From a candidate division TA06 bacterium (lineage in GTDB: Bacteria > Edwardsbacteria > AC1 > EtOH8): DNA of 64,000 nt. The stretch lies in NCBI GenBank assembly GCA_016235665.1, contig JACRJI010000016.1:248001-312000 (forward strand), given 5' to 3'. Below are positions 1-64,000 of the stretch, piece by piece. Within the stretch, counting starts at the first letter, position 1, and each line of letters begins with the position of its first letter. The position numbers and the translations under genes are program-made. The notes under the pieces are model-generated. The model made no database searches and was not told the DNA's origin. It worked only from the letters and a program-made list of their open reading frames with translations.

Positions 1-695
1 CTTAGATACCAGTTATAGCGGGCCTCCACCCACTCCTGATGCAGCTGGTCGTCGGTTTTCTCGCCGGGCTGCAGGTATTGGGGCGGCTTGCAGAAATACT
101 CGATCTCCATCTGCTCGAACTCCCGGGTGCGGAAGGTAAAATTCCCGGGCGTGATCTCGTTGCGGAACGATTTTCCGATCTGGGCGATGCCGAAGGGCAG
201 TTTGCGCCGCATGGATTGTAGGACGTTCAGGAAATTGGTGAAAATGCCCTGGGCGGTCTCGGGGCGGAGATAGGCCAGGCCGGACTCGTCCTGGACCGGG
301 CCCACGTAGGTCTGGAACATCCCGTTGAAGTTGCGGGGCTCGGTCAGCTCTCCGCCGCACTCGGGACAATTGTCTCCTTTGAGGTGGTCGGCCCGGAAGC
401 GCTTACGGCATTTCTTGCAGTCCACCAGCGGGTCCACAAAGGTCTTCTCATGGCCGGAATACTGCCAGACCAGGCGGTTCATGATGATGGCCGCGTCCAG
501 CCCCTCCATATCCTCCCGGTCATAGACCACGCTCTGCCACCAGGCCTTCTTGACGTTGTTCTTCAGCTCCACCCCCAGCGGGCCGTAATCCCAGGTGGAA
601 CCCAGGCCGCCGTATATCTCGGAGGACTGGAATATGAATCCCCGCCGTTTGCACAGGGATACTATTTTTTCAAAGGCGTTTTCAGGTCTGGCCAC
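1..695 (-). CDS. glyQS: Glycyl-tRNA synthetase, alpha2 (GlyQS) type, 3' end cut by the window
   Basis: Cytoplasmic class II aminoacyl-tRNA synthetase that charges tRNA-Gly. The visible 231 residues start [20 protein letters not shown], run through [13 protein letters not shown], carry a four-cysteine zinc-type motif (CKKC ... CPEC), and reach the class II motif 2 region ([32 protein letters not shown]). This is the single-chain dimeric form, not the alpha/beta tetramer. I chose the GTG at 693-695 because GAGGAG lies just upstream and the protein begins in the usual family way. No stop occurs before base 1, so the C-terminal catalytic end and the anticodon-binding domain lie outside the window. 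The call is secure. Confidence 0.93.
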
Positions 696-780
696 GTTAA
701 CTCCTCGCAATAGGTTTTTTAATATTTTCTGATTTTTAATTATACCCCTTTAGGCCGGATAAAATCAAGCACAATAAGAA

Positions 781-807
781 GGGGCGGCCGCCATGGCCGC
801 CCCTTTT
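781..807 (-). terminator. Strong GC hairpin downstream of the 1,588-aa secreted protein gene
   Basis: A 9-bp perfect stem (GGGGCGGCC / GGCCGCCCC) with a 5-nt loop spans 781-803, 20 bp past the stop of the upstream minus-strand gene. In the transcribed direction it is preceded by AAAA and followed by TTCTTATTG, a weak U-tract, so termination is plausible but not textbook. It separates the large secreted-protein gene from glyQS. Confidence 0.6.
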
Positions 808-826
808 GCCGCTAAAGTTACCGGGA

Positions 827-3800
827 TTACCTGATCACGGTGAACCTTCTGGTGGAAGTGTTCTCCCCGGCGGTCAGCCGGTAAACATAGATTCCCGACG
901 ATACCTTCCTCCCATTCTGGTCACAGCCGTTCCACTTAACCGTATGGTTTCCGGCTCCCAGCATTCCATTGACCAGGGTCTTTACCCTCTGTCCCAGCAC
1001 GTTGTAGATTTCCAGGCTGGCCGAAGCGCCCTGGGCCAGTCCGAACCGGAACTCGGCCGAGTTCTTGACCGGGTTGGGGCTGGTTGGCATCAGGTAGAAG
1101 CTGTAGCTTACGGCTCCGGGCTGGCCCTCCACTCCGGTGGGCGTGGCCGAAGCTTCGTTGGACCAGGCGCTGAAGGTGTCGGCATGCGATGCCCAGGGAT
1201 AAGTTGAACGAACAACATAGTAGTAAGTACTGTCGTTGACCACGGAATTGTCATCGTATGACAAGTTTGTTGTTCCGTTCAGGAAGGCATATGGCCCACC
1301 GGCCGTGGTTGATCTGAATATCTGGTATTCGCCGATGTTCTTGGCCGAAGCCAGCGCTCCAACGGCAGGTGCTGCCGACAGGGATTTGGACTTGGGCAGC
1401 TTCTGGTCCGTATCCTTCAAAACAGTCAGCTGGTCAAGCTTGCCCAGGTCGGATCCGGCCAGTGCTTTCTTGCTGTAGGTCGAGTAGGACACCACCGCCC
1501 GTGACATCCAGTGTCTCTGGCGCAGATACCAGGTGCCGCCTTGCTTTACCAGGCTCCGGTAGGGCGCCTGATTTTGATCGTCGGTGATCCCATAGGGAAG
1601 ACCTGCGGTCTTGAACTCATATCCCACATGGAAGTCTCCGGCGGGATAGATATTGAGAGAGGAAACATCCACCACGGTCCAGCTGGGATAGGCTACCGGG
1701 TATATTTTGAACGGGGCCACCAGTTCCGTGGCTTCGTCCGGGACTCCTCCGTCATCGGCGTAAATATGGACCGTCAGGGAATCCAACGATGGCTGTTCGT
1801 ACCACATTGAATACAATTGTTCGATCTTGCATCCCTGATGCTCGGGCGTCATTCTGGTGGTAGTAATTGATCCCGCGGCCCAGCTGGAAATATACCAGGG
1901 GTTGCTGTTGTCGTAATATAAAGTAGCTACCGGCGCCGTCCAGGACAAAGGAACCGAACCATCCTGGCCGTCGGTAGCGCCCAACCCGGAAGGAGCATAG
2001 GGATACAGCACCGTGAAAGTCATATCACCCAGTCCCGGGAAAGAAGGATAATTGGTTTCACTTCCGGCATCGTCGACCGCCCAGATATTGTAGCTTACGA
2101 TAGTAGCCGGAGCAATTGGCCCGGTGATTGTGAACTCAAAAGTATCGGTGGCGCCTATCTGAGTTCCTCCAACCGATAACCAAGTGATGTTGTTGTAGGT
2201 GTAATAAAGGCTTTCAGCAGCAACTCCCACTTTAGCCAGATCGTATATTCTGGCCTTGACAATAAACAGGCCGGTGCTGTCGAAAGTGTTGACTGGTTGG
2301 GACACCATCTCTATCACAGGAGCCTGATTGTCCAGCGTGGTGAAGGTGATGAAGGTGTCCGGCAGAACGGCTATGCTGTTGTCTGAGGTGTCGGTGCCGG
2401 CGGTGACGATCACCGAGTAGGTGGTGCTGTAGTTGTAAGGAGTACCCGGCGTCAGGGTCATGGTATCGCCGGTTGCGCTCCAGCTTAAGCTGTAGCTGTC
2501 GGTGGGAATGGCATACCCCATAATGCTGGTGGTATCCATCGGTTCGGAGAAAACAACCGTCACCGGCTGGTTCAGCGCCACTCCGGTGGCCCCGTCGGCC
2601 GGGAAGGTGGATACGATGTAAGGCGCAGTCACATCGGTGACGATGGCCTTAAAGTCCAAGGTTCCGCTAGCCGCAGTATTCAGGCTGGAATCCCGGGCCA
2701 CCACCCAATAGTTAACATCAACCGTATCCGATGGGGTCGGAACCTGGGACGGGATCTCAGCCAGAAAAGTGTCGGCCGAAACGAAGGTCATGTCCATACT
2801 GTCCGTGGCTCCGCCGTCAACCTGGTAGAGCAGCTTGACGCTCATCAGCGCCTGGTTGTCGGTTACTACCGCCTTCACCGGGTAGGGTCCGTAGGTCTTG
2901 GTGGTGTCGTCGGCTAAAGTATCAACATAGCTGATCACTGGATCTTCTCCCTCGATGTGCTTCAGATCCCAGTCGGTCAGCTTGGCGTAAATGTCGTATC
3001 CCTTCATCCGCCGGTTGTCATCCCAGTTGAACAGTATCCGCTGGTCGGTGCAGGCCACCCGCTTGGCGCCCCAGAAATACCTGTTGGACATGGTTGTTCC
3101 GTTGACCACCACATTGCCGCCCTCGGGAATTCCGTCCACATATTTTTGGGCCATTACCTGGGCTAAGTCTCCGTTGCTGGGATCGTTCCGGTAATCCTCC
3201 CAGGCGATCACCATGTTGTGCCCGTCCGGCGACAGGGAAACGCTGGGATAGTAGTGATACGTCACCCCTTGGGCATCGTCGTTGACCAAAAAGTTGCCGC
3301 CCACTGTGTCCCCGTTGGCATGGTACATTTGGGCATAGATATCGGAATACGATCCATCATAGCGGTAGTCGTACCAGGTTATCACGAAGCCGCTGTCGGC
3401 CATGGATACGCTGGGTTCGTATTGGTAATTGCCGCCGTCATCCACCAGGAAATTGCCGCCGACGGTGTCTCCGTTGGTTTTGAACAGCTGGGCGTAGATG
3501 TCTGCGTTGCCGTTACGGTAGTCGTACCAGGTGATCACAAACCCGCTGTCGTTGGACGCTATGGTAGGCTGATACTGCTCACTGCTTCCGTCGTCAACCC
3601 GGAAGTTCCCGCCGATGGTGTCACCGTTGGTCTTATACAGCTGGGCATAGATGTCGGCGTTCCCGTTGCGGTAATCGTACCAGGTGATCATAAAGCCGCT
3701 GTCCGAGGCGGCCACATTGGGGTTATATCCGCTGCTTCCGCCATCTTCCACCAGAAAGTTGCCGCCCACAGCGGTGCCGGCCGAGTCGAAAAGCTGGGCG

Positions 3801-5593
3801 TAGATGTCTCCGTTCCAGCTAAAGTCGTAGCCATACCAGGTCACCACGAACCCGCCGCCGGGCAGAAAGGCCGCCCTGGGGTCGTAGCCGTAGCGGCGGA
3901 CCGCCGACAAGGTGTCGTTGATGATGAAGTTGGCGCCCACCGGGTTGCCGGATGCATCGTAGAGCTGGCCGTACTGGTCCACCAGGTTCCATGTCCCATT
4001 GTCGTTACGCAGGTCGTACCACACCGCCACCGAACGGCCGGAGGTGTCCATGGCCACCGAGGCATCCCACTGGTCGGTCGTTCCGGTGTCGTTGTTGGCC
4101 ATAAAATTGGCGCCCAGGGCTGAGCCTGCCGCATCATAGCGCTGGCAGAAGATGTCGTAGTTGCCGCTGGGGTTGTAGCGGTTATCGTACCAGACCACGG
4201 CGAACCCGCTGTCGTTGGCCGCCACGCTGGGGTCGTAGCAGTATATGGAAGTAGTGTCATTCACTATAAAGTTGCCGCCTAAGGCCAAGCCTGCCGGGTC
4301 ATAGCGCTGGGCATAAGTGTTCCAGTAACTGCCGCTGCGATAGTCGTACCAGGTGATCACGAACCCGCTGTCGTTGGCCGCCACATTGGAAGCGCCCCAG
4401 GTGTATTGATCATAGCTGGTCCCGTCATCGTTCACCAGAAAGTTGCCGCCTACTGAGTCGCCGTTGGGATTGTAAAGCTGGGCGTAGATGTCGGCATTCC
4501 CGCTGCGATAGTCGTACCAGGCGATCATATATCCGCTTTCGTTAGCCGCCACGCTGGGGCACCAAGGATTGTCGCTCCCGCCGTCATTCACTAAAAAGTT
4601 GCCGCCCAGGGTGTCGCCATTGGTATTATAACGCTGGGCGTAGATGTTCCAACTGCCACCGGTGCGGTAATCATCCCAGGTGATTATAAATCCGCTGTCG
4701 CTGAGGGCCACGCTGGAATAATACTGGTCGGAGCCCGATACATCGTCATTCACCAGAAAGTTGGAACCCAGAGCCGCTCCCGAAGCGTCGTAGCGCTGGG
4801 CATAGATGTCGGCATTACCGTTGCGGTAATCATACCAAGCGATCACGAACCCGCTGTCATTGGCGGCCACGCTGGGATAATACTGGTCGAAGCCCGAGGC
4901 GTCGTCGCTCACCAGGAAATCTCCGCCGATGGGCGTACCCGCGGCATCAAAACGTCGGGCATAGATGTCATAGTCGTTCCCGTTGCGATAGTCATACCAT
5001 GTTACCACGAAACTGTTGCCGCAGGCGGCCACGGAAGGTTCTTCAGCCTCGGTGCCGGTAAAATCGTTGATCAGGAAATCCTCGCCCACCGGGCTGCCGG
5101 AGGCGTCAAAAATACGGCCGAAGATCTGGTAGTCATCGCTATTGCGCTCGTCGTACCACACCACTATCATCTCTCCGGTGGAAAGCAGGGCCGCCTTGGG
5201 GTCGTACTGGTAGCCGGCGTAGTAACCGATGCCCTGGGTATCGTCGTTGACCAGATATTCATCCTTGATCAGGCCCTTGATTTCCGGCCGGGGCTGGGCT
5301 TTGCCGGCCTTGCTGGGTTTGGTCTTAACCAGTTTGGAGATGTCCGGCCGTCCGGGCATCTGAGGCCTGCTCGGCGACCTGTCCGCTGCAGCAGTTGCGT
5401 AGGCGGAAGCCTTGGCGGGGCCGGGCCGGCCAGGTTGCTGCTTCAGCTGGGCCGGCTGCTGTTTCTGGGTCTGCGGCTGTTTGTGCCGCAAGTGCGGCGG
5501 CAATGGCCTGCCGTCTGCGCCCAGTTCGGGCTTGGCCCAGGCCAGACCGGCCGTCAGGACCAGTACCAGGGCAAACATTACTCTCTTGACCAT
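827..5593 (-). CDS. Large secreted repeat protein with Big_5-like domain and C-terminal sorting tail (1,588 aa)
   Basis: Predicted exported surface or extracellular protein of unknown function. Residues 1-20 form a signal peptide (MVKRVMFALVLVLTAGLAWA). Residues 21-110 are a Pro/Gln/Lys-rich linker. Residues about 112-870 hold 13-14 tandem units of about 50-60 residues, each built on a core like VITWYDYRNGNADIYAQ followed by GGNFLVNDD. A bacterial Ig-like (Big_5) domain begins near residue 990 (FPADGATGV, FSEPMDTTS), followed by fibronectin-like segments. The last 90 residues form a FlgD-like sorting tail (SPNPVKNSAEF, YNVLGQRVKTL, SGIYVYRL). AGGAG sits 6-7 bp before the ATG. The units resemble propeller blades; 14 units would fit two seven-bladed propellers, but that is inference. 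Confidence 0.9.
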   Translation of the reverse strand: MVKRVMFALVLVLTAGLAWAKPELGADGRPLPPHLRHKQPQTQKQQPAQLKQQPGRPGPAKASAYATAAADRSPSRPQMPGRPDISKLVKTKPSKAGKAQPRPEIKGLIKDEYLVNDDTQGIGYYAGYQYDPKAALLSTGEMIVVWYDERNSDDYQIFGRIFDASGSPVGEDFLINDFTGTEAEEPSVAACGNSFVVTWYDYRNGNDYDIYARRFDAAGTPIGGDFLVSDDASGFDQYYPSVAANDSGFVIAWYDYRNGNADIYAQRYDASGAALGSNFLVNDDVSGSDQYYSSVALSDSGFIITWDDYRTGGSWNIYAQRYNTNGDTLGGNFLVNDGGSDNPWCPSVAANESGYMIAWYDYRSGNADIYAQLYNPNGDSVGGNFLVNDDGTSYDQYTWGASNVAANDSGFVITWYDYRSGSYWNTYAQRYDPAGLALGGNFIVNDTTSIYCYDPSVAANDSGFAVVWYDNRYNPSGNYDIFCQRYDAAGSALGANFMANNDTGTTDQWDASVAMDTSGRSVAVWYDLRNDNGTWNLVDQYGQLYDASGNPVGANFIINDTLSAVRRYGYDPRAAFLPGGGFVVTWYGYDFSWNGDIYAQLFDSAGTAVGGNFLVEDGGSSGYNPNVAASDSGFMITWYDYRNGNADIYAQLYKTNGDTIGGNFRVDDGSSEQYQPTIASNDSGFVITWYDYRNGNADIYAQLFKTNGDTVGGNFLVDDGGNYQYEPSVSMADSGFVITWYDYRYDGSYSDIYAQMYHANGDTVGGNFLVNDDAQGVTYHYYPSVSLSPDGHNMVIAWEDYRNDPSNGDLAQVMAQKYVDGIPEGGNVVVNGTTMSNRYFWGAKRVACTDQRILFNWDDNRRMKGYDIYAKLTDWDLKHIEGEDPVISYVDTLADDTTKTYGPYPVKAVVTDNQALMSVKLLYQVDGGATDSMDMTFVSADTFLAEIPSQVPTPSDTVDVNYWVVARDSSLNTAASGTLDFKAIVTDVTAPYIVSTFPADGATGVALNQPVTVVFSEPMDTTSIMGYAIPTDSYSLSWSATGDTMTLTPGTPYNYSTTYSVIVTAGTDTSDNSIAVLPDTFITFTTLDNQAPVIEMVSQPVNTFDSTGLFIVKARIYDLAKVGVAAESLYYTYNNITWLSVGGTQIGATDTFEFTITGPIAPATIVSYNIWAVDDAGSETNYPSFPGLGDMTFTVLYPYAPSGLGATDGQDGSVPLSWTAPVATLYYDNSNPWYISSWAAGSITTTRMTPEHQGCKIEQLYSMWYEQPSLDSLTVHIYADDGGVPDEATELVAPFKIYPVAYPSWTVVDVSSLNIYPAGDFHVGYEFKTAGLPYGITDDQNQAPYRSLVKQGGTWYLRQRHWMSRAVVSYSTYSKKALAGSDLGKLDQLTVLKDTDQKLPKSKSLSAAPAVGALASAKNIGEYQIFRSTTAGGPYAFLNGTTNLSYDDNSVVNDSTYYYVVRSTYPWASHADTFSAWSNEASATPTGVEGQPGAVSYSFYLMPTSPNPVKNSAEFRFGLAQGASASLEIYNVLGQRVKTLVNGMLGAGNHTVKWNGCDQNGRKVSSGIYVYRLTAGENTSTRRFTVIR
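2985..5260 (-). repeat. Tandem coding repeat array, 13-14 units of about 150-180 bp
   Basis: Within the 1,588-aa protein the same roughly 54-residue unit is repeated with conserved SVAANDSGF, WYDYRNG, DIYAQ and GGNFLVNDD blocks. The DNA copies have drifted but keep recognisable stretches such as gtagtcgtaccaggt. The array is coding in one frame throughout, so it is protein-domain duplication and not a CRISPR or satellite. Confidence 0.85.
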
Positions 5594-5689
5594 AGGGACT
5601 CCTTTTTATGGGTTGGTTTATGGGGTGTTTTTTCAAATGAATAAGTCATAGTTTATCAAAAAAACCGGGCTTTTTCAATGGAAATTTCC

Positions 5690-5718
5690 AAGTCCACCCC
5701 GCTTGACGGGATGGACTT
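5690..5718 (-). terminator. 12-bp stem-loop downstream of the FecR-domain gene
   Basis: In the transcribed direction AAGTCCATCCCG pairs with CGGGGTGGACTT (one T-G wobble) around a 5-nt loop, 26 bp past the FecR-gene stop. No U-tract follows directly; a run of seven T appears about 25 nt further on. It could terminate transcription or stabilise the mRNA 3' end. Confidence 0.45.
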
Positions 5719-5744
5719 GAAACACCTGGTATTTAACTGTTCCT

Positions 5745-6584
5745 TTACTGCGGCCAGCCCGGCGGCCCGGGAATGGTCTTGGCCGGGGTGGCCGGCGTCT
5801 CTTCATCCCCGCTGTTGGCGATTATTATGGCCGCCACAGATCCGGCCACCACCGCAGTGGCCCCGGTGACTATAGCCGCGGTAGATGCGTACCAGGCGGT
5901 GGCGGTGGCGGCGCCCATCGACCCCAGCTTAATGGCCGCTCCAGCCCACATCAGCATAAATGATATCTTGGCGGCTGTCATGGCCACCGGGTGGCGGGCC
6001 GAGTCGCCCTTGCTTACGGTGGTGGTCATCTTCTCGCCCACCATAACTTCTTCCCCGGCCTCTCCCTTGATCCCCACCTCGCCCTTAAGCACGTCCAGCT
6101 CGGTGGAATCGCCCTCCACATAGATTCCGAACACCGTTCCCCGGATCCCGGCCACAGCGGTGGGCGTTTCCACCAGGAACTTGGAATCCAGGGAGCTCAT
6201 CTTGCGGACGCACCCCAGCACCTTTCCGGTCCGGACCTTGAACGAATTGACCACGCTGACCGAAGGCTTCTTCTGCTTCTCCATCCGCTGGATAAGAAGC
6301 AGACTCTTGTCCTTCATCTTCAGCACGCTGCCGTCATCCAGCACGATCTCGGCCTCGGCCCCGTCCTCGGTGGAGATCTTGTCTCCGGCTTCCAGTTTCA
6401 TTTTTATCTCCGCCTTGGCCCAAGTAATACCCTGGGATTTTTGGACCTCCACCTGCCCCTTCATATAATTGATCTTGGCCGAGGAGGGTTTGTATTCGGC
6501 CAGAGCCGGAGCAGCCAGCCAAAGCATTTGCAGTATTATGACAGCTAAGCTGACGGTTTTTTTGCAGGTATTGTTGATCATCAT
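5745..6584 (-). CDS. FecR-domain protein with C-terminal membrane segments (279 aa)
   Basis: A signal-like N-terminus (to about residue 29, ending APALAE) precedes a FecR fold. Visible marks are INYMKGQVEV near residue 40, the GDKISTEDGAEAEIVLDDGS stretch typical of FecR, and TPTAVAGIRGTVFGI near residue 145. The C-terminal third has two Ala/Gly-rich hydrophobic segments and ends in a Pro-rich tail (PGPPGWPQ). Classical FecR proteins signal to an ECF sigma factor, but no sigma factor is nearby, so this is better called a FecR-domain surface or periplasmic protein. It starts 16 bp after the stop of the giant secreted-protein gene, so the two are probably cotranscribed. An AAAGGA sequence precedes the double ATG. 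Confidence 0.85.
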   Translation of the reverse strand: MMINNTCKKTVSLAVIILQMLWLAAPALAEYKPSSAKINYMKGQVEVQKSQGITWAKAEIKMKLEAGDKISTEDGAEAEIVLDDGSVLKMKDKSLLLIQRMEKQKKPSVSVVNSFKVRTGKVLGCVRKMSSLDSKFLVETPTAVAGIRGTVFGIYVEGDSTELDVLKGEVGIKGEAGEEVMVGEKMTTTVSKGDSARHPVAMTAAKISFMLMWAGAAIKLGSMGAATATAWYASTAAIVTGATAVVAGSVAAIIIANSGDEETPATPAKTIPGPPGWPQ

Positions 6585-6600
6585 TTTATTTTCCTTTCGC

Positions 6601-9600
6601 CTATTGCAGCTTGACTATCTTTTGGGCGGCGCTCCGGCCTGAGGAACTTAGCCTGACTATGTATACTCCGGCCGACAAGGTTCTTCCCCCGTCGCTACGG
6701 CCGTCCCAAACCTGGGAATAGTATCCCGGCGGCAGGTTCTGGCTGGTCAGGGTTCTTACCCGCTGGCCGGTTATGTTATAGACCGCCAGGCTGACCAACC
6801 CGGCTTGAGGTAATTGATAATTAATCGTCATTCGTTGAATGAAGGGGTTGGGGCCAATCCGTCCCAGGCCAAATATCAAAGGAGTCAGATTCCGCCCGTC
6901 AAACGGGCTGGAGGAATAAACCACCGCCAGTTCCTGGGAACCTGAAAAACCGATGCTCTTCTGGGTCTTCAAGTCAAAGGTATTTCCCTTTTTCCGGTCC
7001 AGCAGATAGAGGTAACCTCCGTTCCCCGGCTCTCCGGTGATCTGGGTATTCAGCACCACCAGCTGGTCGGCCTTGGCCGCCTCGATCACCAGCGGCCATT
7101 CGATGTAGTCTGCCGCCGGACGGAAGTCGTTCTGATAATCCTGGCATGGACCCTGGTTCCAGTCCTGGTGCAAGAAAAAGGCTTTGACGTTACTGGAGAT
7201 CAGCGGGGGCTTTTCGGCATCCAGCCGGTCGTAGGCTTCCCTGGCCTGGGGAGAGACCCCCAGCTTAAGTCCCCGGTCAACCGCATTGCCGGAAACAACA
7301 TCCATGGTCAGCTGCCAGTCGATCTGATATTGGGGGGCCTTGACCGCTTCCACCGGCCCCTTGCCCATGAACCGCTCCATCATCAACGTGCAGGGCCTTA
7401 CTGCATAAAGGGCATAGCCCGTCCAGGGATGCATCTGGTCCCCGGCGTTGTAGGGGGTCAGGCTGTCCCAGACCCCGTTATTCTCGAAATCCGGGCTGGC
7501 ATCCCGCCAATTGTACATCCTCTGGCGCACCACGCTGTTGACGGTGGAATCCGTGAAATTGACAAAGTGACCGATGGTGTCGTTCCACAGGACAATGACA
7601 TTGGCCAGTGTAACCGTGGTGTCAAAGGGATTCCCGATCAGGTTCCAGCCGCTGTCTATGGGCTGGTTGAAGAAATTCATAAATCTCGTGCCTTTGACCT
7701 CCACCTGGGCGTTTCCGGCTGTGGCCAGCCAATAACCGTAACCGCTGGAGATGTTGGGCCTCTCCACATAACCCGAAGCTGGCTTGTACCCGAAAATGCG
7801 CCAGGTGGAGTCGGAGTAGGCCCCCAGCTCGTCGCCCAGGATCTGGGCCGGGGTGGAATCGACCGGGGACAGCGGCACCGAGAACATCCGGTAGGCCCCG
7901 CCGGCCAGGTTGAAGACCATCGAATCAGGCAGCACGGCGGTAAAGCTCCACTGGAAGGGCGGGTTCAGCATGGGATTGCCGGATTTATCGGCCGCCGAGT
8001 CCACCCGGAAACTGTACAGTGTGCCGGGCGCAAAATCGCCGTGCGACATTGTCACCTGGCTGTCGCCGCTGCTCCAGGAAAGGCTCCAGTATAAGGGATC
8101 GGGGGTGCACCGGAACCGGAAGCTGGTGGTGTCCATCGGCTCGGAGAAGTTGACCACCACCTGTTGCTGCAGGAGGACGCCGGCGGCTCCGGACGAAGGA
8201 CTGACCAGGGTCACCGCCGGGGGAGTTGTATCCGCTGCGGCCATGGTGGCAAACCCGATGCTGTCACGCCCGGCCAAAACGTTCCCCGCGGTATCCTGCA
8301 CCCCCAGCACCCTGACGGTATAGGATGTCAGGTTGGCAAAAGCGCTGTGATTGAATATGATGGTGGTGGAGTCCGCGCTCCAGACGGTGTCCACCAGTCC
8401 GGGATTCGGGACAAAGGTGTAGCTGACCCCGGATTTTCTTACCGGTTCAGAGAAGGTGATCTGCACGCTGTCGGTCAGGCCCACTCCGGCCGCCCCGTCC
8501 AGAGGCAGACTGGAAGTAATGTAGGGTAGCATGGTATCGGTTGCGGGGTTGAAAATAGACATGGAATCGCGACCCAGGGTGAACTCAGGATTTTCGGCAA
8601 AATTGCCGGTATGGCTGAGCACTATCGAACCGCCGTCGCTGTTGCCAAAGATGTTCCGGTTGACGATGACGGGGAACTGCCAGCCCGGAGTAGCTCCGTT
8701 GTCGTAACGTCCGGCCACCATGGTGGATTCATCGGCCGCCTCGGAGAACCCGGTGTTAAAATCTGACGGCAGATAGCTGAGCAGAACCTGATTGGAATCC
8801 GCTGCCAGGCCGGCCCCGGAGAATGTCCAGAATTTCCTGAGACAGGCGGTGGAGTCGTTGACCAGCGGAAATGTTCCCATCTTGACACCGGCGGTAACAA
8901 ACGCCGGAGTAGTGTTGTTGAACACCTGGACATCCACTGCTGAAACACCGGTGGAAATTGTGCCCAGTTCATAGGCCACCGTGGTATTGACCGTGACCGG
9001 GATCAGCTTGGCCAGGTTACCTTCCACAAAGCCGGCTCCCTGGATAACCCCGCCGAAGGTGTCAACCGTTACGGTATTGGTCCCGGTAAGAAGCGGGCCG
9101 TTAAGTGTCAGAATGCCTGGTACTGTCCGATCGGTATGCAACTGAAGCCATCCGGCCGCAGCAGTCAGGTTGTAAGGCCCGCCGATATCGGGAAATTCGA
9201 AATTGGAGGTAGTGTCAGCCCCCAAATTGTCGTAGATCAGTGTGGCGGAAGGGCCGTAGATCAGCTGCCCATAACTTATTCTACCTGTTGTCTGCCGGTA
9301 GCCGGAGCGGACATGGACAGTGTCGGCTAATTCCAGCCCCGAGAAGCTGGAGAGCACCAGGCTGTCCAGTTCCTTGATGGTTAAGGGAAGTCTGACCATA
9401 TAAGGGCTGTTGAGTATCTTGATGGATGAAGTGCTGTCGGCCAAAAGCTTTCCGGCCAGAATATCGATGGTATCCAGCAGGGTCAGCCCGTTTGCGCCGA
9501 CATTAAAAGCGCCCTGATAGAGACTCAGCCGCCCGTTAACCTGGGCATCGGATGAAAGCAAGATGGTATCTCCCGGCTGGGTATTCAAGCCAACCGTTAA

Positions 9601-12600
9601 ATGGTACAGGTCTGAAGCATTTCCTGGGATCTCGCTGCCGGTGGCCAGGGTTCCACCGCCGTGGCTTCCGTAGACCAGGTTGACCGGCCCTTCATTAGAG
9701 GCCGGCATCATTAAGACACCGGAGTTGCGAACGACGGTGGCTCCCGATCTCAGGGTGAGGTTGGTGGAGTTATCAATCACACCCTGCACCAGCATCAATG
9801 TGTCATGCAGTACCAGCGGAGTGGTGATATACAACGGGACTGTTCGGCCCCAGCTAAGCTTGCTCAACTGATTGAGGGTCGAGGGCATGGTCTGGCTGAC
9901 CGGTTGTCCGTAGAAAACAAGTGATGAAGTGCTGTCGGTGGTCAGCAATCCGCTGCCGGTCAGGCTGTCGCCCAACATCAAGGTATTCGACCCTACGGTA
10001 AGTCCGCCGATGGTCAGGGTCAGCGGACCGAAAGCATCAATATTGCGCCGCATGACGCTGCCGTACATGTTATCTATGGTCAGGGTGCCGCCGGTGATGC
10101 CCGGCAAAAAAGTGGTATCGATCGACCCGAAGATGTTGGCCCGGCAGCTGTCGGTGAAGACCAGTTCCCCGGACGGCCCCACCGTGTCTATCAGGCCGTA
10201 GGAGGAAAAGCTCTTCCCGTTGAAGCGGATGCCCCCTGCCACCGACAGGCTGTTCCAGACGTTCAGGGTATCGCGGTTTACGATCAGGGTGTCGCCGGAG
10301 CCCTTTAACGCCAGGTACATTATGGCGGAAGCGCTGGCCGGCATCTCGGGCCCGGCGGTGGTGGTGCCTGTCCCGTATTCCAGGCCCGCCTGGTTGGCGA
10401 AGACTATCGGGCCTGTCCCGGCCAGGCTGGAGACGCTGTTCCGGTAGATCGCCACCCCGTTCTGAAGCAAAAGCGATCTGCCGCCGTTATTGAACGTCCC
10501 TCTTACCAGCTCCAGCCGGTCATGGATGCGCATGGTGTCGGACATGATCATCACGGCCGGACGGTTGATGGTGAGAGTGCCCAGGTCGCGCAGCATGGAT
10601 GGCAGGGTCAGGAAGGAAGTGCTCCCGCCCATCAGGGCCAGCTGCGAAGTGCTGTCGCCCATCAGGTTGCCGGCCGTCCGGTATACGGGGCCGAACAGCG
10701 ACAGGCGCTTGCCGTCAAACCGCAGGGTGTTGCCCAGCAGCTTCAGGGAATCCATCACCGCCACGTCCTTGGAAAGATAAGCCTGATCCATGCTGCTTTC
10801 CACGATCAGCTGGTTCACCGTGTCGGGTATCCCGGGTCCGGTCACATACGGCCCGGTCGAAATGCCGTACAGCCGGTAATTGGCCCCCTGACTGAAATTA
10901 CGGGCCCCCAGGTTGCGGATCACCCCGGTGTCCTGCCCGGCCGGATATATGCCCTGGTAGTCTGAATACGAAAGGGTGGCCCCGGCCATCAGGGTGAAAT
11001 CGCCCAGGCTGCCCTGGCCCGCGGTGTTCCATTCCGCTATCAGCAGATGGGACCCGGGGTTGACCTGGTAATTGATGTAACCGGAAAGGATCTCGCTGGT
11101 GCCCATGTAATTCTGGGTCCCCTTCCCGCAGAACACTATGGTCGTGCTGTCCGGCCCGCCGCCCCTGATCCCGGCCATGGTGTGGAAATAATCCCCGTAC
11201 AGGAACAAAGTATCTATCCCGGAACTCAGGGTGTCTGTCAGATACAGCCAGGCTGGATCATAGACCACCAACCCGCCCCTGACATGGAGTTTCCGGTTCC
11301 CTCCCGACCCCAGCACCACCTGGGAATTGGCTATCTGCAGGGCGTTGATGGTCACCTCCGGCTTGACGGCGCTGGTCAGGAAAAGTACGTTCGGTCCGGT
11401 GGAGGTCACATTGACGTCGTGGGCCGAGAAGGAAGGCCCGCCGGGAAGGACCATGTCTGCGGCCTGTTGCATGCCGTCCCAGGCAATGTTGCCGAAGGCC
11501 TGGTCCATGCCGGACGGCATGGCGGTCATCACTCCGGTGATGCTCAGGGTGGAAAGACTGTCCCAGGAAGCGGTTGGGATAGCGTCCCCGTCCATCTGAT
11601 GGACATACTGGCTCAAGGGACCAAACACCAGGGAAGCTCCGGGATTGACGTTGGTTGTCCCTCCCTGCCTGTTCACGATACCGTTGACGACCATGTCATC
11701 GCCCGGTCCGTCGTTTATGGTCAGGGCTCCGCCGGTATGATATACCGTTCCGCTGTCAACCACCTCGTCCAGGGTCAGGTCCATGTTGATTGTCACATCG
11801 GCTCCCGGCATGATTATGATGGCGCTGTCCAGATAGGTCGGGAAGCTGTCCGGGAACGAGGGGGTGTTCCAAGTAGCCCCGCCGTCTGACGAGGTTTCCC
11901 AGAATCCCGAGTTCCAGTAATTGGCGGTGCCGGTAATCCGCCACATCTTGCTGGGCTGCAATGCCCGCAGGTCCTTGGCCAGGGTGAACAGAGTGGTAAA
12001 TCGAAGGTCGGCCGCTTTTTTCTTGGCCATGGGCACGGCTGTCAGGCCGGTTATCTCGATCGTTCCGCCGTCTGAAACGCCTCCGGCGGCCCTGGCGCCG
12101 ATATCCTGAAGCTCCCAGCCTCCAAAAGAACTATTGTAGCCCCCGGCCACCATCGCGGGTTCATTGGCTGCCTCCAGCAGGCCGGTGTTGAAATCGGAAG
12201 GCAGGTAGCTGAACGTGGCCGTGCCGCCGCTGAATCCCAGCATACTTCCCTGGTTAAGCACCCAGTGGCGCTTTAAGCAATTGGCCGGCAGGTCCACTCC
12301 GGCCGCAGTGCTGTCCAACGACGACATTGTCAGGTATTCCGGGTCCGTGACCGAACCGAAAGACATGTCAACCGGCGTATAGCCGCTGTCCCCTCCAAGT
12401 TCATAGGTCAGGTTGGCGGTGCCGATATCAATATATTTGCTGAGATCGCCCTTCACCCACCCATTGGTCCTTTGAACGGTGGCCCCGTTGTTGACTGTCA
12501 GTATGCTTCCCCAGCCGACATTGCTGATGGAGCCGTTATTGAGGTAAAGGGTGTCTGAGATATTGACATTCTGCGGCAGCTCCACCTTCCGGCCCGGCCG

Positions 12601-15093
12601 GTCCACTGTCAGAGTGGGCAGGGTGATGCCCGGGGCCGTCGGCAGCACGATGTCCGGCCCGCTGCCGCTGACGGTGATCGGGACCGAGCCGCTGATATAG
12701 CCGCTGCCCCAGACCACCGGCCCGTTGATGGTGATGGGATAATTGGCGTCGACATAGCCGGCCAGCAGGGCCAGGGTGTCCATCACCGTGATGCTGCTGT
12801 ATTCCTGGTACCAGCCCGGCATGCTGACATCCTGGTTGTCTATGGTCAGCATGTTGACTGTGTCCGGAAGACCGTCCCCGCTGTAGACATAGCCGCTGGG
12901 GCCGTTGCCGAAATAGTAATTGGCCTGCTTGCTGTAATTGCGGGGTCCGTTCACCCGGATTGCGCCGTTGTCGGTGCCGGTGGCGTAGAACCCGGCATCA
13001 TCCCGCACCTTTAGGGTGGCCCCCGGCATCAGGGTGAAGCTGCCGGCGCTGCCGCTGCCCACCGTGTAACCAGGTTCGACATCAAGGGTGGAGCCGGGAC
13101 GGACCACGATGTCCACGCAGCCCGACATCTCGCCGGTCTCACCGTGGTAGTTATGGACCCGGTTTCCGTCGAAAATCATGGTGGCAGTTCCCGGCAGGCC
13201 GCCGTGGACGCTGGTCCAAACGTGCTGGTAGTTGCCTTCCAGTATCAGGGTGTCTACTGCTGGCAGCATGCTGTCGCTCAGGTAGAACTGCCCGGAGTTC
13301 AGCACCGAGAAGGTCCCTCCCACCCGGACCACGTTGGTGCCTGATGTTCCCATCAGCACGGTGGCCCCGCTGTTCAGGGTTAAATCTCCGGGAATGTTCA
13401 CTATGGGATTGATGGTGCTGCATATGATCATTCGGGCCAGCCCGGTACCCTGGACATTGAGGTTGCGGCAGGAGAAACCGGCCTCGCCGGCCAGGATCAT
13501 GTCCACTTCTTGACTGGCGCCGTCCCAGATCACTGTGCCGAAGCTCTGGTTGAGGCCGGCCGGCTGGTTAAACATCATCCCCAGTATGTCTATGGACGAA
13601 GTGGAATCCCAGTCGGCCACGGGGATGGTGTCGCCGTCCACCCCGTGGACGTACTGGGAGCCCGGCCCGAACCGGATCTGCCCGTTCTGGGTGAAATCGG
13701 CGGCGGTGATCATCAGCATGCCGTTCACATCCAGGTCGTAGCCGGTGGTGTCGCCCAGGGCGGCCGAGGTCTGGATCATCAGGCCTCCGCCAGCTTTGAT
13801 CACCACCTGGTCCAGATATTCGGCCTGGCCGGAGATCTGGATCAGGTGGGTGGAGTCTATGGTGACCAGGCTGTCGGTGGCGCAGTCCGGGGTGAGCATC
13901 ATGGCATTGGGATCCCAGGTGACGCCGCCGTTATCGGAAAAGTTCCATGATATGTACGAGCTCCACATCCCCGAGGATATGGAGCGCCACATCCTTCGCG
14001 GGATCTGCCCAATCACGTAGATGTCATCTGAATTGTACAGGGCGCAGTATACGTCTCCGCCCTGGTCCACCTTCATGTCCATGAAATGGGGACTGTAAAC
14101 GGTGTAGACGCTGTCCACCACCGTGGGAGTCGGCAGCCTGGGGTCCACCAGCTTGACGTAACCGCTGCGCCAGCAGCCGATGTAGAGCAGTGAATCGGCC
14201 GGGTTGTAGACCACGGTGCTGACCGAATCCCCCACCGGCACCGAGTCTACCGCATCGCTGCCGTCTATATAGTAGAGGGAATTCGGACTGCTGCCGTTGC
14301 ATGCCGCAAACATCCGGTTGTTGACCGGGCACAGTGCAAAGTTGCTTGGATTGTCGCCCACCGTCAGGGTAGCGACCAGGGTGTTGGTGGAAGTGTTGAC
14401 CACCGCCACCTGGTCGGCTATGGGCAGGGTGACGTACAGCCGGTTGAGGGCCGGGTTGGATGCCATTTTAGCCGAGCCGCCATTAGTGCTCAGTTCCAGG
14501 ATGGGCACCTGGGCCGTACGGGCATTGGTACTGCCGCTGTAAACATTAAGGGTGTCGAGAAAATAACCGGGAATGTAGACGCTGTTGTTGGGGCTGTAAT
14601 AGTGCGCCACTCCCTGGACATTGTTGATGATCCCGGTGCTGGTATAAGTGCTGGGGTCATATATGTACATATCGGGTGACATGCCTTCATATACATATAT
14701 TTTATTGTTGTCGGCGTTGAATTCGCAGCCGTTTAAACCGTTGCTGATCATGAAACTGGTGTCTAGAACATTGACGGCGCAATCGATGGCGTAAAAATAG
14801 TCGCTGCTCTTCATGTATATCCGGTTGTTCACTGAATCGTAGACCATCGGTGCGGAGTAGATCGTCCCCGGTACAATGCCCAGCAACGAATCGTTGGAGC
14901 AGGACATGGCCGTGACATTGCTGTAGCCAACATTGCCGGAATACATCCGGTCGCTTATGGGGCTATAGCCCAGATAAGTTGGTATTTGTCCGGTCCCTAT
15001 GGGCTGTATCCTTGACTTTACCCCATAGCGCACCGCCCTGGCCGGCATGGCCACGGCCAGTATCAGGGCTGTCAGACAAAATAGTTTCTTCAT
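6601..15093 (-). CDS. Giant secreted protein with YncE-like repeats, duplicated adhesin-like module and sorting tail (2,830 aa)
   Basis: Unknown function, probably cell-surface. Residues 1-20 are a signal peptide. Residues about 20-365 carry propeller-type repeats (NTLVATLTVGDNPSNFALCP, NRMFAACNG) like YncE/surface-layer propellers. Two related long modules follow, at about 368-1049 and about 1050-2185. Each opens with a W..SGxW..S.DGG.TW block, contains a GPxSQYVHxxDGD block and closes with SYLPSDFNTG...EAA. Two Big_5 Ig-like domains sit near 2190 and 2295 (FSEPV, FSEPMDTTSF). The last 90 residues are a FlgD-like sorting tail (GPNPFIQRM, YNITGQRVRTL, SAGVYIVRL). GGAGG lies 5 bp before the ATG. 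Confidence 0.9.
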   Translation of the reverse strand: MKKLFCLTALILAVAMPARAVRYGVKSRIQPIGTGQIPTYLGYSPISDRMYSGNVGYSNVTAMSCSNDSLLGIVPGTIYSAPMVYDSVNNRIYMKSSDYFYAIDCAVNVLDTSFMISNGLNGCEFNADNNKIYVYEGMSPDMYIYDPSTYTSTGIINNVQGVAHYYSPNNSVYIPGYFLDTLNVYSGSTNARTAQVPILELSTNGGSAKMASNPALNRLYVTLPIADQVAVVNTSTNTLVATLTVGDNPSNFALCPVNNRMFAACNGSSPNSLYYIDGSDAVDSVPVGDSVSTVVYNPADSLLYIGCWRSGYVKLVDPRLPTPTVVDSVYTVYSPHFMDMKVDQGGDVYCALYNSDDIYVIGQIPRRMWRSISSGMWSSYISWNFSDNGGVTWDPNAMMLTPDCATDSLVTIDSTHLIQISGQAEYLDQVVIKAGGGLMIQTSAALGDTTGYDLDVNGMLMITAADFTQNGQIRFGPGSQYVHGVDGDTIPVADWDSTSSIDILGMMFNQPAGLNQSFGTVIWDGASQEVDMILAGEAGFSCRNLNVQGTGLARMIICSTINPIVNIPGDLTLNSGATVLMGTSGTNVVRVGGTFSVLNSGQFYLSDSMLPAVDTLILEGNYQHVWTSVHGGLPGTATMIFDGNRVHNYHGETGEMSGCVDIVVRPGSTLDVEPGYTVGSGSAGSFTLMPGATLKVRDDAGFYATGTDNGAIRVNGPRNYSKQANYYFGNGPSGYVYSGDGLPDTVNMLTIDNQDVSMPGWYQEYSSITVMDTLALLAGYVDANYPITINGPVVWGSGYISGSVPITVSGSGPDIVLPTAPGITLPTLTVDRPGRKVELPQNVNISDTLYLNNGSISNVGWGSILTVNNGATVQRTNGWVKGDLSKYIDIGTANLTYELGGDSGYTPVDMSFGSVTDPEYLTMSSLDSTAAGVDLPANCLKRHWVLNQGSMLGFSGGTATFSYLPSDFNTGLLEAANEPAMVAGGYNSSFGGWELQDIGARAAGGVSDGGTIEITGLTAVPMAKKKAADLRFTTLFTLAKDLRALQPSKMWRITGTANYWNSGFWETSSDGGATWNTPSFPDSFPTYLDSAIIIMPGADVTINMDLTLDEVVDSGTVYHTGGALTINDGPGDDMVVNGIVNRQGGTTNVNPGASLVFGPLSQYVHQMDGDAIPTASWDSLSTLSITGVMTAMPSGMDQAFGNIAWDGMQQAADMVLPGGPSFSAHDVNVTSTGPNVLFLTSAVKPEVTINALQIANSQVVLGSGGNRKLHVRGGLVVYDPAWLYLTDTLSSGIDTLFLYGDYFHTMAGIRGGGPDSTTIVFCGKGTQNYMGTSEILSGYINYQVNPGSHLLIAEWNTAGQGSLGDFTLMAGATLSYSDYQGIYPAGQDTGVIRNLGARNFSQGANYRLYGISTGPYVTGPGIPDTVNQLIVESSMDQAYLSKDVAVMDSLKLLGNTLRFDGKRLSLFGPVYRTAGNLMGDSTSQLALMGGSTSFLTLPSMLRDLGTLTINRPAVMIMSDTMRIHDRLELVRGTFNNGGRSLLLQNGVAIYRNSVSSLAGTGPIVFANQAGLEYGTGTTTAGPEMPASASAIMYLALKGSGDTLIVNRDTLNVWNSLSVAGGIRFNGKSFSSYGLIDTVGPSGELVFTDSCRANIFGSIDTTFLPGITGGTLTIDNMYGSVMRRNIDAFGPLTLTIGGLTVGSNTLMLGDSLTGSGLLTTDSTSSLVFYGQPVSQTMPSTLNQLSKLSWGRTVPLYITTPLVLHDTLMLVQGVIDNSTNLTLRSGATVVRNSGVLMMPASNEGPVNLVYGSHGGGTLATGSEIPGNASDLYHLTVGLNTQPGDTILLSSDAQVNGRLSLYQGAFNVGANGLTLLDTIDILAGKLLADSTSSIKILNSPYMVRLPLTIKELDSLVLSSFSGLELADTVHVRSGYRQTTGRISYGQLIYGPSATLIYDNLGADTTSNFEFPDIGGPYNLTAAAGWLQLHTDRTVPGILTLNGPLLTGTNTVTVDTFGGVIQGAGFVEGNLAKLIPVTVNTTVAYELGTISTGVSAVDVQVFNNTTPAFVTAGVKMGTFPLVNDSTACLRKFWTFSGAGLAADSNQVLLSYLPSDFNTGFSEAADESTMVAGRYDNGATPGWQFPVIVNRNIFGNSDGGSIVLSHTGNFAENPEFTLGRDSMSIFNPATDTMLPYITSSLPLDGAAGVGLTDSVQITFSEPVRKSGVSYTFVPNPGLVDTVWSADSTTIIFNHSAFANLTSYTVRVLGVQDTAGNVLAGRDSIGFATMAAADTTPPAVTLVSPSSGAAGVLLQQQVVVNFSEPMDTTSFRFRCTPDPLYWSLSWSSGDSQVTMSHGDFAPGTLYSFRVDSAADKSGNPMLNPPFQWSFTAVLPDSMVFNLAGGAYRMFSVPLSPVDSTPAQILGDELGAYSDSTWRIFGYKPASGYVERPNISSGYGYWLATAGNAQVEVKGTRFMNFFNQPIDSGWNLIGNPFDTTVTLANVIVLWNDTIGHFVNFTDSTVNSVVRQRMYNWRDASPDFENNGVWDSLTPYNAGDQMHPWTGYALYAVRPCTLMMERFMGKGPVEAVKAPQYQIDWQLTMDVVSGNAVDRGLKLGVSPQAREAYDRLDAEKPPLISSNVKAFFLHQDWNQGPCQDYQNDFRPAADYIEWPLVIEAAKADQLVVLNTQITGEPGNGGYLYLLDRKKGNTFDLKTQKSIGFSGSQELAVVYSSSPFDGRNLTPLIFGLGRIGPNPFIQRMTINYQLPQAGLVSLAVYNITGQRVRTLTSQNLPPGYYSQVWDGRSDGGRTLSAGVYIVRLSSSGRSAAQKIVKLQ

Positions 15094-15144
15094 ATATTCC
15101 TCCCTAAAAAAGAGATGTGTTTTTTGCTATTACAATAGATAGAA

Positions 15145-15173
15145 ACTTTAACATATCCACGGCAATAAATCAA
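15145..15173 (-). promoter_or_regulatory. Possible sigma70-type promoter for the giant secreted-protein operon
   Basis: On the minus strand TTGATT (15168-15173) and TAAAGT (15145-15150) are separated by 17 bp, about 50 bp before the ATG of the 2,830-aa gene. Each box matches the consensus at four of six positions, so the call is tentative. Confidence 0.3.
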
Positions 15174-15200
15174 TATTCCCTATGATTATTTTATCCCGCG

Positions 15201-15629
15201 TCAATCCGTCTCCACTTCATAGTCCGGTTCCCTGTCGTCGATCGTTCCGGTATGGCCGCTTTGGCCCTGCGGCTCACCGGAAAATGAGGCGGCAGTAGCC
15301 TGAAACACCCGGGCCGGCTGTTTGCTCCCGCTTCCCTCCCCGGAATGGCGCAACAACCCGCCCTGCCCATCACTAGCTTTGCTTTTTTGGCGCAGCAGGG
15401 CCTGGGGGCTTAGGGAGACGCCGCTTTGGGAAACCCGCTGGTCCAAACCGGTGGCAAAGGTGTCTTTTCCTTCGTCCAGGATGCCCTTCAGCTGCCGCCG
15501 TTCATCGGAGGATAGCTTGTATCCTTCGCGGTCCAAGGCCTCATCCAGGTCAGCCTCCAGCCGGGAACGGAACAACTGGTCTCTGAAAGCCCTCTCCAGC
15601 ACTTTCTGCAGAATATTTTCATCCATCAC
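15201..15629 (-). CDS. Small protein with RiPP-leader-like (Franean1_4349/Os1348-type) N-terminus (142 aa)
   Basis: Residues 1-50 (ENILQKVLERAFRDQLFRSR ... ALDREGYKLSSDERRQLKGI) follow the pattern of the NHLP-clan leader-like peptides. These have a helix with A.-D..FR.RL, then an 'aL...GY.Ls.eEr..L' helix. The remaining 90 residues have no cysteine, are rich in Ser, Gly, Gln and Thr and look disordered, ending DYEVETD. If it is a precursor, the C-terminal part would be the modified or cleaved peptide. No modification enzyme is adjacent. The nearest candidate partner is the PqqD-like/M50 protein 1.6 kb upstream. A GTG at 15627-15629 and an ATG at 15624-15626 are both possible; AGGGAAAG is 7 nt before the GTG. 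The family assignment rests on pattern recognition and needs a profile search. Confidence 0.6.
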   Translation of the reverse strand: MMDENILQKVLERAFRDQLFRSRLEADLDEALDREGYKLSSDERRQLKGILDEGKDTFATGLDQRVSQSGVSLSPQALLRQKSKASDGQGGLLRHSGEGSGSKQPARVFQATAASFSGEPQGQSGHTGTIDDREPDYEVETD

Positions 15630-15670
15630 TGGTGCGCTTTCCCTATCATCAAATCACTTATCCCTGTCCC

Positions 15671-15883
15671 CTAGTCCAGCCCGTCCAGTTCCACCGGCTC
15701 GTCCTTGGGATGGCAGGTCCCGCACCAGATGGCGTCCGAGACCGCCAGGCCCTTCAGCTTCCCGGCCTTGTCCCGGAAGGAGTCCAGCAAATAGGGAAGA
15801 TTCTTGGCGTGCTCCTTGCACACCGAGCGCCCGCAGAAACTGCAGACCGCGTTGGCCGGGCGTTCGCAATGCCAGCATTCCAT
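15671..15883 (-). CDS. Small zinc-finger (B-box/DUF2180-like) protein (70 aa)
   Basis: The 70 residues carry a dense metal-binding pattern: C3-x2-C6, C14-x2-C17, C22 and H25 in the first 25 residues, and WCGTCHP near residues 53-59. This resembles B-box-type or DUF2180-like zinc-binding modules, which usually mediate protein contacts. GGAGG sits 7-8 bp before the ATG. It lies 41 bp upstream of the RiPP-leader-like gene in the same direction, so the two are probably cotranscribed. Function unknown. Confidence 0.75.
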   Translation of the reverse strand: MECWHCERPANAVCSFCGRSVCKEHAKNLPYLLDSFRDKAGKLKGLAVSDAIWCGTCHPKDEPVELDGLD

Positions 15884-15941
15884 GTTTATCCTCCATAATA
15901 TTCAGATATTGGTCGTTATGCCGATGTGTCCCTATTTATTG

Positions 15942-16505
15942 TTATGGGTAATCAAGTCCGAAATGAAACTCAACGAGTCGAGAGCGCCGGAACACATATC
16001 GACTCGAGTAGCTTGGCGTGTTATAGAAACCAAAGAAAGAGGGAGCTTGTTTCTGTTCCAATGAATACTCTACGACTATGCTATCCTTGTCACGTGTTGT
16101 TGTACTGTGTTTCCGGCCCAAAATCAGGAACAATGAATCTAACGGTAATCCCAGGTGAATCCCCTTCCCGCTAATGAAAGCATGAACCTTCCGTAACCGG
16201 GCAAACAAATATTTACTGGTATCTTTTAGCAGAGGCATGACGGTAAACTCGGAAAAGCAATTACTATAATTACCGGGATGAAAATAAACCTGTAGTAGTT
16301 CAGACCGTGTTCTGTTTATATAGTAGTAACCCTCGAAATCATTCTGATACATCGCTGGATCAGGATGAAAGATTCGTATTGCGCTGATCGAGTCTTCGAT
16401 ATATACATTGTTCATCGAGACATCAACGCAACGAGGGACATATTTGGACGGGATTGGCTGCGCGACGAAGGTTGCGAAGGCAATGAAAAATATTTGCCAA
16501 GACAT
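15942..16505 (-). CDS. Hypothetical exported protein (187 aa)
   Basis: I do not recognise the family. The first 16-18 residues (MSWQIFFIAFATFVAQP) look like a short signal peptide. The rest is Tyr/Phe/Ser-rich and has no obvious domain. CGGAG lies about 6 bp before the ATG, supporting the start. Base composition is clearly more AT-rich than the flanking housekeeping and giant genes, and with the adjacent ORF6N gene it forms an AT-rich islet that may have been acquired by transfer. Confidence 0.6.
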   Translation of the reverse strand: MSWQIFFIAFATFVAQPIPSKYVPRCVDVSMNNVYIEDSISAIRIFHPDPAMYQNDFEGYYYINRTRSELLQVYFHPGNYSNCFSEFTVMPLLKDTSKYLFARLRKVHAFISGKGIHLGLPLDSLFLILGRKHSTTTRDKDSIVVEYSLEQKQAPSFFGFYNTPSYSSRYVFRRSRLVEFHFGLDYP

Positions 16506-16600
16506 GCATTACTCCGTATTAATTTTGCACATAGAATCCTTCAACCGGCGGCTGGAGGCCGGTTCCTCCAGTAATATTCCGGTATTAATGTTATTCTACT

Positions 16601-17128
16601 CTAAACGGCATCCCTTTTAAACCCTATCGGGCGGCGCTTCGGTGCATCAGGTTCTATCAGCTGTTTAATGGCTGCGAATATTGCCTTGAAATTGCCATCG
16701 TAGTGCTTTTCCATTTGAGCCACTTTTTGGGCCAGTTTGTCATGGGATGTCAACATCCTCCGCATTTTTACGAAAGTTCTCATGATCTCGATATTCACCG
16801 CTATGGCCCTGTCGCTGTTTAATACACCGGATAGCATGGCTACCCCCTGTTCGGTAAAAGCATATGGCCGGTATTTACGATGCCCGCCCCGCCCAGGTTT
16901 TAAGGTCACAATTTGTGACCTTAAAACAATCTGTTCCTCGACAGTCAATTGAAACATGAAATCTTCGGGAAACCTTACAATATTTCGCTTGACCGCCTGG
17001 TTCAATACCTTTACTGGAACGCCGTATAAATTGGCCAAATCGTGGTCCAATATTATTTTATGCCCCCTTATGGCATGAATTGCTTGTTCTATGAAATCCA
17101 CCGGCACCAAATCCACCCCACTCTTCAT
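16601..17128 (-). CDS. ORF6N domain-containing DNA-binding protein (about 175 aa)
   Basis: The N-terminal half is a clear ORF6N/KilA-N-type domain: IRGHKIILDHDLANLYGV, VLNQAVKRN, RFPEDFMFQL, LRSQ, and YAFTEQGVAMLSGVL, followed by a helical C-terminus with MRTFVKMR. Such domains are common in phage antirepressors and in chromosomal genes of mobile origin. I place the start at the ATG at 17126-17128 (MKSGVDLVPV), because GTGAGG precedes it and it matches the usual family start. An upstream in-frame start at 17185 would add 19 residues. The gene is AT-rich relative to the surroundings and has no partner that explains its target. Confidence 0.85.
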   Translation of the reverse strand: MKSGVDLVPVDFIEQAIHAIRGHKIILDHDLANLYGVPVKVLNQAVKRNIVRFPEDFMFQLTVEEQIVLRSQIVTLKPGRGGHRKYRPYAFTEQGVAMLSGVLNSDRAIAVNIEIMRTFVKMRRMLTSHDKLAQKVAQMEKHYDGNFKAIFAAIKQLIEPDAPKRRPIGFKRDAV

Positions 17129-17226
17129 AATTTGCCTCACAATAACAGATGTGTTCAACTTTTTATTAATCATTCCTTTAAACAATCAGAAATAAACCCG
17201 CACCGATAGTTCTTGCAGTTTGTCCG

Positions 17227-20200
17227 TCAGCTCACCTTGTGCCGGGTGTCCTTCAATCTCCGGCTGGAGGCCTGCTCCAGGCTTTTGTAGAAATACAGGT
17301 GCTCTCCCAAAAGGCTCTTGAAATCATCCTTGTGCAGCTGCAGCACCAGGCCCTGGCCCTGGGAGACCACGCTGGCGGTGCGGGGCATGTCCAACAGCAG
17401 GGCGATCTCCCCGAAATATTCGCCCGGGCCCAATGCGGCCACCTTGTTCTTCTGGCCCTCCCGCTCCACCCAGACCTCGAACTGCCCTTCCTTGATGATG
17501 TAAAAGCTGTCGCCCAGCTCGCCCTGGGCGATCACCGCCTCCCCCGGCTGGCAGCGCCTGGGGATCAGCCGGGAGGCGGCCATGGCCACCTGGGCCGGGG
17601 CGAATTCCGAGAACAATGGCAGCTTCACCAGGAAGCCCCGGTTCTCCAGCAGGCGGTCAATCCGTGGCCCCAGGTCCACCTTTTGGGACATCAGCAACTC
17701 GAAGTCGGCCCGCTCCAAAGTTAGCAGCGAACAGTCGGACACGGCACGGGCGGTGGCGGTGCGGGGGACCTTCTTGATCAGGGCGATCTCGCCGAAGTAG
17801 TCGCCCCGGGCCAGCAGGGCCGCGATCTGGGCCGGACCGCCGTCTTTCTGAATGGAGATCTCCACCTGCCCGGACTTGATGATGTAGAACTTGTCGCCCT
17901 CCTCGCCCTGCCGGATGATGGTCTCGCCGGCCTTGCGCCGGTCCTCCTTAAGCCGGGAGAAGAACACCTTGGCCTCCTCCTGTGAAAGCTCCCAGAACCG
18001 GGCCACACCAGTGATCACGTCCTGGGCATCCTTCTTCTCACGGGAGAGCTTTTTTAGGGTCAGGCCTTCGGACCAGTGGCAGCCGGACATCAGGTACTGC
18101 TGGGCGATCTCCCGCTCCTCCCAGTACAGGCTCTCGTAGGCGGTCTTGAAGGTGTTTTTGGCGAAATAGGACCCGGTGATCCGGGAGATGTAAAAATACA
18201 TCTCGTCCAGCAGGCCCTTGAAGGCCGGACTCCGTTCCAGTATCCCCCGGTCGCGCTCGAATCGCTCCTCGCTCTTGTCGCCGTATAATCTGATGGGCCA
18301 GCCTTTTTCAATCAGCACCAGGTTCAGGCGGTCGTCCATGGCCTTGGCCGAAGACTCGCCGAAGAAAGCGGCAAAATGGGTGCGGGATAGTTTGTATATC
18401 TTGACGGCGGCCTGGCGCATCCGGCGCCGCTCGGAGTCGGCCGCTTCAAAAGTGGAGGTCTCGGGCTGCCAGGAGGTGCCCTTGATAATCAGGTACAGCC
18501 ACAGCAGGGCCAAGGTCTGCATCAGGGCCGGGAAAAGATCCAGCCGGGCCGGCAGCCGCCAGACGGTCATCACATTCTGGCCCAGCAGTCCGGTCAGAAC
18601 GATCATCCAGAAATATTCCAGCGAAGATCCCTGGTTATTCCAGTAAAGCGACAGCACCATTAAAAAGGTTGACCAAAGCAGCATGATCCCCAGCGTCTGG
18701 GGCGGGGAAAATCCCGGGTTGACGGAGATCACCAGCATCATTAAGGCCCACAAAGCCCCCCACAGCCAGCGCTGCCATTGGCGCCACCGCCTGAGGCTGG
18801 AGTAGGAGAACTGGCTGAACCCGGCCAGGGCCAAGGCTCCGGACGATACCAGCCAGAGGTAGGGGTGAATGTTGGAAGTAAACGAGGCCAAGCCCATTTG
18901 CCAGAGCGAAGCCAGCAGCAGGCACCAGAAGACCAGGGAAAGATGGGACCCCCGGTAATAGGAATGGACCCGTAAGAACACCAGCAGGGCCATGGCCCCG
19001 AAGGGCAACATCAGCAGTATCCTGACCCAGGCCGGAAACAGGGAGATAAGCAGGGCTGCCGCACCAAAGAAGGCCAGCAGGCTCAGGGAAGCCAACAGCG
19101 GTTTCTGGCGCACCAGTTTTAAAAGGCCTTGCCAGGCCCCGGCGGCTATTTTAACGATATGTTTGCGCAGGGCCGCCAGCGCCCCCAGCAGGGCCAGTGC
19201 CAGGACCGCCGTCAGCCACCAGCGGGCCTGGCTGGTGGTGCCGCTTAGAAACTTATGCCAGATTCGGGCGGCCTGCAGCCGCCAGAAATACAGGGCGATG
19301 CCCAAGGCGAAAGCCGACCAGACATAGCTCCACAGCTTGAAACCGGCGTAGATCCTTTCCTCCCGGGTAAACGGTTCCCTGGATTTGAGCTTGGCCTTCA
19401 AGCCTTGCTTGATGAACTGGGCGGCCTTGGTCTTTAGCCCCGGCAGTTCCAGCCAGTCCACCAGCATGTAGTAACCGTCCAGTTCCAAACTGGGATTGAA
19501 GTTGGCGAAGACCGAGACGAAGGAAAGAAAGGCGAATTTGTAAAGCAGGGGGTTCAAAAAGAAGCCCGGCATCAGGACGGCTAAAAGGGAAGCCGCTCCG
19601 GCCAGGAAGGCCTGAGTATAGGGCCCCACCAGGGAGATGAACAACCGCTGGTCCTTGGGCAGCAGCCAGGCGTCGGTGGTGTCCACATAGAAGGCCGGAA
19701 AGCCCAGGTACAGGATGGTCCCCCCGCTGTTGACCTTCCGCTTGTAATGCTTGCAAGCCAGGGCGTGGGACATCTCGTGGGTGATCACCGCCAGATAGTT
19801 CAGCATAACCAGGATGATCAGCCCGGTCAGATAGGAGCCCGAGGATTTGAGCACACTGTACTGCCCGCCTTTGACCAGGACCCCAAAGGAGGCCAGGCCG
19901 GCCAGGATCATCATCCCGGAGATAATTTTTGCAGGCAGGGAGAAGAAATACTTGAAACCGCCCCGGTACAGGATACCGGTCAGATTATCAAAATTGGGGA
20001 TAGGCCACTGCCGCTGGGGAAGGTTCTTTATCAGGTCCAGTATCTTGACCAGCGGTTTTTGGTGACGGATCCTCTGGGCCAGGTTCTTGTAAAAGTTGGA
20101 AGGTTTTTGAACCAGGAACCCTCCGGCAAAAAGCTCCTGGTACAGGGTGCCGATCCGGGAGAAGGCCAGCGACCCGAATTTCCGAAAATAGTCCACCAGG

Positions 20201-20454
20201 ATTTCTTGAATGGTCTTCCGGCCGGTGAAGGATGAGTAAAGGAAGTAGTCTTTAAGCCCCAGCTTTATGTAACCGCTGCCCTCCGGGGCCTTGACCACAA
20301 AATATTCCTGGCCCTGGCGGTCGGCAAAGCAGGCCTCCTCGGCTCCCGGCTTTAGTTGAGGCTTCTGTTTGGAGAAATCCAAAGTGGCAACGAGCCGTTG
20401 CCAGATGGAAACGGTCTCTGTCCCGGTTGATGTGGATTGGTCGGGCATGGTCAC
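17227..20454 (-). CDS. PqqD-like + M50 zinc metalloprotease + two cyclic-nucleotide-binding domains (1,075 aa)
   Basis: A membrane protein with an unusual order. Residues about 40-120 form a PqqD-like winged helix (IKLGLKDYFLYSSFTGRKTI). Residues about 165-420 form an M50/S2P-type protease with HEMSH (H226, E227, H230) and LELDGYY (D325), both inside hydrophobic segments. More membrane helices run to about 660. A soluble linker then leads to two CNB domains at about 805-910 and 925-1045, each with an FGEIAL...PRTA phosphate-binding cassette. M50 proteins with PqqD-like heads accompany peptide export and RiPP systems; the CNB pair suggests cAMP- or cGMP-type control. Its GTG start (20452-20454) overlaps the nadD stop as GTGA, so translation is coupled; an ATG follows at codon 3. 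Substrate unknown. Confidence 0.87.
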   Translation of the reverse strand: MTMPDQSTSTGTETVSIWQRLVATLDFSKQKPQLKPGAEEACFADRQGQEYFVVKAPEGSGYIKLGLKDYFLYSSFTGRKTIQEILVDYFRKFGSLAFSRIGTLYQELFAGGFLVQKPSNFYKNLAQRIRHQKPLVKILDLIKNLPQRQWPIPNFDNLTGILYRGGFKYFFSLPAKIISGMMILAGLASFGVLVKGGQYSVLKSSGSYLTGLIILVMLNYLAVITHEMSHALACKHYKRKVNSGGTILYLGFPAFYVDTTDAWLLPKDQRLFISLVGPYTQAFLAGAASLLAVLMPGFFLNPLLYKFAFLSFVSVFANFNPSLELDGYYMLVDWLELPGLKTKAAQFIKQGLKAKLKSREPFTREERIYAGFKLWSYVWSAFALGIALYFWRLQAARIWHKFLSGTTSQARWWLTAVLALALLGALAALRKHIVKIAAGAWQGLLKLVRQKPLLASLSLLAFFGAAALLISLFPAWVRILLMLPFGAMALLVFLRVHSYYRGSHLSLVFWCLLLASLWQMGLASFTSNIHPYLWLVSSGALALAGFSQFSYSSLRRWRQWQRWLWGALWALMMLVISVNPGFSPPQTLGIMLLWSTFLMVLSLYWNNQGSSLEYFWMIVLTGLLGQNVMTVWRLPARLDLFPALMQTLALLWLYLIIKGTSWQPETSTFEAADSERRRMRQAAVKIYKLSRTHFAAFFGESSAKAMDDRLNLVLIEKGWPIRLYGDKSEERFERDRGILERSPAFKGLLDEMYFYISRITGSYFAKNTFKTAYESLYWEEREIAQQYLMSGCHWSEGLTLKKLSREKKDAQDVITGVARFWELSQEEAKVFFSRLKEDRRKAGETIIRQGEEGDKFYIIKSGQVEISIQKDGGPAQIAALLARGDYFGEIALIKKVPRTATARAVSDCSLLTLERADFELLMSQKVDLGPRIDRLLENRGFLVKLPLFSEFAPAQVAMAASRLIPRRCQPGEAVIAQGELGDSFYIIKEGQFEVWVEREGQKNKVAALGPGEYFGEIALLLDMPRTASVVSQGQGLVLQLHKDDFKSLLGEHLYFYKSLEQASSRRLKDTRHKVS

Positions 20455-21041
20455 TGATACAGTTTTTTGTTTTTGATGTAGCGGGCCGCAGATTCCGGCA
20501 CCAGATAGCGGATGGCTTGGGAGCGGCGGACCCTGTCCCGGATGGCGGTGGCGCTGATGTCGATCAGGCTGACCGGCAAAAACCGGAGCATCTTCCTCCA
20601 GCGGGGCTCCACTTCGTTCCGGGAAAAACCGGGGCGGCTCAGCACGCAGACCGTGGCCAGTTCAAAGAGTTTTTGCGGTTCCTTCCAGGTTGAAAGCAGG
20701 ACCGCCTGGTCCAGCCCCAAAAGCAAAAAAAGCCCGGCGGTCTTGTATTTTGACTTCAAGGCTTTTAAAGTGTTGACGGTATAGGACGCGCGCTTTGACC
20801 GTATTTCGATATCCGAGACGCTGAACAGCCGGTTGCCCCTGACCGCCAGGCGCACCATCTGATAACGATCCCTTGCCGGGGACAGTTTTTCTCCGCCCTT
20901 GTGGGGGGGCTGTCCGGCCGGGATGAAGATGACCCGGTCCAACCCCAGTATTTCCGCCGTCTGCTGGGCCACGATCAGGTGGCCCAGATGAATGGGATCA
21001 AAGGTCCCACCGAATATTCCTATACGCTTTGGTGTTGGCAT
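20451..21041 (-). CDS. nadD: Nicotinate-nucleotide adenylyltransferase
   Basis: NAD biosynthesis: adenylates nicotinate mononucleotide to deamido-NAD in the cytoplasm. The N-terminal GIFGGTFDPIHLGHL (residues 8-22) is the nucleotidyltransferase ATP-binding signature. FIPAGQPPHK follows near residue 40, and the C-terminal ISATAIRDRVR motif is also present. At 196 residues the length is normal. The stop overlaps the start of the PqqD/M50/CNB protein by 4 bp, an odd partner for nadD, which more often neighbours rsfS or obgE. Confidence 0.95.
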   Translation of the reverse strand: MPTPKRIGIFGGTFDPIHLGHLIVAQQTAEILGLDRVIFIPAGQPPHKGGEKLSPARDRYQMVRLAVRGNRLFSVSDIEIRSKRASYTVNTLKALKSKYKTAGLFLLLGLDQAVLLSTWKEPQKLFELATVCVLSRPGFSRNEVEPRWRKMLRFLPVSLIDISATAIRDRVRRSQAIRYLVPESAARYIKNKKLYQ

Positions 21042-21080
21042 TTGGTTTTAAATGACTGTATTAAGTTACAACGGGAATTC

Positions 21081-21171
21081 CTATCCACAGATTAACGCAG
21101 ATTATAATTAATCCTCCAATATTTAATTTTCCATAGATAAATCTGCGGAGATCTGCCGAATCTGCGGATAG
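21081..21171. repeat. Imperfect inverted repeat in the nadD-bamD spacer
   Basis: CTATCCACAGATTAACGCAG at the left end is mirrored by a related CTGCGGATAG-type end, with an extra 'atctgcggagatctgc' in between. Similar 'tctgcgttaatccgcg' wording recurs in spacers near 45.29 kb and 49.80 kb. It looks like a decayed dispersed palindromic repeat. No gene fits here. Confidence 0.5.
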
Positions 21172-21198
21172 AACGTCAGAGGCTTAAATCGCTTTCTG

Positions 21199-21909
21199 CT
21201 ATTTGCCCTGGCTGCTGTCGGCGGTGACCGGGGTGCTGTCCGGCAGGGCCGGCTGGACCTTTACCGCAGCCGGGATCTGGTCCAAAAGTTTCTTGGCCTC
21301 GCCTGCCCAGCGGGTCTGGGGATACTGGGTCATCAGGTTTTCCAGGTATAATTTGGCAGGGGCGTAACGCTTCATTTTAAAATATATCCGCCCGGCATCG
21401 AATTCCTTGTGGGCCAGCTTGTCCTCGATGTTGCCCTTAAGCTGGCGGGCTTCCGGGGCCCAGGTGGTGTCGGACAAATAGGTGAAATAGAGGTTCAGTG
21501 ACTGTCCGGCTTTGACCGTGGTCTCGCTCTGGTCCAGGGCGTAGCCCGGCGAGTCCTTGTAATAGCACAGGGCGATCTTGAACCGGGACTCGTCGTCGTA
21601 GCGGCAGGGCGAGTAGGTGTTCAGTATCTGCTGGAACTCGGCGATGGCTCCGGGATAATCGCGGGTCCTTAGATAGCACTCGGCCAGGAAGTAATTGGCG
21701 TCCAGGGCCAGCTTGCTGCCGGAATAGTTGAAGACCACGGCCTTGAAATCGTCCATGGCGTCCACGTATTTTTTGTTCTGGAAGAACTGCTGGCCCCGGG
21801 CGTAGTAGTCGTCGGCCTCCATTTTTTTCACCATAGCTTTTTTGCCCCCGCAGGAAACCAGGCCCAGGGACAGGATGATCAACATAATCGGTAATAAGTA
21901 TTTCTTCAT
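21199..21909 (-). CDS. bamD: Outer membrane assembly lipoprotein BamD-like
   Basis: TPR lipoprotein of the BAM complex that inserts beta-barrel proteins into the outer membrane. A lipoprotein signal ends GLVSC with the acylated Cys at residue 20. Residues about 35-215 contain consecutive TPR-type helices (DYYARGQQFFQNKKYVDAMD, DANYFLAECYLRTRDYPGAI, YFKMKRYAPAKLYLENL), the usual BamD/YfiO layout. At 236 residues the length is normal. AAGGAC precedes the ATG. This gene is strong evidence for a two-membrane cell. A generic TPR lipoprotein is the alternative. Confidence 0.85.
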   Translation of the reverse strand: MKKYLLPIMLIILSLGLVSCGGKKAMVKKMEADDYYARGQQFFQNKKYVDAMDDFKAVVFNYSGSKLALDANYFLAECYLRTRDYPGAIAEFQQILNTYSPCRYDDESRFKIALCYYKDSPGYALDQSETTVKAGQSLNLYFTYLSDTTWAPEARQLKGNIEDKLAHKEFDAGRIYFKMKRYAPAKLYLENLMTQYPQTRWAGEAKKLLDQIPAAVKVQPALPDSTPVTADSSQGK

Positions 21910-21993
21910 TTTGTCCTTTATATTTATTAGCTTTGTTTGGTTTTTCTAACTTTTCCAACGTTTCTAACCATTTCGAACATTTCAAACTTTGGA

Positions 21994-23532
21994 TCACTGT
22001 CCCCAGACGTTGCGGTCCAGGCTCCGGTACTGGATGGCCTCGGAAATGTGGGTGGCGCTGATGTCCCCCGCCCCGTCCAGGTCGGCGATGGTCCGTGAGA
22101 CCTTAAGTATCCGGTCGTAGGCCCGGGCCGAAAAACCGAATTTGCTGATGGCCGCCCTTAAAAGTTCTTCGGAGCCGGCGTCTATCCCGCAGTATTTGCG
22201 GATGTCCTTGGTCTGCATGTGGGCGTTGCAGTAGATGTGGCGCCGGCCCTGGTACCGGTCCAGCTGCAGCTGCCGGGCAATATCCACCCGCTTCTGGATC
22301 ACAGTTGAGGGCTCGCCCGGATCCTTCTGGGAAAGCTCCTGGTACTTAAGCGCCGGGACCTCGATGTGGATGTCTATCCGGTCCAGCAGCGGGCCCGAGA
22401 CCCGGGACAGGTACTTTTGGATGAACTGGGGGTTGCAGCTGCACTGGTGGCTGCTGTCGGTGTAGTAGCCGCAGGGGCAGGGGTTCATGGCCGCGGCCAG
22501 CATGAAGGAGGCGGGAAAGGTCAGCGACATGGCGGCCCGGGAAATGGTGACCTTGCCGTCCTCCAGGGGCTGGCGCATCACCTCCAGCACATTCTTGTTG
22601 AACTCCGGCAGCTCGTCCAGGAACAGCACCCCGTGATGGGCCAGCGAGACCTCGCCCGGACGGGGATGGGCTCCGCCGCCGATCAAGCCGGCGTCGCTGA
22701 TGGTGTGATGTGGCGAGCGGAAGGGCCGGGTGGCCACCAGGGCAGTGTGGGGCGGCATCAGGCCGGCCACGCTGTGGATCTTGGTGGTCTCCAGGGCCTC
22801 GTCCAAAGACATCTTGGGCAGGATGGTGGGAAAGCGGCGGGCCAGCATGGTCTTGCCCGAACCCGGCGGCCCGATCATCAGGATGTTGTGGCCCCCGGCC
22901 GCCGCCACCTCCAGCGCCCGTTTGACGTGGGCCTGGCCCTTGACGTCGGAAAAATCAACGTTGTATCTGGCCGACTCGGCGAACACCTGGCCCATGTCCA
23001 CCGTGAAAGGTTCTATCTGCAGCTGGCGGTTGAAGAAATCCACCGCCTGCCGCAGCGAGGACACCGGGTAGACCTCCACCCCGTCCACTATCCCGGCCTC
23101 CCGGGCGTTCTCCAGCGGCAGCATCAGGCCCTTCAGCCCGGCGGCCCGCACCGCCACCGCTATCGGCAAAGCCCCCTTGATGGGACGCAATGAACCGTCC
23201 AGCGAAAGCTCGCCCATCACCGCCACCTCGGCGAAGCGGCCGGGGTCCAGCTGCTGGTGGGCGGCCAGGATCCCCAGGGCTATGGGCAGATCAAAGGCCG
23301 AGCCTTCTTTCCTGATGTCGGCCGGGGCCAGGTTGACGGTGATCTTTTTTAAGGGGAACAAAAGCCCGGAGTTCTTGATGGCGCTCTCCACCCGCTCCCG
23401 CGATTCCTTGACCGCGCTGTCGGGAAGGCCCACCATGGCAAAGCCGGGCAGGTTGGAGCTGAGATCGGTCTCGATCTCCACCAAATAAGCGTCGATCCCC
23501 AGCACCGCCGAGGACAAAAGTTTTGAAAGCAT
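21994..23532 (-). CDS. YifB/ComM-family Mg-chelatase-like AAA+ ATPase
   Basis: A 512-residue AAA+ protein. The N-terminal ChlI-like domain ([39 protein letters not shown]) is followed by Walker A GPPGSGKT at 221-228 and Walker [12 protein letters not shown] central NPCPCGYY zinc-type motif and the C-terminal Mg-chelatase helical domain ([16 protein letters not shown]) complete it. The related ComM of competent bacteria drives branch migration during recombination of incoming DNA; the role here is inferred from the family. Start at the ATG 23530-23532, without a strong ribosome-binding site. Confidence 0.93.
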
Positions 23533-23587
23533 AATAAATATTGGTTGTATTCATTGTCCCTGCGCCAGATACGCAGGGGGTTATTAT

Positions 23588-24442
23588 TTAGCGATAAGTT
23601 TCCAAGAATTTAATGGTTGATTTTCTGTCTTTGAAAGTTGCCTCTATTCTGTCACCGGTATTGTACTTGATTATGATTTCATATTTAGCAATAGGCATTT
23701 TGTTATTGTCTTCTTGATACTTTTCGAGAAAAACAATTGCCTCTGTGACCGAGCTTGTTATTGCTTCTTGACCATGCAAGGGAAGAATAATAATACTCGC
23801 TACAAAACGCGAAACAGATTCTGTCAATACGTCGAAAAACCCTTTTACTTCCTTTTTGTTTAGACGAAGCAGTTCTTTGGCAACATCTTCTTTATTTTGC
23901 AGTTTATTCCAACTATCTATTTTCCTCTTAAACTCTTGTTCCGTGGTCTTTTCGTCAAAATTAGCATTGATGCCATACTTGCGAAAGGCTTTTACAACGG
24001 TATCGTAAGGGAAGTATAAAACACCAAATCCAAGTGATTTAAGTTGGGTCAATGCTCCCTGTGTAAAAACGCCTGCCAGGATTACGCCCATAAACGGAGA
24101 TGAATTTCTATACTTCTCGGAAAGTGGAATTATAGCACTTTGGATTTCTTGTGCTTTATTCCGTGAATGCTTGGTATATCTTCGCCAAGCTGATTCAATA
24201 AATGCAACTGGAATACCCACTCTGCTTTCCGTACCGCCACGTTCCAGCACAAAATCAAGATCGTGTTTGTTGCCTTTGCTGTCAATCCAAGTAACCTTTT
24301 TGCCCGGTCTTGCTTTTCTATCACCGCTCTTATCAAGATAAAGCTTGTTCAGCCTTGCGAATTTTGAAAGATGCGGTTGAATGGCTAATTCTAAAAGGTC
24401 GCCAATAATTTGGCCAAATTTATGAGAAAGTGATTCTGCCAT
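23588..24442 (-). CDS. Probable type II restriction endonuclease (284 aa)
   Basis: Lies 4 bp downstream of a DNA methyltransferase gene and has its own AAAGGA at the end of that gene. Residues about 55-100 look like a PD-(D/E)XK nuclease core: HDLDFVLERGG (D61/D63), then VGIPVAFIESAWRRYTKHSR with E83 and the helix carrying KAQEIQ. The expected core lysine after E83 is not obvious, so the exact active site is uncertain. The gene is AT-rich compared with the flanking housekeeping genes, as expected for a transferred restriction-modification unit. I cannot predict the recognition sequence. Confidence 0.75.
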   Translation of the reverse strand: MAESLSHKFGQIIGDLLELAIQPHLSKFARLNKLYLDKSGDRKARPGKKVTWIDSKGNKHDLDFVLERGGTESRVGIPVAFIESAWRRYTKHSRNKAQEIQSAIIPLSEKYRNSSPFMGVILAGVFTQGALTQLKSLGFGVLYFPYDTVVKAFRKYGINANFDEKTTEQEFKRKIDSWNKLQNKEDVAKELLRLNKKEVKGFFDVLTESVSRFVASIIILPLHGQEAITSSVTEAIVFLEKYQEDNNKMPIAKYEIIIKYNTGDRIEATFKDRKSTIKFLETYR

Positions 24443-24446
24443 ATTT

Positions 24447-25805
24447 TTATCCTTTAATCCAAAGCCTTCCCTCTTGCAAGGGAACGGTGTGTTTTCTATT
24501 TTTCCATTTTACGTTTCTGTCGCGTAGTTTTTCAAAGGAGTAACTGTCGAATCCAGCAGAGACAGCCAATTCTCCAAGCCATTTATCTACAGGCACGTAT
24601 ATCCCGTAAGGAGCGGAATCTCCAATCACAAAACACATTAAACAATTTTCATTTGTTACGCTACGCAACGAATGAAACACCTCTGCCAGATCTTTGAAAT
24701 AAGCCGCAATCATTAAATGATAATTTTTCTTTCCCCCGTGTTTCAGCCTTTCCAATTTGAGAGCTTCGTATACTTCGCTTAATTCTTCCTGAATTGGTTT
24801 CAATTTGCAATCCGAAAGAATACTCTCTATTTCATTTCCCAATTTTGAAACATGCTGCGTGCAAGCTCTCACCAAATGCTTTCTTACGTTTTCCTGCAAA
24901 TCGCACCAACCATTTATATCTCCCCAAAAAGTCATTTCCAGCCTTGTAGCGTCAGCATAGTCGTAATTGTTGGCGTAAGGAGGTGAGGTAATAACCAAAT
25001 CACCCCATCCCTTTGGTATGGATTTTATATCCCTGGCATCTTCATTGAATAATTTTGCGTGTTTTACGTTTTTGTTTTTATTTTGCAACCCCTTCATGTC
25101 AAAATACATTTCATTCACTTTGCTCTCATAAGCAACAAAGGGGTCTATTACTTTTGCTTTTGTTTTGTTGGGCTGAATGTATTGCCATTGAGCAGTTCCC
25201 ACCGGTGAAGTCGTTCGTAATATTGATGTAATAACAAACCAATTGAAATCTTTTATTTCTTTTTCTTGTTCTGTTTCCAGCCAAGTTTGTTTGAGGGCTT
25301 CTAATTTTTGAATAATATCAAGCGGATAGCAGCTCAATATGAGCTTCGGGAAATCCGTTTTATTTATTTTCTTTTTTTTCGCCTGATGCAAAAGCAGCAA
25401 AGCGGATTCTTTAAATTTTTCGGCGGGATAATTCCAAGCTAACTTAGTTTTTGCGATACGATATATGTAAGGGTGTGATTCCAAGCCCATAGATTCAACA
25501 TTTTCAAACTCACTTTCCAGCAAAACAGTCCCTGACCCCGCAAATGGGTCAATTACTCTTGTCCGGCCCTTTGATTTATGAAGTTCAATAAGTTGCTTTG
25601 CCCAGATTGCAGAAAAACCAGCTGTGTATCTATACCATTTGTGAATGGGCAAAACCATATTACCCGCAAAAGTAGCCGAATAGTTTTGCTCAATCTTAAT
25701 TTCTTGCGGGAATATTTCTAAAATATCGATTCCGTGATTAGTAGCATAATTGTGCCCAGAATGCTGCTGGCTTATCTCTGTTCTATTTTTCATGTGCTTA
25801 CTCAT
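24447..25805 (-). CDS. DNA methyltransferase of a type II restriction-modification system (452 aa)
   Basis: SAM-dependent DNA methylase. Motif I is DPFAGSGT at residues 86-93 and the catalytic motif IV is TSPPYANNYDYA near residue 275. TSPPY is typical of N4-cytosine or N6-adenine methylases, while the order (motif I before motif IV) is gamma-like. It pairs with the nuclease gene immediately downstream and protects host DNA from it. Composition is AT-rich, matching the nuclease and unlike yifB and yraN on each side. Start 25803-25805 lacks a strong ribosome-binding site; a second in-frame ATG lies four codons in. Confidence 0.87.
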   Translation of the reverse strand: MSKHMKNRTEISQQHSGHNYATNHGIDILEIFPQEIKIEQNYSATFAGNMVLPIHKWYRYTAGFSAIWAKQLIELHKSKGRTRVIDPFAGSGTVLLESEFENVESMGLESHPYIYRIAKTKLAWNYPAEKFKESALLLLHQAKKKKINKTDFPKLILSCYPLDIIQKLEALKQTWLETEQEKEIKDFNWFVITSILRTTSPVGTAQWQYIQPNKTKAKVIDPFVAYESKVNEMYFDMKGLQNKNKNVKHAKLFNEDARDIKSIPKGWGDLVITSPPYANNYDYADATRLEMTFWGDINGWCDLQENVRKHLVRACTQHVSKLGNEIESILSDCKLKPIQEELSEVYEALKLERLKHGGKKNYHLMIAAYFKDLAEVFHSLRSVTNENCLMCFVIGDSAPYGIYVPVDKWLGELAVSAGFDSYSFEKLRDRNVKWKNRKHTVPLQEGRLWIKG

Positions 25806-25845
25806 TCATCGTTATTATTGTTATCGTATTTTATCCATCAATGTC

Positions 25846-26217
25846 TCACAGCCTGAAGGCGTCCCGGAGGTGCTGGAGCTGGGGCGGGCCCCAGCCCAGC
25901 CTGACCCCGACCACGTCGAACCGGCAGTCCACCCGGCCGTACAGACCCTTTTGGTAGAGGTAGCACCTGGCCAGACGGCCCATCTGTTTCTGCTTATTCC
26001 TGGTGACGGCCTGAAGGGGGTGGCCGAAGTTGTCGTTGGTCCTGGTCTTGACCTCGATGAACACCAGGACACTTTGGTCGAAGGCGATGATGTCGATCTC
26101 GCCCTCCCGGCCCGGCCGCCAGTTGCGCTCGGCCAGCTTAAAACCCTGGGAAAGGAGATGCGACACCGCCAGTTCCTCCCCCTTTTTCCCCGCTTCATCT
26201 TTCGCGCTCATACTCAC
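25846..26217 (-). CDS. yraN: YraN family (UPF0102) putative endonuclease
   Basis: Small nuclease-fold protein of 123 residues. The family core is plain: GKKGEELAVSHLLSQGF, ERNWRPGREGEIDIIAFD, then FIEVKTRTNDNFG, giving the E...D...E-V-K resolvase-like active-site pattern. The biochemical role of the family is not settled. It is the last gene of the rpsP...rnhB-yraN cluster, a common bacterial order, here followed by the restriction-modification pair. Confidence 0.92.
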   Translation of the reverse strand: MSMSAKDEAGKKGEELAVSHLLSQGFKLAERNWRPGREGEIDIIAFDQSVLVFIEVKTRTNDNFGHPLQAVTRNKQKQMGRLARCYLYQKGLYGRVDCRFDVVGVRLGWGPPQLQHLRDAFRL

Positions 26218-26346
26218 ACATCTCTTAGATATTTACACAAACCTGTCATCCCGAGAGTCCATCCATGCCTGACAATTTGAGGGATGATATCGTCGCTCTT
26301 CGATCTGGCAGGCACGATGCCATTCTCAGAGTGACATCGACTGCAG

Positions 26347-27000
26347 TTACTCCAGCAACGCTCTCACCGGCGCATAGCTATTGCGGTGAATGGGACAGGG
26401 ACCCAGTTTTGCAAGGGCCTTTTGGTGTTCCTTCGTTCCGTAGCCCTTGTGCCGGACGAACCCGTAGCCGGGATATTCCAGCTCGTATCCCTCCATCAAA
26501 GAGTCCCTAAAGCACTTGGCCACTATGGAGGCCGCGGCTATGGACAGGCTTAAGCCGTCGCCCTTTATGATGGATCTTTGGGTAATGCTGGAGAATCTGG
26601 CCGGAAGCCGGGGGATCTTCTTGTTGCCGTCAACTATGATCAGCCCCGGTTCCTCCCGCAGGGAACAAAGGGCAAAGCCCATGGCTTTGAAGGTGGCCTG
26701 CAGGATGTTGATCCTGTCTATCCCGGCGGGGTCCACCATTCCCAGCCCCACCGCCACTGCCTGGGACAGGATAAGCCCCAAGGCCTGCCGCCGTTTTTGG
26801 GGCGTAAGTTTTTTTGAGTCGTTGATCCCCACCAGCCGGCAGTCCAAAGGCAGGATCACCGCTGCCGCCACCACCGGACCGGCCCAGGGGCCTCGCCCGG
26901 CCTCGTCCACGCCGGCAATAAGACAGGAGTGCTCCGCCGCCAGGGCGGCGTCGAATCCGGCCAGGCTCCGGCAGGCATTATTTTCCGCTTTGCTTCCCAA
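26347..27000 (-). CDS. rnhB: Ribonuclease HII
   Basis: Removes RNA from RNA-DNA hybrids and single ribonucleotides from DNA. The active-site signature GVDEAGRGPWAGPV begins near residue 30 with its Asp-Glu pair; INDSKKLTPQKR follows, and AAASIVAKCFRD near residue 155 carries a further acidic residue. At 217 residues the length is typical. The start is assigned to a TTG at 26998-27000 with only a weak AGG upstream. It lies downstream of rplS and upstream of yraN, the classic order. Confidence 0.93.
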   Translation of the reverse strand: MGSKAENNACRSLAGFDAALAAEHSCLIAGVDEAGRGPWAGPVVAAAVILPLDCRLVGINDSKKLTPQKRRQALGLILSQAVAVGLGMVDPAGIDRINILQATFKAMGFALCSLREEPGLIIVDGNKKIPRLPARFSSITQRSIIKGDGLSLSIAAASIVAKCFRDSLMEGYELEYPGYGFVRHKGYGTKEHQKALAKLGPCPIHRNSYAPVRALLE

Positions 27001-27080
27001 ATTGCCTGACGCCTAAAAAGGGTTCGCCGGTCTCCCGTTAAGGAACAAGGCTCCCCCTAATTTAGGCGCTTGAAAATGGT

Positions 27081-27470
27081 TTAGGCTTTGGCCGGGGCTT
27101 CGGCCGGGGCCGCTGCCCGCTGCTGCTTCTGGGCTATCTTGGCCGCCTTGCCGGTGAGCTTCCTCAGGTAGAACAGCTTGGCCCGGCGCACCGAACCCTG
27201 GCTGACCACTGTGATAGCGGCAATGTTGGGGGAATACAGCGGAAAGATCCTCTCCACTCCGATCCCGCCCGAGACCTTGCGCACAGTAAAGGTGGCGCCG
27301 ACCCCGCCGCCCCGCTTCTGGATCACCACGCCCTGAAAGGCCTGGAGACGTTCCTTGTCGCCCTCGATGACCTTGACCTGGACCTTGACGGTGTCGCCGG
27401 GCCGGAACTTTACCTGGGCGGTCTTGGTGAACTCGGCCGCGATGCTGTTTAGTACTGCCTGTTTGTTCAT
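27081..27470 (-). CDS. rplS: 50S ribosomal protein L19
   Basis: Large-subunit protein at the subunit interface. Diagnostic stretches are [40 protein letters not shown], and [14 protein letters not shown] near residue 77. The C-terminus has an Ala/Pro-rich extension ([10 protein letters not shown]) beyond the usual end. It follows trmD as in most bacteria. Confidence 0.97.
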
Positions 27471-27583
27471 GGTTTTTCTTTTGCCTCCGGTTTGTCTTAA
27501 AGGAGGGTCTCTCCTTGTTGGTTATATTTTTGTTTATTAGATTCTATTAATGATGTTGACTTTGAACCGCACATCACGATTTC

Positions 27584-28330
27584 CTATTTCCCATTTCCCA
27601 TTTGACCTTGCGGTTCCCGGTCTTCCAGCAATTCCCTGTCTTCTTTTGACAATGGTATCTTGTCCAGCAGGTCCGGCCTGAATTCTTTGGTGATCCTCAG
27701 CGATTCCCCCCGCCGCCATTTCTGGATCTGGCCGTGATGTCCGGAACGCAACACCTCGGGAACCTTCATCCCCCGGAAGTCCTCGGGCCGGGTATAGTGG
27801 GGATGGTCCAGCAGTCCGTTCTCAAAGGAATCGCGCTCGGCCGACACCGGATCGGAGATGGCCCCCGGCAGCAGCCGGACTATGGAGTCTATCACCGCCA
27901 GGGCTGCGATCTCGCCGCCGGACAGGATGTAATCGCCGATCGAGATGTCCAGGTCCACTATGGTCCGCACCCGCTCGTCGATGTCCTTGTAGTGCCCGCA
28001 CAAAAAGGCCAGATGCTCTTCGGTCTTTAAGCTTTGGGCCGTTTCCTGAGTGTAGGTCTTGCCCCGGGGCGAAAGCAGGATAACTTTGGGTTTAGGTTCC
28101 TTGGACCGGAGAGCTTCGACCGCCGCGAAGATCGGCTCGGGCTTCATGATCATCCCCGGCCCTCCGCCGTAGGGCTCGTCGTCGCAGACCCGGTGCTTGT
28201 CGTGGGCAAAATCGCGGATGTTGACCAGGTTGAATTCCACCAGGCCCTTTTGGCTGGCCAATCCGATGATGCTTTCGCTTAGGGCCGCCGGGAACATTCC
28301 CGGAAAGAGTGTCAGTACCGTGATCTTCAT
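27584..28330 (-). CDS. trmD: tRNA (guanine-N1-)-methyltransferase
   Basis: Methylates G37 of tRNAs that read CNN codons, preventing frameshifts. SPOUT-fold marks are visible: LTLFPGMFPAALSESI at the start, DEPYGGGPGMIMKPEPI, FLCGHYKDIDERV, and the trefoil-knot stretch ISIGDYILSGGEIAAL, then LDHPHYTRP. At 248 residues the length is normal. The start overlaps the rimM stop by 4 bp, so the two are translationally coupled. Confidence 0.96.
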   Translation of the reverse strand: MKITVLTLFPGMFPAALSESIIGLASQKGLVEFNLVNIRDFAHDKHRVCDDEPYGGGPGMIMKPEPIFAAVEALRSKEPKPKVILLSPRGKTYTQETAQSLKTEEHLAFLCGHYKDIDERVRTIVDLDISIGDYILSGGEIAALAVIDSIVRLLPGAISDPVSAERDSFENGLLDHPHYTRPEDFRGMKVPEVLRSGHHGQIQKWRRGESLRITKEFRPDLLDKIPLSKEDRELLEDREPQGQMGNGK

Positions 28331-28863
28331 CTCAGGCCCTCCAGGTCGCGGATCACCATCCGGCCCTGCTCCAGTTCGATCTTCACTATCACCGGGCCCT
28401 TGGACGGAACGTAGAACTTTTCCCGGTCCGACTGCACCAGGTAGATGTCTCCGGCCGGGTATTCTTCTACTTGGACTATCTGGCCCAGCTCCTGGCCCTG
28501 CTCCGAGACCACTTTAAGTCCTATGATCTGAAAGGTGTAGTATTGCCCGGGCGGCAAGGGCTTCAGGTCCTCGTCCAGGACCGCCAGCTCGGCGCCCTTC
28601 AGCTCTCCGGCCTGTTCCACGCTGATGACCTCTTTCAGCTTCAGCAGCCCGAACCGGTCCTGAGGGGAAAAACTTTCCACCACCACCGGAATGATTCTTT
28701 CGCCCTGCACCAGCAGCAGCCGGCTTTGGGGGGCAAAGCGCAAAGGGTTGTCCGAGTCCACCTTCACCTTCAGCGTCCCTACAAGACCGTGGGGCCTTAC
28801 CACCGTGGCCACGTAGATCAGGCGCTCCCGGTCTATCCGGCCGGGATCAAAGTTCTGCATCAA
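28327..28863 (-). CDS. rimM: 16S rRNA processing protein RimM
   Basis: Assembly factor for the 30S subunit head, binding S19. The 178 residues show the RimM N-terminal barrel (VATVVRPHGLVGTLKV) and the PRC-barrel C-terminal domain (GQYYTFQIIGLKV, IYLVQ, FYVPSKGPVIVKIEL). It sits between the KH-domain gene (17-bp gap) and trmD (4-bp overlap), the canonical order. Confidence 0.93.
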   Translation of the reverse strand: MMQNFDPGRIDRERLIYVATVVRPHGLVGTLKVKVDSDNPLRFAPQSRLLLVQGERIIPVVVESFSPQDRFGLLKLKEVISVEQAGELKGAELAVLDEDLKPLPPGQYYTFQIIGLKVVSEQGQELGQIVQVEEYPAGDIYLVQSDREKFYVPSKGPVIVKIELEQGRMVIRDLEGLR

Positions 28864-28880
28864 TGTCTGCCGCCTGCCGG

Positions 28881-29117
28881 CTACTCGATTATTTCCAGGC
28901 CGGTGCGCTTGCCGATCTTGGACCCGGCCGCCGAAAGCAGGGTGCGGATAGACTGGGCGGTGCGGCCCCTTTTGCCGATCACCTTGCCGATGTCATCCTT
29001 GGCCACCCGCAGCTCGTAGACCAGAGTGCCGGCATCCTTCTGATTCTCGGTGATGCTGACCTTCTCCGGCTGGTCCACCAGCGACTTGACCAGGTATTCC
29101 ACTAAATCTTTTAACAT
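28881..29117 (-). CDS. khpA: KH-domain RNA-binding protein (KhpA/YlqC family)
   Basis: Small RNA chaperone of 78 residues with one KH domain: LVYELRVAKDDIGKVIGKRG RTAQSIRTLL, with the GKRG loop at about 55. In Gram-positive bacteria KhpA pairs with KhpB and acts on small RNAs and cell division; here the role is inferred from the family. It starts 6 bp after the rpsP stop, as in many phyla. Confidence 0.92.
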   Translation of the reverse strand: MLKDLVEYLVKSLVDQPEKVSITENQKDAGTLVYELRVAKDDIGKVIGKRGRTAQSIRTLLSAAGSKIGKRTGLEIIE

Positions 29118-29123
29118 ATTGGT

Positions 29124-29468
29124 TTAGTCCTTTTTCTTTTGGGCCGCCAGTCTTACCTTGTGGGATTTTTTGGTGGAAGCCTGGGTGAAGTTCAGCTTTA
29201 CCTCCTTGGGGTCGCCGCCGGCCTTGACCGCGGCTTCGGCCAGCTTGATCAGCCGCTGGGCGGTGGGCGAGGCGATGGCGCCGTTCTTCAGCCACACCCG
29301 GGTCTTTTCCAGGTTGATTTTGGCTTCCTTGGGGTTGGCTCCGGGCCGGTAGGTTCCCAAGGTGTCCAGCTGGGCTCCGTCCTTCTTGGAGCGGGTGGGC
29401 GCGACCACTATCCGGTAATAGGCGATCTTGTTGGCCCCCATCCGGGTCATCCTGATTGATACTGACAT
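29124..29468 (-). CDS. rpsP: 30S ribosomal protein S16
   Basis: Small-subunit assembly protein. The N-terminus reads SIRMTRMGANKIAYYRIVVA, followed by SKKDGAQLDTLGTYRP and VWLKNGAIASPTAQRL. The 114 residues include a Lys-rich C-terminal extension beyond the core. First gene of the rpsP-khpA-rimM-trmD-rplS-rnhB-yraN run. The 186-bp spacer toward ffh contains one dispersed-repeat remnant (about 29615-29645) and no other feature I can support. Confidence 0.97.
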   Translation of the reverse strand: MSVSIRMTRMGANKIAYYRIVVAPTRSKKDGAQLDTLGTYRPGANPKEAKINLEKTRVWLKNGAIASPTAQRLIKLAEAAVKAGGDPKEVKLNFTQASTKKSHKVRLAAQKKKD

Positions 29469-29654
29469 TAACCTGTCTCCTCCTTGATATTGTTTGTTTG
29501 TTCTTTGTTTGTATTTTATTTTTTATATTTAATTTTTGATATGCGGTTTAGGCACTCTCATATTACCACCACCGTCCGACAAAAATCATATTAAGCGCCC
29601 ATGTTTAAAATTGAATCCGTGAAATCATGTTAATCCTGTCTGCCCCGGAATAAA

Positions 29655-30974
29655 TCAGAACCCCTGCGGCATCTTGAACCCCCGGCCTTTGGAGTTCATC
29701 ATCTGCTTCATCATCCGCTGGCTCATCTCGAACTGGTTCAGCAGCTGGTTAACCTGCTGGACGCTGGTGCCGCTGCCCATGGCTATCCTCCGCTTGCGGC
29801 TGCCGTTGATGATCTGGGGCTTCTGCCGCTCCTGGGGGGTCATGGAGCTGATGATGGCCTCTATGGCTCCCAGCGCCCGGTCGTCTATGGCGGCGTCCTT
29901 GGGCAGGCTCATCCCGCCCGGCAGCATCTTCATGATGTCGGACAGCGAGCCCATCTTCTTCATCTGCTTCATCTGGCCGGCAAAGTCCTCCAGGGTAAAG
30001 CTCTGCTTGCGCAGTTTCTCCTCAAGCTTTACGGCCTGTTTTTCATCGAAGACATTCTGGGCCTTCTCGACCAGTCCCACCACGTCGCCCATGCCCAGGA
30101 TGCGCGAGGCCACCCGGCTGGGGTGGAACTCTTCCAGGGCCGAAAGCTTTTCCCCCACCCCGATGAACTTGATGGGCTGGCCCGAGATCACCTTTAGGGA
30201 AAGGGCCGCGCCGCCCCGGGCGTCGCCGTCCAGCTTGGTCATGATCACCCCGGACATGGGCAGGGCCTTGGAGAACTCGGTGGCAATGTTGACCGCGTCC
30301 TGGCCGGTCATCCCGTCAACGACCAGGAGGATCTCCTGCGGCTTGACTGTCTTTTGCACCCGCTCCAGCTCGGCCATCATCTCGGTGTCTATGTGCAGCC
30401 GCCCGGCGGTGTCTAAGATCAGCACGTCTATGAGTTTCTTGACCGCTTCCTGCTTGGCCTCCTGGCAGATCTGGGCCACGTCGGTGGATTCCAGTTTGAA
30501 GAAATCGCAGCCCGCCTGCTTGGCCAGGATCTCCAGCTGCTGCACCGCCGCCGGCCGGTAGATGTCGGCCGCCGCCAGCATGATCCGCCGGCCGGGTTTT
30601 GACAAATGCTTGGCCAGCTTGGCGCAGGTGGTGGTCTTGCCCGAGCCCTGCAATCCGCAGACCATGATCACGGTGGGCGGCTGGGGGGAAAGCGTCAGCG
30701 GCTGGCTGACCGAGCCCAAAGTCTCCACTATCTGGTCGTAGACGATCTTGACGAACTTCTGGCCCGGGGTGATGCTGGTCAGCACATCCTCGCCCAGCGC
30801 CTTGGCCTCTACCGCGGCCGCAAAGTCCTTGACGACTTTGTAGTTGACGTCGGCCTCCAGCAAAGCCCGCCGCACCTTGGCGCTGGCCTCTTTGATGTTG
30901 GCCTCGGAGAGTTTGCCCTGCCCGGTCAGGTCCTTGAAAAGCCCGGTGAATTTTTCAGTTAAGGAGTCGAACAT
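29655..30974 (-). CDS. ffh: Signal recognition particle protein Ffh (SRP54)
   Basis: GTPase that binds the 4.5S RNA and signal sequences and delivers ribosomes to FtsY. It has an N domain (1-95), then GLQGSGKTT at 107-115, DTAGRLHIDTEMM, and TKLDGDARGG. The Met-rich M domain follows (QMKQMKKMGSLSDIMKMLPGG, SRKRRIAMGSGT, MMKQMMNSKGRG). At 439 residues the length is normal. The receptor ftsY is also in this window at 48.8 kb. Only a weak ribosome-binding site precedes the ATG. Confidence 0.97.
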   Translation of the reverse strand: MFDSLTEKFTGLFKDLTGQGKLSEANIKEASAKVRRALLEADVNYKVVKDFAAAVEAKALGEDVLTSITPGQKFVKIVYDQIVETLGSVSQPLTLSPQPPTVIMVCGLQGSGKTTTCAKLAKHLSKPGRRIMLAAADIYRPAAVQQLEILAKQAGCDFFKLESTDVAQICQEAKQEAVKKLIDVLILDTAGRLHIDTEMMAELERVQKTVKPQEILLVVDGMTGQDAVNIATEFSKALPMSGVIMTKLDGDARGGAALSLKVISGQPIKFIGVGEKLSALEEFHPSRVASRILGMGDVVGLVEKAQNVFDEKQAVKLEEKLRKQSFTLEDFAGQMKQMKKMGSLSDIMKMLPGGMSLPKDAAIDDRALGAIEAIISSMTPQERQKPQIINGSRKRRIAMGSGTSVQQVNQLLNQFEMSQRMMKQMMNSKGRGFKMPQGF

Positions 30975-30981
30975 ATTTTAT

Positions 30982-31042
30982 GCCCACTAAAGGCACTAAA
31001 TTAACAATAATATTTTCGGATCTTTTCGTGTTTTTCGCGGGC
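30982..31042. repeat. Dispersed imperfect palindrome (GCCCACTAAA...CGTG...CGCGGGC)
   Basis: The ends of this 61-bp spacer segment mirror each other (GCCCACTAAA against TTTTTCGCGGGC). The same wording (cccactaaa ... cacgaaa ... tttcgtg ... gcggg) recurs at 34591-34653 and in the FMN riboswitch arm at 48616-48703. It looks like a dispersed repeat family, not a gene. Confidence 0.55.
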
Positions 31043-31051
31043 AACCCCGGT

Positions 31052-31109
31052 AAATAGAAATCGCCGTCAGTTTGTACTGAATGATCCCTCAAAATACCGC
31101 CAGGGATCA
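31052..31109. repeat. 58-bp direct repeat, copy A (3' side of the 402-aa gene)
   Basis: Identical to copy B at 32347-32404 except for one base. Inside is a perfect 8-bp inverted repeat TGATCCCT / AGGGATCA (31082-31089 and 31102-31109) with a 12-nt loop. There is also a second small hairpin, TCAGT-TTGT-ACTGA. It ends 8 bp before the stop codon end of the 402-aa gene. Confidence 0.93.
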
Positions 31110-31117
31110 AGGACCGT

Positions 31118-32326
31118 TTAAAACCTGCTACCCAATCCAAAGCTTGGTGAAAGGAGAGGTGGGATGTCATCCATTGTATTGGGCCGCGCTCCCACAACCG
31201 AGCTTAAGCCAATACGGTAATATAGGTTTAAATCTTCTATCTTATGGCAGTAATATACGGAGCCTGACCACCAAAGATATTCTACTTTATTTCCACCTAT
31301 GACTAGAACAAGTCCTGTACCTGCTTCGCCCCAGGTTCTTTTTTTAACACTGGTTATCTTATTTACTGTTACTGTGTTAAATATCCCACAGGTACCAGCC
31401 CGAATAGAATATCTTTGAGCAATATTCCTGCTGTAATTGATAGAACCAATTATACCCGGCCCGAACAACTCCAAAAACAAATCATTATTTGTTTTCAGAA
31501 CATATTTTTTCTCAACATCGGGTTTGGATGAATCGGGGAGCAAGCAACTTATAAAAGAAATGTTAATATCTTCCGTTAGCAATGCGGTAACTGGCACTTC
31601 ACCTTTGTTCGGTAATGTATCTGATCGACCCGTTACATATGTCCAGCTTAATTCCCTGGCCGTTTTAATATAATTTGCTGGTTTTATTTCATGCGCCTTT
31701 TGGTAACTATCATCGTACGATTTCACTAAAGCGTTGTTTAAATATCCATCGGCATCTTGGGGCAAAATAAATTTTATTCTGACCGTGTCCGGCAGTGAAT
31801 ACTTAAGCCTTGCACCATTGGTACTAAATTTAATTTCCCAAATATCACCAGTTCCCCCGATGTCTGTGATGTCGGCATATCCAATGTATTCGCAGAGTAT
31901 TTCCTTTTGTTCATTGGGCAGATACCTGATCTTCCAGACATAACTGAACGCATCGAGATTGTTTTTCACCCTATCGGTGACGACCCTCTTATTGTTCTCA
32001 AGTGCCGTGAAATTGACGTTTATCCCCTCTGATTCACCGGAGCTGGCCCTTGCAAAAGGGAATTCAAATTTTACCTCGATCGTGTCATCAGATATATTTT
32101 TGAGACTATACCGGCATTGCACCGGCACGCCGATTCTTGATAACTGTTGGTGTGAAACAATAATGCGGGAGGCATCCAGCACGATATCTCCGGCCAACAG
32201 CCTTATCTTGTTATCTTGGACATGGACCAATCCCCCGTGTATGCCCGGCCTGTCATTTCCCTCGACCGCATGCAGGTTGAAACAAGCTATTATAATAGCT
32301 GATATGGAAATGACTGCTTTTCTCAT
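31118..32326 (-). CDS. Hypothetical exported protein bounded by 58-bp direct repeats (402 aa)
   Basis: I do not recognise the family. Residues 1-20 form a signal peptide ending NLHA. The middle (residues about 60-260) looks like beta-rich extracytoplasmic domains (YSLKNISDDTIEVKFEFPFA, ILCEYIGYADI). The C-terminal 120 residues alternate polar and hydrophobic residues (YSIRAGTCGIFNTVTVNKI, GLVLVIGGNKVEYLWWSGSV) as an outer-membrane barrel edge would, though the chain ends FGLGSRF. The gene is more AT-rich than its neighbours. The two 58-bp repeats lie 20 bp before the ATG and 8 bp after the stop, so the gene looks like a discrete inserted unit between ffh and the ferritin gene. Confidence 0.7.
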   Translation of the reverse strand: MRKAVISISAIIIACFNLHAVEGNDRPGIHGGLVHVQDNKIRLLAGDIVLDASRIIVSHQQLSRIGVPVQCRYSLKNISDDTIEVKFEFPFARASSGESEGINVNFTALENNKRVVTDRVKNNLDAFSYVWKIRYLPNEQKEILCEYIGYADITDIGGTGDIWEIKFSTNGARLKYSLPDTVRIKFILPQDADGYLNNALVKSYDDSYQKAHEIKPANYIKTARELSWTYVTGRSDTLPNKGEVPVTALLTEDINISFISCLLPDSSKPDVEKKYVLKTNNDLFLELFGPGIIGSINYSRNIAQRYSIRAGTCGIFNTVTVNKITSVKKRTWGEAGTGLVLVIGGNKVEYLWWSGSVYYCHKIEDLNLYYRIGLSSVVGARPNTMDDIPPLLSPSFGLGSRF

Positions 32327-32346
32327 ATAATTCTGGTAAAAACACC

Positions 32347-32404
32347 AAATAGAAATCGCCGCCAGTTTGTACTGAATGATCCCTCAAAATACCGCCAGGG
32401 ATCA
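32347..32404. repeat. 58-bp direct repeat, copy B (5' side of the 402-aa gene)
   Basis: Same orientation as copy A at 31052-31109, 57 of 58 bases identical, offset 1,295 bp. It carries the same TGATCCCT / AGGGATCA inverted repeat (32377-32384 and 32397-32404). The one difference shortens the second small hairpin stem. Confidence 0.93.
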
Positions 32405-32430
32405 GGCGGGTCTGACAGCGATGTTATGGC

Positions 32431-32480
32431 CTAACCCCCGTCCCCTTCCCGATGCGGGAAGGGGTGTAGGGGTTGGGTTA
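32431..32480. repeat. GC-rich inverted repeat directly after the ferritin gene
   Basis: CCCCTTCCC (32442-32450) and GGGAAGGGG (32456-32464) form a perfect 9-bp stem with a 5-nt loop, extended by outer AACCCC/GGGGTT pairing. It touches the ferritin stop codon. No U-tract follows in the transcribed direction, so it is more like a REP-type element or mRNA-end stabiliser than an intrinsic terminator. Confidence 0.6.
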
Positions 32481-32966
32481 TTCCCGTTTGCCCAGCTGGC
32501 GGTCCAGCATGAACAGCGATCCCTTGGAATCTCCCAGCATCTTGATCTGGTTCACTATCTCCAGGGTCTGGGCCTCTTCCTCCACCTGCTCGTCCACGAA
32601 CCACTTGCACATGCTGGCCGTGGCGTGGTCGCCTTCCTTGGTGGCCAGGTTGACGATGTCGTAGATCATGGCCGTCACCTTCTGCTCGTGCTTGTAGGCG
32701 TCCTCGAAGACGGTTAGCAGGCTGGCCCACTTGGCCGGCGGGGCGTCTATGGCCTTGAGCGCTATCTGGGAATTGGTGTCCTCCAGGAACTTGTAGAATT
32801 TCATGGCGTGGCCCATCTCCTCCTTGGCCTGGACCTTGAACCACTGGGCGGCCCCGTTGAGGTTCTGGTCGGTGCACCATCCCGCCATACCCAGATACAG
32901 GTATGCCGAATACATCTCGGCGTTGATCTGCTTGTTGATGATGTCCTGAACGCTCTGCTTGATCAT
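32478..32966 (-). CDS. ftnA: Ferritin (FtnA-like, non-haem)
   Basis: Iron-storage protein whose ferroxidase centre oxidises Fe(II) and stores it as mineral. The 162 residues show the ferritin four-helix ligands: INAEMYSAYLYLGMAGW (first Glu), QAKEEMGHAMKFYKFL (E..H), and FVDEQVEEEAQT. I chose ATG 32964-32966 (MIKQSVQDI), which has AAGGAG about 7 bp upstream. The longer in-frame extension to 33035 lacks a sensible N-terminus. It follows the flavodiiron protein gene, fitting an oxygen and iron stress cluster. Confidence 0.93.
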   Translation of the reverse strand: MIKQSVQDIINKQINAEMYSAYLYLGMAGWCTDQNLNGAAQWFKVQAKEEMGHAMKFYKFLEDTNSQIALKAIDAPPAKWASLLTVFEDAYKHEQKVTAMIYDIVNLATKEGDHATASMCKWFVDEQVEEEAQTLEIVNQIKMLGDSKGSLFMLDRQLGKRE

Positions 32967-33091
32967 GATATTCTCCTTAAGTTTGAGAAGTTTATTGTTT
33001 GTTGTTTGGCGTTTATAACCGCGCATCCCATTCATTGTTTAGATGCTTTTCCCCTCCAAACGATTCAAACAATTTAGACTATTTCAAACGA

Positions 33092-34270
33092 TCAAAGCAA
33101 GCCCAAAACTTTGTGCTTTTCCAGTATGGTCTCCGCCAGTTTGTCCAACGCCTCAAAGTCCTCTTTGCGCGGCGCGCCCTTGATGTAGACCGGCTCCAGC
33201 ACCTCGGCCTTGAGGTTGGTTAAAAGCGACTTGATGGTCTCCACCGCCTTGCTGCCCCAGCCGTAGGATCCGATGATTCCCAGGAACTTTGTCTTGGGCC
33301 TTAAGGCCCCCACCAGCGCCGCGGCGTACAGCCCCTGGGGATGCGGGCCCACCAGAGCTGTGGAGGTGGCCAGGATCACCGTGGCGGCATCGACCAGGGA
33401 GGAGGCCAGTTCCCCGGTGTCGGTCTTGGTAAGGTTGAAGGGTTTTACTGCGATTCCCCTTTTGACCAGGGCCTCGGTCAGGTGTTTCACCATGGCCTCG
33501 GTGCTGCCGTGCATGGAGACCCATGGTATCACCACTTCGTTCTTTACATTCTCCGAACTCCAGTCCTTGTAGGCCTCCATGATGTGGAACGGCTTTTTGT
33601 ACACCGGTCCGTGGCTGGGGCCTATCAGGTCTATGTCCATGGCCTCCAGCCTCTGCAGATGCTTGACGATGGAGCTGCGGAAGGGCATCATGATCTCGGC
33701 GTAATAGCGTTTGGCGCCCTCCAGCACCGTGTCGTCGCAGGCGAAGATGTCGGTGGTGGCCAGGTGCGAGCCCAGGAAATCGCAGGTGAAGAGGACCTTG
33801 TCCTCTCTCAGAAAACTGAACATGGTCTCCGGCCAGTGCACCCAGGGGGCCAGGATGAACTCAAAGGTCTTGTCACCCAGGGAAAGGGTGTCCCCGTCCT
33901 TGACCACCTGAAACCTGTTCTCCGGGATGTGCAAGAGGTCCATCAAAAAGCCCTTGCACTTCTCGTTGGTCACCACCGCCGCCTGCGGGAATTTCTCCGC
34001 CAGGAAACCGATAGAGCCGGAGTGATCCTGCTCGGCGTGGTCGCAGACGATGTAGTCGAGCGCCTTTACATCGTGCTCGGACAGGTTGGCCAGCAGCTCC
34101 TCGTACCTGGCCGGGTCCACGGAATCCACCAGCGCTGTCTTTTGACTGCCCTTGACCAGATAGCAGTTATAGCTGGTGCCGTGGGGCAGCGGGATCAGCT
34201 CGTCAAAGAGCCTCCGGTCCCAGTCCTGCACCCCCACTGCGTATATGTTCTTCTTTAATTCACGGATCAT
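33092..34270 (-). CDS. Flavodiiron protein (FprA-type A-type flavoprotein)
   Basis: Cytoplasmic enzyme that reduces O2 (or NO) to water (or N2O) using electrons from rubredoxin. The N-terminal beta-lactamase-fold domain carries the di-iron ligands H78-x-E80-x-D82-H83, H145, D164 and H220 (in GPSHGP). From about residue 246 a flavodoxin-like domain binds FMN (PWVSMHGSTEAMV). All expected ligands are present. At 392 residues the length is typical of class A enzymes. The rubredoxin electron donor is the next gene upstream, at 34408-34569. Confidence 0.95.
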   Translation of the reverse strand: MIRELKKNIYAVGVQDWDRRLFDELIPLPHGTSYNCYLVKGSQKTALVDSVDPARYEELLANLSEHDVKALDYIVCDHAEQDHSGSIGFLAEKFPQAAVVTNEKCKGFLMDLLHIPENRFQVVKDGDTLSLGDKTFEFILAPWVHWPETMFSFLREDKVLFTCDFLGSHLATTDIFACDDTVLEGAKRYYAEIMMPFRSSIVKHLQRLEAMDIDLIGPSHGPVYKKPFHIMEAYKDWSSENVKNEVVIPWVSMHGSTEAMVKHLTEALVKRGIAVKPFNLTKTDTGELASSLVDAATVILATSTALVGPHPQGLYAAALVGALRPKTKFLGIIGSYGWGSKAVETIKSLLTNLKAEVLEPVYIKGAPRKEDFEALDKLAETILEKHKVLGLL

Positions 34271-34407
34271 CTTTTCTCTAATTGTAAATATCTGCTCATA
34301 CTACATGTCAAATTCCTGAAACTCAATTCCTTCTGAACCGCTAAGACGCTAAGTCCTCCAAGGTTGAATTACGACCCCTTTGTGTCTTTGTGGTTTAAAG
34401 CTCCGTT

Positions 34408-34569
34408 TTAGTCCTCCGGCTCAAAGGCCTCCTTGTCGGCCCCGCACACCGGGCAGACCCAGTCGTCGGGAATGTCATTGAAAGCCGTGCCGGGCTTTAC
34501 CCCGTTGTCGGGATCGCCGGCCACCGGATCATACTCGTATCCGCAGACGGTGCAGGTGTACTTCTTCAT
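34408..34569 (-). CDS. Rubredoxin (53 aa)
   Basis: One-iron electron carrier. The two CxxCG knuckles are [10 protein letters not shown] at residues 6-15 and [11 protein letters not shown] near 39-49, with the rubredoxin-typical [10 protein letters not shown] between them. The gene begins at ATG 34567-34569 behind GGAGAG and ends with TAA at 34408-34410. It lies between the flavin-reductase and flavodiiron protein genes and most likely feeds electrons to the latter. Confidence 0.96.
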
Positions 34570-34590
34570 GGCATCTCTCCCACTTTATAT

Positions 34591-34653
34591 TTCCCCCACT
34601 AAATACACGAAAAGACCTAAATCATTTCGTGCGGTTTCGAGACTTTAGCGGGA
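34591..34653. repeat. Dispersed imperfect palindrome between rubredoxin and flavin-reductase genes
   Basis: TTCCCCCACTAAATACACGA at one end is mirrored by a TTTAGCGGGAA end, with a central ACGAAA / TTTCGT pairing. It is related in wording to the repeats at 30982-31042 and 48616-48703. Confidence 0.55.
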
Positions 34654-34661
34654 ATAAAATC

Positions 34662-35171
34662 CTAACCCTTGATGTACGAGGGAGCGTTCTGCTGGGTCTT
34701 GCCGCCTTTTATTTTATGGTAGTATTCGTAGGTCATGGGCTGCCCCTCGGCCAGGATCTGGGATTCCACCGCTTTCCCGATGAAAAGCGTGTGGCTGCCA
34801 AGCTCCACTGTCTGAGTGACCTCTATGTCAAAATGGGCCAGGCTGTATTCCAGCAGTTTGGGGTTGCCGCTGGGGCAGGTCTCGTATTTCATCCCACTGA
34901 ACTTGTCCACCTGGCGGCCGCACTTGAAGCCGAAGGTGCCGATCAGAGTCAGGGGGGCCTCCTGGGACAGTACCGCGATGGAGAATTTCCGGGAACCCTT
35001 TATCAGCTCGGTGGTGTAGTTAAGGCAGTTCAGGCTAACCGCCATCAGCGGCGGCTCGGCCGTTACCTGGAAGACGGTGTTGGCTATCTGCCCGTTCAGT
35101 TTGCCGGGCCCGTAGCTGGAGACCAGGTACATCCCGTAGCTGATCAGCCTGAAGGCGTTCTTGTCCATCAT
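34662..35171 (-). CDS. Flavin reductase-like FMN-binding protein (169 aa)
   Basis: Member of the flavin reductase-like/FMN-binding split-barrel family. Visible marks: AFRLISYGMYLVSSYG at the N-terminus, NGQIANTVFQVTAEPPLMAV, then FSIAVLSQEAP and FDIEVTQTVELGSHTLFIG. In anaerobes such proteins often act with rubredoxin and flavodiiron proteins as NAD(P)H:flavin or rubredoxin reductases. The genes here are adjacent, so that role is likely. Its ATG start overlaps the rpe stop by 4 bp. Confidence 0.88.
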   Translation of the reverse strand: MMDKNAFRLISYGMYLVSSYGPGKLNGQIANTVFQVTAEPPLMAVSLNCLNYTTELIKGSRKFSIAVLSQEAPLTLIGTFGFKCGRQVDKFSGMKYETCPSGNPKLLEYSLAHFDIEVTQTVELGSHTLFIGKAVESQILAEGQPMTYEYYHKIKGGKTQQNAPSYIKG

Positions 35172-35815
35172 CCGCCCCTGATGGCTTTGATGCGGGCGGC
35201 CCGATCCGGGGCCCCGAAGACGGCCGCTCCGGCCACCAGCACCTCGACCCCGGCCTCCCTGGCCTGGCGCGAAGTTTCGGGATTGATCCCGCCGTCTATG
35301 GATATCAGGGTTTTGGTCTTCCCCTGGTCCTTTAGTTTCTTGATGGTCCGCACTTTGTCCAATACCTCCGGCATGAACTTCTGCCCGCCGAAACCGGGAT
35401 GGACGCTCATCACTAAGAAAAGATCTATCTCGCCGATCACCGCCAAAACCTTGTCCAACGGGGTTTCGGGGTTAACCGAGAGCCCGGCCTTGACCTTTAG
35501 CTTTTTGATCTGTGCGATGGCCGATGCCAGGTCTTCTATGACCTCGGCGTGGATGGTAATGTAGTCGGCGCCGGCCTTGGCGAATTCCGGGGCGTACTTC
35601 AGGGGATCGGTGATCATCAGATGGGCATCCAGCGGCAGATGGGAGGATCCCTTGATGGACTTAACGATGAAGGGCCCGAATGTTATATTGGGCACGAAGT
35701 GCCCGTCCATCACATCCAGGTGCAGCCAGTCTGCCCCGCCCTGTTCCACCGAGCGGATCTCGTTCTTAAGTTCGGCAAAATCGGCCGACAACAGGGAAGC
35801 TGCGATCAAAGTCAT
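35168..35815 (-). CDS. rpe: Ribulose-phosphate 3-epimerase
   Basis: Pentose phosphate pathway enzyme that interconverts ribulose-5-P and xylulose-5-P. TIM-barrel marks: IAASLLSADFAEL, WLHLDVMDGHFVPNITFGP, DAHLMITDP, MSVHPGFGGQKF, and SIDGGINPET. The metal and catalytic His/Asp residues (H34 region HLDVMDG, H in DAHLM, D in SIDGG) are present. At 215 residues the length is normal. It closes the fmt...rsmB...rpe gene run seen in many bacteria. Confidence 0.97.
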   Translation of the reverse strand: MTLIAASLLSADFAELKNEIRSVEQGGADWLHLDVMDGHFVPNITFGPFIVKSIKGSSHLPLDAHLMITDPLKYAPEFAKAGADYITIHAEVIEDLASAIAQIKKLKVKAGLSVNPETPLDKVLAVIGEIDLFLVMSVHPGFGGQKFMPEVLDKVRTIKKLKDQGKTKTLISIDGGINPETSRQAREAGVEVLVAGAAVFGAPDRAARIKAIRGG

Positions 35816-35924
35816 CTTATAAAATAAAAAAGGAAATATAAAAGATCAAAAATCGTTCCCGGTATTTTATCTTTGATTTTTTATTTTCTTGACCTGAGTT
35901 AATCGAAGGTTAGTTTCCTGTCTC

Positions 35925-36665
35925 TCAGTTGGCGCTGACCGCCATGTTCACCGTGTCGCCGCCCCTGATTACGAAGCCCGGCTGGGGAGCCTGCATTATG
36001 ATGGTTCCCGGCTCGGCCGACTGGCCCGGCAGGTACTTGATCTGGCCTATCACCAGGCCCTGGGCCACCAGCGATCCCTGGACCTCGGCCAGCTTTTTGC
36101 CCATCAGGTCCGGCATCAGCATCTTGCCCTCGGTGGGTCCGCTGCTCAAGGTGAGCCGGACCCCGCTCTCCCGGGTCAGCTGGGCGCCGGAAGGAGGATT
36201 GGAACAGACCACGCAGCCCAAAGCCACCGAGTCGCTGGCCAAGCTGTCGATCCCCGCCACTTTAAGCCCGCTCCGGTCCAACAGGTTTATGGCCCGGACC
36301 GAGGAGAGCCCCACCAGATAAGGCACCGTGATCTTTTCGGTGCCCCGGCTCAGGATCACTTTCACCTTGCGCCCGATCTTGACCATCATCTTGGGCTCCG
36401 GTTCCTGCAGGGACACCGAGCTGTCGGGGATGCCGGGATCATACTGCCATCCGGCCAGCATTATGTCCAGGCCCTTTTGGGAAAGGACCTCTTTAGCCTG
36501 GTCGAAGGTCAGGCCCTTGATGTCCGGCATCTCCACCACCGCTCCCCGCCGCACCACCCAGGGCATCATCACAAAGTTGCTCAGCAAAAAACCAAACAGA
36601 AACACTGCGGAAAGGATCAGCACGGTCCGCCAAAATTTAGGATATGTCTTGAAAATGCCTGCCAT
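35925..36665 (-). CDS. Membrane-anchored PASTA-domain protein (246 aa)
   Basis: One N-terminal transmembrane helix (residues about 13-33, VLILSAVFLFGFLLSNFVMM) followed by three PASTA repeats: VEMPDIKGLTFDQAKEVL, VPYLVGLSSVRAINLL and MPDLMGKKLAEVQGSL. Each ends in the usual V-x-V-S-x-G strand. PASTA modules bind muropeptides in PrkC kinases and PBPs, but there is no kinase or transpeptidase domain here. It begins 2 bp after the stop of a second PASTA protein of the same layout. Confidence 0.9.
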   Translation of the reverse strand: MAGIFKTYPKFWRTVLILSAVFLFGFLLSNFVMMPWVVRRGAVVEMPDIKGLTFDQAKEVLSQKGLDIMLAGWQYDPGIPDSSVSLQEPEPKMMVKIGRKVKVILSRGTEKITVPYLVGLSSVRAINLLDRSGLKVAGIDSLASDSVALGCVVCSNPPSGAQLTRESGVRLTLSSGPTEGKMLMPDLMGKKLAEVQGSLVAQGLVIGQIKYLPGQSAEPGTIIMQAPQPGFVIRGGDTVNMAVSAN

Positions 36666-36667
36666 CT

Positions 36668-37405
36668 TTATTCTTCGGGTTCGATGTCGGTGGTCACCCA
36701 GATGCTGACGTTGGAGCCCTTGGCCACCTTGGAGCCGGCCTGGGGATCCTGCCGGACCACCAGGCCCGGGTCGTTCTCTTCGTCGTAAATGTAGCGGACG
36801 CTGCCCACATTAAGCCCGGCCTGCTTGATCATCTCCTGGGACCTGCTTTTCCCGTAGCCCTTCACCGCCGGCACCGCCACTTCTCCGGCCCCGGCGCTGA
36901 CCACCAGGTCCACCGGGCTGTCCTTCTGGGTCTTGTTGTTGAATGCCGGGTTGCTGGATATCACCGCATCCTTGGGCACGGAATCGGAGGGTTGCATGGA
37001 AACCTGCCCCAGCTTCAGCCCGGCCTGCTGCAACATAACCGTGGCCTGGGGCAGCAGCAGCCCCTGCAGCATCGGAACGCTGGAACCACCGCCGTTGGGC
37101 CATACCTTGATGGTGGAACCCTTGCGCACCTTGCCCCCCGGTACCGGGTCCTGCTTGCTGACCGCGCCCTCGGGCACGGTGGCATCGTTGATGGCGTCCT
37201 CCGTGTAGACCCGGAAACCCCGGCCCTCCAGGATGGACTTGGCTATCTCCACCTTCTTGCCGGTCACATCCGGGACCTCGGACATGTCCATGATGGGCTG
37301 GATCACGCCCCAGAAAAGCAGGCTCATCAAAAGCCCGCTTAGGGATCCCGAGATGATGGCCGCGATCACCGGCTTTTTGCTGCTGCTCTGCTCGTAAATT
37401 GGCAT
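36668..37405 (-). CDS. Membrane-anchored PASTA-domain protein (245 aa)
   Basis: Same layout as the next gene: a short cytoplasmic start, one transmembrane helix (residues about 12-36) and three PASTA repeats (SEVPDVTGKKVEIAKSIL, VPMLQGLLLPQATVML, VPAVKGYGKSRSQEMI). It lies between rsmB and the second PASTA gene. In Firmicutes-type gene order this slot holds the PASTA kinase prkC, so this pair may be kinase-less derivatives or a replacement; that is inference from gene order. Confidence 0.9.
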   Translation of the reverse strand: MPIYEQSSSKKPVIAAIISGSLSGLLMSLLFWGVIQPIMDMSEVPDVTGKKVEIAKSILEGRGFRVYTEDAINDATVPEGAVSKQDPVPGGKVRKGSTIKVWPNGGGSSVPMLQGLLLPQATVMLQQAGLKLGQVSMQPSDSVPKDAVISSNPAFNNKTQKDSPVDLVVSAGAGEVAVPAVKGYGKSRSQEMIKQAGLNVGSVRYIYDEENDPGLVVRQDPQAGSKVAKGSNVSIWVTTDIEPEE

Positions 37406-37444
37406 GAAGCGCTCCGTAATTTAGGTAATATATTGAATGGGTGG

Positions 37445-38767
37445 TTATTTCTGTCTGACCAGCCGGGCGGCAAAGGCTCCGTCCATGCCGTGGAGATGGG
37501 GCCAGCTGCTGAAGAACCCGTCTTGAACCAGCTCCCGGGGCACGAAATTCCCGGCGTCTTCGATGGTGAACTCCTGGTTTTGGGCCAGGAACTTTTTTAT
37601 CACCCCCCGGTTCTCCTCCGGCGTCACCGTGCATGTGCTGTAGACCAGGGCCCCGCCGGGTTTGACCAGCCCGGCCGCGTTGGTGAGTATCTGAAGCTGC
37701 AGTTGGGATAGCCGGGCGATGTCCGGCTCCTTTATCCTCCACCGGATGTCCAGCCGGCGGCGAAGCGCCCCCAGGCCGCTGCAGGGCGCGTCTATCAGCA
37801 CCAGGTCGAACTTTTTCCGGAAGGAAAATACTGCGGCATCGGCGCAGACAAGGGAATACGATTTCAATCCCAGCCGGGTGAAATTCTCCTTGATCAAAGA
37901 AAGTTTTTGTTCCGAAAGGTCAACCGCCAGCAGGTTTCCAATGTCCCCCATCTGCTCCAGCACCGCGCCGGCCTTGCCGCCGGGAGCGGCGCACAGGTCC
38001 AGGACACAGTCGCCTGGTTTGGCCCGGGCCAGCAGGGAAACCGCCTGGCTGGAGGGATCCTGATAATAGAAATATCCCCGGCTGAACAATGAGTCATCAG
38101 CCAGCCCCGCCGGGTTATCCACTTCCAGTGCAGCCGGAATGTATCTATTGGCCGAGGTATTGATGCCCGACAGGCTTAAGTTTTCCTGAAGCTCCAAAGC
38201 CCCTGTTTTCAGGGTGTTTGGGCGGATGATGACCTGGGCCTGCCGGTTGTTGGCCTGCAGCAGATCTTTCGTCCCCGCTTCTCCCAGTTCCTTCAGCCAG
38301 CGCTTCACCAGCCAGAGGGGATGCGAATATTCTATGGACAGGTCCCGGGCTTTATCCCCCGAACTTATTGGCTTCAAATGCCTTCGGTGCCTAATTATAT
38401 CCCGTAGCACCGCATTTGTCAAGCCAATTATGTTCTTGCGGCCATAGCGTTTGGCCAGGTTCACGCTCTCGTTGACCGCGGCAAAAGGCGGGATCCGGTC
38501 CAGCTTGGCGATCTGATACAAACCCAGGCGCAGGATGTTCTGTTCCCAGGGGGTCAGCGACTTCAGGCCGCTCTTCAGGGACTGATCCAGCACCCAGTCC
38601 AGCCACATCCGGTGGCGCAGGACCCCGGCTGTCAGTTCGTGGGCCAGGGCCTTGTCCGGCAGGGAAAGGCCGCTCTCCTTCAAATTCTTTTTAAGGACCT
38701 GGTCGTAATAGACTCCGTCGGTGCCGGCCTTGGAAAGGGTCTTTAACGCTAATTCCCGTGCTTCCAC
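37445..38767 (-). CDS. rsmB: 16S rRNA (cytosine(967)-C(5))-methyltransferase RsmB
   Basis: Two-domain rRNA methylase. The N-terminal 130 residues are a NusB-like RNA-binding domain (LAHELTAGVLRHRMWLDWVL, LRLGLYQIAKL). The C-terminal Rossmann domain has CVLDLCAAPGGKAG, DAPCSGLGALRRRLDIRWR and the catalytic YSTCTVTPEEN. At 440 residues the length is normal. Its start overlaps the end of the DUF116 gene by 19 bp. Confidence 0.95.
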   Translation of the reverse strand: MEARELALKTLSKAGTDGVYYDQVLKKNLKESGLSLPDKALAHELTAGVLRHRMWLDWVLDQSLKSGLKSLTPWEQNILRLGLYQIAKLDRIPPFAAVNESVNLAKRYGRKNIIGLTNAVLRDIIRHRRHLKPISSGDKARDLSIEYSHPLWLVKRWLKELGEAGTKDLLQANNRQAQVIIRPNTLKTGALELQENLSLSGINTSANRYIPAALEVDNPAGLADDSLFSRGYFYYQDPSSQAVSLLARAKPGDCVLDLCAAPGGKAGAVLEQMGDIGNLLAVDLSEQKLSLIKENFTRLGLKSYSLVCADAAVFSFRKKFDLVLIDAPCSGLGALRRRLDIRWRIKEPDIARLSQLQLQILTNAAGLVKPGGALVYSTCTVTPEENRGVIKKFLAQNQEFTIEDAGNFVPRELVQDGFFSSWPHLHGMDGAFAARLVRQK

Positions 38768-39522
38768 TTTACCTCCCGTCCCAGCAGCACCGAAAGCCCC
38801 AGGGCCACCTGATCCATGTCCACCAGGGTGTTGCGGCAGGGGCCGTGCGGCCGCTGGTTCAAAATGCCGTAGACCGGGATGGGATAGGCATCGTGGATGC
38901 CCGAGACCAGGTCCCGCTCGCAGGCCACCGCCAGGATGGAGGTGGGCTTCAGCTCCACGATCACACGGCGGGCCAGGGTTCCGCCGGTGGCCACCGAGAT
39001 CTGGACCCCGGTCTCATCGGCGATGGCGGCCAGGCCGGTCAGGGGGCATTTCCCGCAGCGCTTGCAGTTTCTAATGTCGGAGGTCACCCGGTGGGGGCAG
39101 TCGGCCAGCTGCAGGCAGTGTGGCAGAAGTATCAGGATCCGGGCCGGGTCCAGCCGTTTGCCGGCGGCCCGCACCAGGGCATTGTTGAAGGCTACGAACG
39201 ATTCCCCTATCCTCTCCCGGCCGATCCCCAGCAGATAACCCAGCATCAGGTTCAGGGGATACAGCACCTTGACCGTCACCTGTTTCTTGCCGTGGGGGAA
39301 CAGAAAATCCTTCTCAGTCAAGGCGGAGAGGAACAGCAGGAACAGCCCCCCGCTTACCACCAGCAGGAACAGCGCGGCGGCGATGGCGGCGGCATAGAAC
39401 AGCCAATCTCCCAAATGCTGCAGCCTGGGCACTATCAGCCAGAAAAGCACGGCCACTCCGCCGATCAGGATCACCAAGCTTAAGATGGAGAGGCTTAAGA
39501 ATATTTTTTTGCTGACTTTCAT
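38749..39522 (-). CDS. DUF116 domain-containing membrane protein (257 aa)
   Basis: Two N-terminal transmembrane helices (about 8-32 and 40-66) precede a DUF116 domain with several cysteines: LLPHCLQLADCPHRVT, NCKRCGKCPLTGL, and later CERDL, suggesting metal or cluster binding. The function of DUF116 is unknown. The genes are tightly packed (4-bp overlap with fmt, 19-bp overlap with rsmB), a conserved order in several anaerobic lineages. Confidence 0.88.
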   Translation of the reverse strand: MKVSKKIFLSLSILSLVILIGGVAVLFWLIVPRLQHLGDWLFYAAAIAAALFLLVVSGGLFLLFLSALTEKDFLFPHGKKQVTVKVLYPLNLMLGYLLGIGRERIGESFVAFNNALVRAAGKRLDPARILILLPHCLQLADCPHRVTSDIRNCKRCGKCPLTGLAAIADETGVQISVATGGTLARRVIVELKPTSILAVACERDLVSGIHDAYPIPVYGILNQRPHGPCRNTLVDMDQVALGLSVLLGREVKWKHGN

Positions 39523-40463
39523 GTTAACTGTTCGCCTGCATCCAGCCTGTATCCCCGCAGGAATTCCTGGCCGCTCATTTCCTTTTTCCCCTGGGGCTTC
39601 ACTTTCAGCAGGACTAAGGACCCGTCACCGGTTTTTATCACCGGACCCTTGCTCTTATCTATTGAAACTACCAGCCCCGGAACTTCTTCGGTATTCAGTA
39701 TTCTGTATTCAGTATTCTGTAGAATTTCCAGGATCTCCAGCCTTTTCTCTTTGAACATGGTAAAAGCCCCGGGCCTGGGCGTCAGCCCCCGCACCTGGTT
39801 TTGGATTTCCAGGGATTTTCGTTTCCAGTCTATGTGCCCGTCCTTTGGCGAAAGCTTCGGGGCAAAGGTGACCAAAGATTCATCCTGTTTTTTGAATTCG
39901 GATCTTCCCTCCTTCATAACTTCTAAACTTCTAGTTATGAGATCCGCTCCCAGCCCGGACAACCGTTCCTCCAACTGGCCTGCATTTTCATCGTTACTGA
40001 TCGCCACGGTTTCCTGCAGTATGATGTCCCCGGCGTCCATACGGCTGTTCATCAGGATGCTGGTGATTCCGGTCACCTTGTCGCCGTGAAGCAAAGCGTG
40101 GTTGATGGGCGCCGCCCCCCGGTATTTTGGCAGCAGCGAGGGGTGCAGGTTCACCGCCCCGTGTTTGGGTATACTCAGGATGTTCCGGGGTAAAAGCAGA
40201 CCGTAGGCTACGACCACCAGAACATCGGGCTGAAGGTTTGAAAGGTGATCAATGGTGCTGTTGTCTTTTAATGCCGCCGGCTGGCAAACCGGCAAGTTCA
40301 GTTCCAACGCTTTTTGCTTGACCGGGGAAAATGCAATGCTGCGGCCCCGGCCCGCCGGCCGGTCCGGCTGGGCAAAGACCGCCAGTATCTCGTGTCCCTT
40401 GTGATGGAGGGCCTCCAGGGTGGGTACGGCAAAGGCCGGAGTGCCCATGAATACTATCTGCAT
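39519..40463 (-). CDS. fmt: Methionyl-tRNA formyltransferase with an in-frame repeat insertion
   Basis: Formylates initiator Met-tRNA. The formyltransferase core is complete: VFMGTPAFAVPTLEAL, AQPDRPAGRG, VVVAYGLLLP, HPSLLPKYRGAAPI, and the catalytic SRMDAGDI. The C-terminal domain ends KKEMSGQEFLRGYR. At residues about 248-258 the chain reads QNTEYRILNTE, encoded by two tandem 14-bp copies of GTATTCAGTATTCT (39691-39718). Relatives go straight from the preceding strand to the PG-I/L turn, so this is an extra loop. Confidence 0.95.
   Translation of the reverse strand: MQIVFMGTPAFAVPTLEALHHKGHEILAVFAQPDRPAGRGRSIAFSPVKQKALELNLPVCQPAALKDNSTIDHLSNLQPDVLVVVAYGLLLPRNILSIPKHGAVNLHPSLLPKYRGAAPINHALLHGDKVTGITSILMNSRMDAGDIILQETVAISNDENAGQLEERLSGLGADLITRSLEVMKEGRSEFKKQDESLVTFAPKLSPKDGHIDWKRKSLEIQNQVRGLTPRPGAFTMFKEKRLEILEILQNTEYRILNTEEVPGLVVSIDKSKGPVIKTGDGSLVLLKVKPQGKKEMSGQEFLRGYRLDAGEQLT
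39691..39718. repeat. Two tandem 14-bp repeats inside fmt
   Basis: GTATTCAGTATTCT occurs twice head to tail. Read in frame it encodes the NTEYRILNTE stretch. Each copy is itself built from two near-copies (GTATTCA, GTATTCT). Confidence 0.85.
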
Positions 40464-40470
40464 TATTAAG

Positions 40471-41106
40471 CTACCACTTGATGTTCATTCCCAGCTGGAA
40501 TGGCAGTTCCTGCACCATTCTGTCAAAGGTGGAAAGATATCCGTAATCAACGGTTATACCCAGCCTGGCGGTGATCGGGACCCTTATTCCGGCGCTTATC
40601 TGGCCGAATGAGCGATAGAACGTCTCGCCTGTACCTTCCACCACTCTGGTATACTGCATAGGGTAATAGTCGCCTTCAATGGAATTAACAGTCAACTGAC
40701 CAATATGCGAGGTCATCACCCCCAAACCCAGCTTGAGGTTGGTTCCCAGAAGTGACCTCGCCTTTATTAACCTGGCATAGACCTCGAAAGGGGCCTGCCA
40801 TGTTGGCTCCCCATTCCAAACGCAACTAAACGCAAATTCCTCGTACGCCCCTGTAGGTTTGGCGCTGAAACTTTGGTAGGAACCCGATCCGCCCACGGCC
40901 AGCCAGCTTTTCATCCGCAATTCAGTGCCACCGCCAATTTGCCAGCCATTACCCCAGTTAAAGAAAGGCTTGGTGCGGTTATCGTACACTTTCCAAACGG
41001 AACAGGCATTATTCAGCCAGCCATAATTGAAGTTCATGCTCCATTGGGCAAATACTGCCGCCGGCATTAGGATCAGAATAAAAACTATGGCTAGTGTTTT
41101 TTTCAT
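40471..41106 (-). CDS. Hypothetical outer-membrane-type beta-barrel protein (211 aa)
   Basis: Unrecognised family. A clean signal peptide (MKKTLAIVFILILMPAAVFA) is followed by alternating aromatic and polar strands (WSMNFNYGW, GWQIGGGTELRM, WLAVGGSGSYQSF) and ends in FQLGMNIKW, typical of a barrel C-terminus. I chose ATG 41104-41106 because GGGGGG precedes it by a few bases and a signal peptide starts there; the frame is open to 41166. It sits between fmt and a flippase-like gene. Confidence 0.75.
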   Translation of the reverse strand: MKKTLAIVFILILMPAAVFAQWSMNFNYGWLNNACSVWKVYDNRTKPFFNWGNGWQIGGGTELRMKSWLAVGGSGSYQSFSAKPTGAYEEFAFSCVWNGEPTWQAPFEVYARLIKARSLLGTNLKLGLGVMTSHIGQLTVNSIEGDYYPMQYTRVVEGTGETFYRSFGQISAGIRVPITARLGITVDYGYLSTFDRMVQELPFQLGMNIKW

Positions 41107-41117
41107 TTTCCCCCCGG

Positions 41118-42092
41118 CTATTCGCAGGTTTCCTTCAGTTTCTTCTTGCTGCCGTAGATCAGCCACAGCAGGCCGCCCAACAGCGAAATCCCCACCGCCA
41201 CCAGATGATAGACGAATCCCAGCGACAGGGCCTGGGAGTGGCTCAGGCCGGCCCGGCCGAAGAACACTATGAAGGCCCCCTCCTGCAGGCCCCAGCCGTT
41301 GACCGACAGCGGGATCATGCTCACCGCCCCGATCACCGGCATGTACAAAAAGAAGGGGATGATGGAAATGGTGATGTCCAGCGATATGGCGATGAAATAG
41401 GCGGTGAACACCACAAACAGCTGGACCAGCAGGGACTGGACGAAGGCCCAGAAGACCTCTTTCTTGTGGGTGCGGTAGGCGTAAAGGGAATGGTAAAAAT
41501 CTATCAGGTGGTGTTCGGCCTTTTCTATCAGGGGCAGCTTCAGCATCCAGCGGAATTTTTTCACCAGGGTCTTGTTCAGGAACAGCACCACGAACAACAG
41601 CGCCGCCGCAATGCCGATTACCATGCCCTTCAACAGGCTTATCTCCTGGCCGGTCTTGGCCACCAGAATCAGCCCGATGATGCCGGTGATGATCACACCG
41701 AACAGACCGATGAAGCGGTCCACCAGCACCGAGGCCAGGGCCTCGGATTTCTTGTTGCAGTCGTCCACCACCAGATAGGCCCGGGCCAGGTCGCCGCCCA
41801 CCGTGGTAGGCAGGAAGTTCCCGAAGAACAGGCCGTTAAGAAAGTAGCGGAAAAGCCTCCAGTACCCGGCCTTTATTCCCCGGGCCGCCAGCAGTATCTG
41901 CCACCGCCAGTTGCAGAAGGCGTTGACTATCAGGTAAGCCAGGAAAGCCGCGGCCAGGTACCACAGGTCTATGCTCCTCAGGGACTCGGCCAGCTCCCGC
42001 CGGTCCACCTTCAGCAGTATCCAGCCTATCAACCCCAGGCTGATCAATATCCGGAAGACCAATAACAATGTTTTCTTCAGGGCCTGTTTCAT
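41118..42092 (-). CDS. Flippase-like membrane protein (lysylphosphatidylglycerol synthase TM-region family, 324 aa)
   Basis: Polytopic inner-membrane protein with eight or so hydrophobic segments. Family marks are FLNGLFFGNFLPTTVGGDLARAYLV near residue 95 and SVNGWGLQEGAFIVFF near residue 265. Such proteins (UPF0104/PF03706) often accompany glycosyltransferases in envelope glycan or lipid assembly; the gene just upstream is a GT2 enzyme (4-bp overlap). The transported or modified substrate is unknown. Confidence 0.88.
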   Translation of the reverse strand: MKQALKKTLLLVFRILISLGLIGWILLKVDRRELAESLRSIDLWYLAAAFLAYLIVNAFCNWRWQILLAARGIKAGYWRLFRYFLNGLFFGNFLPTTVGGDLARAYLVVDDCNKKSEALASVLVDRFIGLFGVIITGIIGLILVAKTGQEISLLKGMVIGIAAALLFVVLFLNKTLVKKFRWMLKLPLIEKAEHHLIDFYHSLYAYRTHKKEVFWAFVQSLLVQLFVVFTAYFIAISLDITISIIPFFLYMPVIGAVSMIPLSVNGWGLQEGAFIVFFGRAGLSHSQALSLGFVYHLVAVGISLLGGLLWLIYGSKKKLKETCE

Positions 42093-43129
42093 CGTTCACC
42101 TTCCAATTGTTGGGCAGTTCTTTTTTGCTTGATGAAGTATTCCAGGGCTATGCTTCCCGGGAACATCTGTTCTCTGATCCGGCGGTCGGAGACCTTTCTG
42201 AGCGCCTGGACCCGGCGGTGTTTTTTCCAGACCGTAAAGGGGTTCTCCAACAGCCACCAGCCCGCCTGCACTATGGCCCGGGCCCATTCCCAGTTGCCTG
42301 AGGCAACGGCCTTGGCGAAGGCGGCCGCTTCCAGCAGCATCCGGCCGGGCCAGACCCATAGCAGCGAGCCCAGGGAATAGTTCTTCCACATCATCAGCTG
42401 GCTGTTGCGGTGGTTAAGGTACATCTTGCGAAAATTGCCGGTGGGCAGCGAGCCCCCGGAAAGATGATAGATCACCGAGCCGGGAACGGAGACCACCCGC
42501 AGGCCCAGCAGGTGAAGCCGCCAGGCCAGGTCAATCTCCTCCATGTGCATGAAAAAATCCTCGTCCAGCAGGCCGGAGGCTTCTATGGCCTGGCGCCGGT
42601 AAATTGAGGCCGAGCCCGAAGCCCAAAAGATGTCGGCGGGATACCGGTCATACTGGCCGCGATCATTTTCTGTATCTTCAAACAGCCGGCCCCGGCAATA
42701 GGGATAGCCGTAGGCGTCCATCAGGCCGCCGGCCCCGCCGGAATAGTCGAAACGGGTCCGGTCCTTCAGCCATAGGATCTTGGGCTGGGCCGCGGCAACG
42801 GTGGCATCCTTGTCAAGCTCCAGGACCAGCTGTTCCAGCCAGTCCGGCTTGACCTCGGTGTCGTTGTTGAGCAGCACCACATATTCCTCGGTGGTGGACC
42901 GGATCCCCAAGTTGCATCCGCCGGCATAGCCCAGGTTCTTGTCGGACTTGATCACCTGGATCCGGGGATAATTCTGTTTGGCCCATTCCTGACTGCCGTC
43001 GGTGGAGGCGTTGTCCACCAGATAGACCGTGTAATCCGAATACCCCGTCTTGAACAGGGAAGGCAGACAATCCTCCAGCAGCTTCTGTCCGTTGTAATGG
43101 GGAATTATTATGGCGACTTTGGTCGGCAT
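42089..43129 (-). CDS. Family 2 glycosyltransferase (346 aa)
   Basis: GT-A-fold transferase, probably for cell-surface glycans. The N-terminus reads AIIIPHYNGQKLLEDCLPSL, then LVDNASTDGSQEW, GYAGGCNLGIR, and the metal-binding region VVLLNNDTEVKPDW. The acceptor region includes FMHMEEIDLAWRL and GSVIYHLSGGS, as in rhamnosyltransferase-like WbbL proteins. The C-terminus has hydrophobic stretches that may bind the membrane. It overlaps the flippase-like gene and probably forms an operon with it. Confidence 0.93.
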   Translation of the reverse strand: MPTKVAIIIPHYNGQKLLEDCLPSLFKTGYSDYTVYLVDNASTDGSQEWAKQNYPRIQVIKSDKNLGYAGGCNLGIRSTTEEYVVLLNNDTEVKPDWLEQLVLELDKDATVAAAQPKILWLKDRTRFDYSGGAGGLMDAYGYPYCRGRLFEDTENDRGQYDRYPADIFWASGSASIYRRQAIEASGLLDEDFFMHMEEIDLAWRLHLLGLRVVSVPGSVIYHLSGGSLPTGNFRKMYLNHRNSQLMMWKNYSLGSLLWVWPGRMLLEAAAFAKAVASGNWEWARAIVQAGWWLLENPFTVWKKHRRVQALRKVSDRRIREQMFPGSIALEYFIKQKRTAQQLEGER

Positions 43130-43542
43130 GGCGATTGTACGTTAGCGTTTCAAATAAATCACAATGATTATCCAATCAGCGCAGGAGGCATGGAGAACAA
43201 TCGATATCAACCCCGGTTGTCGCGTTAAAACGATCAGTGAGCATCGCAGTTGATGGCGGAAAAGCTTGTCTGGCATGTTTGAGGGCTTACCAAAGCCCGA
43301 GTTCAGACAAGCCCGCCAGCAACGAGAAGCGCAACGCACGGAGAGTTTTAAGCGACGAGCTTTTTTCTTTTTGGTTCTTTTTCTTAGTTGGCGGCACAAA
43401 AAAGAAAAAGAACATAATTAAGTCAATACCTGCGTTTTCACCAAACCCGCCATATTCTTTCTGTTTTTCCTTAGCAAGTTAGACAGGCATTTAAATCATG
43501 TTAATCCTGTCTTCCCTAAAGCCATAGAGTTAGTATTACGCT
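43130..43542. other. 413-bp non-coding spacer with nested stem-loops
   Basis: No credible gene lies here; short open frames on both strands are low-complexity Lys/Arg/Phe. Two structures stand out. A 9-bp stem GCTTGTCTG / CAGACAAGC (43265-43273 with 43305-43313) encloses an inner GGGCTT / AAGCCC stem. Further on is a perfect 12-bp stem GTTCTTTTTCTT / AAGAAAAAGAAC (43374-43385 with 43402-43413). A dispersed-repeat remnant (aaatcatgttaatcctgtct) lies near 43494, shared with about 29627. Confidence 0.7.
43265..43413. repeat. Structured repeat-like element with two stem-loops
   Basis: The 149-bp stretch combines the nested 9-bp/6-bp stem-loop and the 12-bp stem-loop of the spacer, joined by about 60 nt. 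The compact order and perfect stems suggest a mobile or RNA element and not random sequence. Strand of action is unknown. Confidence 0.5.
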
Positions 43543-44283
43543 TCAGACCCCCTGGGCCAGCCGCTCGGCCAGCCTGGCCGGCAATCCGGCCTTTAGTATC
43601 TTTTGCTGGGCCTGGGTGATGTCGTATTCCACCCGCCTGACGATCAGCTCCCGGCGCTGGCTGTCATAGACCGCATAGCAGGCCCGGGGGTCGCCGTCCC
43701 TCGGCTGGCCCACGCTCCCGGCGTTGATGATGTAACGGTTCCCCGGCTCCAACCGCAGGTATTCCCGCCCCGCCATCGAGCATTCCCCGTCAGGATCAAG
43801 CCGCCAGAAGATAGGCAGGTGGGAGTGTCCTATAAAACAGAGCGGCAGGGAAAAATGCTCGAACTGGTATTCGGCCTCGTCCATGGAAAGTATGTAGCGC
43901 CATTCCTGGGGTTTTTCCGGGGCCGAGTGCGCCGCCACAAAGATCCCTTCAGGCCAGGATACCTCCTTTAAAAGGGGAAGATCATACAGCAGCTTTTTCT
44001 CGGCGGGGTCCAAGACTTTGGAGGTCCACTCCACCGCCTTGCGGGCGTTGGCGCTGAAGAAGGAGATTTCCAGCCTTCCGGCCACCCCGTGATCGTGGTT
44101 CCCGGCCACCACGGTCCGGCAAAGCTCCAGCGTCTCCCGCAGGCAAAGGCCGGGCTCGGCCCCGTAGCCCACGATGTCGCCCAGACAGATCACTTCATCC
44201 GGCTGCTCGTTTTTCAGGCTGGCCTTGACCGCGCTTAAGGCCTGATGATTGCCGTGGATGTCCGAGATGATTGCATACCGCAT
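43543..44283 (-). CDS. Metallophosphoesterase (YfcE/MJ0936-like, 246 aa)
   Basis: Calcineurin-like phosphoesterase of unknown substrate. The metal-binding signature is complete: SDIHGNHQAL at residues 8-17, GDIVGYG, GNHDHG, FIGHSHLP, and NAGSVGQPRDGDPR. Related proteins are cytoplasmic and act on phosphodiesters or as diadenosine-tetraphosphatase-like enzymes. It lies downstream of nusB by 27 bp and may be the last gene of the riboflavin operon. Confidence 0.9.
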   Translation of the reverse strand: MRYAIISDIHGNHQALSAVKASLKNEQPDEVICLGDIVGYGAEPGLCLRETLELCRTVVAGNHDHGVAGRLEISFFSANARKAVEWTSKVLDPAEKKLLYDLPLLKEVSWPEGIFVAAHSAPEKPQEWRYILSMDEAEYQFEHFSLPLCFIGHSHLPIFWRLDPDGECSMAGREYLRLEPGNRYIINAGSVGQPRDGDPRACYAVYDSQRRELIVRRVEYDITQAQQKILKAGLPARLAERLAQGV

Positions 44284-44310
44284 AACTTCACCGTAAATGG
44301 GTTTTGGGGT

Positions 44311-44721
44311 TCAAATCTGTTTTGCCATTTCCTTGTAGACATTGTCCAGGATGCCGTTGATGAATTTCCCGGACTGCCCGTCCCCGAATTTTTTCCCCAG
44401 TTCAATGGACTCATCAATGGCCACCTTGGGCGGCACCTCGGCCGGCAGGTACATCAGCTGGGCCACTCCCAGCCTCAGGATGTTCCGGTCCACCACCGCC
44501 ATCCGGGAAAGCTTCCAGTTCTTGGCCGAACGCTCGATGATCTGGTCGATCTCCCGGATATTCCCGGCCACCGCCTGCACCAGGCTGATGGTAAAGTCGA
44601 TGGCCTGGCCGGAATTCCTCTGCCGGATGTCGTACAGAGCCTCCTCCGGCGGGATACCGGTAAGCTCCATCTGGTACAAAGCCTGCAGGGCCAGCTCCCG
44701 GTATTTGTGCCTGGTGCTCAT
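44311..44721 (-). CDS. nusB: Transcription antitermination factor NusB
   Basis: All-helical RNA-binding protein that binds boxA with S10 in rRNA antitermination. Marks: [16 protein letters not shown] at the start, [16 protein letters not shown] and [30 protein letters not shown] toward the end. At 136 residues the length is normal. It overlaps ribH by 4 bp; the ribH-nusB pair is common in bacteria. Confidence 0.96.
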
Positions 44722-45197
44722 TTGCTTTTGCCGAGCTTCTGGTACAGGTCCGCCATCTCGATGGCGAACAGGGCAGCCTCCCAGCCTTTGTTGCCGGACT
44801 TGCTGCCGGCCCGCTCCAGGGCCTGCTCCAGATTGTCGGTGGTCACCACTCCGAAGATGGCCGGCACGCCGGTGCTCATGGAGACCTGGGCCACGCCCTT
44901 GGCCACCTCGGCCGCGATGTAGTCAAAATGCGGGGTGTCGCCCCTGATCACCGCACCTAGACAGACCACGGCGTCGTAGCGCTTGGAGGCGGCTAGTTTG
45001 GAAGCGGCTCCCGGGATCTCAAACGAGCCCGGCACCCAGACTATGTCTATCTGGTCGGCCTCGGCCCCGTGCCGCAGCAGGCAGTCCTGGGCGCCATCCA
45101 GCAGGCGGGCCCCCACCAGGTCGTTGAACCGGGAGACCAGCAGGCAGAACCTTTTGCCCTTGGCATTCAGCTGGCCTTCATAAACCTTGTGCTTCAT
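44718..45197 (-). CDS. ribH: 6,7-dimethyl-8-ribityllumazine synthase
   Basis: Penultimate step of riboflavin synthesis, joining the ribityl pyrimidine to dihydroxybutanone phosphate; forms large cages. Marks: [51 protein letters not shown], and [17 protein letters not shown]. The catalytic His is in TPHFDY. I chose ATG 45195-45197 because AAGGAG lies 8 bp upstream; the frame stays open a further 7 codons. Confidence 0.96.
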
Positions 45198-45343
45198 TTT
45201 CTCTCCTTTATAAAACAATATTTACTTCGCATCATTAATGATTTCTCTAATGAACCAGAGTTCAGAATAGATCGTTGTATCCTATGGATCTGCGTTGATC
45301 GGCGTCCTAATAGGGTGGTCCGTTCTTTCCATCCGAGCCGTCT

Positions 45344-46573
45344 TCAGTTGTTGACGCAGTTGCCGAAATCCAGCATGTGCCCCATCTTCTCCTGTTTGGT
45401 CTTGAGGTAGCGGAGATTGGAAGGATTGGGGCAGATCTGCACCGACACCCGTTTGGAAATCTTCAGACCATAGCCTTCCAGGGCCGTGATCTTCTGAGGA
45501 TTGTTGGTGATCAGGTTGATGCTGGTCAGCCCCAGGTCGGCCAGGATCTGGGCCCCTATCCCGTAGTCCCGCTCGTCGGCCTTGAAACCCAGGGCCAGGT
45601 TGGCCTCCACCGTATCCATGCCCTTGTCCTGAAGCTGGTAGGCCCGCAGCTTATTGACCAGCCCTATTCCCCGGCCCTCCTGGCGCATGTACAGGAAGAC
45701 CCCGCAGCCCTTTTTGCCGATCATTCTCATGGCCGAGGCCAGCTGGTCGCCGCAATCGCAGCGCAGCGAGCCAAGAATGTCCCCGGTCAGGCACTGGGAA
45801 TGGACCCGCACCAGCACGTTCTTTTTGCCCCTGACCTCGCCCTTGACCAGCGCCAGGTGATGGTATTTCTCGATCAGGTCCTCGTAGACCACCAGGTTGA
45901 ATTCCCCGTATTTAGTGGGAAGTTTAAGACTCAGGATGTTCTTGACCAGTTTTTGCTTGGACCGGCGGTAGAGTATCAGGTCCTTGACGGTGACGATCTT
46001 CAGCTTGTGCTTCCTGGCAAAGGCAAACAGGGCCGGACCCTTGGCCATGCTGCCATCATCGGACATGATCTCACAGAGGATGCCCGAAGGATACAGCCCG
46101 GCCAGCCCGGCCAGGTCGGCCGCGGCCTCGGTGTGCCCGGCCCTCCGCAGCACCCCGCCCTCCACCGCCTGCAGGGGGAAGATGTGGCCCGGACGGGCCA
46201 GATCGGCCGGCTTAGCCTTGGGATCGATCAGGACCTTGATGGTCCGGGCCCGGTCATGGGCCGAGATCCCGGTGGTGGTGCCCTTGACCGCGTCCACCGA
46301 AACCGCAAAGTTGGTGCCGAGTTTTGAGGTGTTGCGCTCCACCATGGGCGAAAGCTTCAGCTGCTCCAGCCTGGCCGCCGTCAGCGAAACGCAGACCAGC
46401 CCCCGGCCCTCCCTGGCCATGTAATTGATGGCCTGGGGCGTTACTTTGGCCGAGGCCATCACCAGGTCGCCTTCGTTCTCCCGGTCCTCGTCGTCCACCA
46501 CTACTATCATTTTGCCCAGCTTGATATCCTTCAGCGCTTCGGGTATGGTATTGAATTTCAGTTTGCTGCTCAT
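45344..46573 (-). CDS. ribBA: Bifunctional DHBP synthase / GTP cyclohydrolase II
   Basis: Feeds both arms of riboflavin synthesis. The N-terminal 200 residues are 3,4-dihydroxy-2-butanone-4-phosphate synthase ([41 protein letters not shown]). The C-terminal half is GTP cyclohydrolase II with the zinc cysteines in [18 protein letters not shown], then [17 protein letters not shown] and ITNNPQKI. I chose ATG 46571-46573 ([10 protein letters not shown]) behind AAGGGA. The frame is open to 46654, but that stretch is dispersed-repeat sequence. Confidence 0.96.
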
Positions 46574-46619
46574 TGATTCCCTTATTAAAATAACATCCCT
46601 TATTTTGCCACAGAAAGCA

Positions 46620-46643
46620 TGCCCTGAGCGAAGTCGAATGGGC
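46620..46643. repeat. Copy of the dispersed CCTGAGC-AAGTCGAA motif upstream of ribBA
   Basis: TGCCCTGAGCGAAGTCGAAT followed by GGGCA makes a small stem with TGCCC/GGGCA ends. The same core word is found in the FMN riboswitch arm (48629-48650) and, on the opposite strand, inside ftsY (49486-49497). Confidence 0.55.
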
Positions 46644-46696
46644 ACATAAAACACAAATTATTTTTTTACTTTTTGTGCCCCTTGTGCCTTTTGTGG

Positions 46697-47287
46697 TTAA
46701 TGGTTATTCCCTTTTAGAATTGACTCCACGTATTTAGCCATTTGATCCAGTTCCAGGTTGACCCTGTCCCCGGTTTTGATGCTCTGGAGATTGGTGTTCT
46801 TCCAGGTATGGGGAATTACTGCGGCCCTGAACCCCCGGACGGTCTTCTGGGCCACGGTCAGGCTGATCCCGTCCACCGCCGCCGAGCCTTTGGTGATGAT
46901 GTATTTCAGGTACTTGCTGCCGGCCGAGACATCGATGGTTGCGCCTTGGCTGTTTTTTATGACCTGCTCCACCCGGCCCAGGCAGTCCACGTGCCCGGCC
47001 ACCAGATGCCCGCCCAGCCGGTCGCCCAGCTTAAGCGCCCGCTCCAGGTTGACCACTATGCCGGCCCGGAGGCTCTTGAAAGTTGTGGTATCCAAGGTCT
47101 CCCGGCTGAGGTCGGCGGCAAAGCCGTCTTTCAGTATCCTGACCACAGTAAGACAGGCCCCGTTGACCGCAATGCTCTCGCCCAGCGCCAGGTCCTTAAA
47201 ACCCGACGTGATCTCAATCTGCGCGCCGCTGGACTTTATTTGCAGAGCTTTGATCGTTCCTGTTATTTCAATTATCCCGGTGAACAC
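46697..47287 (-). CDS. ribE: Riboflavin synthase, alpha subunit
   Basis: Dismutates two lumazine molecules to riboflavin. The protein starts MFTGIIEITG at a GTG, as in most relatives. Two lumazine-binding domains are visible: LALGESIAVNGACLTVV, RLGGHLVAGHVDCLGRV, and in the second half DGISLTVAQKTVRGFRAAVIPHTWKNTNL. At 196 residues the length is normal. It lies between ribD (35-bp gap) and ribBA. Confidence 0.95.
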   Translation of the reverse strand: MFTGIIEITGTIKALQIKSSGAQIEITSGFKDLALGESIAVNGACLTVVRILKDGFAADLSRETLDTTTFKSLRAGIVVNLERALKLGDRLGGHLVAGHVDCLGRVEQVIKNSQGATIDVSAGSKYLKYIITKGSAAVDGISLTVAQKTVRGFRAAVIPHTWKNTNLQSIKTGDRVNLELDQMAKYVESILKGNNH

Positions 47288-47322
47288 TGGTTACCACTAT
47301 TTGATTTTTAGTTTTTGATTTA

Positions 47323-48435
47323 TTATTTTGAAATGTATCCTTCCACCAGCACATCCTTTCCCAGCATCCGGCATTCCATGTCCCCCAGCTTAAATGCGTC
47401 CTTGAGCTCGGAGATCCCCAGCTCCCCCACCGCCGCTACGCCCTGGGCGCCGATGATGTTGGGAGTATAGATCATAACCACCTTGTTCACCAGACCCAGC
47501 TTCAGGAACGAAGCCGCCAGCTTGCCGCCGCCCTCCACCAGAAGGCTGCAGTACTCGTCCAGCCCCATCTGATGAAGCAGAGCCTTCAGGTCAACATAGC
47601 CTTTGGCATCCTTGCCAATGGTCCAGACATCAATGCCTTTGGCTTCGATCTTCTTTTTCTTGTCCTGGTCGGCGGCCGAGGTGGTGACCATGATGGTCTT
47701 GGCCTTGCCATCGTTCAGCACCTTGGAATCCAGGGAAAGCGACAACTTGCCGTCGGTTATGAACCTGGTGGGCTGCTTGCTTTCCGGGTTGTCCACCAGG
47801 CGCACCGTCAGCTGCGGATCGTCGGCGACCACGGTATTGGATCCCACCATCACCGCTTCGTGCCCCAGCCGCAACTGGTGGACATAGCGCCGGGCCTCGT
47901 CTCCGGACAGGCCGGTGGTAGTGCCCTGCCCCATTGATATCCTGCCGTCCAGGCTTGCCGCCAGTTTCAGGGTCACAAAGGGCAGGCCGCTTTTCATGTA
48001 GCTAAAGTAGACCTCGTTCATTTTTACCGCTTCTTGTTCCATCACTCCACCGATCGTTTCAATTCCGTTTTTGGTTAATGTTTTGTGCCCTTCCCCGCTG
48101 ACCCTGGGGTTGGGGTCGGCCGTGGCATAGACCACTTTTTTTATCCCGGCCCTGATTATCGCTTCCGTGCAGGGCGGCGTCCGGCCCTGGTGGTTGCAGG
48201 GCTCCAGGGTCACGTACAGCGTGGCCCCCCTGGCCTGTTCCCCGGCCTGGGCCAGGGCTTCGATCTCGGCATGGGGCATCCCGGCCTTCTGGTGATAGCC
48301 CTGGCCTACGATCTCCCCGTTATTGACCAGCACCGCCCCCACCATGGGATTGGGACAGGTTCGCCCCCGGGCCTTGGCCGCCAGCGCCAGGGATCGCGCC
48401 ATGTATTGCAGGTCTGAGTTCAAGGTATCGGACAT
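47323..48435 (-). CDS. ribD: Bifunctional diaminohydroxyphosphoribosylaminopyrimidine deaminase / reductase
   Basis: Second and third steps of riboflavin synthesis. The N-terminal deaminase domain has the zinc site H55-A-E57, C80 and C89 (in EPCNHQGRTPPC). The C-terminal reductase domain has FVTLKLAASLDGRISM, VMVGSNTVVADDPQLTVR and LLVEGGGKLAASFL. At 370 residues the length is normal. First gene of the riboflavin operon. Its ribosome-binding site, AGGGGA, lies in the 3' arm of the terminator hairpin controlled by the FMN riboswitch. Confidence 0.96.
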   Translation of the reverse strand: MSDTLNSDLQYMARSLALAAKARGRTCPNPMVGAVLVNNGEIVGQGYHQKAGMPHAEIEALAQAGEQARGATLYVTLEPCNHQGRTPPCTEAIIRAGIKKVVYATADPNPRVSGEGHKTLTKNGIETIGGVMEQEAVKMNEVYFSYMKSGLPFVTLKLAASLDGRISMGQGTTTGLSGDEARRYVHQLRLGHEAVMVGSNTVVADDPQLTVRLVDNPESKQPTRFITDGKLSLSLDSKVLNDGKAKTIMVTTSAADQDKKKKIEAKGIDVWTIGKDAKGYVDLKALLHQMGLDEYCSLLVEGGGKLAASFLKLGLVNKVVMIYTPNIIGAQGVAAVGELGISELKDAFKLGDMECRMLGKDVLVEGYISK

Positions 48436-48436
48436 G

Positions 48437-48467
48437 AAAAAATCCCCTAAATATGCTTCAGGGGATT
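48437..48467 (-). terminator. Riboswitch-controlled terminator overlapping the ribD ribosome-binding site
   Basis: In the transcribed direction AATCCCCT (48460-48467) pairs with AGGGGATT (48440-48447) around a 12-nt loop, and a run of T follows directly up to the ribD ATG. The AGGGGA that would recruit the ribosome is in the 3' arm. So the same hairpin can stop transcription and block translation. Confidence 0.85.
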
Positions 48468-48560
48468 GAATGGATTAAAGCCTGATGAATGAAACCGGGA
48501 TTATTGAAAGATCACTTGTTCAGTCTTGATCAGCAATCCGATCTCACCGATCCATCAGTC

Positions 48561-48760
48561 CTTCTCCCATCCGGACTCTTACCGTCGGCTCCGGAATTCC
48601 ACCGGATCAATCTTGCTGCCCACTAATACTTGTCCTGAGCAAAGTCGAAGGAAACACTAAACCCCAGTATTGTTTTAGAGTGTTTCGTGTATTTCGTGGG
48701 CAGGGAGATTCGCGGGCTTTTAAAACCGCCGGTCGGGGAATTGCGCCCCGCCCTGAAGGT
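48561..48760 (-). promoter_or_regulatory. FMN riboswitch (RFN element)
   Basis: All conserved RFN blocks are present in order on the minus strand: CTTCAGGGCGGGG, then CAATTCCCCGACCGGCGGT, AGCCCGCGA, GATCCGGTGGAATTCCGGAG, CCGACGGT, and AGTCCGGATGGGAGAAG. FMN binding is expected to shut off the downstream ribD-ribE-ribBA-ribH genes. The variable arm is unusually long (48616-48703), closed by CTGCCCAC / GTGGGCAG, and contains a dispersed-repeat motif at 48629-48650. Confidence 0.95.
48616..48703 (-). repeat. Expanded peripheral arm of the FMN riboswitch with dispersed repeat
   Basis: An 88-nt arm with an 8-bp closing stem and an inner GAAACACT / AGTGTTTC-type pairing. Inside is the CTTGTCCTGAGC...AAGTCGAAG word that also occurs upstream of ribBA and inside ftsY. 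The closing wording (gcccact ... ttcgtgggc) matches the palindrome family at 30982-31042 and 34591-34653, so the arm probably is such a repeat. Confidence 0.6.
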
Positions 48761-48766
48761 GCTATA

Positions 48767-48795
48767 AATATAACTGATTGACGATAAAAAGTCAA
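48767..48795 (-). promoter_or_regulatory. Sigma70-type promoter of the riboflavin operon
   Basis: On the minus strand TTGACT (48790-48795) and TATATT (48767-48772) are spaced exactly 17 bp apart. The riboswitch sequence begins about 7 bp after the -10 box, as expected for a leader that starts with the aptamer. Confidence 0.78.
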
Positions 48796-48814
48796 GTATT
48801 ATCGCATTCCTGAC

Positions 48815-49759
48815 CTATCCCAGGACGCCCTCCACAAACTCTTCTGCATCAAAGACCTTCAGGTCGCCCGCCCCTTCGCCCACCCCGGCCAGCACCACCG
48901 GAAGTTTCAGCTCCTGGGCGATGGCCAGCACTATCCCGCCCTTGGCGGTGCCGTCCAGCTTGGTCAGCACGATACCGCTGACCGGTATGGCCTCGGAGAA
49001 AAGCCGGGCCTGGGAAAGCGCGTTCTGGCCGGTGGTGGCATCCAGCACAAGCAACGTCTGGTGGGGCGCGCCAGGCATCTTCTTGGCGATGGTGCTGTGG
49101 ACCTTTACCAGTTCATCCCGGAGGTGCTTTTGGGTGTGCAGACGGCCGGCGGTGTCTATGAGAAGAACATCCGTTTTCTGTGACAGAGCGGCGCTGACAG
49201 CATCAAAGGCCACGCTGGCCGGGTCGGCCCCGGGAGCCGAGCCCACGAAGCCTGACCCTATCTTTTTAGACCATAGTTCCAACTGCTCGATGGCCGCCGC
49301 CCGGTAGGTGTCGGCCGCAGCCAGCATCACTTTGCTGCCGTTGGTAATGAGCATGTTCCCCAGCTTGCCGATTGTGGTGGTCTTGCCCGAGCCGTTGACC
49401 CCGGCGATCAGCCATACCTGGGGCTTACACAAGAATTCTGAATTCTGAATTCTGAATCCATTCGTAAGTTTGGCAAAGCCGCCATGCTCAGGACAAGTTT
49501 CTGAATTCTGTGAAATGATGGCCAGCATCTCCCGCTTCAGCCGTTCAATGGCCGTCAGTTCCTGGTCTCCGTTCTTGACCGATTCCAGCAGCTTTCCCGC
49601 GGCCTGCGGCCCGACATCCGCCAAAAGCAAAAGCTCCTCCAGCTCCCCGTATTCGGAAGCGCTCAGAGCTTTTTTTCCGGTGAACAGTTCGGAGATCCTG
49701 CCCAACACCCCCTGGCGGGTCTTGCTCAACCCCTCTTTTAGTGACTTGAAAATTGACAT
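48815..49759 (-). CDS. ftsY: Signal recognition particle receptor FtsY with an in-frame repeat insertion
   Basis: Membrane-associated GTPase that receives Ffh-bound ribosomes. A short N domain (1-82) is followed by VNGSGKTTTIGKLG at 121-134, then AADTYRAAAIEQLE, DTAGRLHTQKHL, TKLDGTAKGG, and the terminal GVGEGAGDLKVFD. There is no long acidic A domain. Between the N and G domains (residues about 84-111) the chain reads QNSETCPEHGGFAKLTNGF RIQNSEF. This is encoded by tandem GAATTCT repeats plus the dispersed CTTGTCCTGAGC word (minus-strand orientation). Other FtsY proteins have only a short linker here. Confidence 0.95.
   Translation of the reverse strand: MSIFKSLKEGLSKTRQGVLGRISELFTGKKALSASEYGELEELLLLADVGPQAAGKLLESVKNGDQELTAIERLKREMLAIISQNSETCPEHGGFAKLTNGFRIQNSEFLCKPQVWLIAGVNGSGKTTTIGKLGNMLITNGSKVMLAAADTYRAAAIEQLELWSKKIGSGFVGSAPGADPASVAFDAVSAALSQKTDVLLIDTAGRLHTQKHLRDELVKVHSTIAKKMPGAPHQTLLVLDATTGQNALSQARLFSEAIPVSGIVLTKLDGTAKGGIVLAIAQELKLPVVLAGVGEGAGDLKVFDAEEFVEGVLG
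49427..49510. repeat. Repeat-derived insertion inside ftsY
   Basis: GAATTCT repeats head to tail at 49433-49455 and again at 49499-49510. Between them is GCTCAGGACAAG (49486-49497), the complement of a word found in two spacers. The insert is a multiple of three and keeps the reading frame. Confidence 0.8.
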
Positions 49760-49857
49760 CTATGTTTTTTAACGGGCACTTTATTTTAATTTATTATCTG
49801 CGTTAATCCGCGTCCAAAAAATGTTTCTGGTCTTTCTTTACCCAAGGGATCGTCCTT

Positions 49858-50772
49858 TTACCATTTTTTAAAACGCCAGAATATCATGAATCCGGCCACC
49901 GAGACCAGGGCCAGGCCAATTATCATCCAGAAGGCCAAAGGATGGTCCTGGATGGGGATCTTGACGTTCATGGAGAAGGCACTGACCACGAAGGTGGGCA
50001 CCATGATCCCGATGGTGATGATGTTCAGGGTCTTCATCAGCACGTTGAGGTTGTTGGAGACGATGGAGACCCGGGCGTCCATCAGGCCGGCCAGGATGTT
50101 GGAATAGATGTCGGCCTGCTTGTAGCACTGATTGTTCTCGATGGTGACGTCGTCCAGAAACTCGTGTTCCTCCTGGGTAAAGCCGATCTTGGCGGAGTTG
50201 GATTTGAGCTTTTCGATCACCGTGGAATTGGAGTTGATGGCGTTGAGGTAATAGACCAGGCTTTTTTCCAGGGTGAACAGGTTCAACAGATAGCGGTTCT
50301 CCATCGAGGAGCTGATCTTGGACTCCAGCGAATCGGAGACCATGTTGATGATCTTCAAATGCTCAACAAAATGGTAGATGGACCGGTATATCAGCTTCAG
50401 GGCGGCGTCGTTGATCGAGCTGACCTTGTTGAAGATTTTGCCTTCGAACAGCGGAATGTCCTCAGAAACCACCACCACCAGCCGGTCCTTGAACAGGAAC
50501 AGCCCGAACGAGGAGACCTTGAACAGGAACTCCTCGCGGGCCGAATAATTCTGGGGCCGCTTTAAGATCAGGGCCAGATGATCAGGCTCAAATTCCAGCC
50601 GGGATTGTTCGTCCGGGTCCAGGGCGGAATTAAGGGTGTGTTCGTCCAGTTTAAGTTCGGAGACCAGATATTTTTTCTCGGCCTCGTCCGGGTTGATGAA
50701 CATCTGGATGGGGCAGGCCGCCCCCTGGCCGGGGCATATTTTAAGATCGCTTAACTGATACCCTCTTTGCAT
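49858..50772 (-). CDS. CorA-family Mg2+/divalent-cation transporter, SMN variant (304 aa)
   Basis: Pentameric inner-membrane channel family. A soluble N-terminal domain (1-245), long helices (LVYYLNAINSNSTVIEKL, QADIYSNILAGLMDARVSIV) and two C-terminal transmembrane helices are visible. The signature after the first helix reads FSMNVKIP (SMN at 267-269) where classical CorA has YGMN. The rest of the helix (IGIMVPTFVVSAF) is standard. The Gly-to-Ser change may alter ion selectivity. Cys-containing PGQGAACPI near the N-terminus is unusual. Confidence 0.9.
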   Translation of the reverse strand: MQRGYQLSDLKICPGQGAACPIQMFINPDEAEKKYLVSELKLDEHTLNSALDPDEQSRLEFEPDHLALILKRPQNYSAREEFLFKVSSFGLFLFKDRLVVVVSEDIPLFEGKIFNKVSSINDAALKLIYRSIYHFVEHLKIINMVSDSLESKISSSMENRYLLNLFTLEKSLVYYLNAINSNSTVIEKLKSNSAKIGFTQEEHEFLDDVTIENNQCYKQADIYSNILAGLMDARVSIVSNNLNVLMKTLNIITIGIMVPTFVVSAFSMNVKIPIQDHPLAFWMIIGLALVSVAGFMIFWRFKKW

Positions 50773-50830
50773 CTCTTGCTCCCTGTCTTGCCCCTTGTTC
50801 TTCCTGCTGGGACAAATGTGGTTAAAGGTC

Positions 50831-53800
50831 TCAGTCGAATTTGACCGAAACTATCTTGGAGATCCCCGGCTGTTCCATGGTCACGCCGTACAGCCGGTCG
50901 GCCGCCTCCATGGTCCGCTTGTTGTGGGTGATCACCATGAACTGGGTGCTGGCGGAAAAATCCTTGAGCATTTTGCAGAACCTCTGGACATTGGCGTCAT
51001 CCAAGGGGGCGTCGATCTCGTCCAGCACGCAGAAGGGGGCCGGCTTCACCAGGTAGATGCCGAACAGCAGGGCGGTGGCGGTCAGGGTCTTCTCGCCGCC
51101 CGAGAGCAGGGTGATGGACTTCATGCTCTTGCCTTCGGGAGTGGCCAGGATCTCGATCTCGGCCTCCAGCGGGTCCTCGCTGCCTGAAAGCCTTATCTCG
51201 GCCTCGCCCCCGATGAACAGCCGCTGGAATATCTGGACGAAGCCCTTCTTGATCCCCTCCAGCGTCTCCAGGAACATGGCCCGGGCGGTCTCGTCGATCT
51301 TGGTGATGGAGGTCATCAGGTCCTGCTTGGCCGTCAAAAGGTCTTCCCGCTGCTTGGACAGGAAGCCGTAGCGCTCCTCCTCGGCATTCAGCTCCTCAAA
51401 GGCCGCAAAATTGATCGGCCCCAGTTTCTTGAGTTTTAACTTCAGGTCTTCGGTCCGGGTGCGGGCGGCGTTCTCGTCAAATTCTTCCGGCTGGGGCAGT
51501 CCGGCCAGTTCGGTCTGGTATTCGGCCTGCATCCTCTGGGCCAGGTTGTCGTATTCGTTGTTCAATGAACCCAGGTCTATCTGGGACTGAGACAACTGCT
51601 GCTGCAGATCCTCGTGTTCACGGCGGACCTTATGCATGCCCTCTTCGGCATTTTTAAGATCGGCCAGCGATCTTTGGCTTTGCTTTTGGAACTCCTCCCT
51701 TTGAGACATGGCGGACTTGCGCAGGGACGATTGTTTTTCCAGTTCCACATTGAGCGATTCCGCCTCCTGTTGCAGCTGAGCCATGCTGCCGAAGCTGTTT
51801 TCGTCTTCGGCCCTCAGGTCTTGGATCCGCTCCAGCGATTCGTTCTTACGGCTCTCGGTTTCCTCCAGCTCCCGCCGGATCCCCTCCAACCTGGCATTCA
51901 ACCCGGATAGTTCCAGTTTGTGGGCGTTCACTTCGGCGGCTTTCTGGGTCCGGTCCTGCTCCAGAGTTTGGACCTCCTGTTCCCTCAGGGTCAGAAGCTG
52001 GCTTTCGTCCCTGTTGTTTTCACTGGATTCAAGGAAGCCGTTTTGCAGGGTATTCAGCTCCCGGCCCAGCTGGTCGCTTCCGGCCAAAACAGTTTCCAGC
52101 AGAACGGAGACCTCCCCTATCCGTTGGCGGCTCCGCTCTTCATCGGCGGCAAGCCCGGCCTGCAGCCGTTCCGAATCCAACAGCATCTTCTGATGTTTAT
52201 CTGTTTCTCTATCCACTTCTTCTGACCGCTTGGCCAGGTCGGCCGATTTGGCCCGCAGGGACTGGATATGAGAGGTCTTGGTCTGCATATCCTGACGGGA
52301 GGCGGAGATCTCAATTTCCAGTTGCTCTATCCGCTGGTTTCTTTCCAGCAGCCCAAACTGGCCTTGGGGCATGCTGCCTGCATACAACGCCCCGGTCCGG
52401 TCCAGTTTTTCACCCTCCAGGTTCACCAGGGTCAATCCGGGATTTTCCTGGCCTAACGTGAAAATATCCCCTCCGTTATCCACCACGGCTGTTTTATCCA
52501 ACAACTTGGCGATCAAAGGAAGATATTGGGGCGCACATTTTATGTATTCAGCGGCCCAGCCACTTGTACCCGATATCTTTACCGGCCTGGGCTCTGTTAC
52601 CGCCCCAAAGGAAGAAGCCGCGATCAGGGTGGCCTTGCCGGCCTTGTCGTCCTTTAACATTTGCCCGGCCCGTTTCATGGCCTGGAGATCGGGAACCACC
52701 AGCCACTGCAGTTTTTCGCCCAGGGCGGCCTCAATGGCCTGCTGATAGCCCGGCTCAACCTGTATCAATTCCGCCAGGGGATATATCTCTGAACCCAGTT
52801 CGTTCTTTTGCGACAGCAGGTGCTGGACCCCCTGACCGTATCCCTCGTAGCGTTTATTCAGCCCGGACAAAAGCTCTTGTTCTTTTTCCAGACCAGAAAG
52901 ATAGGAGCCGTTCTGGGCCAGCTGATTGTTTAAAAGCAGCAGTTCGTCCTGGGCCTCTTTGGACTTAAGCCTCAGGCGGCTCCGTTCTTCAGCCAGCACT
53001 TCCAGGGCCTTGCGCTCCACCGCCACCTGTTCTATCAGCCCCGAAAGTTTTTGAGCCCGCTGCTCGATCTCCTGATGCAGGGCTTTCTGTTCATCAGAAA
53101 GCTTGGCCGACTCCCTGGTGGCGCTTTCCTGGCGGCTAAGCAATATTGCGATCTGCTCCTTGCCCTCGGATTCCTTTTTAAGGGCCTCCATCAGCTCGTG
53201 GCGGGCCTCGCCCAGGGCCAGCTTGGCCGAGGTCAGGCTGGACTCCAGCCGCAGCAGTTCGGCTTCTCGATTCTTGGCTTGTTCGGTCATGGAAGCCAGA
53301 GAGACTGAGGTCTGCTCCTGGGCGCTTTGATGTTCCTTGGAACGGGCTTCCAGCCCATTGATGGCCGTCAGCAGGGACTTGATCTCACCCTCCCGGCGCT
53401 GCATGGCCTGTTCCAGCCCGGACCGCCTTTCCCGGATCACCGCCAGCCGGTTCTCGATTTTCTGTATCTCTTCCGAGACCAGCCCGATCCGGTTCTGGAC
53501 TTCGGTGATCTGTTCTTCATTCTGCTCCAGGCATTCCCGGGCCCGGCCGATGGAATTCTCCTGTTCATCAAGCTGCTGCTGCATCTCGCCCCGCCGTTCC
53601 TGCAATACCTTGATCTGGGCGGTCATTTTTTCCTGTTCCCGGCTCAGCCGCAAGTGGTCCCAGGCCGCCAGCTTCAGGTCCAGTTCCTTCAGGTCCTGCA
53701 GGAAGCGGTCGTAGACCTTGGCCTTGCTGGACTGGCTCTTTAGCGACCGCAGTTTTTTCTCCACTTCCTCCACGATATCCTGAAGGCGCAGCAGGTCCTC

Positions 53801-54355
53801 GTTGGTGGATTCCAGCCGGCGCTCGGCCGTCTTTTTCTGCTGGCGGTACTTGGCCACCCCGGCCGCCTCTTCGAACAGGCTGCGGCGGGTGGTGCGGTCC
53901 TCCGACAGGATGGTCTCGATCATCCTGGGCTCTATCATCGAGTAGCTGTCGGCCCCCAGCCCGGTGTTCAAAAACAGGTCGGTGATATCCTTCAGCCGGC
54001 AGGTGCGGTTGTTCATCAGATATTCGCTTTCGCCGGAGCGGAACAGCCGCCTGGTTATCGAGACCTCGTTGTACTCCACCGCAAGCCGCCCGTCCTCGTT
54101 GGAAAAGATCAGGCTGACCTCGGCCATGGAGAGCGGCTTCTCGCCCTTGGTGCCGTTAAAGATGACGTCCTCCATCTTCTCCGAGCGCAGGGTCTTGGTG
54201 CTTTGCTCGCCCAGGCACCAGCGGATGGCGTCCACCACATTGGTCTTGCCGCAGCCGTTGGGCCCCACGATGGCGGTGACCCCTGATCCCGCTTCTATCG
54301 TGATCTTTTGGGGAAAGGATTTGAATCCGAATATTTCCAGCCGTGAAAGGTACAT
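50831..54355 (-). CDS. smc: Chromosome segregation protein SMC
   Basis: Condensin ATPase. Head N: FGFKSFPQKITIEAG and Walker A GPNGCGKT at 31-38. Two long coiled coils flank a hinge at about residues 505-660 (KRYEGYGQGVQHLL, AIEAALGEKLQWLVV). Head C carries LSGGEKTLTATALLFGIY and Walker B CVLDEIDAPLDDANV. At 1,174 residues the length is normal. No scpA or scpB is nearby. CorA follows downstream with a 58-bp gap. Confidence 0.97.
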   Translation of the reverse strand: MYLSRLEIFGFKSFPQKITIEAGSGVTAIVGPNGCGKTNVVDAIRWCLGEQSTKTLRSEKMEDVIFNGTKGEKPLSMAEVSLIFSNEDGRLAVEYNEVSITRRLFRSGESEYLMNNRTCRLKDITDLFLNTGLGADSYSMIEPRMIETILSEDRTTRRSLFEEAAGVAKYRQQKKTAERRLESTNEDLLRLQDIVEEVEKKLRSLKSQSSKAKVYDRFLQDLKELDLKLAAWDHLRLSREQEKMTAQIKVLQERRGEMQQQLDEQENSIGRARECLEQNEEQITEVQNRIGLVSEEIQKIENRLAVIRERRSGLEQAMQRREGEIKSLLTAINGLEARSKEHQSAQEQTSVSLASMTEQAKNREAELLRLESSLTSAKLALGEARHELMEALKKESEGKEQIAILLSRQESATRESAKLSDEQKALHQEIEQRAQKLSGLIEQVAVERKALEVLAEERSRLRLKSKEAQDELLLLNNQLAQNGSYLSGLEKEQELLSGLNKRYEGYGQGVQHLLSQKNELGSEIYPLAELIQVEPGYQQAIEAALGEKLQWLVVPDLQAMKRAGQMLKDDKAGKATLIAASSFGAVTEPRPVKISGTSGWAAEYIKCAPQYLPLIAKLLDKTAVVDNGGDIFTLGQENPGLTLVNLEGEKLDRTGALYAGSMPQGQFGLLERNQRIEQLEIEISASRQDMQTKTSHIQSLRAKSADLAKRSEEVDRETDKHQKMLLDSERLQAGLAADEERSRQRIGEVSVLLETVLAGSDQLGRELNTLQNGFLESSENNRDESQLLTLREQEVQTLEQDRTQKAAEVNAHKLELSGLNARLEGIRRELEETESRKNESLERIQDLRAEDENSFGSMAQLQQEAESLNVELEKQSSLRKSAMSQREEFQKQSQRSLADLKNAEEGMHKVRREHEDLQQQLSQSQIDLGSLNNEYDNLAQRMQAEYQTELAGLPQPEEFDENAARTRTEDLKLKLKKLGPINFAAFEELNAEEERYGFLSKQREDLLTAKQDLMTSITKIDETARAMFLETLEGIKKGFVQIFQRLFIGGEAEIRLSGSEDPLEAEIEILATPEGKSMKSITLLSGGEKTLTATALLFGIYLVKPAPFCVLDEIDAPLDDANVQRFCKMLKDFSASTQFMVITHNKRTMEAADRLYGVTMEQPGISKIVSVKFD

Positions 54356-54416
54356 TTTATTGCTCAGTAGTTTATTGAACTGGGCCGTTGGATATAATTT
54401 ATTTTCATAACATATG

Positions 54417-54446
54417 ATTTTACCAAATATTAGGCAATAGCGTCAA
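54417..54446 (-). promoter_or_regulatory. Probable sigma70-type promoter for smc
   Basis: On the minus strand TTGACG (54441-54446) and TAAAAT (54417-54422) are 18 bp apart, each matching five of six consensus bases, about 60 bp before the smc ATG. Confidence 0.5.
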
Positions 54447-54501
54447 CATAAAAAACCTCTACATATGAGGCATCAAATAACATTTGGTATAGCAATAAAC
54501 C

Positions 54502-54537
54502 ATTAAGGTCTTGACCAGTACTGGTCAAGACCTTAAT
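54502..54537. repeat. Perfect 36-bp palindrome
   Basis: The left arm ATTAAGGTCTTGACCAGT is followed with no spacer by its exact complement. It lies 25 bp past the stop of the lipoprotein gene and about 55 bp upstream of the smc promoter. It could act as a bidirectional transcription barrier, a cruciform, or a dimeric-protein operator. A T-run follows only on the plus strand. Confidence 0.9.
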
Positions 54538-54561
54538 TTTCAACAACGATGATATCCCTTT

Positions 54562-55710
54562 TTAAAAATTATTAAGTCCTTCCACATCCCCAGCAAAAGG
54601 ATCGTTTGCCGTCTGATATGCATAGCGCAATACGACCTTCTTAGTGGCAATACCGTTTGGAACAGTAACAACGTCATATAAACTATCTACTGCGATTTTT
54701 GCATAATAATTTGTAAATGATGACGTTGTTGGATTCCAACGGCTGGTTAGTATTTGATAAGCATTGCCAACGGTTAAAACGACTGAACGGGAATCGCCTG
54801 ATATACTGGGAGTTGAGGTTCTCCAACCGCCGGGGAGATCTTGGATTACTGTGGTGCGACCATTAAAAGCCCAGATCCACTTATCGTACAATAAAATCCC
54901 TTCGAATTTTGGACTAATCATTTGGACTTGGGTCCCTCCCGCAGCTAATTGAGCTATAATATCCACCGAACTGGCTGTGGTCTGGTCACTTAACAATCCC
55001 ACACCCGTATGGCGGTTAACTATTGTAGTATCCTTAGCGGGAGCCACGGACCAACCTATCCTAATAAAACTGGGAGGGTTATAGGCTAATCCAAAGTTAC
55101 CATAAGAGTTAACAGTCAAGCTTACAGGAGTTGCTGTGCTGTCCTCGACTGAATCAATGTATGCACGGTTTAAAGTTTTATACTTGCTAGCTAAACCCGT
55201 GTTAACATCAAACCCCATCATGCAATAAGTTGAATCTCCCGTCACATACGCATACAGAGTCATAATCCCTTCTGGCCTTGGGGAGCTCATAACTGTCTGG
55301 CTGTTACCCGAAAGCGCTCCATCAACCATTGAACGAATTGCTATATAATATATGGTACCTTTCTGTAATATTTCCCCTGATTTTAATCTATCAAAGGTGC
55401 AAGAGTCCGTGGCTGTCAATCCACCTGCAATCTGGTAAGCAATCAAACTATCGGTAGGTAAACTGGCAAAACCGTTTGCCCGGGTGGTACAGTAAACATA
55501 ATAACCTCCGAAACCGGATTGAGATTCTGCGTCAGAGTTTGGTGTCCATTTGACAGTAATTGAATTTACACCTGGATAAGCTACAACGGCTGCCGGAGAA
55601 TAGTCAGTTTCCATTGTGCTCGTTGCCATATCCCTTTTAGAGCATCCATGCATTACTATTGACAACGCACAGATACATATTAGCATGAGTAGACGCTGAT
55701 GACCCCGCAT
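54562..55710 (-). CDS. Lipoprotein with fibronectin-type III-like domain (382 aa)
   Basis: A lipoprotein signal peptide ends VMHGC with Cys23. Residues about 38-140 look like a fibronectin type III domain (VNSITVKWTPNSDAESQSGF, YYVYCTTRANGF, GTIYYIAIRSMV). The rest is beta-rich and unrecognised. A strong GAGGAGG precedes the ATG by 8 bp. AT-rich compared with smc. It follows the clostripain-type protease gene in the same direction. Confidence 0.8.
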   Translation of the reverse strand: MRGHQRLLMLICICALSIVMHGCSKRDMATSTMETDYSPAAVVAYPGVNSITVKWTPNSDAESQSGFGGYYVYCTTRANGFASLPTDSLIAYQIAGGLTATDSCTFDRLKSGEILQKGTIYYIAIRSMVDGALSGNSQTVMSSPRPEGIMTLYAYVTGDSTYCMMGFDVNTGLASKYKTLNRAYIDSVEDSTATPVSLTVNSYGNFGLAYNPPSFIRIGWSVAPAKDTTIVNRHTGVGLLSDQTTASSVDIIAQLAAGGTQVQMISPKFEGILLYDKWIWAFNGRTTVIQDLPGGWRTSTPSISGDSRSVVLTVGNAYQILTSRWNPTTSSFTNYYAKIAVDSLYDVVTVPNGIATKKVVLRYAYQTANDPFAGDVEGLNNF

Positions 55711-55762
55711 GATAACCTCCTCATTAGTTAGGGTTTTATTTTTATTTTATTACTGTCGTTTA

Positions 55763-57844
55763 TCACTTAACAAGAACAAAACGGCCGAACATTGGCGCTT
55801 CAGAAGTTATGATCTTATATATATATATACCTCCGGCAACACTTGAAAAGCAATTGCCTTCTGTAATCCATTTAAAACTATAATTGTATATAGCCTCCGT
55901 TGAGAGATACTGCCTGTTAACCATATTGGGCATGGCAACTACTTGCCCCAATAGATTAAATACTATTATCTTGGGCTGGCTGTCAGATTTATCCCTCACT
56001 ACCCAATTTACTTCACCTGAACATGGATTTGGCCATAACTGATGTTTAATAATTTTTCCAGTGATCAAAATGGCCGGAACGCTCCAATGACCTTTATTCC
56101 CTATGCCATCTATGGCTCGAATTTGATACTCTGAAACAGGCGTGATTTGCTGGGTTACAGTAAAAAAGGTATCCTCTGTTTGTCCAATAATTGTACTATC
56201 TTTTGTGTAAACAGGACTTTTTATGTCATCTATAAAAACCCACCCTGAAGACTCTGTACTCCAGGTCCACCTGATCCAATTCAGACCTATAGGCAACTCC
56301 TGATAGTAATAATTCCAAGTTGTATCCAAATAACCGGGATATCTCGCCAATGTATCCCAACCAATCAAGGTATCATTAGAGGCCAGAAGATAACAGTACC
56401 CCCGTTGAGCCTTCATCATCCATCCAATCCCGCCGTTGCTGTCAATTTCTACAGGTGCTGATGTTGTAATGACGCCATTGGTTGAATAATATGCGTATTC
56501 TGAGAGATACCCGGCATTAAAGCCAGCCCGGGAGAAACCGTTTAAAAATAACTGGCCCGTACCCCCGGTTTCAGCATTGTCAAAAAACGAATTAGTTGTC
56601 CCTGTGATTCTTCTGACCTGATAGACATCAATCCGATTTTGATCATAACTGGCATTCCAGCTCAACCTGTAACAATTATCCAAGGCTTTATCAAGCCTAA
56701 GGTTCTGAACAATTGGAGCCGACACATCCGGAATACCTATCAAACTGCATAAATATTTATCCCAACTACTCAACCTGGTCCAGTTTAAATGCCAGTATTC
56801 CTTTATCCTGCTGTTAAAGCTATAACCAGAGGCTGCGAGCCATACCGACAAACCATTTGACCTTTCATATCCGCCGGAATTATGGAATTCAGCTAAAATG
56901 CATTCCAGTAATTTATTTTTTAATATTATTGCTTGCCCCGAAAGTGTACCCCCGATATGATTCGAGAAAAAGCTTAACGCATCAAAAAGGTCATAACTAT
57001 CAAACGGAGAAAATCTTTGAACCGAATCTGTCATGGATTGAACATCAACCAATCCGGTATTGCTGGAAATCGAAGCCTGGTTCACAAATTCACTGCATTC
57101 CCCGGTCCATGCCGTCAGCTTTTCAATATCAACCGCCGAAAATGTCACCCCGGGGTCTGATAAGTATTCTGTGCGGCAGGAATTGACAACCTTAACAGAT
57201 AATTCTTCAGGGGAAAGGCCTGCGATTTCTTTAAAAGCAAGATCATATGGTATGCCATTTAGCGGAAACATGGCCTGGGAGCCAACTACAAACCGGCTAA
57301 GATCTTTATACTCCATCAAGACCTCAACCATCTGCATGCCGCAGGCATCCATAGCTATCAAATCAAATGGCTTTCCCAGTTTTGCTACAATTCCGCCGAC
57401 AGCCTTTTTTAGCTCACCCTGGGAAACAGACAGGTAATCTAAATATAGTTCATCATATCCGATATACTTTTCGTCTTTGCTCCAACCGTCACCGTGATCC
57501 CATAAAACCAACATGTTGTATTTTGACGGGTATCTGTCTGCCGTCCAGACACCAAAATTGATCAATGCCTCGGGGGTGCCGCTGTTTACATCTCCCAAAT
57601 AAGCCAATAAATGCAAACCTTTGCTGTCAACTTTATATCGTTTTGCACCCTGGTCTGAATCTATCTGAACAATGAAGTTAACTCCAAACATGTCCTGATT
57701 CTTTTGTAGTTCTTCAAGATCCTCCAATGCATAACGATAAAGGGTATTATGGGACATGAAGTACAGCATCACGGTCCATTGTTGGGCGTAAGCTGTAATT
57801 TCAAAGAGCAAAAAAGTCAATATTACAATAAATAATCGCTTCAT
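55763..57844 (-). CDS. Clostripain-type (C11) cysteine protease with sorting tail (693 aa)
   Basis: Predicted secreted protease. A signal peptide (1-20) is followed by the C11 catalytic domain: WTVMLYFMSHNTL, the catalytic His in LWDHGDGWS (H117), and the catalytic Cys in IAMDACGMQMVE (C168). Beyond about 380 are fibronectin-like segments, and the last 90 residues form a sorting tail (WPNPCSGEVNW, FNLLGQVVAM, GGIYIYKI). C11 enzymes cut after Arg or Lys and often self-activate. Substrate unknown; it may process surface proteins. Confidence 0.92.
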   Translation of the reverse strand: MKRLFIVILTFLLFEITAYAQQWTVMLYFMSHNTLYRYALEDLEELQKNQDMFGVNFIVQIDSDQGAKRYKVDSKGLHLLAYLGDVNSGTPEALINFGVWTADRYPSKYNMLVLWDHGDGWSKDEKYIGYDELYLDYLSVSQGELKKAVGGIVAKLGKPFDLIAMDACGMQMVEVLMEYKDLSRFVVGSQAMFPLNGIPYDLAFKEIAGLSPEELSVKVVNSCRTEYLSDPGVTFSAVDIEKLTAWTGECSEFVNQASISSNTGLVDVQSMTDSVQRFSPFDSYDLFDALSFFSNHIGGTLSGQAIILKNKLLECILAEFHNSGGYERSNGLSVWLAASGYSFNSRIKEYWHLNWTRLSSWDKYLCSLIGIPDVSAPIVQNLRLDKALDNCYRLSWNASYDQNRIDVYQVRRITGTTNSFFDNAETGGTGQLFLNGFSRAGFNAGYLSEYAYYSTNGVITTSAPVEIDSNGGIGWMMKAQRGYCYLLASNDTLIGWDTLARYPGYLDTTWNYYYQELPIGLNWIRWTWSTESSGWVFIDDIKSPVYTKDSTIIGQTEDTFFTVTQQITPVSEYQIRAIDGIGNKGHWSVPAILITGKIIKHQLWPNPCSGEVNWVVRDKSDSQPKIIVFNLLGQVVAMPNMVNRQYLSTEAIYNYSFKWITEGNCFSSVAGGIYIYKIITSEAPMFGRFVLVK

Positions 57845-57956
57845 AAGCTACCTAACAAATACCGCGCTGGTCTGTAAAACAAACCTTCTGATAACTATAC
57901 AACCAACCAAAAGAAAACTGCTTAATAAATGGACCCGTCTACGCCAATATTTTTGG

Positions 57957-58985
57957 CTAGAATGCCAAGGCAAGAGCTATGCGATGCGCCGCTTCCAATG
58001 AACCGTAATCGGCATATGCATAGTCTATCTTGGTTTTGACCATACCAAACCCATAATGAACGCCAAAACCAAAGGTCGGACTGTAAGCATTGTTATCATC
58101 CCTGGCATCAATATCAATTCTCAAACCGCTACGGACAAAAAACATCTTATTAAAGGAGTATTCTGCTCCGATGTTTTGCTTTTCGCTCCCGTCATTGGGG
58201 TGGACATAATCCAATGCCGCGGTTAATTTATGGCTTGCTCCGTCAATAAGGTCATATGCACTACCCAATCTGTAGGTCAGCGGCAATGATGATGCGTGGG
58301 CCAAATAAGCCACCCTTTGAACGGAGGTTTCAGTAACCGGCAGGTTATTATATACAGCATCTGTTTCCAAATGGCCGCCTCTAAATGTTATATCACTGCC
58401 GAAATTGGTCATCACGGCAGCCAGACGTAAGCTTCTAAAACCGGTTTGGGCGCTTACCCCTAGATCCATGGCCATCGCTGTGGCTTTGATATCCCAGATC
58501 GTTTGCTGAATATATTTGCCTACGATTCCAAAAGCCACTTTATCAGTAAGGTTTCTGCCGTAACCCACCGAAAATTGCCAGTCGTAGCAGCTAAAATACT
58601 CCCCGGTGCCGTCAGGATTTTCGGTATTGGTGATTTCCATTTCCCCCATATTTAGGACCGTGATGTCAAAACCAATATTGCCAGCACCACCCATCGGTAC
58701 GCAATAGCTGATAAACTCATGCTTCGTCTCTGCCAGCCAGTTGTTGTGAGTGAAAGAAATCTCCTGTTGTTTTACCTTGGCTAAAGCAGCAGGGTTCCAA
58801 TAAATGGACGTAGCGTCATCCACTACAGCTGAGAAAGCCTCGGCCATTCCCACAGCCCGGGCGCCAGCTGCAATTTTAAGAAATTGGGCACCCGCCATAC
58901 CCACTTTGGAAAAAGTGACAGCATGAGCCACCCCAGCCAGAAGCAGGATGACCAGCGCTGCTGCAATTTTTTTCTTTATGAACAT
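57957..58985 (-). CDS. PorV/PorQ-family outer-membrane barrel protein (342 aa)
   Basis: Outer-membrane beta-barrel of the PorV/UPF0164 family. After a signal peptide come the family hallmarks KVGMAGAQFLKIAAGARAVG, MAEAFSAVVDDATSIYWNPA and FTHNNWLAETKHEF, and it ends YAYADYGSLEAAHRIALALAF. PorV of the type IX secretion system shuttles cargo with C-terminal sorting tails, which several proteins here carry. I chose ATG 58983-58985 behind GAGGA; the frame is open to 59132 but that part is not signal-like. Confidence 0.92.
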   Translation of the reverse strand: MFIKKKIAAALVILLLAGVAHAVTFSKVGMAGAQFLKIAAGARAVGMAEAFSAVVDDATSIYWNPAALAKVKQQEISFTHNNWLAETKHEFISYCVPMGGAGNIGFDITVLNMGEMEITNTENPDGTGEYFSCYDWQFSVGYGRNLTDKVAFGIVGKYIQQTIWDIKATAMAMDLGVSAQTGFRSLRLAAVMTNFGSDITFRGGHLETDAVYNNLPVTETSVQRVAYLAHASSLPLTYRLGSAYDLIDGASHKLTAALDYVHPNDGSEKQNIGAEYSFNKMFFVRSGLRIDIDARDDNNAYSPTFGFGVHYGFGMVKTKIDYAYADYGSLEAAHRIALALAF

Positions 58986-59094
58986 TTTCCTCAATCCTTC
59001 CAAATGTATCGCGTTTTTTGTTTTTCGTTCCAGATTCTTTAGTGCCGCCGGAGTTTTGCAGGTCCGGCGACACTTAAAATTGCCTGATATTATT

Positions 59095-62000
59095 TTACTT
59101 GATGACAGCAAACTTGCCAATATGGGTCCCAATTCCTGGAGCGCTTACGTGATAAATATAAACTCCGCTGGCAATATTCTGGTTATTCATTGTCAACATA
59201 GGATCCCACCAAGCCGTACCGCCCTGGGTTGTCTGGCTGTCGTTCTCGTGTTCAAGTACTTTTATCAAGTTTCCGGCGATGGTGAATATTTTTATAGTGC
59301 ATTTGGCCGGCAGGTTTATAAATTGTAATTTTGAACGTTCATTGGAGGTTTCCCAGGTGTTTCGGACCAGGTAGGGATTGGGCACCACCTTAACCCGGGC
59401 CCAATCAACCACTGTAGTCCAGGAGGCTTCTTTCACGGATATCACTTGATACTCGCCTTCGGTGGGAACCGTAACGCCAAACGGATAGATCCTCCAAATT
59501 TCACCTTCAACCGGATGGGTGGCCCAGGTCATGTTCAAACCTACTCCGGTCTTGTTTGGGTTATTGAAATAAAGCCGGATCCCGCAAACGTTCATCCATT
59601 TGCGTGCAAAGCTTGAAGCCGAACTCATAATGGTTCGTCCCGTACCGGCCGTAGTGGCTCCAAAATTCCAACCGCTGGTAGTTATGGCGCCGAGGCTTAA
59701 AGTGTCGGATTGAATCAAAGTGTTGTTCGTTTCATCCCAAACTTCGCAGCTTAATGTATCGTTGCTCACTAGAGTATCTCCGCCGCCTTTAATAACATGC
59801 CAGATGATCTTTAGCACCGATCCCCTAAAGGCCCATCTCCAGTCATTAGAAACATAACACCAAGTTGTATCTGTTCCGCGATACCATGGCTCAACCTTAT
59901 AAATTCCGAACGAGGACGGGGTTACATTGGCAATCTGGTTCTTTACCGTTATATAATTGCCGGATGGTGAATACAAAAAGGCCGGCTTTACCCATCCCAC
60001 CACGGTGGAGTCGTAAGTTAAACTTACAGTGGTTAAAGGAATGATGATTGAATCGTTGGCATCCAGAACTTTATATGATATCTGCGGGATATACCAGCCA
60101 TTGCTTCCCTTAGCCCCGCGGGTAACCGGCCCAAAAACCTGTTTGTATGAAGCTGTTTTTACCAGTTTGGGAACGTCAAGCGAGGGGGTGACAAACAGGC
60201 TTTTACCGTATGATAATCCGCTGTTGGCTGTGACCATCCAAGAAGAAGGCACATAATCGCCAGGGTCGGTGCGCGGTATCACAGACCTTACATTGCCGCT
60301 TATGGCTGTCTCAAAATATTGTCCTGTTTTGTTTACGATAGAAGTAATATTTGTGGCGGAATCGGTGGTTTTAACGGAATTGAAATTTATTCCGTAAGCG
60401 GTCACCGAGTAATAGTATGTGTTACCGTTTATTAAATTTTCGTCATTATAGGAATAACTTAATCCGGCATTGTCGGCGTTGGTCGCAAAGACAGAATCGA
60501 GGCCTTGGTCGCTGACAAAAAGACCTGTAGTTCCGCTGGGGATGTAAGCGGGATTAAACTGGTAGTAATTGGTCAACCCTGTGAACAGGGTGTCAGGCCC
60601 CATTATCTCCAGCCCTCTTTTTGTGACTTTGAACCTGTTGGCAATATCCCACTGTGACATCAATTGCCAAGCAGAACCATCAAGGCTTTTATACAGTTTG
60701 ATGCCCTCAAAGCTGTATTTACGATAGTTGGGATCAAACTTGCTGACATCTAATGTGTCTTTTGTCACTACCCTGTAATAATATTTAAGCCCGGCATCGT
60801 AATTCATTAAGCTGCTATCAGGGTTTGTTAAACTGCTGTCAGGCAGGTCCCACGAACTTTTATCCCAGCTGATCAAGGCCTTGCGATTGCCCGCTATCAC
60901 AGTCAGTCCAGGGGCTTTGGGTGGTCCCGGCAATAGCCATCCCAGATCGTAAATAGCCTTGGCGGTTTTGGCTTTTTGCCTGAGTTCTTTGATTGCCAAG
61001 GTATCATCAACACCTAGATTGCTGTAATCAAATTTGGCACAAATCAGCGCCACAATGGTTCTGGCCGATGTTCCGGGATATAGATCTATGGGTCCCGTGG
61101 ATTCCATAAACCGCTGGTCATTTGGGGAAGGTTTACTGTCCAGCCGCTTAAAAATCCCGGTCATATAATCGTATCCTGCCAATTCCTGATATTGCTCGAC
61201 ATCGGTGGGCGGATCTATTGCCCGATTGAACACCTTAAATGCATAGAGCCCAATCTTTTTGAACGATCCATCCGGCAACGTATCCCAAGGTCCGGCGGGG
61301 GGCTCAATGTGCCATCCATCGGGTGCGGTAAAGCTTTTATTGGGCACCGGGCTTTCTAAAAACATAAAACCTACGCAGCCTGGTTGTTGGTTCCACCCAG
61401 GTTCACTGTTGATGCTATTATACTGATAACCCATGTTAGTGGTGGAATCCCAGTAGCATACGTCATTTTGGTAGGGATCGGCTTCGCCTCCAATGTCGCA
61501 GTCTGTGGTCGGGGCCAGATATGCATCGAAAATGGTATCCGGGCCGGTATTTTTTACGTCGAATATGAAGAAGATGATGTCGGTGTTGGAGGGATAATTC
61601 CACTGGTAGGTGGTCTGGGTAACCTGGATTTTTAAAGGACGTCCGGTCAGGTGGTTGTTGACATTATAATCATTATACTGACACCAGGTATCCTCAACTG
61701 AATTTACCACGCTATTCCCGTCTTTAGCGGCCCAGCCTGGCTCCAGGGACGAATATAGCTTAGCAGCAGACGAGGTGGGGCTTGCAGGCACCCCTGCTAC
61801 CACACCGCCCGGAGTGTATTCATACTTGGAGTTGCTGGGATTATAACCCTGGGTTACCAAAGTATCACGGGTCACCCCAGGTATGATTCTGACGGTCTTG
61901 ACCTGGCCTCCCACCCATAGCCCCCAGCCAAACACGTAATTCATAAGGGGAGCTATCGGGTCGCCGTTTCCGTCCCGGGCCGGTGCGGGCCAAAAACAAA

Positions 62001-62217
62001 ATGGATTACTTCCGCCTTCTACCTGACATAACTGACCGAAATTGGTTATGCCTGCCATGATGTTGTTTTTATACAGCCCCTTCCAGTTGTATACTTTTCC
62101 TGAATTTTGGCCGCTGTTTTCAACCGAGGGCCGGGCATAAGCACTGCCCGCAACCAAGGCAAATACTGCAATAAGCAGCAGGCTTAGGCACAGGGCACGA
62201 TTTAATAGGGTTTTCAT
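59095..62217 (-). CDS. Large secreted protein with C-terminal sorting tail (1,040 aa)
   Basis: A signal peptide (LNRALCLSLLLIAVFALVAG) is followed by beta-rich sequence without a domain I can name. It includes fibronectin-like parts near residues 430-620 (PKAPGLTVIAGNRKALISW, YYYSVTAYGIN). The last 95 residues are a sorting tail (VVPNPYLVRNTW, IKIFTIAGNLIKVL, ASGVYIYHV). Proteins of this type commonly sit next to TonB-dependent receptors and PorV in FCB-like bacteria, as here. I chose ATG 62215-62217; AGGAGG lies 12 bp upstream, a rather long spacing. Confidence 0.88.
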   Translation of the reverse strand: MKTLLNRALCLSLLLIAVFALVAGSAYARPSVENSGQNSGKVYNWKGLYKNNIMAGITNFGQLCQVEGGSNPFCFWPAPARDGNGDPIAPLMNYVFGWGLWVGGQVKTVRIIPGVTRDTLVTQGYNPSNSKYEYTPGGVVAGVPASPTSSAAKLYSSLEPGWAAKDGNSVVNSVEDTWCQYNDYNVNNHLTGRPLKIQVTQTTYQWNYPSNTDIIFFIFDVKNTGPDTIFDAYLAPTTDCDIGGEADPYQNDVCYWDSTTNMGYQYNSINSEPGWNQQPGCVGFMFLESPVPNKSFTAPDGWHIEPPAGPWDTLPDGSFKKIGLYAFKVFNRAIDPPTDVEQYQELAGYDYMTGIFKRLDSKPSPNDQRFMESTGPIDLYPGTSARTIVALICAKFDYSNLGVDDTLAIKELRQKAKTAKAIYDLGWLLPGPPKAPGLTVIAGNRKALISWDKSSWDLPDSSLTNPDSSLMNYDAGLKYYYRVVTKDTLDVSKFDPNYRKYSFEGIKLYKSLDGSAWQLMSQWDIANRFKVTKRGLEIMGPDTLFTGLTNYYQFNPAYIPSGTTGLFVSDQGLDSVFATNADNAGLSYSYNDENLINGNTYYYSVTAYGINFNSVKTTDSATNITSIVNKTGQYFETAISGNVRSVIPRTDPGDYVPSSWMVTANSGLSYGKSLFVTPSLDVPKLVKTASYKQVFGPVTRGAKGSNGWYIPQISYKVLDANDSIIIPLTTVSLTYDSTVVGWVKPAFLYSPSGNYITVKNQIANVTPSSFGIYKVEPWYRGTDTTWCYVSNDWRWAFRGSVLKIIWHVIKGGGDTLVSNDTLSCEVWDETNNTLIQSDTLSLGAITTSGWNFGATTAGTGRTIMSSASSFARKWMNVCGIRLYFNNPNKTGVGLNMTWATHPVEGEIWRIYPFGVTVPTEGEYQVISVKEASWTTVVDWARVKVVPNPYLVRNTWETSNERSKLQFINLPAKCTIKIFTIAGNLIKVLEHENDSQTTQGGTAWWDPMLTMNNQNIASGVYIYHVSAPGIGTHIGKFAVIK

Positions 62218-62268
62218 ATTTGCCGTTAACCTCCTAAAAGTATTTTGTTGCAACGTTGCCTTTAATCG

Positions 62269-64000
62269 TTAAAAGTTTACGCTGACGAAGAGCCTCAGTT
62301 CACGCCCAACTCCATAGGGGAATCCGTTAGCGCCATGCTTGGAAAGTTCCTCGTTGGATTTAAGCGCGGCGTAATAATGTTCCTCGGCCGAAACATAGTC
62401 GTCGTGGTTCAAGTCAGCCCGGTAATTATAGTACGGATTTGGGCTGCGGGGATCATTGTCTAGGTACCGTGTAATGGGCTGTCTATATTGTTCTAAAAGG
62501 CCTCCCGCTAAGGCACCGTTATCAATCGGGTCGCCGGTATTGGAATAGACGGTATTTACATTTTTGTTGTTGAATAAATTCTCGATTTCCGCCACCAGAT
62601 TATAATTCAGGCGCCAGATGGAAAAAGACCGGCTCAACCGCAGATTGGTGCTAGTAGTCCAAGGCATACGTGAACTGTTGGTGATTTCAAGCTTTTTTCC
62701 CTTGGAAGTGGTCCGGGTGTAGGGCAGGCCGCTGGCCAAAGTTGAAGACAGGTTAACACTGAAATTTTCCAATGGCCTGACACCAAACAACTTGGGTCCG
62801 TCGCCTTTTTCGGTATTAAGCGAAATATCGGCCATAAGGTTATGTCTCTGATCGAATTCCAAATAATAATCCTGGACCGGCACCCAATCGGTACCGGAAA
62901 AATACTGGTAATTGGACAGCTCGCCTACCCATGAACTGCTGCCCTTGGCCACCGATAGGCCGTAAGAAGCGTTACCCGACAACATTCTTGTGAACTGCAT
63001 GTTCAGTTGAATCTCTGCTCCCTTGACATTTCCGTATTCGGTATCCTTGTACAGATAATAGTTGCCCGAAGGAAGCACAATGTTTTCCTGACCCAGCAGG
63101 TGGTAGATATCCTTGTAATATGAAGTCAGGTTCATCAAGAATGATTGTGAGAATTGATGCTGTAAGCCGATCTCGAAAGCCACCGTCTGTTGAGCGTTCA
63201 AGTCTGGATTGCCTAATCTGGTGACAGCCTGCGAAGCAGTATTATTGATGTCGGCATACAGGTACTGCAGATCAGGACTCTGGAAGAAATGTCCGTAGGA
63301 AAACCGGAAGGCGGTCTTTTCGGAGATTGGGAAGGAAATTCCTAGGCGGGGAGATATCTTATATTTTGCCTTGGAATCCACAAATTCAATATGGGCCGCA
63401 TTCGGATCCAACGGATCCATGGGGGTCAATACCTCATAATCAACCGGGCGCTTGGCATGGGCCGACAGCAGGTCCATCCGCACGCCGACATTGACGATCA
63501 TACCCTTGAATTCCATTTTATCCTGAACATAACCGTTGGCTTGGAACGGATAATAGGTGTAATCGTCAGGAGAGAAAAGATAATAAACGGTTCCGTCTTC
63601 TCTGATGTCGCTGCTGGCAGGATAGCTAACGCTGTGGAATTTTATCTTATTGAATTTAGTCTCTGCACCAGCTTTCAACTGATGCAATTTGTTAAGCTGG
63701 GTGGTAAAATCGACCTTGCCCAGCGCATATTCCGACTGGCGCTGTGACGGGAACGGAAAGTCTCCTCCCACAAAGAAACCGTTTATGCCGTAGGGATTCA
63801 ATGTGGGGTCGCTGGTATAATATGTGGCATATCCATCCGTAGTGTCTCCGTTGTATAACGGACTGTTGGGATTGGTGAAAAATTTCCTGGCATAAAACTC
63901 TTTGAACTCGTAATCGGAAAACCAACCCTCATACCCTTCTTTGTTGTATTTCCGTACGCCATTGGTGGTCTTGGTCATGAAATAAGCCAAGTTGGCCGTA
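62269..64000 (-). CDS. TonB-dependent receptor, N-terminus beyond the window
   Basis: Outer-membrane active transporter; only the C-terminal barrel (at least 577 residues) is present. Marks: alternating strands such as FRFSYGHFFQSPDLQYLYAD and GNPDLNAQQTVAFEIGLQHQ, NVKGAEIQLNMQF, and the final strand ELRLFVSVNF with the terminal aromatic. The frame is open to the window edge, so the plug and TonB box are missing. It is 51 bp upstream of the 1,040-aa secreted protein and probably heads that operon. Ligand unknown. Confidence 0.92.
   Translation of the reverse strand, partial: TANLAYFMTKTTNGVRKYNKEGYEGWFSDYEFKEFYARKFFTNPNSPLYNGDTTDGYATYYTSDPTLNPYGINGFFVGGDFPFPSQRQSEYALGKVDFTTQLNKLHQLKAGAETKFNKIKFHSVSYPASSDIREDGTVYYLFSPDDYTYYPFQANGYVQDKMEFKGMIVNVGVRMDLLSAHAKRPVDYEVLTPMDPLDPNAAHIEFVDSKAKYKISPRLGISFPISEKTAFRFSYGHFFQSPDLQYLYADINNTASQAVTRLGNPDLNAQQTVAFEIGLQHQFSQSFLMNLTSYYKDIYHLLGQENIVLPSGNYYLYKDTEYGNVKGAEIQLNMQFTRMLSGNASYGLSVAKGSSSWVGELSNYQYFSGTDWVPVQDYYLEFDQRHNLMADISLNTEKGDGPKLFGVRPLENFSVNLSSTLASGLPYTRTTSKGKKLEITNSSRMPWTTSTNLRLSRSFSIWRLNYNLVAEIENLFNNKNVNTVYSNTGDPIDNGALAGGLLEQYRQPITRYLDNDPRSPNPYYNYRADLNHDDYVSAEEHYYAALKSNEELSKHGANGFPYGVGRELRLFVSVNF

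Follow-up and report, generated by a model that had tools for sequence, protein, structure and literature searches.

A conserved structured element upstream of ffh borders a variable single-gene slot in Candidatus Edwardsbacteria

The 64-kb stretch of DNA analysed here (the window) belongs to one of ten genomes of a family of Candidatus Edwardsbacteria; its own genome is designated G000 and the other nine G001 to G009. On the minus strand, a ferritin-like gene is followed by a repeat copy, a 402-aa open reading frame (the cargo gene), a second repeat copy, a 77-bp spacer and ffh with its operon (Table 1). The two copies are direct repeats (31052-31109 and 32347-32404) that match at 57 of 58 bp across 1.3 kb, as the first-pass annotation had reported. 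Its spacing is likewise correct (20 bp between the ATG and one copy, 8 bp between the stop codon and the other), as is the perfect 8-bp inverted repeat (TGATCCCT/AGGGATCA) present in both copies. Its picture of a single gene flanked by near-identical repeats requires two amendments: the gene is encoded on the minus strand, which makes the ferritin-side copy the upstream one, and the copies are not equivalent. The upstream copy (R1) is complete at ~79 nt and reaches 21 nt further 5' than the downstream copy (R2), which is truncated and consists of the 3' 58 nt alone. The complete conserved element of ~79 nt is referred to here as R.

Table 1. Features of the R-ffh locus (window positions)
Feature	Position	Strand	Basis
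R1, complete element R	32347..32425	-	covariance model positions 1-81, E 1.2e-23 (copy in training set)
P1 helix of R1, 5' arm	32412..32422	-	pairs with 32355-32365; pair counts
P1 helix of R1, 3' arm, then T-rich tail ending TATTT	32355..32365	-	pair counts; sharp edge
P2 helix of R1, 5' arm = first half of 8-bp inverted repeat	32397..32404	-	pair counts
P2 helix of R1, 3' arm	32377..32384	-	pair counts
Cargo gene, 402 aa	31118..32326	-	GC 0.419 (window 0.544); N-terminal stretch hydrophobic; no family match
R2, 3' 58 nt of R, without 5' arm of P1	31052..31109	-	57/58 to R1; 47 bits with R model
Old R-to-ffh spacer, retained between R2 and ffh	30975..31051	-	comparison with relatives
ffh (SRP54), conserved downstream border	29655..30974	-	Pfam SRP54 2.9e-72; orthologue in 10/10 family genomes
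Ferritin-like gene upstream of R	32478..32963	-	Pfam PF00210 3.3e-41; 6/10 family genomes

R1 and R2 form the sole direct repeat of at least 25 bp at 85% identity or more in the window, where the 42-nt repeat core (up to three mismatches) occurs twice, as against no occurrence in 100 shuffles. Across the whole 2.7-Mb genome the repeat matches at these two sites only, the third match being 23 bp long (E 0.28). A single long minus-strand ORF lies between the copies, accompanied by no integrase of its own; it is AT-rich, as had been noted earlier. The predicted 402-aa protein had no match in Pfam, NCBIfam or PADLOC, none in viral contigs or plasmids, and no meaningful match among solved structures (one at E 0.34). 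It is absent from the other nine family genomes, and among 60 other genomes a distant relative was identified in one, a secreted-looking protein with 25% identity over residues 69-183. The predicted structure was useless (mean pLDDT 29.6).

An initial DNA search of 61 genomes matched seven, namely six family genomes and G024, whose 17-bp match is due to chance. When the sequence ahead of ffh was read in the four remaining family genomes, a diverged R was recognised in each. A covariance model places R at one locus per genome, always upstream of ffh, in all ten family genomes, a count that is partly circular as the model was trained on nine family sequences; in G006 the element lies on two contig ends overlapping by ~98 bp and was counted as one locus. 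The model also recovers R2 in G000 and a partial copy in G001. Of 290 genomes searched with it (the ten of the family included), eleven matched, the one outsider being weak (G052, E 0.004). Eight loci with weak matches were inspected: four proved to be a plain stem with a run of T, and the others contained no visible R. The flanking of the cargo gene would have been coincidental had the repeat been scattered beside unrelated genes, as the first-pass annotation pointed out; the search of the genome and its relatives for the 58-bp element located two places in G000 and one locus per family genome. A dispersed repeat or transposon end was rejected as an identity for R, as no R was found elsewhere in the genomes. 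An exact pattern of R gave no matches in viral contigs, and the region of the window had no match among phage records. Ferritin was recovered in six of the ten genomes, with its 3' end also present at a contig edge in G004; as R occurs in all ten, it goes with ffh and not with ferritin. In G001, the end of the ferritin contig and the start of the R contig (L014 start and L042 end) bear the two ends of one inverted repeat (CAGACTGTGTCATAATA), as would be expected of a transposon separating ferritin from R.

R is highly conserved up to a sharp 3' edge (...TATTT), with 46 of 81 columns invariant across four genera in a hand-padded alignment. It is predicted to form two nested helices, P1 and P2, in which 93.4% of alignment cells are paired. 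Twelve cells are changed on both sides, a value reached by none of 500 shuffles, and register slides of one to three columns, used as a control, gave zero. These changes fall in four pairs, two in P1 and two in P2, and represent few independent events among the four lineages compared. Folding z-scores of four representatives were -4.0, -2.9, -4.3 and -1.1, the weak last value being that of the genus of G009. A further CGCC/GGCG pairing would compete with the inner helix or form a pseudoknot with it, and is uninformative because it is invariant. The T-rich tail that follows the outer helix resembles a terminator, and G-U pairs on the ffh-sense strand suggest that R may be an RNA rather than an element of the opposite DNA strand. 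We infer that R acts as RNA, most likely as a leader of the ffh operon or a terminator-like element belonging to it. Leader and attenuator RNAs of ribosomal operons are similar in their conserved helices and in a T-rich end, here 5' of the ffh-rpsP operon; they differ in that variable genes lie between R and its operon, and R has no match in Rfam. No Rfam family matched in the region up to E 1, and at the gathering score the window contains only an FMN riboswitch (48555-48764, minus strand, 94.6 bits). The position beside ffh had led to SRP RNA being proposed for R; this was rejected, SRP RNA being located at G000:C9:269-368 (52.1 bits). Three sigma-70 promoter-like sites were identified near R, against 4.0 expected from shuffles.

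Examination of the site between ffh and ferritin in relatives, as had been proposed, revealed an empty site in G002, a member of the same genus as G000. Its contig C218 possesses a single R, 54 bp and ffh, with no gene between them, whereas contig C143 of the same assembly carries part of another gene ahead of a near-identical ffh. Over the first 200 nt of ffh the two contigs are 99.5% identical, and immediately upstream of the ATG they have no base in common; we infer that they are two alleles of one population rather than an assembly fault. Compared with the empty allele, G000 has 1295 bp added, one partial R included, and after R2 the same kind of spacer leads to ffh. R2 differs from the R of G002 by one base and the adjacent spacer has drifted more, so the event looks recent, or selection keeps R2. 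Part of this spacer, TTGCCC(A/G)CGAAA..., also lies behind R in G001 (second copy), G002 and G005. In G000 the longer form TTGCCC(A/G)CGAAA.ACACGAAA (window 30980-31051) is a loosely dispersed intergenic motif, with 17 weak matches besides its own site, and as such the spacer was discarded as a mark of insertions.

The genes of this slot, for which the longest ffh-strand ORFs in each R-to-ffh gap were chosen, are co-directional with ffh, mostly AT-rich and different in nearly every genome. Besides the 402-aa gene of G000, they encode a 303-aa DUF2330 protein and a 101-aa two-CW protein in G001, and proteins of 197 aa in G003, 110 aa in G004 (just below the Imm58 cut-off), ~98 aa in G006 (membrane-like), 288 aa in G007, 214 aa in G008 and 244 and 103 aa in G009; the 48-aa ORF of G005 is doubtful. 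Their GC content is 0.29-0.33 in G003, G004, G007, G008 and G009 and 0.42 in G000, with surrounding blocks at 0.52-0.65; both cargo genes of G001 are not AT-rich. The ORF is not flush with R in G003, G005 and G006, at distances of ~270, 60 and 320 nt, respectively. The G007 cargo had no match among plasmids or solved structures. An all-against-all comparison of 13 translated ORFs (12 from slots and one from the ffh-rpsP gap of G007) gave a single match at E<1e-3, between G003 and G008 (E 7e-9). Used as queries, this pair matched three of 145 genomes, both themselves and, weakly, G057. This distant pair apart, each cargo was seen in one species only, so exchange between species would be an indirect deduction, a point against the reading favoured below.

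Across the family, then, the genes lying between one set of core genes differ from genome to genome, as in hotspots without mobile elements. The variability of the slot was compared with that of other intervals using 33 conserved neighbour pairs in the six genomes with longer contigs; ferritin did not serve as an anchor and lies inside the gap where present. The ODP-ffh gap measures 541-2117 bp in all six, and of the gaps inspected (all but the 3.6-5.5-kb gap at the far end) it alone was filled differently in every one of them; variation in a few others is confined to one or two genomes. Within the genus of G005, G007, G008 and G009, where 17-34 start codons were covered per genome pair, ffh had the least alignable upstream 40 nt in all six pairs, among the six start codons listed for each; R and the start of ffh are nonetheless at least 90% identical there. 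Other insertions were observed nearby. Two AT-rich genes (GC 0.38) lie between conserved genes at window 23588-25805 on the minus strand and have no counterpart in the relatives compared; with a DNA methylase (PF01555, 4.9e-11) as the first of them, they are perhaps a restriction-modification pair. In the ffh-rpsP gap of G007:C72 (L068 3136-3978), an AT-rich 281-aa membrane-like gene occurs in this genome only, behind a spacer of the GCCC-CGAAA type.

Both edges of the slot are sharp. Ungapped identity falls from 0.65 over the final 20 nt of R to 0.22 over the 20 nt that follow, and at the ffh start only 0-2 nt upstream of the start codon are shared in 11 pairs, with a slight similarity just before ffh remaining between G005 and G007 (gapped 0.68). 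The 3' part of the target is duplicated on the far side over 58 nt in G000 and 35 nt in G001, and not in the other filled genomes. In G001 the 35-bp partial R stands behind the first cargo gene; the second is preceded by 70 bp of decayed ffh start sequence (80%) and followed by the intact ffh start; this duplicated ffh start is as expected if DNA with a cargo-ffh junction recombined in. On one contig of G001 (L014, G001:C87, 1946-3120) ffh is in two pieces on opposite strands, probably an assembly fault. As G000 and G001 show, insertions at both borders thus leave border duplications, of the kind that a single crossover would produce. The remaining filled genomes possess neither a border duplication nor a second R, so that exchange between two copies of R explains at most two cases, the second R being near-perfect only in G000.

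The reading we favour, with a probability of roughly 0.55, is that of a hypervariable single-gene slot whose left border is R and whose right border is the ffh start codon, its contents being exchanged for DNA from relatives through recombination anchored in R and ffh and, presumably, without a dedicated recombinase. Foreign genes lacking an obvious promoter of their own would be swapped in and out beside the essential ffh-rpsP-trmD operon. In G000, the latest gene would have arrived on DNA ending with the 3' 58 nt of R, and recombination in R would have produced the complete copy upstream of the gene and the partial copy downstream of it. With the empty site and the differing genes of relatives, the direct repeats mark the most recent gene to enter the slot.

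The first-pass annotation had likened the layout to integron cassettes, with no attC-type core site in evidence. A single-gene unit inserted at the repeat agrees with the empty site of C218 and the different genes of relatives; integron membership does not stand. As it had noted, core sites are lacking: GTTRRRY occurs in none of the ten R elements on either strand, and neither GTTRRRY nor RYYYAAC (attC) in the last 150 nt before ffh at ten loci, on which grounds an integron cassette at the R-ffh site was rejected. The integrase profile gave ten matches in G000, the best of 88 bits over 61 positions against a cut-off of 265. Even though the cargo genes are single, promoterless-looking ORFs and integrons exist in the family, a true cassette inserted at attI or a secondary site is thus scarcely credible. 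The only family genome of the ten with an integron integrase above the cut-off is G008 (462 bits), where a complete integron lies behind clpB (L099, G008:C70, 9305-11642), with the integrase, GTTAGGC sites of the attI and attC types and two cassettes that terminate in classical attC-type sequences; on its far side the clpB 3' end recurs as a decayed copy of 111 nt (76%). A second integron integrase, in two frames (180 and 253 bits) and probably frameshifted, is present in G001 (L100, G001:C29, 187-1126).

It is also conceivable, if unlikely, that R is a site-specific recombination site, attI-like or attB-like at the 3' end of a structured RNA, with a recombinase encoded elsewhere inserting small circular cassettes at its 3' edge and R2 as the truncated far-side site. 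The point in R at which similarity stops is identical, to the nucleotide, in G000, G001, G002, G004, G005, G007, G008 and G009, the genes are single and compact and lie 4-45 nt from R in six filled genomes, and tyrosine-recombinase-like matches occur in all ten genomes at a loose threshold. No recombinase gene is encoded at the locus, however, most filled slots carry no second R or remnant, R is found nowhere else in the genomes or, as an exact pattern, in viral contigs, and this reading gives no account of why the right edge of the slot coincides with the ffh start codon. Islands at the 3' ends of tRNA and small-RNA genes similarly have the complete structured element on one side and its 3' part duplicated on the other; here the insert is 1.3 kb with one gene and no integrase, and R belongs to no known RNA family. 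The order of full site, gene and truncated site recalls elements integrated within the 3' part of RNA genes as well as the attI-ORF-delta-attI cassettes of PMC12901181, which share a full site, one ORF and a truncated site copy behind it and which are the closest published layout. Unlike these cassettes, the locus has no GTTRRRY and no integrase above the cut-off in G000, and most relatives lack the truncated copy. More speculatively, Edwardsbacteria may possess a single-gene capture system, so far unrecognised, for which R is the docking site and which operates without attC sites or an integron integrase, a doubtful proposition. If true, one gene at a time would be installed and replaced at the exact 3' edge of R, much as on an integron platform, and the captured gene would be placed in an essential, well-expressed operon.

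Alternatively, the interval may simply be permissive, with foreign genes landing occasionally by any route, R being a leader or terminator protected by selection and the G000 repeat a chance by-product of duplication. The AT-rich insertions in the ffh-rpsP gap of G007 and elsewhere in the window agree with this, and the clpB duplication beside the G008 integron indicates that duplications at insertions are not special to R. Simple insertion would not, however, predict the loss of the old spacer, which is complete up to the ffh ATG even between the two alleles of one assembly; the ffh-rpsP insert of G007, by comparison, retains its native right-side spacer. With the ODP-ffh gap standing out among the 33 neighbour pairs as well, this explanation is judged improbable.

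Hotspots without mobile elements usually hold many genes; the slot described here mostly holds one, has a structured element at one border, and has breakpoints flush with that element and with a start codon. In other respects such hotspots are the closest published process to the exchange favoured here: turnover through recombination in flanking core genes is established for them (PMC5635113, which also mentions tRNA and tmRNA integration sites), and they share one conserved interval, flanks of core genes, different genes per genome and no integrase. No account of the slot appeared among the open-licence papers listed on insertion hotspots with direct repeats, integrase-less cassettes, RNA-gene attachment sites, ffh hotspots and secondary integron sites.

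The first-pass annotation overlooked both the nature of its repeat, a conserved and structured element associated with ffh, and the turnover of genes in this slot throughout the family. The locus represents a near-minimal gene-turnover hotspot in an uncultured phylum, with one gene and two sharp borders, one of them structured, before an essential operon. The slot offers a simple place to harvest genes without known function. If its borders reflect mechanism rather than selection, it would be a new way to sample foreign genes under existing expression control.
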